This document shows positions 1-30,348 of a stretch of 30,348 nt of DNA, piece after piece. Position numbers and translations under genes: made by a program. Every line of letters begins with the position of its first letter. The stretch's first letter is position 1. The stretch comes from a virus. The stretch lies in the IMG/VR virus record IMGVR_UViG_3300046804_003162, positions 1 through 30,348 of that record; one strand, written 5' to 3'. The notes beneath the pieces were generated by a model. It did no database searches. It was given only the letters and a program-made list of their open reading frames with translations, and had not been told where the DNA came from.

Positions 1-23
1 GTTATTACATAATTGCATCTAAA

Positions 24-746
24 ATGAGCAATAATAATAAGAAGTGTAATAAATCTACTTCTAGAAACAATTCCTATTCTAACGATAGATATAGGACTAG
101 AAATTTATTAAACAAAGCAGATGAACAGTTGAGTGCTGCTGAAAAATTGTTGGGCGATGTTCAGCAAAGATCTTCAAATGCAAAACAAAATTATACTGCA
201 ATTAGATATGGTAACGATCATGGATCTATAAGTTTCGGTCACATTCATAAGCAAGGAGATGTAACCGCAGCAGTAATGTTGCAAACATCTGATGGATCCC
301 ATCAGTTCTCAATGGACAAAGATGGTCAGAGAAAAGGGTGGACTACTCTAACAGCACCTGGAAATATCCAGATAGAAGCTGGTAGTGCGAATCAAGAAGC
401 ACAAGACACCTTGATGATAAATGCAAAAAATGGTAATATAACTATTAAAGCCAATAATGGCAAACTGAGACTGGAGGGAACTGATATTGAATTAATTGCT
501 GTTGGTGGTGGTGGTGATAAAGGTAACATTCGTATGACTGCTACTGAAAATATCACAACAGATTCTAAAAAACTTTTAATGAATGCATCTATTTCATATA
601 AAATTGCTACATCTGGGAATGGTGAAGTAATTGCAAATAGTATTTTGACAATCTATGGTTCTATTTTTAAAGGTGTTGATGCTTCTTGTTCAATAAAAGA
701 CAAAGGTGGAATGCAAAGAATTGATAAGAAAAACAATAAAACATAA
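24..746 (+). CDS. Putative virion structural protein with beta-helix-like C-terminal half
   Basis: 240 residues. Residues about 28-58 look helical or coiled-coil (charged, with Leu/Ala spacing). From about residue 60 the protein becomes short beta-strand repeats rich in Gly, Asn, Thr and Ile, such as GNITIKANNGKLRLEG near residues 138-153. That pattern resembles needle or beta-helix segments of phage baseplate and spike proteins, so a structural role in the tail or baseplate is inferred. It heads a tightly packed run of fibre-like genes: the next gene starts 15 bases downstream behind a strong Shine-Dalgarno. The chosen ATG lacks a clear Shine-Dalgarno, and a stop codon at 10-12 in another frame may end an upstream gene, so the start is only moderately certain. 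The exact T4 counterpart is not identified. Confidence 0.6.
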   Translation: MSNNNKKCNKSTSRNNSYSNDRYRTRNLLNKADEQLSAAEKLLGDVQQRSSNAKQNYTAIRYGNDHGSISFGHIHKQGDVTAAVMLQTSDGSHQFSMDKDGQRKGWTTLTAPGNIQIEAGSANQEAQDTLMINAKNGNITIKANNGKLRLEGTDIELIAVGGGGDKGNIRMTATENITTDSKKLLMNASISYKIATSGNGEVIANSILTIYGSIFKGVDASCSIKDKGGMQRIDKKNNKT

Positions 747-761
747 AAGGAGAGTTTAAAA

Positions 762-1553
762 ATGGCAGAATTTCCAGATGTTGAAGTAACAGGACAACTT
801 AAGGTTTTTGGTAGTAGTGGGATTGTAATTCCAGCTATCAAAGAAGGGAATGAAGCGGTTAATGGATCGGCATTTATTGAGGGTCCTATGCTTGTAGGAA
901 GCACAACAAAGTTTCCTCAGTGTGAAGCAACATTAATGGTTGGTGTTCTTTCCAATCCAGATAAAGATGCAGAAAATCCTTTCATCCCAGGTTCCCTTTG
1001 CAGCGGTATACATAATCCATACTCTTTATGTGTAAGAGGAGATGCTGCAATTTTTGATAACTTGGATGTGAATAGGGATATAGCAGCAGGAAAAGATATT
1101 GTCGCTCAAGGTGAAGTTAAATCAAGATGTGGCACTCATATTCTCTCTGCAAAAAAGAATTTTGATATTCCTCACCCAACAAAAGAAGGATGGAGACTGC
1201 GCCACACTTGCCCAGAAGGACCATCAAATGATGTCTATTATCGAGGAAGAGTGACTAGTAGAACTGAAATTGTTCTTCCTGGATATTGGGAAAAATTAGT
1301 TGATCCAACAACAATCACAGTAAATCTTACCCCAATTGGAGCACATCAAAGTGTAATTGTAAAGAGAATTGCTGATAATAAAATTTATTTACAGTCTCAC
1401 GGTAATATGCCAATTGATTGCTACTATCACATTTATGGCACAAGAGCAGATGGTGAAAGATTGATTGTAGAGTATGAGGGAGAAAGTCCCGCAGATTATC
1501 CTGGGGATAATAGTCAATACTCAGTTTCAGGTTATCACTACGATATTAAATAA
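762..1553 (+). CDS. Fibre-tip-like virion protein, paralogue 1
   Basis: 263 residues, started by an ATG 7 bases after a strong Shine-Dalgarno (AAGGAGAG, 747-754). The N-terminal 120 residues are beta-rich. From about residue 128 comes the motif KKNFDIPHPTKEGWRLRHT followed by EGP and YYRG, a module I associate with phage tail-fibre tips, where it often sits near cleavable chaperone domains. Here it runs to a C-terminus ending around DYPGDN with no S74-type chaperone motif. The next gene encodes a shorter paralogue with the same module, so the pair probably arose by duplication. A receptor-contacting or fibre-distal role is inference from the module and the neighbourhood. Confidence 0.6.
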   Translation: MAEFPDVEVTGQLKVFGSSGIVIPAIKEGNEAVNGSAFIEGPMLVGSTTKFPQCEATLMVGVLSNPDKDAENPFIPGSLCSGIHNPYSLCVRGDAAIFDNLDVNRDIAAGKDIVAQGEVKSRCGTHILSAKKNFDIPHPTKEGWRLRHTCPEGPSNDVYYRGRVTSRTEIVLPGYWEKLVDPTTITVNLTPIGAHQSVIVKRIADNKIYLQSHGNMPIDCYYHIYGTRADGERLIVEYEGESPADYPGDNSQYSVSGYHYDIK

Positions 1554-1564
1554 GGAGAAGTAAA

Positions 1565-2203
1565 ATGGCTGTCGAAGATAACAAAAACGTAGATGTTGAA
1601 TTTATTCCAAGAAGTATTGGTGATAAATCATGTGATGGGGAGTTAGTTTTAGTTCCTACAGTTGACTGGAGATATCCTCTTTACCCTTGGACTGGAGACA
1701 ATAACTATCCAGAAGATGCTTGTGGTCTTTTGAGACACGATTATGTTCAGGTTACAGACTTGAAATCCGATAATGTTTATTCTCTAAACGCTAAATCGGC
1801 AGTATGGGACGCAAAAAAATCTTTTGATATTCCTCACCCAACAAAAGAAAATCATCGTCTTCGTTATATCACTCTAGAAGGACCCAATGCTGAGGTCTAT
1901 TATAGGGGCAAGTTAAAAAATGAAAATATAATTAATCTTCCTGAGTATTGGACTGGTCTTGTAGACCCAGAAACTATCGGTGTTAATTTAACTCCAGTTG
2001 GAAGTTGGCAAGAACTTTATGTTGAAAAAATTCAATGGGGAACTCAAATTATTATTAAAAACAATTCTGGTTCTCAGATTAATTGTGACTATGTTGTCTA
2101 TGGCGAAAGAAAGGATACGCCAAAAAACATTTCAGAGTATCCAGGATTGACACCAGACGACTATCCAGGAGATAATAGAGAGTATAATATTAATAGTATT
2201 TGA
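1565..2203 (+). CDS. Fibre-tip-like virion protein, paralogue 2
   Basis: 212 residues. The Shine-Dalgarno AAGGAGAAG lies directly after the stop of the previous gene. From about residue 82 it repeats the upstream module: KKSFDIPHPTKENHRLRY, then LEGP, VYYRGKL, an NLTPVGSW stretch and a C-terminal DDYPGDN. The N-terminal 80 residues do not resemble those of paralogue 1. At DNA level the IPHPTKE coding segment is essentially identical in both genes (around 1159-1185 and 1821-1847), suggesting duplication or gene conversion. Function as a fibre-tip or baseplate-attached protein is inferred. The TGA stop overlaps the ATG of the next gene by one base, so the two are probably translationally coupled. 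Confidence 0.6.
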   Translation: MAVEDNKNVDVEFIPRSIGDKSCDGELVLVPTVDWRYPLYPWTGDNNYPEDACGLLRHDYVQVTDLKSDNVYSLNAKSAVWDAKKSFDIPHPTKENHRLRYITLEGPNAEVYYRGKLKNENIINLPEYWTGLVDPETIGVNLTPVGSWQELYVEKIQWGTQIIIKNNSGSQINCDYVVYGERKDTPKNISEYPGLTPDDYPGDNREYNINSI

Positions 2204-2880
2204 TGTATAAAATACACGAAATGTTCCCAACGATTGTGTATCAGGGAACAGTAGAGTGTCATCAAGAATTCAAAAAGAAAAATCTTGACTCTCTAAGGTC
2301 TTACTGGTTTAATGGGTATGAAAATGAAAGTCCTGAATATTCGGGAAGAATTTTTACCCACCAAAAACCAGAATACCGACAATTTTTTAAAGAACTCCGC
2401 ACTCACGTAGACAATTATTTCAAAGTTCTTAACGTTGATTATAATAAATTAGATTATCATATTATTAAGTCTTGGGTTGGTTGTCATTTGAATGATGAAA
2501 CTCCTTCGATTAAACCGCACACTCATAATGAATCAAATTTAAGTTATGTTTACTATGTAAAGACTGACGAAACTTCGGATAAGTTATGTATTGCTCAACC
2601 TAAAAATAAAAATGAGTGTGTTGAAGATTTATTTCAAACTGCAATACAAAGAAATCTAATTACAAGTTATAATCAGTATAATTGTAATTACTACACAGTG
2701 ACACCAAAAGAAGGAACAGTTGTTATTTTTCCAAGTAACATTGGACACTTCACTCAAAAAATTACAACAAGAAAAGATGAACGTATTGTGATGCCTGGTG
2801 ATATTCGTGTTACTTTAAAAAGAGAACACTTTGATTATCATCAAGGATCTACTCATCCCTCTCAGTGGTTGGAATTGTAA
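2203..2880 (+). CDS. Putative 2OG-Fe(II) oxygenase-like protein
   Basis: 225 residues from the ATG at 2203, preferred over an in-frame TTG one codon earlier because it forms a TGATG coupling with the preceding stop. It opens with the MYKIHEMFPTIVYQG type N-terminus seen in phage 2-oxoglutarate/Fe(II) oxygenase-like proteins. A metal-ligand region HTHNES (H106, H108, E110) is followed by SYVYYVK, and a downstream PSNIGHF motif supplies H182. R202 in DIRVTLK could bind the 2-oxoglutarate carboxylate. Such genes are common in T4-like cyanophages. The substrate is unknown; its place directly behind two fibre-tip genes makes hydroxylation of a virion protein possible, but this is inference. Confidence 0.65.
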   Translation: MYKIHEMFPTIVYQGTVECHQEFKKKNLDSLRSYWFNGYENESPEYSGRIFTHQKPEYRQFFKELRTHVDNYFKVLNVDYNKLDYHIIKSWVGCHLNDETPSIKPHTHNESNLSYVYYVKTDETSDKLCIAQPKNKNECVEDLFQTAIQRNLITSYNQYNCNYYTVTPKEGTVVIFPSNIGHFTQKITTRKDERIVMPGDIRVTLKREHFDYHQGSTHPSQWLEL

Positions 2881-2887
2881 CAACCTC

Positions 2888-2916
2888 TTGACACCAGCAC
2901 CTGACCGTGCTATGAT
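2888..2916 (+). promoter_or_regulatory. Consensus sigma70-type promoter
   Basis: A perfect -35 TTGACA (2888-2893) and a -10 TATGAT (2911-2916) are separated by 17 bases, immediately after the stop of the oxygenase-like gene and about 25 bases before the next start. This is the host-type early promoter architecture rather than the T4 late TATAAATA box. It probably starts transcription of the small genes from 2942 onward. Confidence 0.7.
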
Positions 2917-2941
2917 ACATAGGTAACCAACGGACGACCGA

Positions 2942-3124
2942 ATGCAAGACGAGTACCTCTCACGATGCGTAGTTGACCCCATTAAGCGTACAGTATATCT
3001 GTATTCTAGTGAAGGGTCAGAAAAGCAAGTGACTTGTGATACAGTTGATGAATTTATGAATGTGTTAGAGTTCGTTCGTGCTACTGTGAATGAAGAGACT
3101 CTCTCATACGCAAATCCACTTTAA
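2942..3124 (+). CDS. Small protein of unknown function
   Basis: 60 residues; not recognised. The protein begins MQDEYLSRCVVDPIKRTVYL and reads as a short beta-hairpin (VVDPIKRTVYLYSSEGSEKQV) followed by a helix (DEFMNVLEFVRATV). It has no membrane segment, signal peptide or metal-binding motif. It lies about 25 bases downstream of a consensus sigma70-type promoter, so it is probably expressed early and might be a small host-takeover or regulatory protein; this is inference. No convincing Shine-Dalgarno precedes the ATG, but the promoter position and coding composition support it as a real gene. Confidence 0.6.
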   Translation: MQDEYLSRCVVDPIKRTVYLYSSEGSEKQVTCDTVDEFMNVLEFVRATVNEETLSYANPL

Positions 3125-3183
3125 AATCCCCTTAGGGGTCCAAAAATTCCCGGCAAAAATTCTCACACGATACTTTTTTCAAA

Positions 3184-3390
3184 ATGAATCCTTATCGCAT
3201 TAACTACAAAGCACTGAAACAAGAACCAGTGAAAACAACACCAGAGAATGTGAAGGAAGCAAATGAGAATTTGTTTTGTGCAAAGTGGAATCTTCCTCAA
3301 GCAGCAAAGCACTGCGGAATGTCACATAAAGAAATGAAGTTGACATTCTTTGAGTACTTGAAGTATAATCCTATGACTTACCAAGCGTAA
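3184..3390 (+). CDS. Small protein with HTH-like C-terminal half
   Basis: 68 residues; family not recognised. After a polar N-terminus, residues about 34-62 (AKWNLPQAAKHCGMSHKEMK and on) have the pattern of a helix-turn-helix: a helix containing AAKH, a CGM turn, then a second helix SHKEMKLTFFEYLK. A small DNA-binding protein is therefore possible but unproven. Its last codons contain an exact-consensus sigma70 promoter (3340-3369) that points into the tRNA-Leu gene starting 10 bases after its stop. The 59-base gap upstream holds only a short CCCC/GGGG hairpin without a following T-run. Confidence 0.6.
   Translation: MNPYRINYKALKQEPVKTTPENVKEANENLFCAKWNLPQAAKHCGMSHKEMKLTFFEYLKYNPMTYQA
3340..3369 (+). 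promoter_or_regulatory. Exact-consensus sigma70 promoter for the tRNA-Leu gene
   Basis: TTGACA (3340-3345) and TATAAT (3364-3369), both identical to the bacterial consensus, are 18 bases apart. The element sits inside the 3' end of the small upstream gene, in the codons for KLTFFEYLKYN. Transcription would begin near 3376, about 25 bases before the tRNA 5' end. It probably gives the intron-containing tRNA its own early, host-polymerase-driven transcript. Confidence 0.7.
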
Positions 3391-3400
3391 GTTTTTTATT

Positions 3401-3681
3401 GGGAGCGTGGTGGAATCGGTAGACACAACGGACTTATGGAAATTGAGCCTCATCTGGGAAACCTTATGAGTGTAACTCCTCAAATTCGGGGAAACCTGTA
3501 AAATGGCAATCCCGAACCAAGCATCGTAAGATGAAGGTGTAGAGACTAGACGGGGAGCACCTAAACTGAAAGGTATGGTGAAGGGATAGTCCAGACCACA
3601 AACTCTATGAGGCAGCGAAAGTTGTAGTGGTAAGAAAATCCGTCGGCTTCGGCTGTGCGAGTTCAAGTCTCGCCGCTCCCA
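3401..3681 (+). tRNA. trnL-UAA: tRNA-Leu(UAA) interrupted by a group I intron
   Basis: The exons are 3401-3435 and 3635-3681. Joined, they give a complete class II tRNA. The acceptor stem is GGGAGCG (3401-3407) with CGCTCCC (3674-3680) and discriminator A at 3681. The anticodon stem is ACGGA (3428-3432) with TCCGT (3639-3643) around loop CTT|AAAA, anticodon UAA. The variable arm CGGC-TTCG-GCTG (3644-3655) has a UUCG tetraloop, and the T stem is GCGAG/CTCGC around TTCAAGT. The intron interrupts the anticodon after its first base (between positions 34 and 35), the site used by cyanobacterial and plastid tRNA-Leu(UAA) introns. No CCA is encoded. The tRNA would read UUA and UUG, and UUA is frequent in this AT-rich phage. 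Confidence 0.95.
3436..3634 (+). ncRNA. Group I intron (tRNA-Leu, IC3-like), 199 nt
   Basis: The 5' exon ends in U and the intron ends in G (3634), as group I introns require. The pairings can be traced directly. P1: exon CTT (3433-3435) with GAG (3445-3447), placing a U-G wobble at the splice site. P2: 3449-3453 with 3466-3470. P3: 3476-3479 with 3554-3557. P4: TTCGGG (3485-3490) with CCCGAA (3511-3516). P6: 3522-3525 with 3530-3533, capped by GTAA. P7: GACTA (3544-3548) with TAGTC (3587-3591). P8: 3558-3561 with 3577-3580. P9: CAGC-GAAA-GTTG (3613-3624). The core resembles the Anabaena tRNA-Leu intron as I remember it, with P5 and P6 much shortened. There is no internal ORF. Self-splicing is inferred from structure. 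Confidence 0.93.
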
Positions 3682-3702
3682 TTATGTTTTAAACTTTTAA
3701 AG

Positions 3703-3710
3703 CATAAATA
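3703..3710 (+). promoter_or_regulatory. T4-like late promoter box (CATAAATA)
   Basis: CATAAATA lies between the tRNA-Leu gene and the HNH gene, 21 bases upstream of the HNH start codon. It differs from the T4 late consensus TATAAATA only in the first base. It suggests the endonuclease is expressed late and separately from the tRNA. Confidence 0.5.
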
Positions 3711-3731
3711 GTCATAGAGTATTCGAACTTT

Positions 3732-4052
3732 ATGGCGTACAAGGACCCACAAAAACAAAGAGAATATCAAAGAGAATGGATAAAACAAAATAACAAGCAA
3801 ACTAGTTATTTGAAAAGAAAACAAATGGTTAGGGATGCCAAATCAAAACCTTGCCAGTCTTGCAGCAAATCTTATGATCCAGTTTGTATGGATTTGCATC
3901 ATATTGATCCTACAATAAAAGATGGTATGATAGCAAAATTTGTAAGAAATGCAAGTTATGATAAACTTCAGGAGGAAATTGATAAATGTATGGTTTTATG
4001 TGCTCCTTGCCATAGAATGTATCACGCAGGACTATTAAGTTTTCTAAAATAA
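3732..4052 (+). CDS. Free-standing HNH homing-type endonuclease
   Basis: 106 residues. Residues 1-33 are very basic and Gln/Arg-rich (DPQKQREYQREWIKQNN), a likely DNA-binding arm. A zinc-binding HNH core follows: CQSC near residues 42-45, the catalytic LHHID near 56-60, and CMVLCAPCHRMYH near 88-100, which supplies the second Cys pair and the final His. This is the arrangement of phage HNH homing endonucleases, which nick or cleave DNA and spread themselves or linked introns. It starts 51 bases after the intron-containing tRNA-Leu and has its own late-type promoter box. Collaboration with the tRNA intron in homing is a reasonable hypothesis, not shown by sequence alone. Confidence 0.85.
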   Translation: MAYKDPQKQREYQREWIKQNNKQTSYLKRKQMVRDAKSKPCQSCSKSYDPVCMDLHHIDPTIKDGMIAKFVRNASYDKLQEEIDKCMVLCAPCHRMYHAGLLSFLK

Positions 4053-4055
4053 ATA
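4049..4055 (+). promoter_or_regulatory. Possible late promoter box (ATAAATA)
   Basis: ATAAATA overlaps the end of the HNH gene and lies 26 bases before the next start codon. It sits in an AT-rich run, so chance is a real possibility. Confidence 0.3.
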
Positions 4056-4081
4056 AATCAAAAGTAATAGGACATTATCCT

Positions 4082-4351
4082 ATGAAGTACAGAATTGATG
4101 CCGCATATGTCTGGTACAATCGCGGAAAACAAATTGTTCTTATGTATTTCATAAATTCAATTCCTTTCACTTTTGATGAACTCCCAGACGAATCCATATT
4201 CGACACGGAGTTAATCGAATTGGCAGATAACGAAAGACGATACGAACCAGAAGACCTCTATCAATCATCTTATTATTTGATGTTGGAAGAGTGCCATCCT
4301 CTGATGTTTGAACTTGAACTGGAAAATCCAGAAATGTTGCCTGTTGATTAA
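4082..4351 (+). CDS. Small acidic protein of unknown function
   Basis: 89 residues; not recognised. The N-terminal half (residues 1-27, including AYVWYNRGKQIVLMYFI) is a hydrophobic beta-hairpin, not clearly membrane-spanning. The rest is strongly acidic: DELPDESIFDTELIELADNE, then EPEDL, and a C-terminus ELELENPEMLPVD. Acidic small phage proteins often bind host proteins or mimic DNA, but nothing here identifies a target. It ends 2 bases before the tRNA-Thr gene. Coding composition and spacing support it as a real gene; function unknown. Confidence 0.55.
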   Translation: MKYRIDAAYVWYNRGKQIVLMYFINSIPFTFDELPDESIFDTELIELADNERRYEPEDLYQSSYYLMLEECHPLMFELELENPEMLPVD

Positions 4352-4353
4352 AT

Positions 4354-4426
4354 GCCTCTATAGCTCAGTGGCCAGAGCACTCGCCTTGTAAGCGAGCGGT
4401 CCTCGGTTCGAATCCGAGTGGGGGCT
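4354..4426 (+). tRNA. trnT-UGU: tRNA-Thr(UGU)
   Basis: A 73-nt cloverleaf without an intron. The acceptor is GCCTCTA (4354-4360) with TGGGGGC (4419-4425), including two G-U pairs, and the discriminator is U. The anticodon stem is CTCGC/GCGAG around loop CTTGTAA, anticodon UGU at 4387-4389. The T arm is CTCGG-TTCGAAT-CCGAG. No CCA is encoded. It reads ACA codons, which are common in the Thr-rich fibre genes downstream; that link is inference. Confidence 0.93.
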
Positions 4427-4445
4427 TGAGTTCTTTATAACTCCA

Positions 4446-4604
4446 ATGTCACTCATTTCACAGCAAGATCGCCAAATGGCTATTGAGGCACTTGAATATT
4501 ATGTTCAAAAACTTAAGGATGATAATTGCACAAATGCTTCCATCACAGCATTCCAAACTCTCCTTAACTGGGTCGAACTTGAATATTTCAAACATGAAAA
4601 TTAA
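4446..4604 (+). CDS. Small helical protein of unknown function
   Basis: 52 residues from the ATG at 4446, 19 bases after tRNA-Thr. The translation begins MSLISQQDRQMAIEALEYYV and ends LNWVELEYFKHEN. It is almost entirely amphipathic helix (EALEYYVQKLKDD, then ITAFQTLLNWVELEYF). Its stop overlaps the next start by 11 bases, a typical compact phage arrangement that supports both genes. Family and function unknown. Confidence 0.55.
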   Translation: MSLISQQDRQMAIEALEYYVQKLKDDNCTNASITAFQTLLNWVELEYFKHEN

Positions 4605-4767
4605 TTTGTGGTATTGTAAGGAAATGAATCAGTGGAGGTGGACTTTGACTGATGATTCCCGTCCAATTCTTAAACAAGAATCAGGACAACAACCAAATCT
4701 TCGTGCTGCTATGAATGACGTTGCAAACACTGTAGAATATATGTTAGAATGCAAACAAAGTGAGTAA
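4594..4767 (+). CDS. Small protein of unknown function
   Basis: 57 residues, read from the ATG at 4594, which overlaps the previous gene's end by 11 bases. The same frame is open upstream to 4483, but that extension overlaps the previous gene and reads as non-coding, so the short form is preferred. The protein has a Trp-rich N-terminus (INLWYCKEMNQWRWTLTDDS) that looks like two beta strands, followed by a helix (LRAAMNDVANTVEYMLECKQ). Family and function unknown. The Mom-like gene starts 9 bases downstream. Confidence 0.5.
   Translation: MKINLWYCKEMNQWRWTLTDDSRPILKQESGQQPNLRAAMNDVANTVEYMLECKQSE
4721..4750 (+). promoter_or_regulatory. Possible sigma70-type promoter for the Mom-like gene
   Basis: TTGCAA (4721-4726) and TAGAAT (4745-4750) with an 18-base spacer lie inside the end of the preceding small gene, 26 bases before the next start. 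Neither hexamer is perfect, so this is weaker than the two promoters upstream in the island. Confidence 0.3.
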
Positions 4768-4776
4768 AAATACTTA

Positions 4777-5430
4777 ATGAAATCAGATTTTTATATAGAT
4801 AGGGTAGGTAAAGAAGATATCAAAGAACTTCTTTATACCTATCATTATCTTAAAGACGAATCAAAGGATTTTAAAAGTGGATATAACTACTCACTTTACC
4901 GCAAATCATTCACAGATGTCCTTAATATTGGCGGGTCTGTTGGTTGCTGCGTTTTTAGCACTCTCCCAGTTCCAGAAATTGCAGTAGGTGCATTTGGACT
5001 AGAAAGAAATCAACAAGAGGGTATCTATGAACTCTCAAGACTTTGTATACATCCAGATATTCAAAAAGAAGAATATAATATCACATCTTGGTTCGTCAGT
5101 CGTTGTATAAAGAGGCTTAAAAAAGATGCCCGCGTTCGTGCTATTCTTAGTTACGCTGACAATAATCACCACACTGGAATTATATACAGAGCTTGCAATT
5201 TTCAATACTATGGTTTGACTGATAAAAAGTCAGACTTTTGGATTAAACAACCAGACGGGTCATATATAAAGCACTCAAGAGGACCTACTAAAGGTTTGGA
5301 TGGGGAATGGAGAGAAAGAAGTAGAAAGCACCGATACTTGATGGTATTTGATAAGCAATTGAAAGAAAGGTTGACGTGGAAAGAAGAGTCGTGGTATAAT
5401 AATAAAGACGATACTGAATCGTTACAGTGA
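4777..5430 (+). CDS. Mom-like DNA modification protein (GNAT-fold)
   Basis: 217 residues. Recognisable blocks match the Mom family of phage adenine-modifying proteins. YELSRLCIHPD (about residues 84-94) is followed by SWFVSRCIKRLKK (about 108-120), then AILSYADNNHHTG with IIYRACNFQYYGLT (about 122-148). The family fold is acetyltransferase-like, and phage Mu Mom converts adenine in DNA to a methylcarbamoyl derivative that blocks restriction enzymes. By analogy this protein may modify phage DNA against host nucleases; the exact chemistry cannot be read from sequence. It is the last gene before a strong terminator and sits in the early-type island. The C-terminus (from about residue 160) is basic and could bind DNA. 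Confidence 0.6.
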   Translation: MKSDFYIDRVGKEDIKELLYTYHYLKDESKDFKSGYNYSLYRKSFTDVLNIGGSVGCCVFSTLPVPEIAVGAFGLERNQQEGIYELSRLCIHPDIQKEEYNITSWFVSRCIKRLKKDARVRAILSYADNNHHTGIIYRACNFQYYGLTDKKSDFWIKQPDGSYIKHSRGPTKGLDGEWRERSRKHRYLMVFDKQLKERLTWKEESWYNNKDDTESLQ

Positions 5431-5448
5431 CCCAAAAAGTGTGACTTC

Positions 5449-5476
5449 AAAACCTCCTTTGGGAGGTTTTGTTGTA
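5449..5476. terminator. Strong bidirectional rho-independent terminator
   Basis: CCTCC (5453-5457), loop TTTG (5458-5461) and GGAGG (5462-5466) are flanked by AAAA before and TTTT after, giving a 9-bp extended stem with a T-rich tail on either strand. It closes the tRNA/Mom-like island and separates it from the late fibre genes. Confidence 0.85.
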
Positions 5477-5477
5477 T

Positions 5478-5485
5478 GATAAATA
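5478..5485 (+). promoter_or_regulatory. T4-like late promoter box (GATAAATA)
   Basis: GATAAATA sits directly after the terminator and 31 bases before the start of the 1942-residue structural gene, where a late structural transcript would be expected to begin. Confidence 0.65.
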
Positions 5486-5516
5486 ATCTATAACGGAAAC
5501 TATAAGTATTAATAAG

Positions 5517-8500
5517 ATGGGTCTCTCTCGTTTAGAAAACTTTTTGAAGTCATCAAGAGGAACTATTCTCTACGTTAATCCTAATGATTTAGACGCAACG
5601 GATAGTATTGAAAACCAAGGAAATTCACTGACTCGTCCATTTAAAACGATTCAGAGAGCCTTAATTGAAGCAGCAAGATTTTCATACCAGCGCGGATTAA
5701 ATAATGATCGATTTGGAAAAACAACCATTCTTGTTTATCCAGGAGATCACGTTGTAGATAATCGTCCTGGATGGATTCCTGATGGGGCAAATAATTTTAG
5801 ACTGAGAAATGGTACAACATCAAATAATTTACCTCCATTTGATTTAACTTCTAATTTTGACCTTTCTGTTGCAGATAATGAGTTATATAAACTCAACAGT
5901 ATTCATGGTGGTGTTATTATCCCTCGTGGAACTTCTTTGGTTGGTTTAGATCTTCGTAAGACAAAGATTCGTCCTAAGTATGTTCCTAATCCAACAAACA
6001 GTAACATTGATAGATCTACAATTTTCAGAGTAACTGGTGGATGTTACTTCTGGCAGTTTTCAATGTTTGATGCTGACCCTAATGGCGTCTGCTATGTAGA
6101 TTATACAAGCAATACTTTTGTTCCTAATTTTTCCCACCATAAACTCACTTGCTTTGAGTATGCTGATGGAACAAACAATGTAAACATTAATGATGAGTTT
6201 CAGTCGTATTCTACAGACCGCACTGATCTTGATATGTATTATGAAAAGATTAGTATCGTTTACGGTCAATCATCTGGACGCTCTATTGAACCTGATTATC
6301 CAAGCACTTCTCTTGATATTGAACCAAAAATTGATGAATATCGCATTGTTGGTTCAACAGGACAAACAGTTGGAATTACTAGCATCAAGGCAGGAAATGG
6401 AGTAACTCCAACTACAAAAATAACTGTTACTACCGCATCAGCAATTCCTGGACTAGATGTAGATACTCCTTTCCGTATTGATGGAATTACTGCATCTGGT
6501 TATGACGGTCAGTTTGTAGTTGCAGAAAAACTCAGTGATACTGAAATTGTTTATAATGTTCAAAATACACCAGCATCAGCACTCCCCTCTACAACTGGTT
6601 CAAATCTCACTTTACAGTCAGATACCGTAACATCAGCATCTCCATACATCTTTAATGTCTCTCTTCGCTCAGTATATGGAATGTGTGGACTTCTTGCTGA
6701 TGGGGATAAAGCAAGTGGGTTTAAGTCGATGGTCGTCGCCCAATTCACTGGAATTGGTCTTCAGAAGGACGATAATGCCTTTGTTCTTTATAATCAAAAC
6801 ACTCCATCAACAGGTGTTTATGATGATAATACAGTCTCTGGGAACGAGACAATCAGCACAAATTCAAGAGCTGTTTTTAAACCAGAGTACAGAAATTTCC
6901 ACATTAAAGCAATAAATGATGCTTTCATTCAGAATGTTTCTGTCTTTGCTATTGGTTATGCAGAGCATTTTGTGACTGAAAGTGGTGGTGATATGTCAAT
7001 CACCAATTCCAATTCTAACTTTGGTGCAAAGGCACTTGTTGCATCTGGATTTAGAAGAAATGCATTTCCTCAGGACGATTTAGGATATATTACTCATATT
7101 ATTCCCCCAAAAGAAATTTCTTTAACAGAGACTTCAATTGAATTTGATTCAATTTCTGTTGGAATAGCATCCACCAATAGATTGTATCTTTACAATCAAA
7201 CTAATGTTGATATTCTTCCAGAGAATGTATTAGAGGGATATAGAATTGGTGCAAGAGAAAATGATTCTCTTAGAGTTCTCGTTTCTTTGGGGGGATCTGT
7301 TACAGAGTATAGTTCTCGTATTGTGATGCCAAATTCACAGTCGAGTGGTGAAAAATCTTTTAATGTAAATCGTAGTTCCACTGGAATTAATAGTATTGGA
7401 CCTTACAGTTTTAGTGGATCTTCTAATGTCCTTACATTATCTCAACCACATACGTTCTTGAATGGAGAGTCTATTCGTATTATCAGTGATACTGGGCAAC
7501 TTCCAGATGGACTTACTCAAAACACAGTTTATTATGCAATTACAACAGGTCTTGGTAATACTGATATTAAGATTGCAAAAACTTTAAATGATGCCATAAG
7601 CGATAATTCTCTTTCAATTAATGAAAAGGGTGGAGTTTTAAAGATTGTAAGTAGAGTATCTGATAAAAACTCTGGAGACATTGGGCACCCAATTCAGTGG
7701 GACTCTACAAATTCTCAGTGGTATATTAATGTTTCTGGCGCATCTACTGAAAATACAATTTATTCTACAATTGTTGGTTTGGGAACAACTGTTCTTGGAT
7801 CCGCAACCTCAAGAACTTTCATTCGCAGAAAGCAAGATAATAGAAATGCAGTTGACACTTTATATAGAGTAAGATATGTAATTCCAAAAGATGTAAATTC
7901 AGTAAGTGCAAGACCCCCAAGTGATGGATTTATTATCCAAGAATCAAATACTTCTATTGGATCTACAACTGGAGAAGTACAAACTTATTTTGGAACTGGT
8001 TCTATATCAAGTTTAAATGAACAAAGAAACTTTAGAATAATTGCAGATGCAACTTGGGACGGTTCACTTGCACATATTACCACAGAACTTCCACATAATC
8101 TTTCTGTTGGATCTCAAGTTCAACTTCTCAATATTAAGAGCACTCAGAATACTTCTGGGACAAGTGATTCTGGATTTAACAGAACTTATTCTGTTTCTGG
8201 AATTGGTAGTTCAAAGCATTTTAGTGTTGGATTAACTACAGATCCAGGAACATTTACAAATGATACAAGTGCAAGAAATACCTCACTTCCTTATTTTAAG
8301 AGAAAGAGATATTCAAATACCTATTACATTTATAGAAACCAAGAATCTCAAAAATATGTCGCAGGAAAACAGGATGGAATCTATTATCTGACCCTACTGA
8401 ATGCTTCAAATTCACCAACGGTGTCTCCATTCACAGGAGAGAAGTTTTCACAACCTGTTAAAGAACTTTATCCACAAACAAATCGAGACAATCCAAGTTC

Positions 8501-11345
8501 TGATCCAGATTCAACAAAGTGTTTTGCGTCGAATAATCTAATTGGAGAAGTTGTTGTTAATGATGTAAGAAATAGTATCACAAAAGAAACTGTTGATAAA
8601 GTTTTGAATGATACTGATATTGGAGTTGGTATTAATAATATCATTTCTTCTTCTGGCACAGCACATACAATTACAACAAAAATTGATCACGGATTGAATC
8701 GAATTACTCAAGCTAGTATTGTTAATGGTGGTGCTGGATATGGCAATGGAACTGCTGGTGATTATTATAATGCAAAACTGGTTTCAATTGGATCTTCTAC
8801 CACAGGTAAACATGCTACTGCAAAAATTACAGTAAATGGAAGTGGGACAATCACCAGTCTCAAGATTATGGATGGTGGTAGTGCATATGGAATTGGTAAC
8901 ACTCTTGCAGTTGTTGGTATTGCGACAACTACTGGATATTCTCAGGCAGTTGTATCAGTTACGCAAATTTATAATAATGTTGGTGATACATTAAGAGTTT
9001 CTGGTGTGTCTTCAGAGTCATATGCGGGATATAATAATCTTTATAGAATTACTGGTATTAATGTTGGTGCTGCTACTTCAATTACAGTTGTTTCTTCAAC
9101 TTCAGTTTCTGGATACTCAACGGCAGGCATAGGTTCCGTATTGTCTTCAAATGCATTTACTTATCTTACTGGTGAGGCAATTCAAGTCAGTGCATTAAGT
9201 TATAATGCAACAACAGGAGTCGGAATTGTTACCACTACCAATCGTCACGGACTCAAAGTTGATACAAAAGTTAGATTTACCGGTGCAAATGAATCCGTTT
9301 ATAATGGAGATTTTGTTGTAACTGAAAATCTTGGTTTAAATTCATTCTCAGTTGCGATCGGAGTTGGAACCACTGCACCAACAGCAACAGGAACTCTTTA
9401 TGTTTATCGTGAGGGTCATACTTCTAATGATGGTATTATTGCTGTCGAAAATGAAAATCTAAATGGTCGTATGATTCCAATTTATGCTGGGATTACGACC
9501 ACTATTTCTGCTGCCATTACAAGTCAAACAACAGATCAAGTCAATATTAATAATATTGGAAATCTTGATGTAAGCATTGGCGATTATTTAATGATTGATG
9601 ATGAGATTGTAAGAGTAAAAACAACAACGACGGGATCAAATCCTGTTTATGTATTCCGTGGTGTTCTTGGTTCTAGACCAACTACTCACGACGTTAATAG
9701 TGTTGTTAGAAGAATTAAAGTAAATCCAGTTGAACTTCGTAGACATTCTATCTCTCGTGCTTCTGGACATACTTTTGAATATGTTGGATTTGGTCCTGGT
9801 AATTATTCAACTGCTTTCCCTGACAAACAAGATCGTCAAATTTCTTCTCAAGAAGAACTATTAGCACAATCAACCAGAACAGAAGGTGGTATTAACTTCT
9901 ATACTGGTATGAATGATAAGGGCATCTCATACTCTGGAAATAAAAAGTTAAGCACTGTTACGGGGCAAGAGGAAATCTTTGATACTCCGATTCAAACTGT
10001 AACTGGAGAAGACATTGGTAATATTCTTGGATTAAATGTTATCAATCCAATTGAAGGAATATTTAATCGTTCGATTCGTGTAGAAGGTGGTGTTGGCAAT
10101 AAAGCTGCATCCGAATTTAATGGACCTATTATTGTTACGAATAAGTTAACATCAACTTCAGATAAAGGTATTGAGGCAAACTCCTATTATATTCAAGGAG
10201 ATCAAACTGTTTCAAGAAAGCATACTCTTTCAGAAACAACACCATCACTTTCTGGAAACCCTGGTGATGTTGTTTACTATGCAAACCCATCAAAAGGTGG
10301 TTATGTTGGTTGGATTTATACTGTTGATAATGACTGGTATCGTTTCGGAAATGTAAGTATTTCAAAGGATTCGAATATTGGAATATTTGATAAAGTTGGA
10401 ATTGCAACAACATCTCCTGGAAATTGCACTCTTAGAGTTGGCGCAGGTTCTTCACTATTCTGTGTTGATGGAACTGGAGTTGGTATTGGAACAACTGCAA
10501 ATACATATAAACTTCACGTTAACGGAAACACAAATATTGGTGGAACTTGTTATGCGTCATACTTCTCCGGAGATGGCAGTGGATTGACGAATCTTAATGC
10601 AACTGCTCTTGGGTGGACCAATATTACTGGTGCAATTTATAACACTAATCTCAACAACGTTGGTATTGGAACTTCTGTTCCTAGATTTAATCTTGAACTT
10701 GGATCTGTTGGAACTTCTTCAACATCACTGTATGTCAATGGTGAAGCAAAATTTGTTGGATTAATCACTGCAAATAATGTATTTGTAAGTGGAATTATTA
10801 CTTCAACAAATTATAACTTACAAAGCACAACGGGAAGTATCACTGCTGGCATTATCACATCTACTTCTTTAGTTGTTGGCACATCTGGAACAGCGATTAC
10901 TTCTAGCAATGGTTTAGTTGGTATTGGAACCACAGTGCCAAGAGCAAAACTTGATGTTGAAGGTCTTGCAAGATTAAAGACTTATTCTGAGGTTGTAAGA
11001 AGTGTATCAAGTTCTTCTAATGTTGTAACTCTTGATCTCTCTCAAGCACAAACATTTGAATTGACATTAACTGAAAATGTAGACTACTTTACGATTACAA
11101 ATCCACCATCAAATTCAAGTTCTTTTACAATTAAGATCACTCAAAATTCTACGGGAGGTTATACCGCAGATATAGATGATATTCGTAATTCTGGAGGAAC
11201 GTCACTAAATGTTTATTGGCCTGGAGGTGGCGTTTTACCTATAATGACTCCAACTGCAAGTCGCTCCGACATTTATTCATTCCGCACATTTGATAGTGGA
11301 ACCACTTGGTATGGAGTAGTAATCGGACAAAACTTTGTTAATTAA
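5517..11345 (+). CDS. Giant virion fibre/baseplate protein, 1942 residues
   Basis: The N-terminus carries GTILYVNPNDLDATDS and PFKTIQRALIEAARFSY (about residues 15-58), then TTILVYPGDHVV near 68-79, a start typical of pectate-lyase-like right-handed beta-helices in phage appendages. The middle has repeated beta modules: GY-type glycine repeats such as SIVNGGAGYGNG (from about 1068), and an IGDYLMIDDEIVRVK plus VFRGVLGS module (about 1352-1385). Towards the C-terminus, GIGTT and LHVNG or LDVEG repeats recur (about 1640-1830), ending in a beta domain with YFTITNPPS and TTWYGVVIGQNFVN. I know this type as a conserved large virion protein of T4-like cyanophages. Whether it is baseplate or fibre is not decidable here. 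It is preceded by a late box and followed 16 bases later by the adhesin gene. Confidence 0.75.
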   Translation: MGLSRLENFLKSSRGTILYVNPNDLDATDSIENQGNSLTRPFKTIQRALIEAARFSYQRGLNNDRFGKTTILVYPGDHVVDNRPGWIPDGANNFRLRNGTTSNNLPPFDLTSNFDLSVADNELYKLNSIHGGVIIPRGTSLVGLDLRKTKIRPKYVPNPTNSNIDRSTIFRVTGGCYFWQFSMFDADPNGVCYVDYTSNTFVPNFSHHKLTCFEYADGTNNVNINDEFQSYSTDRTDLDMYYEKISIVYGQSSGRSIEPDYPSTSLDIEPKIDEYRIVGSTGQTVGITSIKAGNGVTPTTKITVTTASAIPGLDVDTPFRIDGITASGYDGQFVVAEKLSDTEIVYNVQNTPASALPSTTGSNLTLQSDTVTSASPYIFNVSLRSVYGMCGLLADGDKASGFKSMVVAQFTGIGLQKDDNAFVLYNQNTPSTGVYDDNTVSGNETISTNSRAVFKPEYRNFHIKAINDAFIQNVSVFAIGYAEHFVTESGGDMSITNSNSNFGAKALVASGFRRNAFPQDDLGYITHIIPPKEISLTETSIEFDSISVGIASTNRLYLYNQTNVDILPENVLEGYRIGARENDSLRVLVSLGGSVTEYSSRIVMPNSQSSGEKSFNVNRSSTGINSIGPYSFSGSSNVLTLSQPHTFLNGESIRIISDTGQLPDGLTQNTVYYAITTGLGNTDIKIAKTLNDAISDNSLSINEKGGVLKIVSRVSDKNSGDIGHPIQWDSTNSQWYINVSGASTENTIYSTIVGLGTTVLGSATSRTFIRRKQDNRNAVDTLYRVRYVIPKDVNSVSARPPSDGFIIQESNTSIGSTTGEVQTYFGTGSISSLNEQRNFRIIADATWDGSLAHITTELPHNLSVGSQVQLLNIKSTQNTSGTSDSGFNRTYSVSGIGSSKHFSVGLTTDPGTFTNDTSARNTSLPYFKRKRYSNTYYIYRNQESQKYVAGKQDGIYYLTLLNASNSPTVSPFTGEKFSQPVKELYPQTNRDNPSSDPDSTKCFASNNLIGEVVVNDVRNSITKETVDKVLNDTDIGVGINNIISSSGTAHTITTKIDHGLNRITQASIVNGGAGYGNGTAGDYYNAKLVSIGSSTTGKHATAKITVNGSGTITSLKIMDGGSAYGIGNTLAVVGIATTTGYSQAVVSVTQIYNNVGDTLRVSGVSSESYAGYNNLYRITGINVGAATSITVVSSTSVSGYSTAGIGSVLSSNAFTYLTGEAIQVSALSYNATTGVGIVTTTNRHGLKVDTKVRFTGANESVYNGDFVVTENLGLNSFSVAIGVGTTAPTATGTLYVYREGHTSNDGIIAVENENLNGRMIPIYAGITTTISAAITSQTTDQVNINNIGNLDVSIGDYLMIDDEIVRVKTTTTGSNPVYVFRGVLGSRPTTHDVNSVVRRIKVNPVELRRHSISRASGHTFEYVGFGPGNYSTAFPDKQDRQISSQEELLAQSTRTEGGINFYTGMNDKGISYSGNKKLSTVTGQEEIFDTPIQTVTGEDIGNILGLNVINPIEGIFNRSIRVEGGVGNKAASEFNGPIIVTNKLTSTSDKGIEANSYYIQGDQTVSRKHTLSETTPSLSGNPGDVVYYANPSKGGYVGWIYTVDNDWYRFGNVSISKDSNIGIFDKVGIATTSPGNCTLRVGAGSSLFCVDGTGVGIGTTANTYKLHVNGNTNIGGTCYASYFSGDGSGLTNLNATALGWTNITGAIYNTNLNNVGIGTSVPRFNLELGSVGTSSTSLYVNGEAKFVGLITANNVFVSGIITSTNYNLQSTTGSITAGIITSTSLVVGTSGTAITSSNGLVGIGTTVPRAKLDVEGLARLKTYSEVVRSVSSSSNVVTLDLSQAQTFELTLTENVDYFTITNPPSNSSSFTIKITQNSTGGYTADIDDIRNSGGTSLNVYWPGGGVLPIMTPTASRSDIYSFRTFDSGTTWYGVVIGQNFVN

Positions 11346-11361
11346 TTCGAGGTAATTGTAG

Positions 11362-12975
11362 ATGCTTAATAAACAAACAACATTAGACCTCAATGGTCCA
11401 ATCTTGTCGTTCACTTTGCAACCATCGTCAGTTTCAGTTTGCGATTCTGGAGTTGCAATATTTACCGGAATTGCTTCTGCCACGTTTCCTACACCGGCAA
11501 CTAATACTGGATACATTTCTTATCAGTGGTACGATCAAAATGGACCATTATCAGATAGTGCAAATGTAACTGGTGCTGCCACAACAGTTCTTACTTTATC
11601 AAATCTTAAAAGTCCTACAGATCATAATCGTCAGTTTTATTTAAAAGCAGATTATGTTGCTTCCGCTTATGGGTTGGCCGGAGTTGCTGTCACTGTAGGA
11701 AGTGGAAGATCAACTGGTAATGCTGTTAATGATACTCTAAACTCAAACACCGCGACAATAACAGTTTATCCTGTCATTTCTATCACTGAACAACCAACTA
11801 ATAAGACAGTTGCACAAGGAATATCTGCGACTTTTACTGCTCAAGCATCATTAACTGATACCACTCAAGGAAGTCTTTCTTTTCGTTGGCAATTGAATGA
11901 AAATGATTTATCTGATAGTTCTACTACCATTGGATCAGGCACTCAAACACTATCAATTTCTTCGTCTACTGTAAGTACTAGCACTGTAAGGGCAAAAATA
12001 ACACATCCAACTTCTTGCAGTTCTCCAATTTATACAAATTCAGTTAATTTCAATGTTGTTTCTGCGCGAGAAATTGTAAACTTTGAATTTCCACTTGACA
12101 CAAGTTCTAATCTTGCGTTTTTAGATTCTAAAAATCTTAGGGATGGTAGTTATGTAATTTCTAAATCTCAACAACAAAATTCTTCAATTTTATTTTGCGT
12201 GCTCTATGCTCCGGAAAAAGATGTCACTGTTTTTATGGATATCTATGGTGAGAAGGGACTTGATAGTGGATCATATAAAGGTGGTGAAGGTGGAGTTTCG
12301 ACAATTAAACTCACACTCAAAAAAAATGAAGAATATGTTCTTGAGGGTCCTAATCGCCTTCAAAGTTATTATAATGGGGCAATTTACTTATATCGTAAAG
12401 CGAGGATAATATCTGTTGTTGGTGGTGGAGGAAATGCTGGATCTACTGGAAATGGTGGTGATGGCGGAGGAGTAAATGTTCTTGGTGGAAATGCTTCGGG
12501 GTCTGGAGCTGGATCGGGTGGACCTTTATATCAAGCAGGAACTTTACCTTCTAATGGCATTTTTGGATCTATTTTTAGTAGCGTCTCATTGCTTCCGGGA
12601 GATAGTCTTGCCTCAATTCCAAATGGAGGAAGGGTATTACCTTGTACCAAAGGAAGATATTGGAGAGAATTGGGTTATTCTGCTTGTGCTGATATTGGTA
12701 CTACTCAACTTCGTAAACCTAATGGAACTCTTGTTACAAATACAGCTTCAATTTCTCGTGGATTTAAAGATGGATATGCCATTAGACAAAATCAAGGTGG
12801 TGCAATCAGTGGAGGAGGACAAGGTGGCGGTGGAGCAACTGGAGGTAATGGTGGTAATGGCGGCGGCGGGGGAGGAGGAAGTGGATACACCGATGGATCA
12901 GTAGAAATTATTTCAACTAGACAAGGAGGAAACACTGGGGAGGCAAAAGTTGTAATTCGTATTGCAGACTTTTAG
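11362..12975 (+). CDS. Adhesin with two Ig-like domains and glycine-rich C-terminus
   Basis: 537 residues; Shine-Dalgarno GAGGTAA precedes the ATG. Two immunoglobulin-like repeats occupy about residues 14-98 and 133-215; each has an LQPSSVSV- or EQPTNKTV-type first strand and a YQWYDQNGPLSD- or FRWQLNENDLSD-type core with the diagnostic Trp. Glycine-rich tracts lie near residues 352-390 and 478-512 (for example GGGQGGGGATGGNGGNGG). Runs like these recall the polyglycine layers of the T-even gp38 adhesins, where loops between Gly helices bind host receptors. The Gly tracts here are separated by a non-repetitive, partly Cys-containing insert. A receptor-binding or fibre-tip role is inferred. 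No signal peptide or membrane segment is seen. Confidence 0.65.
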   Translation: MLNKQTTLDLNGPILSFTLQPSSVSVCDSGVAIFTGIASATFPTPATNTGYISYQWYDQNGPLSDSANVTGAATTVLTLSNLKSPTDHNRQFYLKADYVASAYGLAGVAVTVGSGRSTGNAVNDTLNSNTATITVYPVISITEQPTNKTVAQGISATFTAQASLTDTTQGSLSFRWQLNENDLSDSSTTIGSGTQTLSISSSTVSTSTVRAKITHPTSCSSPIYTNSVNFNVVSAREIVNFEFPLDTSSNLAFLDSKNLRDGSYVISKSQQQNSSILFCVLYAPEKDVTVFMDIYGEKGLDSGSYKGGEGGVSTIKLTLKKNEEYVLEGPNRLQSYYNGAIYLYRKARIISVVGGGGNAGSTGNGGDGGGVNVLGGNASGSGAGSGGPLYQAGTLPSNGIFGSIFSSVSLLPGDSLASIPNGGRVLPCTKGRYWRELGYSACADIGTTQLRKPNGTLVTNTASISRGFKDGYAIRQNQGGAISGGGQGGGGATGGNGGNGGGGGGGSGYTDGSVEIISTRQGGNTGEAKVVIRIADF

Positions 12976-12977
12976 TG

Positions 12978-12985
12978 CATAAATA
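12978..12985 (+). promoter_or_regulatory. T4-like late promoter box (CATAAATA)
   Basis: CATAAATA lies just after the adhesin stop codon and 31 bases before the next fibre gene. A purine-rich ribosome-binding stretch (GGGGGAG) follows. Confidence 0.6.
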
Positions 12986-13016
12986 AAATTACTAAGATGG
13001 GGGAGAGTGAACCCAA

Positions 13017-15155
13017 ATGACTATCAATAAGAATTTTGTAGTCAAAAATGGTCTAGAGGTAAACCAAGACCTTATTCTTGCAGATGCCGTAACTGATAGA
13101 GTAGGTATTGGTTCAACCATCCCAAGGTTTAGATTAGATGTTTCTGGTGGAATCGGTGCAACAGACGCTTATTTGAGCGGTATTGCAACAATTCAAAATA
13201 CTTTAAGAGTTGGAACCGGCGGAGCAGTATTCAGTGCTCTTGGATCTAGTAATTTAGTTGGTGTAGGAACTGCAATTCCTGCATATCTTTTAGATGTTCG
13301 CTCTCCAGTAAGCACAGGACAAACGGCTCTTTATGTTTATGGTGATCTAAGAGTCACTGGTGACTTAAATGTAGATGATATTGTTTTAGATCAAGCAGAT
13401 TTTAATTCGTTAAATGTTAGTGCTGCCAGTGTTAGTGCTGCCAGTATTGGTGTTGCTACCATATCAACATTGGGAGTAACCGGAGTAACCACAACTCAGT
13501 ATCTTCAAGTTACCGGAATATCAAGTTTTGTTGGGTTTGCAACATTTGGTAGTGGTCTTCAAGTAGTTTCTGGTGTTTCTACCTTAGGTGTTACTACCGC
13601 AACTAACTTAACATCACAACAACTTAATGTTTCTGGAGTATCAACTCTTGGTGTTACTACCGCAACTAACTTAACATCACAACAACTTAATGTTTCTGGA
13701 GTTTCTACATTAGGAACACTTCAAGTATCACCAGGTATTGTTACTGCAACATCTGGTATTATTACTTATTATGGTGATGGATCTAAACTCGCTAATATTG
13801 TATCTATATCTGGTGTTGGTATAAACACTGAAGGTGGATCTGTAGGAACTGGAGCAACAATTCTTGATTTTCGTGGTTCTGGAATTTCTACAGTTACGGT
13901 TTCTTCCGGTATTGCAACTATTAATATTATTGGTGCTGCATCTTCTTTGGGACAAATTAAAAGTGTTGATGATATTTCATCATCTTTTAATGGATCTACT
14001 CAATCATTTCCACTTACATTCAATAGTGTTGCAGTAACACCAGCAAATGAACAGCAAATCCTGGTTGTTCTTGGTGGCGTTCTTCAAAATCCACTAACTG
14101 ATTATAGTATCAGTGGATCAAATATAATATTTACAACAGCACCTTCAAGTGGTCTTACTTTTTCTGGTATTCTTTTTGGCCCTGCAATTCCAATTTCCAC
14201 GATTAGTGACGGAACAGTAACTCCCAGTAAATTATCAGCAGGTGGACCATCATGGAGCACTTCTGGCGATCTTTATGTTTCCGGTATTACTACAGTTTCA
14301 ACTGGAGTAGGAACTGTTAGAATTGGCGTTGGAAATACAACACTTCTTGTTGAAGGAAATGCAAGAATTACTGGCATTCTAACAATAGGCACTTCAAGTT
14401 TAACTCTTGATGGCACTAACAATATTATTAATGTAGGGACTGGTGTTACAATTTACGGTAATACAGGGATTATTAGTGCGACATCTATCAATGTAAGTCC
14501 AACATCCACAACAACTCTTGGTGTTACTACAGTTACTAATTTAATATCACAACAACTTAATGTTTCTGGAGTTTCTACTGCGTCTAGATTTGTTTCAACA
14601 GTTGCAACAGGAACAGCACCACTTACTGTTTCATCAACAACACAAGTTACTAATTTAAATGCATCTCAACTTGAGGGTTATGCAACTGCAACAATAAACA
14701 CTGGAAATACAATTGTAAGGCGTGATGCATCTGGTAACTTTAGTGCAGGAATTATTACTGCTTCATTAACTGGAAATGCAACTGGATTATCAGGAACTCC
14801 CAATTTAAATGTTGGAATAGTCACATCTACAAAGATAGATCTTTCCGGTCAATACGCACAAAACGTTGTTGCAGTGTCTGCACTTGACATTGATTGTAGT
14901 GCTGGTAATTACTTTACCAAAACAATTAATGGTGCTAGCACTTTTACCGTTAGCAACATTCCTTCTAGCCGTTCTTATGCCTTTACACTAGAAGTAACTC
15001 ATACAAGTGGAACAATAACCTGGTTTAGTGGTGTAGAGTGGCCCAGCAGCACAGCACCAACATTAACGACTGGTAAAACACATTTGTTTATGTTCGTGAC
15101 TGACGATGGTGGCACCCGCTGGCGTGCTTCCAGCCTGATCAACTATACCAACTGA
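13017..15155 (+). CDS. Modular tail-fibre protein
   Basis: 712 residues with phage-fibre architecture. The N-terminus (NKNFVVKNGLEVNQDLILA) looks like an attachment segment and leads into GIGSTIPRFRLDVSGG-type repeats. A tandem 21-residue repeat follows (VSGVSTLGVTTATNLTSQQLN, about residues 184-225), then a GIITYYGDGSKL module near 242-257. Residues about 313-415 form a beta module with QQILVVLGGVLQNPLTDY, common in phage fibres. The C-terminus (about 620-712) has FTVSNIPSSRSYAFTLEV and WFSGVEWPSS, resembling the end of the giant upstream protein. There is no S74 chaperone, so it may depend on a separate chaperone. Role inferred: trimeric host-recognition fibre. Confidence 0.75.
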   Translation: MTINKNFVVKNGLEVNQDLILADAVTDRVGIGSTIPRFRLDVSGGIGATDAYLSGIATIQNTLRVGTGGAVFSALGSSNLVGVGTAIPAYLLDVRSPVSTGQTALYVYGDLRVTGDLNVDDIVLDQADFNSLNVSAASVSAASIGVATISTLGVTGVTTTQYLQVTGISSFVGFATFGSGLQVVSGVSTLGVTTATNLTSQQLNVSGVSTLGVTTATNLTSQQLNVSGVSTLGTLQVSPGIVTATSGIITYYGDGSKLANIVSISGVGINTEGGSVGTGATILDFRGSGISTVTVSSGIATINIIGAASSLGQIKSVDDISSSFNGSTQSFPLTFNSVAVTPANEQQILVVLGGVLQNPLTDYSISGSNIIFTTAPSSGLTFSGILFGPAIPISTISDGTVTPSKLSAGGPSWSTSGDLYVSGITTVSTGVGTVRIGVGNTTLLVEGNARITGILTIGTSSLTLDGTNNIINVGTGVTIYGNTGIISATSINVSPTSTTTLGVTTVTNLISQQLNVSGVSTASRFVSTVATGTAPLTVSSTTQVTNLNASQLEGYATATINTGNTIVRRDASGNFSAGIITASLTGNATGLSGTPNLNVGIVTSTKIDLSGQYAQNVVAVSALDIDCSAGNYFTKTINGASTFTVSNIPSSRSYAFTLEVTHTSGTITWFSGVEWPSSTAPTLTTGKTHLFMFVTDDGGTRWRASSLINYTN
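13566..13691 (+). repeat. Tandem 63-bp direct repeat, two copies plus partial third
   Basis: Copies at 13566-13628 and 13629-13691 encode the same 21 residues and differ at only a few bases. A partial third copy starts at 13692. Related units recur in the same gene near 14518-14577 and in the S74 fibre near 16340-16440, making this a mobile or shuffled fibre module. Confidence 0.85.
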
Positions 15156-15161
15156 TAAAAT

Positions 15162-15767
15162 ATGGATCCGAAGACACGAGCACTGTTGATGGGAAGCAGT
15201 GTTTTAGACACTGGTAATAGCACTCCAGCAACCCTTATATCTGCAAGCTTAGGACTTGCATCTAGTCCTGGAAGCGTAAATCTAACTAAACAAGCAGGAG
15301 ACCTTGCAATTTTAATGAGTGGTTACGGAAATACTTCGCCTGCTGGATGGACTTTTTTCGACACAGTGACAGTTGGATATTATACTGGCCAAGTTTATTA
15401 TCGTACTGTTCAGTCCGGAGACGGTTCTTACAGCACAAACTTGGGATCCTATGAGTATTTTATGGCAATTTTACGTGGCCATACAAGAATTGATTCCATT
15501 CAAGGATTTGGTAGCCTTGAATCTGGGACAAGTGCAACCCGTTCTTTCTCTAAAGATGGATCACTCTTAGTTCTTGCCTCGGACAGAGGAGCAACCACTG
15601 CTCCTACAATTTCTGGCACATATGACAATTCTTATGGACCTTACAACTCGGGAGCATTTACGACTATTACGCGCTTCAAGGGAAACTACGATGCCAATAC
15701 AAATGTAACAATAACAGATTATTCAGATACCTATAGCACTGGCGGTATCATAGTGCTAACCGTTTAA
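15162..15767 (+). CDS. Small beta-rich tail-associated protein
   Basis: 201 residues; family not recognised. The sequence is rich in Ser, Gly, Thr and aromatic residues and reads as a beta-sandwich, with strands such as AGDLAILMSGYG, WTFFDTV and SLLVLASDRGA, and a C-terminus GGIIVLTV. Similar small beta-sandwich proteins are found beside phage fibre genes and may cap or decorate a fibre; this is inference. It starts 6 bases after the modular fibre gene and is followed 23 bases later by a tail chaperone gene, so expression as part of the same late transcript is likely. No catalytic motif is seen. Confidence 0.5.
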   Translation: MDPKTRALLMGSSVLDTGNSTPATLISASLGLASSPGSVNLTKQAGDLAILMSGYGNTSPAGWTFFDTVTVGYYTGQVYYRTVQSGDGSYSTNLGSYEYFMAILRGHTRIDSIQGFGSLESGTSATRSFSKDGSLLVLASDRGATTAPTISGTYDNSYGPYNSGAFTTITRFKGNYDANTNVTITDYSDTYSTGGIIVLTV

Positions 15768-15790
15768 ACTACTCTATCATCACTCCTCTC

Positions 15791-16231
15791 ATGAATTACG
15801 CTCAAGTCAAAGACAACGTTATCGTCGCTTTCCCTCTCTCTGAGGATGAGATTAAAGCAATGTTTCCAAACACTTCTTTTACAAATCCTTTTGAACCTCC
15901 AGATGGATTTGTTGAAGTAGAAAGTGCGCCTGCACCTATTGCAAAATGGAATGAAATAGCAATTGAAGATAGTGCTGCCTACACCAATGGCAAATGGATT
16001 TCCAAATGGAAAATCGAACAGGTGGCACCAGAAGTAGCTGTTCGACTTGAAGAAGATAAATCTTATGAAAAGAGATCACAAAGAAATGCTTTGCTTGCTC
16101 AATCTGACTGGACACAACTTTCTGATGCCCCTGTAGATGCCACTGCTTGGACTTCATATCGCCAAGCACTTAGAGATATTACACTTCAAGATGGATTTCC
16201 TCACGATATTACTTGGCCAGAAAAACCATAA
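15791..16231 (+). CDS. Phage tail assembly chaperone-like protein
   Basis: 146 residues. The C-terminal part carries the signature of the phage tail assembly chaperone family (Pfam Phage_tail_APC): KRSQRNALLAQSDWTQLSDA, then WTSYRQALRDIT and a proline/tryptophan-rich end (ITWPEKP). The N-terminal part (MNYAQVKDNVIVAFPLSEDE) resembles other fibre-chaperone N-termini. It would help a fibre fold or trimerise, or mediate its attachment. Its location between two fibre genes fits that job. It is not the same family as the DUF4376-type protein further downstream, so this phage has at least two fibre-assembly helpers. Confidence 0.7.
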   Translation: MNYAQVKDNVIVAFPLSEDEIKAMFPNTSFTNPFEPPDGFVEVESAPAPIAKWNEIAIEDSAAYTNGKWISKWKIEQVAPEVAVRLEEDKSYEKRSQRNALLAQSDWTQLSDAPVDATAWTSYRQALRDITLQDGFPHDITWPEKP

Positions 16232-16239
16232 TATAAATA
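16232..16239 (+). promoter_or_regulatory. T4-type late promoter box (TATAAATA), first of two
   Basis: An exact TATAAATA match begins one base after the chaperone stop. A second exact copy follows 23 bases downstream, so the S74 fibre and first propeller may have tandem late promoters. Confidence 0.7.
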
Positions 16240-16244
16240 AGTTC

Positions 16245-16275
16245 TTGTCTTTTTTATAAATACTAAAAAAGACAA
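16245..16275. repeat. 11-bp perfect inverted repeat around a late promoter box
   Basis: TTGTCTTTTTT (16245-16255) pairs perfectly with AAAAAAGACAA (16265-16275) across a 9-base loop. The loop holds most of the second TATAAATA box. It lies 8 bases before the S74 fibre start codon and could form an RNA hairpin in transcripts from the first late box, or a cruciform at the promoter. Confidence 0.7.
16255..16262 (+). promoter_or_regulatory. T4-type late promoter box (TATAAATA), second of two
   Basis: An exact TATAAATA match 21 bases before the ATG of the S74 fibre, embedded in an inverted repeat. Confidence 0.65.
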
Positions 16276-16283
16276 TAAAGATA

Positions 16284-17090
16284 ATGTCTCAGACGAAGGC
16301 ACAATTAGTATCTCCAGTTGGTATATTAACAGTAAGTAATATTAGTGTTTCTGGAATATCAACTCTTGGTGTTACTACAGTTACCAATTTAACTGGACAG
16401 CAACTTAATGTTTCTGGTGTTTCTACATTAGGAACACTTCAGATTTCTTCTGGCATTGTCACTGCAACATCTGGCATTATTACGTATTATGGTGATGGTT
16501 CTAAATTATCCAGTGTAATTTCTGGTGTTGGTATTAGAACCTCTGGTGGACTTGTTGGAACTGGAGCAACAGTTATTGATTTCCTTGGTTCTGGAATTTC
16601 TACAGTTACAGTTGCTTCTGGTATTGCAACTATTAATGTTAGTGGTGGAGGTGGTGGAATTACTGTTGCGGATGATACTTCTACAAATGCAACAAGATAT
16701 CCAGTATTTGAGGATTTAACTTCTGGTTCTGTTTCCACAGTTAATGTATCATCATCAAAACTTCAATTTAATCCATCAACAGGAACATTATCCGCAACAA
16801 TCTTTACTTCACTTTCTGATGCTTCTCAAAAAGCAAATGTTCATCCAATTGAAAATCCAATAGAACTTACAAAACAACTTCAAGGTGTAAGATTTAATTG
16901 GATAGATAATAATCAACCATCTCTGGGTTTAATTGCACAAGAAGTTGAAAAAGTCCTTCCAGAATTGATTGAAACTGGCGATGATGGTTTAAAAAGAGTT
17001 AATTATTCAAGTATGATTGGTTTGTTAATTGAGACTGTGAAAGAACAACAAAATCATATTGAAGAACTGGAGAGAAAATTAAATGCCTAA
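16284..17090 (+). CDS. Short tail fibre with C-terminal S74 intramolecular chaperone
   Basis: 268 residues. Residues about 15-125 reuse the fibre modules of the 712-residue protein (VSGISTLGVTT, LNVSGVSTLGTLQ, ATSGIITYYGDGSKL), followed by a glycine hinge (SGGGGG). From S178 the sequence is an S74 endosialidase-type intramolecular chaperone: SDASQKANV, then FNWIDNNQPSLGLIAQEV, ETGDDGLKRVNYSSMIGLL and a coiled-coil end. In this family Ser and Lys of an SDxxxK motif form the self-cleavage dyad after trimerisation; here S178 and K183 are present. The common Arg between them is Ser. The last 8 bases overlap the start of the first RCC1 propeller gene, so the two are probably co-translated. Confidence 0.85.
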   Translation: MSQTKAQLVSPVGILTVSNISVSGISTLGVTTVTNLTGQQLNVSGVSTLGTLQISSGIVTATSGIITYYGDGSKLSSVISGVGIRTSGGLVGTGATVIDFLGSGISTVTVASGIATINVSGGGGGITVADDTSTNATRYPVFEDLTSGSVSTVNVSSSKLQFNPSTGTLSATIFTSLSDASQKANVHPIENPIELTKQLQGVRFNWIDNNQPSLGLIAQEVEKVLPELIETGDDGLKRVNYSSMIGLLIETVKEQQNHIEELERKLNA

Positions 17091-18261
17091 TCAATTCCTT
17101 TCGGATGAATTCGGAGATCTTGAAAATTATTTTATAACTGACTACAGATTGATCGATCAGTATATTGGCGATACTCTATGGTCTTGGGGATATAATCCTT
17201 ATGGAACACTAGGAGTTAATGATACTACAGATAGAAATACTCCAGTTACCACATTACTTGGAGGAACCAATTGGAAATCGGTTGCTGGTGGATTATATCA
17301 CACCATTGCACTCAAGACTGATGGAACTCTATGGTCTTGGGGATATAATGATTTTGGACAACTAGGAGTTAATAATAATACAACTAGAAGCACTCCAGTG
17401 ACTACATTACTCGGTGGGACCAATTGGAAATCAGTTGCTGGTGGAAATTATCATACGATTGCAATCAAAACTGATGGAACTCTATGGTCTTGGGGATATA
17501 ATGGTTATGGACAACTAGGAGTTAATGATACCACACCTAGAAGCACTCCAGTGACCACATTACTCGGTGGGACCAATTGGAAATCGGTTGCTGCTGGACA
17601 ACAGTACACCATTGCACTCAAAACTGATGGAACTCTATGGTCTTGGGGTCGCAATAGTTATGGAGCACTAGGAGTTAATGATACCACACCTAGAAGCACT
17701 CCAGTGACCACATTACTCGGTGGGACCAATTGGAAATCGGTTGCTGGTGGATTATATCACACCATTGCAATCAAGACCGATGGAACTCTATGGTCTTGGG
17801 GACTTAATAATAATGGACAACTAGGAGTTAATAATACTGCACAAAGAAATACTCCAGTGACCACATTACTCGGTGGGACCAATTGGAAATCAGTTGCTGG
17901 TGGTTATGGGCACACCATTGCAATCAAAACTGATGGAACTTTATGGTCTTGGGGATATAATAGTAATGGACAACTAGGAGTTAATGATACTACGCAAAGA
18001 AATACTCCAGTGACTACATTACTCGGTGGGACCAATTGGAAATCGGTTGCTGCTGGACAACGGTACACCATTGCACTCAAAACTGATGGAACTCTATGGT
18101 CTTGGGGATATAATAGTAATGGACAACTAGGAGTTAATGATACTACACATAGAAGCACTCCAGTGACTACATTACTTGGAGGGACCAATTGGAAATCAGT
18201 TGCTGGTGGATCATATCACACCATTGCACTTACTGCAGGACAATCAGTAGATTTTTCATAA
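17083..18261 (+). CDS. RCC1-type seven-bladed propeller protein 1
   Basis: 392 residues. A unique 31-residue N-terminus (MPNQFLSDEFGDLENYF and on) is followed by seven 51-residue RCC1 repeats and a short tail. Each repeat has LWSWG, a G-LGVN loop, an invariant TPVTTLLGGTNWKSVA block and the RCC1 signature VAGG-x-x-HTIAI, which fits the PROSITE RCC1 pattern. Seven repeats predict a closed beta-propeller. Residue changes fall in patches (repeat positions 6-11, 16-21, 38-43). Being coupled to an S74 fibre and followed by a fibre-chaperone-like gene suggests a virion ligand-binding head; this is inference. A role as a eukaryotic-type Ran exchange factor is very unlikely. No signal peptide. Confidence 0.85.
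   Translation: MPNQFLSDEFGDLENYFITDYRLIDQYIGDTLWSWGYNPYGTLGVNDTTDRNTPVTTLLGGTNWKSVAGGLYHTIALKTDGTLWSWGYNDFGQLGVNNNTTRSTPVTTLLGGTNWKSVAGGNYHTIAIKTDGTLWSWGYNGYGQLGVNDTTPRSTPVTTLLGGTNWKSVAAGQQYTIALKTDGTLWSWGRNSYGALGVNDTTPRSTPVTTLLGGTNWKSVAGGLYHTIAIKTDGTLWSWGLNNNGQLGVNNTAQRNTPVTTLLGGTNWKSVAGGYGHTIAIKTDGTLWSWGYNSNGQLGVNDTTQRNTPVTTLLGGTNWKSVAAGQRYTIALKTDGTLWSWGYNSNGQLGVNDTTHRSTPVTTLLGGTNWKSVAGGSYHTIALTAGQSVDFS
17176..18231 (+). repeat. RCC1 repeat array 1: seven 153-bp units
   Basis: Units start every 153 bases from 17176 (CTATGGTCTTGGGG at each start). They are near-identical to each other and to arrays 2 and 3. Synonymous differences (GTT/GTG, ACC/ACT/ACA, CTT/CTC, TCG/TCA) appear in mixed combinations, suggesting recombination among units. 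Confidence 0.9.
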
Positions 18262-18264
18262 ATA
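18257..18264 (+). promoter_or_regulatory. T4-like late promoter box (CATAAATA)
   Basis: CATAAATA overlaps the end of the first propeller gene and lies 14 bases before the next start, followed by CTTAAAAAAA, similar to the bases after other late boxes here. Confidence 0.6.
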
Positions 18265-18278
18265 CTTAAAAAAATACT

Positions 18279-18959
18279 ATGTACGCACTCGTTCACGATA
18301 ATCAATTAATTTTAGGTCCAATCCAATATAATTACCGATTGATTAATTCTGATTTGGAAGAACTTGAAGTTGAAGGTAGAGTAGCACCAAGAGATTATGA
18401 GAATATACCTCTTCATATTGATGATAAAACCTCTCTGGTTTCTGCTGTTCAGATTATACCTTCGTATGATGAAAGATTTCAAAATTTGGGAAACTTTGAA
18501 TGGGAAATTATTAGAGAAAATGATATCCCAGTGAGAGTTGAAATGACTTACTCTATAGGTGATAAATCATTAGAACAAATAAAATTTGAATATAAGTCTC
18601 AAGTTGCACCAATTCGTAGAGCAAAAGAAAACACAGCAATTGATGTTGTAATTGGAGGTAATACTGTTACTATTTCAACAAGTCGTGAAGACCGATTATC
18701 ATATGTAAGTAAATTGTTGTCCTCTACTGGTCCTTATAACTTTAAGTTTTCTAATGATGTTTGGTTAGAAATTACTTCAACAGATCTTGAGTATATTATT
18801 TCTCAAATTGATTTAAAAGTTCAAGAAGCATTTGATTGGGAACTTTCAAAACTTCAAGAAATTGATGTCTGTGTGACTGGTGAAGAAGTTTATAATGTGA
18901 TTTTAAAAGAACCTCAAGAACCAGTGGAAACCGCAAATGCCTTACCAACCAACAACTAA
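18279..18959 (+). CDS. DUF4376-type tail-fibre assembly protein
   Basis: 226 residues. The N-terminus (MYALVHDNQLILGPIQYNY) is a beta domain. From about residue 100 it carries a DUF4376-like region: IKFEYKSQVAPIRRAKENT, then TISTSREDRLSYVSKLLSS, a WLEITSTDLEYIISQIDLKV segment and VQEAFDWELSKLQEID. This family sits next to phage fibre genes and is thought to act in fibre assembly, possibly as a chaperone. It lies between propeller genes 1 and 2 and overlaps propeller 2 by 23 bases, so it may serve propeller attachment; that is inference. It is preceded by a late promoter box. Confidence 0.65.
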   Translation: MYALVHDNQLILGPIQYNYRLINSDLEELEVEGRVAPRDYENIPLHIDDKTSLVSAVQIIPSYDERFQNLGNFEWEIIRENDIPVRVEMTYSIGDKSLEQIKFEYKSQVAPIRRAKENTAIDVVIGGNTVTISTSREDRLSYVSKLLSSTGPYNFKFSNDVWLEITSTDLEYIISQIDLKVQEAFDWELSKLQEIDVCVTGEEVYNVILKEPQEPVETANALPTNN

Positions 18960-20157
18960 TTTTAAAGACAGTGGTGGCGGTGATCTAGGCAAAAATCTAA
19001 TTAGCAAAGATTACCTTTTAGAAGTTTATCCAAGTATTTTAAATTCTCTTGGTAATTCTTCTTTGACAGTTTCTCCTACTCTATGGTCTTGGGGTCGCAA
19101 TTATTATGGACAACTAGGAGTTAATGATACTACAGCTAGAAATACTCCAGTGACTACATTACTCGGTGGGACCAATTGGAAATCGGTTGCTGGTGGTTAT
19201 GGGCACACCATTGCACTCAAAACTGATGGAACTTTATGGTCTTGGGGATATAATCCTTATGGAACACTAGGAGTTAATGATACTACAACTAGAAGAACTC
19301 CAGTGACTACATTACTTGGAGGGACCAATTGGAAATCGGTTGCTGGTGGTTATGGGCACACCATTGCAATCAAAACTGATGGAACTCTATGGTCTTGGGG
19401 ACTTAATAATTATGGACAACTAGGAGTTAATAATACTACAAGTAGAAGCACTCCAGTTACAACATTACTCGGTGGGACCAATTGGAAATCAGTTGCTGGT
19501 GGAAATTATCATACGATTGCAATCAAAACTGATGGAACTCTATGGTCTTGGGGATATAATTATTATGGAGCACTAGGAGTTAATAATACTACAAGTAGAA
19601 GCACTCCAGTTACAACATTACTCGGTGGGACCAATTGGAAATCGGTTGCTGGCGGACAATATCACACCATTGCACTCAAGACTGATGGAACTCTATGGTC
19701 TTGGGGATATAATGCTTTTGGAACACTAGGAGTTAATGATACTACAACTAGAAGCACTCCAGTGACTACATTACTTGGTGGGACCAATTGGAAATCGGTT
19801 GCTGGTGGATTATATCACACCATTGCAATCAAGACCGATGGAACTCTATGGTCTTGGGGAAATAATAATTATGGACAACTAGGAGTTAATAATACTGCAC
19901 AAAGAAATACTCCAGTGACTACATTACTTGGAGGAACCAATTGGAAATCGGTTGCTGCTGGAAATTATCAGACCATTGCAATCAAAACCGATGGAACTCT
20001 ATGGTCTTGGGGATATAATCCTTTTGGAACACTAGGAGTTAATGATACTACATATAGAAGCACTCCAGTGACCACATTACTCGGTGGGACCAATTGGAAA
20101 TCAGTTGCTGGTGGTTATTGGCACACCATTGCAATTCAATCTTTATCTGATATCTAA
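18937..20157 (+). CDS. RCC1-type seven-bladed propeller protein 2
   Basis: 406 residues, beginning inside the 3' end of the DUF4376-type gene. The N-terminal 48 residues are unique (MPYQPTTNFKDSGGGDLGKN then LISKDYLLEVYPSILNSLG) and may be a docking segment. Seven RCC1 repeats of 51 residues follow, with the same invariant TPVTTLLGGTNWKSVA block as propellers 1 and 3, and a short QSLSDI end. Variable residues after LWSWG include R, Y, L and N, and the two residues before the HTIA motif vary (YG, NY, QY, LY, YW). One segment matches propeller 1 repeats 4-5 almost base for base, so recombination between the genes is likely. A receptor- or glycan-binding head on the virion is inferred. Confidence 0.85.
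   Translation: MPYQPTTNFKDSGGGDLGKNLISKDYLLEVYPSILNSLGNSSLTVSPTLWSWGRNYYGQLGVNDTTARNTPVTTLLGGTNWKSVAGGYGHTIALKTDGTLWSWGYNPYGTLGVNDTTTRRTPVTTLLGGTNWKSVAGGYGHTIAIKTDGTLWSWGLNNYGQLGVNNTTSRSTPVTTLLGGTNWKSVAGGNYHTIAIKTDGTLWSWGYNYYGALGVNNTTSRSTPVTTLLGGTNWKSVAGGQYHTIALKTDGTLWSWGYNAFGTLGVNDTTTRSTPVTTLLGGTNWKSVAGGLYHTIAIKTDGTLWSWGNNNYGQLGVNNTAQRNTPVTTLLGGTNWKSVAAGNYQTIAIKTDGTLWSWGYNPFGTLGVNDTTYRSTPVTTLLGGTNWKSVAGGYWHTIAIQSLSDI
19081..20136 (+). repeat. RCC1 repeat array 2: seven 153-bp units
   Basis: Units start at 19081 and every 153 bases to 19999. The tract from about 19807, coding for GLYHTIAIKTDGTLWSWG and reaching NNTAQRN, is shared with array 1 from about 17748, including a rare AAGACC codon pair. 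Confidence 0.9.
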
Positions 20158-20160
20158 ATA
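20153..20160 (+). promoter_or_regulatory. Weak late-type promoter box (TCTAAATA)
   Basis: TCTAAATA overlaps the propeller 2 stop and lies 28 bases before the first glycan-operon gene. It departs from the TATAAATA consensus at two positions, so the operon may also depend on read-through. Confidence 0.35.
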
Positions 20161-20188
20161 ATAATAAAAATACAACATATAATTCTAT

Positions 20189-21529
20189 ATGAATCCACTT
20201 GAGTTGGTCTCAAAGACCCTATATTCTTTTGATGAAAAAGACCTTACCATACAACTTTTAAATGCTTTCGGAAAAAGAGCAGAAACTTTTGAACAATGTA
20301 ATGATATTGCTAAAATATTCTTTGAACTTAAAAATTTTCCAAAAGCAATTGAATATGGAGAAAAGGCATTAAAGAAAACAGTAAACGCAGAAGAACAATA
20401 TATTACTTCCAAAAATCTTATTAATGCTTATAATCAATTTAATTATCCAGAAAAAGCAATTACGCAAATAGAGAAGTGCAAAAAACTTACTCCTAATGAT
20501 CCAGAACTTTTGTTTGAAGAAACAGTATCTTATTCACAACTAGGTCAGGTAGATAAGTCATATAAACTCTTGTTTGAACTCACAAAAAGAAAAGATTTAC
20601 CGGAGGAAATCTATAAAAAATCCTATCATAATCTTTCTGGATATTATTTTAGAAAGGATGATTTATATCAAGCACTTTTTCATTTTATAAATGAAACTGA
20701 AAAAGAGGCATATAAGAATATTAGAATGCCTCTTAAAAAGTGGAATGGAATTATTAAACCAGGACAAACAATAATAATTGATGGAAATTGTGGTGCTGGT
20801 GATGAGGTGATGCACGTTCGCTTTATGAAACATCTAAAGGATCTTGGAATGAGACCAATCTGGGCAACTACCAGAAAGCAATTGTCCGAAGTTTTTAATT
20901 ATAATGGATTTGAGTCAGTCTGCGTTTGGGATAAACCTGAATATCCAGAAGATGCTTGTTGGGTTTATGCTCTTACAATTCCTTATTATCTTCAACTTTC
21001 AGTGCAATATTTAGGGAAAGAACCTTATCTAAAACCACTACCAGAAAAAGAAAAGAAATATTCTTACCTTCAAGAAGACAAAAAGTTTAAGGTTGGATTA
21101 TTCTGGAATTCATCTTCTGGGTTTGAGCAGGCACATTTTAGGAGTGTAGATTTTTTTGATTTATTCAATGTAGCGCATCAAGATAATTACTCTTTGTATT
21201 CTCTTCAAATGAGTGATACTCCAGTTCCAACTTCTTGTAAAAGAATAATGAAAGAGTTTCATTCAAAAGATAGAGAGTTTGCTGATACTTTTTCCATTAT
21301 TAACCAAATGGATTTGGTGATTACTTCCTGTACTTCCATTGCTCATATTGCTGCTGCGATGGGTAAAGAAGTTTGTGTCTTTGTTCCAATTATGGAGTAT
21401 TATGCTTGGACTAGTTCAACAGGAAAAACTTGGTGGTATGGCGATAATGTTCATCTGTTTCGTCAAAAGAAACCAAGAAATTGGGATAAACCACTTCAAG
21501 AATTGAAGGAGTTTTTAAATAATCTATGA
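20189..21529 (+). CDS. TPR plus glycosyltransferase family 9-like protein
   Basis: 446 residues. Residues about 30-180 are TPR-like helical pairs (for example FPKAIEYGEKALKKT and NYPEKAITQIEKCKKLTPND). The C-terminal half is GT-B-like: IIIDGNCGAGDEVMHVRFMK (about 195-214), KFKVGLFWNSSSGFEQAHFR (about 300-319) and DLVITSCTSIAHIAAAMGKE (about 376-395). The last two resemble nucleotide-sugar-binding parts of GT9 heptosyltransferases. TPR-GT9 fusions are used in bacterial surface-glycan and protein glycosylation. It heads a run of overlapping genes; its stop overlaps the next ATG by 4 bases. Donor and acceptor are unknown, and the N-terminal TPR suggests docking on a protein or partner enzyme. 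Confidence 0.7.
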   Translation: MNPLELVSKTLYSFDEKDLTIQLLNAFGKRAETFEQCNDIAKIFFELKNFPKAIEYGEKALKKTVNAEEQYITSKNLINAYNQFNYPEKAITQIEKCKKLTPNDPELLFEETVSYSQLGQVDKSYKLLFELTKRKDLPEEIYKKSYHNLSGYYFRKDDLYQALFHFINETEKEAYKNIRMPLKKWNGIIKPGQTIIIDGNCGAGDEVMHVRFMKHLKDLGMRPIWATTRKQLSEVFNYNGFESVCVWDKPEYPEDACWVYALTIPYYLQLSVQYLGKEPYLKPLPEKEKKYSYLQEDKKFKVGLFWNSSSGFEQAHFRSVDFFDLFNVAHQDNYSLYSLQMSDTPVPTSCKRIMKEFHSKDREFADTFSIINQMDLVITSCTSIAHIAAAMGKEVCVFVPIMEYYAWTSSTGKTWWYGDNVHLFRQKKPRNWDKPLQELKEFLNNL

Positions 21530-22248
21530 AATTTCATACCTTTTACACTGACAATCTTCCGGAAAAATTAATTGAAGATCATCAAAACGTATGTAATCAT
21601 ATAGACCTTGAAGTTCAGTATCATAGTGAAGAATTTACTGATTATGACGGGGTTTATACTGCTCACGGAAAGTTTATGACTTCTGTGATGGAAAAAGAAG
21701 AAGTTGCTTGTTTTTTAGATATTGATTGTCTTCCGCATAACAAAGAACTTATAAAAAAAGCATATAACTGGGCAGTAGAAAATAAATCATTTGTTGGTAA
21801 TGCTCAAAATATTTCTCATACACAAATGAGAAATCATATCTATGCTGCTGCTTCTTGTTTGATTGTAACTAAGGACGCTTGGAATATATTAGGTAATCCA
21901 GACTTTTCTTGGTTTATGCAAAATAACACCCAAGTAGACACTGCACAGATTCTTACCTTAAGAGCAGATGAAATAGGATTTCCTTATCAATTAATGTATC
22001 CAATTGGTTACGATGAAGATGATTTAAGTCATTGTTTTGTTAATGATTATGGAATTACTACTCATAAAAAATCATTAGGATCATATGGAAATTATGGTAT
22101 AGGAACACTCTATCCTGCAACTTATCATTATTTTAGAATTAGTGAAATTCAAAATCAACTTCCGAACCTTTGGACAACTAGGGTAAATAATATATTAGAA
22201 GATCAAAAGATTATTCCACATCATTTTTCGTGTTTTTATGGACTATAA
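21526..22248 (+). CDS. Putative GT-A-type glycosyltransferase
   Basis: 240 residues. The strand-loop VACFLDIDCLPHNKEL (about 61-76) contains a DID motif in the position of the GT-A DxD that binds the metal and nucleotide sugar. The rest (SFVGNAQNISHTQ, SCLIVTKDAWNILG, YPIGYDEDDLSH) fits a small nucleotide-sugar-dependent transferase, but no named family is assigned. It overlaps the upstream TPR-GT9 gene by 4 bases and the next gene by 11, so it is translationally coupled within the glycan operon. Specificity unknown. Confidence 0.55.
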   Translation: MKFHTFYTDNLPEKLIEDHQNVCNHIDLEVQYHSEEFTDYDGVYTAHGKFMTSVMEKEEVACFLDIDCLPHNKELIKKAYNWAVENKSFVGNAQNISHTQMRNHIYAAASCLIVTKDAWNILGNPDFSWFMQNNTQVDTAQILTLRADEIGFPYQLMYPIGYDEDDLSHCFVNDYGITTHKKSLGSYGNYGIGTLYPATYHYFRISEIQNQLPNLWTTRVNNILEDQKIIPHHFSCFYGL

Positions 22249-23023
22249 ATTTTTATTTTTGGTGGGTTCTTCACTTGAGCATTTTGCAAAAGAACATTTT
22301 AGTAGATACAGCACTGAACAAAGATTTTTTCAAACATTAGATACAATTCAATCTATAAGAATCAAAGTTCCAAATTCTTATATTTGTTTGTTTGAGTGTT
22401 CTCATAAACCAATACCAAATGAATACAAAGAAGTTTTTAAAGAAAAGGTAGATTTGTTTTTAGAATTTTATGATGAACCTGGAATTAAAACTCTTTATGA
22501 AAACTTCAAAGAAAAACAAGAGTTAATTACCTTTGGCAAATCTTTACTTGAAACTAGGGGTATTTTAAATTGCTTATATTTGATGAGAGAAAAGCAACTC
22601 TTTACTGATGTAAATCGGGTTTTTAAAATTACAGGTAGATATACATTAAATGACAATTTTAATATTAAAGATTATGAAAGTAGACTTTTAGATAATTATT
22701 ATGTTGCAAAAAAATATAATTATCTGGATAAAGAAAAAGAATCAATGAAGATTGATGATTTGGATAATATCTACGCTTATCTCTATAAAGCAGAAGGTTC
22801 TTTAGTTACAGGTCTTTGGTCTTTTGATAGAATGCTATTTAATGAAACTATTCAAACACTTGAAAGAAGTTTTACTTATATTGAAAAGATGATTCAATAT
22901 ACAACTGGAACTGACATCGAACATTCAATGTATCGTTTTATTGATAAGAGTAAAATCATTCATACCTCAAATCTTGGATTGAATGTAAATAAGGGAATGG
23001 AAACTGCAACGTATTCGATATGA
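22238..23023 (+). CDS. Putative glycosyltransferase-like protein
   Basis: 261 residues. The N-terminus (YKFLFLVGSSLEHF) is a beta strand and turn, residues 38-55 read RIKVPNSYICLFECSHK, and about residue 125 carries FKITGRYTLNDNF. A K-[IL]-[ST]-GRY stretch of this kind occurs in uncharacterised sugar-transferase-like proteins, so glycosyltransferase is a tentative call based mostly on this motif and the operon. No clear DxD is visible; a DDLDNIY stretch near 170 is a possible acidic site. It overlaps both neighbours (11 and 4 bases). It could instead be a non-catalytic partner. Confidence 0.45.
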   Translation: MDYKFLFLVGSSLEHFAKEHFSRYSTEQRFFQTLDTIQSIRIKVPNSYICLFECSHKPIPNEYKEVFKEKVDLFLEFYDEPGIKTLYENFKEKQELITFGKSLLETRGILNCLYLMREKQLFTDVNRVFKITGRYTLNDNFNIKDYESRLLDNYYVAKKYNYLDKEKESMKIDDLDNIYAYLYKAEGSLVTGLWSFDRMLFNETIQTLERSFTYIEKMIQYTTGTDIEHSMYRFIDKSKIIHTSNLGLNVNKGMETATYSI

Positions 23024-23706
23024 AAATCGCAATTTTTTACCACATTGCACAGATTGGATTAGGTGCATTTATCTATCAATCCCAGATACATCGTTTGCAT
23101 TCTTCTGGTTTAATAGATGCTGCAAATTATATTCACTTTGGAGTCAATGGAGATCAGGAATTGTTCAATGTTCCAGAAAAGGCAATCATAAAGAGAAATA
23201 CATATTGGAAAGAAGAAACGGAAACTCTTATTTCTTTAAGAGATTTTGCTCTAGAAAATCCAGATTATAAAATTCTTTATATTCACACAAAAGGAGCATC
23301 AAAAGGAACATTAGAATCTCAATCTTGGAGATTAATGATGGAATATTTTGTAATTGATAGGTGGAAAGAATGTGTAAATTATTTGGATGAATATGATTGT
23401 GTTGGTCATTCTTGGTTAGTTTTAGGAGATACGATATGGTCAAATGGAGAAATTACTAAAAATGTAGATAATATTGGGCATTATCCAGGAAACTTTTGGT
23501 GGGCAAATGCATCTTATATTAATCGGATGAATGATAATTATCTTGAGACTGGATATAGACTAGATAGAGAATTTTGGATTGGTAGTGGAAAGAATTATAA
23601 TCCAAAGTCATTAAACCATTTAAAAAGTGAACTTCTATCTAAATTGCACGAAGGAGATTTGGATTTAAATAATTATTATTTTAAACCAGAGGATTATATA
23701 GAATGA
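23020..23706 (+). CDS. Putative glycosyltransferase-like protein (KILYIHTKGAS type)
   Basis: 228 residues. Recognisable features are YKILYIHTKGAS (about 83-94), SWRLMMEYFVIDRWKECV (about 105-122), DCVGHSWLVLGD (near 126-137) and HYPGNFWWANASYI (near 154-167). The IHTKG, WR-MMEYF and PGNFWWA set is one I associate with uncharacterised viral and bacterial enzymes encoded among glycosyltransferases; the W-rich GNFWWA loop probably lines a sugar site. Its start overlaps the previous stop by 4 bases and its stop overlaps the next start by 4. Substrate unknown. Confidence 0.5.
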   Translation: MKIAIFYHIAQIGLGAFIYQSQIHRLHSSGLIDAANYIHFGVNGDQELFNVPEKAIIKRNTYWKEETETLISLRDFALENPDYKILYIHTKGASKGTLESQSWRLMMEYFVIDRWKECVNYLDEYDCVGHSWLVLGDTIWSNGEITKNVDNIGHYPGNFWWANASYINRMNDNYLETGYRLDREFWIGSGKNYNPKSLNHLKSELLSKLHEGDLDLNNYYFKPEDYIE

Positions 23707-24065
23707 GGGAGTGTAATGGATGCACTGCTTGCTGCACTTGGTTAATTGGCGATTCCTATGGATGGGCGTTTGGTAGAGGAAATTCTTGCAGATTTTTATG
23801 CGAATCTGGTTGTAGTGTTCATAAAGTAAGACCAAAAACTTGTGAAAGTTATTTCTGTGCTTGGTCTCAAGAACTCATAAATGAAGAATATCGTCCAGAC
23901 CAATGTGGATTTTTAGTTTCTGTAGAGAATAATCAGGATGGACAATATCTTAAAGTTATTGAGACTAAAGAGGGTTCGATAAATAAAGATATTATAGAGT
24001 ATTTTGACAATTGGGGCATCAAAATGAATACTCCAGTAATGTTCATAAAACAACAGGAAAAATAA
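23703..24065 (+). CDS. YkgJ-type Cys-cluster (CxxCxxCC) metal-binding protein
   Basis: 120 residues. The N-terminus CNGCTACC gives C4, C7, C10 and C11, followed by C29, C33, C37, C47 and C52, with SVHKVRPKTCESYFC near 38-52. This matches the CxxCxxCC domain of the YkgJ family, proposed to bind zinc or an iron-sulfur cluster. The C-terminal half lacks Cys apart from one residue and forms a beta-rich tail. Members are often found beside genes for protein modification, but the reaction is not established. Here it is coupled (4-base overlap) to a glycosyltransferase-like gene and ends 1 base before the third propeller gene, so a role in modifying that propeller or its glycan is possible; that is inference. 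Confidence 0.65.
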   Translation: MRECNGCTACCTWLIGDSYGWAFGRGNSCRFLCESGCSVHKVRPKTCESYFCAWSQELINEEYRPDQCGFLVSVENNQDGQYLKVIETKEGSINKDIIEYFDNWGIKMNTPVMFIKQQEK

Positions 24066-24066
24066 A

Positions 24067-25239
24067 ATGCCGGACGACATTAATTATAGATTTACAGAAA
24101 ACGGAGTAGTTTATAATTTTGCGGATGTTTTTGTTCCTTCGGATCTCTTTAGGCAACCTGCTTTGTGGTCTTGGGGATATAATTATTTTGGGCAACTAGG
24201 AGTTAATGATACTACAACTAGAAGCACTCCAGTGACCACATTACTTGGAGGGACCAATTGGAAATCGGTTGCTGGTGGAAATTTGCATACGATTGCAATC
24301 AAAACTGATGGAACTCTATGGTCTTGGGGTAGCAATAGTTATGGAGCACTAGGAGTTAATGATATTACAAATAGATATACTCCAGTGACTACATTACTTG
24401 GAGGGACCAATTGGAAATCGGTTGCTGGTGGACAATATCACACCATTGCACTCAAGACTGATGGAACTCTATGGTCTTGGGGAGTTAATAATAATGGACA
24501 ACTAGGAGTTAATGATACTACACATAGAAGCACTCCAGTTACAACATTACTCGGTGGGACCAATTGGAAATCGGTTGCTGGCGGACAATATCACACCATT
24601 GCACTCAAAACTGATGGAACTCTATGGTCTTGGGGATATAATCCTTATGGAACACTAGGAGTTAATGATAATACAAATAGAAGCACTCCAGTGACTACAT
24701 TACTTGGAGGAACCAATTGGAAATCAGTTGCTGCTGGAAATTATCAGACCATTGCAATCAAAACCGATGGAACTTTATGGTCTTGGGGATATAATGCTTT
24801 TGGAATACTAGGAGTTAATAATACTGCACATAGAAGCACTCCAGTGACTACATTACTTGGAGGAACCAATTGGAAATCAGTTGCTGGTGGAAATAATCAC
24901 ACCATTGCACTCAAGACTGATGGAACTCTATGGTCTTGGGGACTTAATAATAATGGACAACTAGGAGTTAATGATACTACGCAAAGAAATACTCCAGTGA
25001 CTACATTACTTGGAGGAACCAATTGGAAATCGGTTGCTGCTGCATCTTATCACAACATTGCAATCAAAACTGATGGAACTTTATGGTCTTGGGGATATAA
25101 TCCTTATGGACAACTAGGAGTTAATGATACTACAAGTAGAAGCACTCCAGTGACCACATTACTTGGAGGAACCAATTGGAAATCGGTTGCTGGCGGACAA
25201 TATCACACCATTGCAATCCAATACACACCTGACCCATAA
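24067..25239 (+). CDS. RCC1-type seven-bladed propeller protein 3
   Basis: 390 residues. A unique 32-residue N-terminus (MPDDINYRFTENGVVYNFAD and on) precedes seven 51-residue RCC1 repeats and a short QYTPDP end. The invariant block TPVTTLLGGTNWKSVA is kept in all seven. Changes cluster at the same positions as in propellers 1 and 2, including VNNNG, SNSYG, YNAFG and the unusual SVAAASYHN in repeat 6. Unlike the first two, this copy lies inside the glycan operon: it begins 1 base after the Cys-cluster gene and is followed 6 bases later by a sulfotransferase. That placement makes it a candidate acceptor or adaptor for the operon's glycan chemistry, or a lectin-like binding head; both are inference. 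Confidence 0.85.
   Translation: MPDDINYRFTENGVVYNFADVFVPSDLFRQPALWSWGYNYFGQLGVNDTTTRSTPVTTLLGGTNWKSVAGGNLHTIAIKTDGTLWSWGSNSYGALGVNDITNRYTPVTTLLGGTNWKSVAGGQYHTIALKTDGTLWSWGVNNNGQLGVNDTTHRSTPVTTLLGGTNWKSVAGGQYHTIALKTDGTLWSWGYNPYGTLGVNDNTNRSTPVTTLLGGTNWKSVAAGNYQTIAIKTDGTLWSWGYNAFGILGVNNTAHRSTPVTTLLGGTNWKSVAGGNNHTIALKTDGTLWSWGLNNNGQLGVNDTTQRNTPVTTLLGGTNWKSVAAASYHNIAIKTDGTLWSWGYNPYGQLGVNDTTSRSTPVTTLLGGTNWKSVAGGQYHTIAIQYTPDP
24163..25218 (+). repeat. RCC1 repeat array 3: seven 153-bp units
   Basis: Units start at 24163 and every 153 bases to 25081. The first begins TTGTGG rather than CTATGG, marking the join between the unique N-terminus and the repeat cassette. Shared third-position variants with arrays 1 and 2 again appear in new combinations. 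Confidence 0.9.
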
Positions 25240-25245
25240 TATCTT

Positions 25246-26025
25246 ATGAAAACTCTATATTTTCTTTCTGGTCTCCCCAGAAGTGGTTCTACGTTATTAG
25301 GTTCCATTCTTTCACAAAATCCAAAACTACAAGCAACTCCAACATCACCACTTGCGGATTTATTGTGTTTGATTGATGAAGGTTTTTCAAAGTTAGACCT
25401 TCAATATACCTATGATAAGGAACAAATACAATATAATACTTACCATTCAATTCTTGAGAATTTTTATAATCACATTGAGAAACCCTGTGTTTTGGATAAG
25501 CACAGAGGTTGGCCAAAAAATGTTTCTTCTATTGAAAAATTTCTTCACCAATCGCCAAAAATTATTGCTACAAATCGCAGAATTAGTGAAATTCTTGCTT
25601 CCTATATTATTCTTATAGAAAAAAACGGAACTGATAATTTTATAGATTCACACTTGAGAAGTGAAGGAAAACCTATCACAACAGATAATCGTATCGAATG
25701 TCTATGGAAGAATTATGTCAGTGATCCATATCAAAGTTTGGTTTATGGGTTACAACATAATCCTCAAAATATTCATTTAGTAGATTATAATAATTTAACA
25801 CAAAATCCAGTATTAGAACTTCAAAAAATCTATAACTTTTTAAGAATAGAATCTTATACACACGATTTTTCCAGTATTCTAAATACTTGTGCAGAAGACA
25901 AAGATGATGCTTGGGGAATTGAAAATCTTCACAAGATTCGTTCAAAACTTCAAAGAACTTCACCACCTCCGGAAGACGTGATTGGTGAGGAGAATGTAAA
26001 ACTTTATGATAAATTTAACATATGA
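25246..26025 (+). CDS. Putative sulfotransferase (PAPS-dependent)
   Basis: 259 residues. The N-terminus is the 5'-phosphosulfate-binding loop of cytosolic-type sulfotransferases: FLSGLPRSGSTLLGSIL (residues 6-22). A KIIATNRRISEILASYI stretch near residues 105-121 resembles the 3'-phosphate-binding region with its Arg and Ser. The VLDKHRGWP segment (near residue 83) may hold a catalytic or acceptor-side His. The family moves sulfate from PAPS to sugars or small molecules. It sits inside the glycan operon with a 4-base overlap into the next gene, so sulfation of the operon's glycan is a likely role. Sulfotransferase genes have been noted in marine phages; the acceptor here is unknown. Confidence 0.75.
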   Translation: MKTLYFLSGLPRSGSTLLGSILSQNPKLQATPTSPLADLLCLIDEGFSKLDLQYTYDKEQIQYNTYHSILENFYNHIEKPCVLDKHRGWPKNVSSIEKFLHQSPKIIATNRRISEILASYIILIEKNGTDNFIDSHLRSEGKPITTDNRIECLWKNYVSDPYQSLVYGLQHNPQNIHLVDYNNLTQNPVLELQKIYNFLRIESYTHDFSSILNTCAEDKDDAWGIENLHKIRSKLQRTSPPPEDVIGEENVKLYDKFNI

Positions 26026-26717
26026 AAATTGAAGTATTTTTAAGACATTGTTATTATTCCAAGATTCAAGAACAACCAGGAAAAGAAAGACCAAGTTGGT
26101 GGAATAAGGAAAAAGTATTTCAAAATTTTAAGAATACTTTAAATCCAGAAACCACTAATTATACTATCATCTATGATGAGTGTTATGGTAAAATAGAAGA
26201 TACATTTCTGGATCAAGAAGATAATATACATATTATCAATGCGGGGGGAGAAGCAAAAAGTTTTTTAAGAACTTTAGAATATATTCTCTCTAAAAAATTT
26301 GATGATGAAACAATCATTTATTTTCTTGAAGATGATTATGCACATCGTCCAGGTTGGGATTTAATTTTACAAGAAGGATTTCAACTTCCTGTTTCTTATG
26401 TGACTCTATATGATCATAAAGACAAATATACGGAAATGTATAGAGATTTGATGAGTAAAATTTTAATCACTAAACATTCTCATTGGAAACCAATTCCCTC
26501 TACTACAAATACTTTCGCAACAAAGTTTAAGACACTTAAAGAAGATAAAAGCATTCACTATCAATATTCTTTAAATGTAGAACCAACAGCAGACCATCAA
26601 AAATTTTTAGATTTAAATCAGAAAGGAAAATATCTAGTTTCCTGTCTACCAGGATATTCAACTCATTGTGTGAATGAATGGATTTCACCCTGTATTAATT
26701 GGAGTCAATACGTATGA
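26022..26717 (+). CDS. Putative glycosyltransferase-like protein (FLEDDY motif)
   Basis: 231 residues. IIYFLEDDYAHRPGWDLIL (about 98-116) carries an EDD cluster like the DxD site of GT-A sugar transferases and is followed by a Trp. N-terminal LRHCYYSKIQ and SWWNKEK, and C-terminal VSCLPGYSTHCVNEW, do not place it in a named family. The call rests on the EDD loop and on its position in the operon, between a sulfotransferase and the GT2 fusion, overlapping each by 4 bases. It may be a viral-type enzyme with unusual specificity or a catalytically altered copy. Confidence 0.5.
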   Translation: MKIEVFLRHCYYSKIQEQPGKERPSWWNKEKVFQNFKNTLNPETTNYTIIYDECYGKIEDTFLDQEDNIHIINAGGEAKSFLRTLEYILSKKFDDETIIYFLEDDYAHRPGWDLILQEGFQLPVSYVTLYDHKDKYTEMYRDLMSKILITKHSHWKPIPSTTNTFATKFKTLKEDKSIHYQYSLNVEPTADHQKFLDLNQKGKYLVSCLPGYSTHCVNEWISPCINWSQYV

Positions 26718-28252
26718 ACGTAACTTTATATGCAATTGCAAAGAACGAAGAAAAGAATATTGAAAAGTTTATTGAAAACTCCAAGAAGTTTTCTAATACA
26801 GTTGTAGTTGATACTGGAAGCACAGACAATACAATTGAATTACTTAAAGATGCTGGTATTGAAGTTTATGAACATCCTCAAAAAAAGGAAGAGTTTGATT
26901 TTTCTTTGGCAAGAAATCAAGCACTTTCTTATGTAAAAACTGATTGGGCATTTTCACTTGACTTTAATGAAAATGTAGGTGAGTTATATCTAGATGGATT
27001 AGATATTTTACAAGATGAATTTACAGCATTTAAACACTTAAGATTTGATGATAATGGAGAGGGAGATCCAAAACAATCCAATGAAGTTCACGTAAGATTT
27101 CATAGAACAAAAAACTATAAATGGAGTAATGCAGTTCACGAAATGCCTGTATTTATTCCAACAGAAGAATATTCAACAGAAATTTCAGTAGAAACTTCAA
27201 TTACTATTACTAAAAAAATTCACAAATCAATATCAAAAGAATTATTTTATTTTGATATTTGCGAAAGAGAGTATAAAAAAGACCCAACCAATTGGTATTA
27301 TATTTGGTTTATTTTTAACCATTATTTCAACGTCGGAAATTATTCAAAAGCACTTGAGTATGGTCAAGAATATTTGAATGTTTCAAAGGCATATTTTGAC
27401 ACTTTTAGGATTCTTGGATTCATTAGATGTAGTATTTGCTTAATTCAACTCCAAGATTTGTTAAAAGCAGCAAATTATGCATTTCACGCAGTCAGTGAGG
27501 CAATGAATATGGGAGAACCCTATTTGTCTCACGCATTTGCTCATTTAAATCAAGTATCCAAGGGACTCAATAATCCAAATATTACAATTTTTGCCACAGG
27601 ATTTAATCCAGAAACTTTGAGATTGCCGGAAAGACATCAAGCAATTGATAAACTATTTCTTACAAATCTAGAAGATCTTCATACCTGTTGGAAAGGACAT
27701 CGTGGATTTGCTGAGTGGTTAGTATCTTATATTAAACCGGAAGTCACAGTTGATTTGGGTGTTGATTGGGGGTTCTCAACATTTTGTTTTGCCATACCTC
27801 GTATTGGGCGTGTATATGGTATCGATTCTTTTGAAGGAGATGATTATGCTGGGTATAGAGATGATTCTGTTTACAATTTAGTTCTCAACAAACAAGAAAA
27901 ATTACACCTAACAGATAATCTAACTTTTATTAAAGGTTATTTTGATGACGTTGCAAAAACTTGGAATAAAAAAATTGATATTCTGCATATTGATGGAGAT
28001 CATTCATACGAATCAGTGAAGAATGATTATGAAACTTGGAGTAAGTTTTTGAATGATGATGGAGTAATTCTATTTCACGATACCTGTGTAGAAGAATTGA
28101 ATGGAAATCATTATGGAGTGAAGAAATTTTTTGATGAATTAGATCTTCCAAAATGTACATTCACTCATACTTTTGGACTTGGTGTTGTATCAAAAAATAA
28201 GAAAATAATAGAGATAATTCAAAATAATTTTGATTTATCTAAACCCCTATGA
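26714..28252 (+). CDS. Glycosyltransferase 2-TPR-methyltransferase fusion
   Basis: 512 residues from the ATG at 26714, chosen over an in-frame TTG at 26699 because it forms an ATGA overlap with the previous stop. Residues 1-100 are a GT2 fold: TLYAIAKNEEKNIEKFI, then VVVDTGSTDNT, and WAFSLDFNEN at the usual DxD position, with Asn where an acidic residue is common. Residues about 180-290 are TPR-like (NYSKALEYGQEYLNVSKAYF). Residues about 345-500 are a class I SAM methyltransferase: VDLGVDWGFSTFCFA, VYGIDSFEGDDYAG and ILHIDGDHSYESVKNDYETW. It may add and then O-methylate a sugar; product and order are inference. The fusion is intact, with no frameshift. Confidence 0.75.
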   Translation: MNVTLYAIAKNEEKNIEKFIENSKKFSNTVVVDTGSTDNTIELLKDAGIEVYEHPQKKEEFDFSLARNQALSYVKTDWAFSLDFNENVGELYLDGLDILQDEFTAFKHLRFDDNGEGDPKQSNEVHVRFHRTKNYKWSNAVHEMPVFIPTEEYSTEISVETSITITKKIHKSISKELFYFDICEREYKKDPTNWYYIWFIFNHYFNVGNYSKALEYGQEYLNVSKAYFDTFRILGFIRCSICLIQLQDLLKAANYAFHAVSEAMNMGEPYLSHAFAHLNQVSKGLNNPNITIFATGFNPETLRLPERHQAIDKLFLTNLEDLHTCWKGHRGFAEWLVSYIKPEVTVDLGVDWGFSTFCFAIPRIGRVYGIDSFEGDDYAGYRDDSVYNLVLNKQEKLHLTDNLTFIKGYFDDVAKTWNKKIDILHIDGDHSYESVKNDYETWSKFLNDDGVILFHDTCVEELNGNHYGVKKFFDELDLPKCTFTHTFGLGVVSKNKKIIEIIQNNFDLSKPL

Positions 28253-29040
28253 AATACATTTTTGAGTATGGATTGTGGGAGAAGGATTTTTTTCTTAACG
28301 AATTATTACCACAAGGTAATGTAAAATATATGAGAATGGAAAATTTAGAAAATACTCAAGAAAAATGTGATGTTTTTGCGTTTGCGTGTAGATTACATAA
28401 ATTTGAGAACATTAAAAAAACCATTCAAAAAATCAAACCAAAAATAATCCTTATGACTTCTGATGAATTTTATCAGGAGGATAATAATATATTCAATCAA
28501 CTTGGAAATGAATGTGAGTTATTTTTGAGACAATATCATCACCCAAAAAATACCTACACATTAAACACTATTCACATACCACTCGGATATACGAATAAAT
28601 GCAAAGTTTTTTCCAATCAAAAAAGATTGAAATGGTCTTGGTTTGGAGAATTAAAAAATGATAGAATTCAAATGCTTAATGAATTCAAAAAACTTAATCC
28701 GTATGTGACTGGAAATTTAGTATCAAAGGAATTAATGTGTAAAAGTTATTCCCAATCTATTTTTGTTCCGTGTGGTCGTGGGAATTCTTCTCTAGATTGT
28801 TATAGATTGTATGAAGCATCTATGAATGGCGCAATTCCTGTTGTTGTTGGTACCAAAGAAGAAATAGAATGCACTTTCAAATATGAAGAAAATCCTCCTT
28901 GGATATTCGCAAAAAATTGGAAGGATGCTGTAGAAAAATGTAATCATATGTTAGAATTTAACTCAACTGAGTTGGACGTAAAAAAATGGTGGAATAATAG
29001 AGTAAAAAATGTGAGATCCAAAATAAGTGAAATATTATGA
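28249..29040 (+). CDS. Exostosin-like glycosyltransferase
   Basis: 263 residues. The C-terminal donor-binding domain reads SIFVPCGRGNSSLDCYRLYE then ASMNGAIPVVVG (about 170-201), the RGN-S-D-R-YE-G-IPV pattern of exostosin-type (GT47-like) enzymes. The N-terminal half is an alpha/beta domain (KPKIILMTSDEFYQ near residues 64-77), giving a likely GT-B fold. Such enzymes extend polysaccharides with nucleotide sugars. It overlaps the GT2-methyltransferase fusion and the DUF6165 gene by 4 bases each, so it belongs to the coupled operon. Sugar and linkage unknown. Confidence 0.65.
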   Translation: MKYIFEYGLWEKDFFLNELLPQGNVKYMRMENLENTQEKCDVFAFACRLHKFENIKKTIQKIKPKIILMTSDEFYQEDNNIFNQLGNECELFLRQYHHPKNTYTLNTIHIPLGYTNKCKVFSNQKRLKWSWFGELKNDRIQMLNEFKKLNPYVTGNLVSKELMCKSYSQSIFVPCGRGNSSLDCYRLYEASMNGAIPVVVGTKEEIECTFKYEENPPWIFAKNWKDAVEKCNHMLEFNSTELDVKKWWNNRVKNVRSKISEIL

Positions 29041-29393
29041 AAATTCAAATTCCAGTGTCAATAGGTGAACTTATAGACAAAATTACAATCCTTGAGATTA
29101 AATCTATGTTCACCGACAATGTATATGTTTTCAAAGAGTTGGAAGAACTCAATAAATTTAAATCTACTTTAACGCAGAATATTTTAGAATATGAAGTTCA
29201 ACTCAAAAGAGTAAACGAAAAACTTTGGGAGATTGAAGATAGACTTAGAGAAAAAGAAAAACTTCAAGAATTTGATAAAGAGTTTATTGAACTTGCCAGA
29301 AGTGTTTATAAGAGTAATGATGAGAGGGCAAAAATTAAGAAAAAAATTAATGAGTTTTGTAATTCAGAACTTCAAGAAGTAAAACTATATTAA
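29037..29393 (+). CDS. DUF6165 family protein
   Basis: 118 residues. The conserved blocks of DUF6165 are visible: PVSIGELIDKITILEIKS (residues 6-23), VNEKLWEIEDRLREKE (residues 59-74) and FDKEFIELARSVYKSNDERA then KIKKKIN (residues 79-105). The protein is mostly helical with charged coiled-coil character. The family is found beside surface-glycan and protein-glycosylation genes in bacteria, but its activity is unknown. As the last coupled gene of the operon it may be an accessory to the transferases. A late promoter box follows it, separating it from the next structural-type gene. Confidence 0.75.
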   Translation: MKIQIPVSIGELIDKITILEIKSMFTDNVYVFKELEELNKFKSTLTQNILEYEVQLKRVNEKLWEIEDRLREKEKLQEFDKEFIELARSVYKSNDERAKIKKKINEFCNSELQEVKLY

Positions 29394-29396
29394 AAC

Positions 29397-29404
29397 TATA
29401 AATA
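29397..29404 (+). promoter_or_regulatory. T4-type late promoter box (TATAAATA)
   Basis: An exact TATAAATA followed by TCTAAAAAA, 12 bases before the next start. The downstream CTAAA element also follows the boxes at 16255 and 29753. Confidence 0.7.
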
Positions 29405-29416
29405 TCTAAAAAACCA

Positions 29417-29752
29417 ATGGCAGCAGTCATAGCAGAAAACTTTACAATTCAACAAGGTGAGGACTTCACTAGAGATTTTATTCTTAAAAATCCAGATAAT
29501 TCTCTAGTGGGAATTTCTTCATATACTGCATCTGGATATCTTGCAAAGTATGCCGGTGATGTGACAACTTATGCCTTTACTGTTGGTATCACAACAAGCA
29601 CCAGCACAATAAGAATCTCAATGGCGAGCACTATTACTGCTACACTTAATGCTGGAAGGTATTATTATAACGTTCTTACTGTTGACGGAAGTTCTAAGAA
29701 AATAAAACAAAGAGAAGGTAGCATTATTGTCAATGCGTCTGTTTTAAGTTAA
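29417..29752 (+). CDS. Small virion-type beta protein
   Basis: 111 residues; family not named. The sequence (ENFTIQQGEDFTRDFILKN and on, with SYTASGYLAKYAGD and AGRYYYNVLTVDGSSKK) is a small beta-sandwich similar in feel to short phage virion proteins found beside fibre genes, where an immunoglobulin-like or tail-attached domain is typical. It has its own late promoter box, and another follows its stop. Structural role is inferred from sequence style and position; the partner is unknown. Confidence 0.5.
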   Translation: MAAVIAENFTIQQGEDFTRDFILKNPDNSLVGISSYTASGYLAKYAGDVTTYAFTVGITTSTSTIRISMASTITATLNAGRYYYNVLTVDGSSKKIKQREGSIIVNASVLS

Positions 29753-29760
29753 AATAAATA
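29753..29760 (+). promoter_or_regulatory. T4-like late promoter box (AATAAATA)
   Basis: AATAAATA followed by TCTAAAC lies after the small virion gene and 25 bases before the GTG start of the coiled-coil protein. Confidence 0.55.
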
Positions 29761-29785
29761 TCTAAACAGTAGTTAAGATTATATA

Positions 29786-30348
29786 GTGGCACTCAAAAAA
29801 CCATCTGATTTTTTTGCAAAAGAACTTGATAACAACCAAGTAGAATTTTCGGGGACACAAAATATCCCTGAAAAATTTGATGCGTATAAGTCTAATATTA
29901 AAAACATTGAGACTTTAAATGAATTTACTGAGGTTTTTGGTTCACTTAAAGATAATGTTGCAAAAATTCAAGAACTTGAAAATGTAATAGAGGAACTCAA
30001 GGAAGAAATTTCTAATTCTCTTTCTAGAGAAGATTTGGATAATGCAATGATGTCCAATCTTCTCATTTTAGAAGATAATATTAAAAAAATTCAGTTCAAT
30101 TTGAAAGGTATTAATCACAAAGACCTTTCTGCAATTAAAGAAGAAGTAGAAGATATTACAAATAAAGTTTATTTTGTATTTGAGGAAGAACTTCCAAAAT
30201 ATAAGGCATTTATTAAGAATAGTGAAATATCTTTTGATAAAAGATTATCAATCCATCAACAATCTGTTGAGGAGAAAATAGACAATTTTATTGGAACTTT
30301 TGATAATCAAATTCAAGAAAAATTCAATATCTTAGAAAATCAACTTGA
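29786..30348 (+). CDS. Long coiled-coil virion protein, partial (5' end only)
   Basis: The frame is open from a GTG at 29786 to the window edge, at least 187 residues. The start gives VALKKPSDFFAKELDNN, a plausible virion-protein N-terminus. From about residue 40 it is strongly heptad-like and acidic or basic, for example NVAKIQELENVIEELKEEI, LLILEDNIKKIQ and SIHQQSVEEKIDNFIG, so it is predicted as a long coiled coil. Long phage coiled-coil proteins form fibre shafts or tape-measure-like rods. The start codon is inferred: no earlier ATG in this frame is evident, and a late promoter box lies 25 bases upstream. The C-terminus is not in the window. Confidence 0.6.
   Translation, partial: MALKKPSDFFAKELDNNQVEFSGTQNIPEKFDAYKSNIKNIETLNEFTEVFGSLKDNVAKIQELENVIEELKEEISNSLSREDLDNAMMSNLLILEDNIKKIQFNLKGINHKDLSAIKEEVEDITNKVYFVFEEELPKYKAFIKNSEISFDKRLSIHQQSVEEKIDNFIGTFDNQIQEKFNILENQL

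Follow-up and report, generated by a model that had tools for sequence, protein, structure and literature searches.

The window, by which we mean the whole stretch of DNA analysed here, is an entire IMG/VR virus record of 30,348 bases and reads as a fragment of a T4-like cyanomyovirus (Kyanoviridae). Its left part is similar to such T4-like cyanomyoviruses as S-SM2, Bellamy and SynMITS9220M01. The locus of interest is a split tRNA-Leu(UAA) gene with an HNH endonuclease gene behind it, and its features are as follows.

3401..3435, + strand: 5' exon of tRNA-Leu(UAA), ending at U34 (ARAGORN on the spliced sequence, 118.4; cloverleaf; alignment with intronless tRNA-Leu genes from cultured cyanophages)
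3436..3634, + strand: IC3-type group I intron of 199 nt, without a long internal ORF (RF00028, 57.1 bits; covariation in 32 introns)
3635..3681, + strand: 3' exon of tRNA-Leu(UAA), beginning at A35, CCA not encoded (ARAGORN, cloverleaf, alignment)
3703..3710, + strand: T4-type late-promoter-like motif CATAAATA, just before the HNH gene (motif listing)
3732..4052, + strand: HNH endonuclease gene, 106 aa (phrog_3106, 1.2e-26; PF01844, 3e-4, just under the cut-off)
4082..4351, + strand: conserved cyanophage ORF (phrog_4134), which directly follows tRNA-Leu in intronless relatives
4354..4426, + strand: tRNA-Thr(UGU), the next syntenic marker

By analogy with T4-like phages, the CATAAATA motif may act as a late promoter for the HNH gene. 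Further along, the window encodes a Mom-like DNA modification protein (4777-5430; PF25680, 9e-21), for which tblastn found no relatives among the compared cyanophage loci. Its tail-fibre region holds three near-alike repeat proteins (17083-18261, 18937-20157 and 24067-25239) whose repeats, LWSWGYN..GQLGVNDTT, look RCC1-like by eye.

ARAGORN reports no tRNA in the raw sequence at 3401-3681. Once 3436-3634 is removed, it reports tRNA-Leu(taa) with a score of 118.4, the highest among all T...G splice pairs tried, and the spliced RNA folds at -30.7 kcal/mol into a cloverleaf with the long variable arm typical of leucine tRNAs. The insertion point lies after the first anticodon base (U34). The last base of the 5' exon is a U that takes part in the P1 U.G pair, a pair kept in 32 of 32 aligned sequences, and the last base of the intron is a G. 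An earlier note, made from the letters of this DNA alone, had described the same anatomy: exons that join into a complete tRNA-Leu(UAA) and still fold as a tRNA without 3436-3634, an intron after the first anticodon base, a 5' exon ending in U and an intron ending in G. All of this was borne out, the terminal bases in the alignment of 32 introns, and its coordinates proved right to the base.

Applied to random places on phage contigs, the same splice procedure gave a tRNA at 1 of 133, as opposed to 96 of 133 sites carrying the intron core motif (fetched viral loci, among the matches listed). On this control we rejected a chance tRNA arising from many splice trials. A separate IMG/VR record, the 18.6-kb contig L016, carries an intron and flank identical to those of the window; an assembly artefact is therefore unlikely, and we discarded that explanation.

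The covariance-model search that the earlier note had suggested matched RF00028 (Intron_gpI) at 3426-3611 with 57.1 bits against a cut-off of 50 (cmscan, E = 3.6e-12). We assigned the P1-P9 pairs by hand on the window sequence, following the known IC3 plan, and built a structural alignment of the window intron with 31 introns from phage contigs (n = 32). P1-P9 are all present, including P5, which had been missing from the pairings (P1-P4 and P6-P9) traced previously. Across the 32 phage introns, standard pairs occupy 94.4% of paired cells and at most 45% in slid controls, a share that is biased toward the window because the structure was drawn from its sequence. The stronger structural evidence is the occurrence of both-side changes, which were found in 30 of the 52 pairs. 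The covariation score was 0.450, against a shuffled mean of 0.155, with covarying helices P3, P5, P6, P6a, P7, P8 and P9. The P3-P8 core with P7 and the terminal G place the insert in group I, as do the RF00028 match and the covariation. It is short, lacks P5abc and sits in a tRNA anticodon loop, and both the alignment and the trees that include tRNA introns of cyanobacteria and proteobacteria show its kinship to known IC3 introns; on this basis we classify 3436-3634 as an IC3-type group I intron. As far as sequence can tell, the case for a real group I intron in this phage tRNA-Leu gene is well supported.

Cultured relatives supply the empty site. At this locus S-SM2, Bellamy and SynMITS9220M01 run from tRNA-Leu(UAA) through the phrog_4134 ORF, tRNA-Thr and a small ORF to the tail fibre; the tRNA-Leu is unsplit, and no HNH gene precedes the phrog_4134 ORF. 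An uninterrupted tRNA-Leu(UAA) is also present in the same region of S-SKS1, S-SRM01, RN05-S and DSL-LC03. What the window has in addition to its intronless relatives is the intron and the 106-aa HNH gene. The intron had no match among the cultured cyanomyoviruses of the phage collection.

Pattern scans detected the intron core in at least 120 IMG/VR stretches. The 96 sites within tRNA genes comprised 41 Leu(UAA) and 29 Arg(UCU), the rest being Asn, Lys, Gln, Thr, SeC/UCA and others, in a search that accepted anticodon-loop insertions only. At a few loci the tRNA type varies with the splice pair chosen. Viral status is as given by IMG/VR, except for the named phages. Near-copies were common, and 202 introns, bacterial ones included, collapsed into 158 clusters. 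Among huge phages, LR756501 (735 kb) carries an intron of about 205 nt in tRNA-Leu; in LR756511 (595 kb) the tRNA-Leu(UAA) intron spans 700 nt (2403 to 3102) and contains the coding sequence of an HNH protein. An unannotated tRNA-Leu(UAA) of the cultured Agrobacterium phage Atu_ph07 (NC_042013, near 112.9-113.3 kb) has a 278-nt group I-like intron; the main text of the paper on this phage gives 33 tRNAs and makes no mention of introns (PMC6102473). In Gordonia phage Daredevil, a tRNA-Lys(UUU) near 2830-3160 contains a 238-nt intron. The scans thus present the window intron as one member of a common class in phage tRNA genes.

Several loci have features of their own. The Daredevil tRNA-Lys intron is about 0.5 kb from an integrase gene, and the locus may overlap the attachment site. 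Two contigs, L010 (280,913 bases) and L017 (142,679), each have three intron-bearing tRNAs (Arg, Leu, and Lys or Val, the third site of L010 being one whose type depends on the splice pair), and the three introns belong to different lineages on one contig; two of these three tRNAs were seen on L048 (83,129 bases). IC3 introns also occur in UCA-anticodon tRNAs, opal suppressor or SeC-like, on the IMG/VR contigs L036, L080 and L130. Pelagiphage HTVC120P and KT997847 have relatives of the intron between pieces of their capsid genes, and a Microcoleus phage record has an annotated tRNA-Arg of 286 nt.

The literature contains little on such introns. A 2014 review stated that, although phages have many tRNAs, every phage group I intron seen by then lay in a protein gene (PMC3984707). 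Introns in tRNA genes of Lak megaphages were reported in 2019 (Devoto et al.) as new, enigmatic and unclassified (PMC6784885). These are like ours in residing in phage tRNA genes but come from other hosts and other tRNAs, and the comparison is by their description. The earlier expectation that a phage intron of this kind is "rarely or never described" is therefore right as to "rarely", within the open-access literature, and wrong as to "never", given the Lak introns and a class this common.

The earlier note had also called the intron cyanobacterial in type and read it as lateral movement of a tRNA intron between host and virus. The window intron does resemble cyanobacterial tRNA-Leu introns in gene, in insertion exactly after U34, in terminal G and in IC3 core. 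However, in a sample of 120 bacterial stretches carrying the short IC3 core, the tRNA-Leu site was used in cyanobacteria, in alpha-, beta- and gammaproteobacteria, in Acidobacteriota and in Bacteroidota; a site common to several phyla is therefore no pointer to cyanobacteria. The window intron differs from the cyanobacterial ones in being phage-borne, in falling in a separate clade and in having an HNH gene behind its tRNA. It is also shorter (199 nt, compared with 212-369 nt in the sampled cyanobacterial copies), and its core motif is GTAGAGACTAGACGG, in contrast to the GCAGAGACTCGACGG of most cyanobacterial copies.

In three trees the window intron grouped with 15 other phage introns, a clade of 10 Leu and 6 Arg(UCU) introns. 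The cyanobacterial tRNA-Leu introns formed a clade that excludes it with 100/100 support, so the alignment and trees that the earlier note had proposed as a check place it outside the cyanobacterial lineage. The clade members checked by DNA search (L041, L114, L045, L008 and L052) were all cyanomyovirus-like contigs. Since Leu and Arg(UCU) introns share one phage-only clade, movement between tRNA genes within cyanophages is indicated. Forcing the phage and cyanobacterial clades together was 10.9 log units worse and was not rejected (AU test, p = 0.39), and for that reason the two may have a deep common origin.

We also examined the likely hosts. Of 194 cyanobacterial genomes, 20 could be recognised by their alpha-carboxysome gene as kin of Prochlorococcus and marine Synechococcus. 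None of the 20 had the intron core at up to one mismatch or an RF00028 match above the cut-off, and all 20 had an uninterrupted tRNA-Leu(UAA), which suggests that the likely hosts lack the intron. If the phage had recently acquired its tRNA-Leu intron from a cyanobacterial host, the shared gene and insertion site would be accounted for, and the unrejected sister relation is compatible with such an event. Set against this are the nesting of the window intron in a phage-only clade, the fully supported separate cyanobacterial clade, the 20 picocyanobacteria-type genomes and the use of the site in other phyla. We regard such a transfer as extremely improbable, and neither host origin nor recent exchange between host and virus, as envisaged earlier, is favoured. 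The intron instead appears to belong to a phage lineage. The pairing with an HNH gene is a more interesting lead than host origin.

The HNH gene of the window starts 49 nt 3' of the tRNA-Leu. An HNH start 42-52 nt past the tRNA end was found at 28 of 85 phage intron tRNAs (among the matches listed), while among the 413 intronless tRNAs of these contigs only 8 had an HNH gene within 200 nt (Fisher p = 5e-17; HNH calls in this test are motif patterns). The association persisted after removal of near-copies (12 of 48 intron clusters and 8 of 341 intronless tRNAs, p = 2e-7). Bacterial tRNA introns are similar in being short and of IC3 type, and some, such as that of Tahibacter, share the core motif AAGGTGTAGAGACTAGACGG, but they lie in cellular genes, and no HNH gene was found behind the tRNA at any of 99 bacterial loci. 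Eleven of the 12 HNH-bearing clusters fall in the window's clade. About three quarters of the phage tRNA-intron clusters have no HNH gene; the association thus belongs chiefly to a single clade.

The HNH genes at this spot behind phage intron tRNAs are of at least four dissimilar types. In the contig pairs L068/L052 and L008/L020 the introns are at least 97% alike, and each pair differs by a single block of 510-512 bp reaching from the tRNA end to the next ORF. The HNH protein encoded inside the LR756511 tRNA-Leu intron is of the same family as the one behind the tRNA-Leu of L041 (48% identity); that of the window is of another type. HNH genes also occur behind intronless tRNAs in two cultured phages, 76 nt after tRNA-Leu(UAA) in DSL-LC03 and behind tRNA-Leu(CAA) in S-CRM01, and for this reason HNH genes may simply favour tRNA flanks. 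In DSL-LC03 (3271-3757), the HNH gene follows an apparent tRNA 5' half, cut at the anticodon loop, and this stretch lies just behind the intronless tRNA-Leu(UAA).

Our preferred reading, to which we give a probability of about 0.6, is a self-splicing intron that restores the tRNA, combined with collaborative homing by the neighbouring HNH enzyme. It draws on the anatomy, the covarying structure, the empty sites, the phage-only clade and the nonrandom HNH association. The transcript would splice itself with guanosine, using the P1 U.G pair, the G-site in P7 and the terminal G, to yield a normal tRNA-Leu. The intron would destroy the HNH recognition site on its own genome, and the HNH enzyme would cut the intronless tRNA genes of co-infecting phages. 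Repair would then copy the tRNA with intron and HNH gene together (co-conversion), with the HNH module being gained and lost independently of the intron. Guanosine-driven self-splicing, HNH cutting and co-conversion are predictions from sequence. The endonuclease gene adjoins the intron-bearing gene (3732-4052), an arrangement enriched in the clade, and marks the window HNH protein as a candidate enzyme for homing into the intronless allele. A comparable arrangement occurs in cyanophage S-PM2, where F-CphI sits next to the psbA intron; collaborative homing has been proposed for this pair, and the intron blocks self-cutting (PMC6083498). Both cases involve a cyanophage, a group I intron and a free-standing endonuclease gene adjoining the split gene; the target here is a tRNA gene, the enzymes are of HNH types, not the Endo VII type, and cutting by the window enzyme is a prediction.

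The same data could reflect an intron that is spliced, neutral and vertically kept in cyanophages, with the HNH genes being unrelated selfish elements that favour tRNA 3' flanks. The clade members without an HNH gene (L020, L081, L122, L052 and L114) and the HNH genes behind intronless tRNAs in the two cultured phages fit this explanation. It is harder to reconcile with the strong enrichment of HNH genes behind intron-bearing over intronless tRNAs of the same contigs, which survives removal of near-copies, or with the presence of one HNH family inside a tRNA-Leu intron as well. We consider it unlikely, while still giving it appreciable weight. Alternatively, the intron might serve the phage, by splitting the anticodon loop of the precursor so that host anticodon nucleases are evaded or tRNA maturation is delayed. 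Phage tRNAs are targets of host tRNA nucleases and also countermeasures to them, and the introns do interrupt the anticodon loops of many tRNAs, that being the only region the search accepted. However, once spliced, the mature tRNA would be no better shielded than other tRNAs, and the same intron type resides on bacterial chromosomes, which makes this explanation very unlikely.

Alongside the homing reading, we see roughly even odds for a broader picture, in which phage tRNA IC3 introns are a large, hardly noticed family that jumps between tRNAs (Leu, Arg and others), and several unrelated HNH genes of cyanophages settled independently at one and the same place behind the split tRNA and drive its collaborative homing. 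Phage group I introns have been described as residents of protein genes, whereas in the present data phage tRNA genes emerge as a common location for them. They are missed by a routine tRNA finder and stand unannotated even in a cultured phage, Atu_ph07. Their presence raises a testable question: by what route mobile introns pass from one tRNA gene to another, and whether it is phages that have carried the introns found here and there in the tRNA genes of bacteria and, by way of bacteria, of plastids. Experimental work on intron homing at tRNA genes could start directly from the paired HNH genes.
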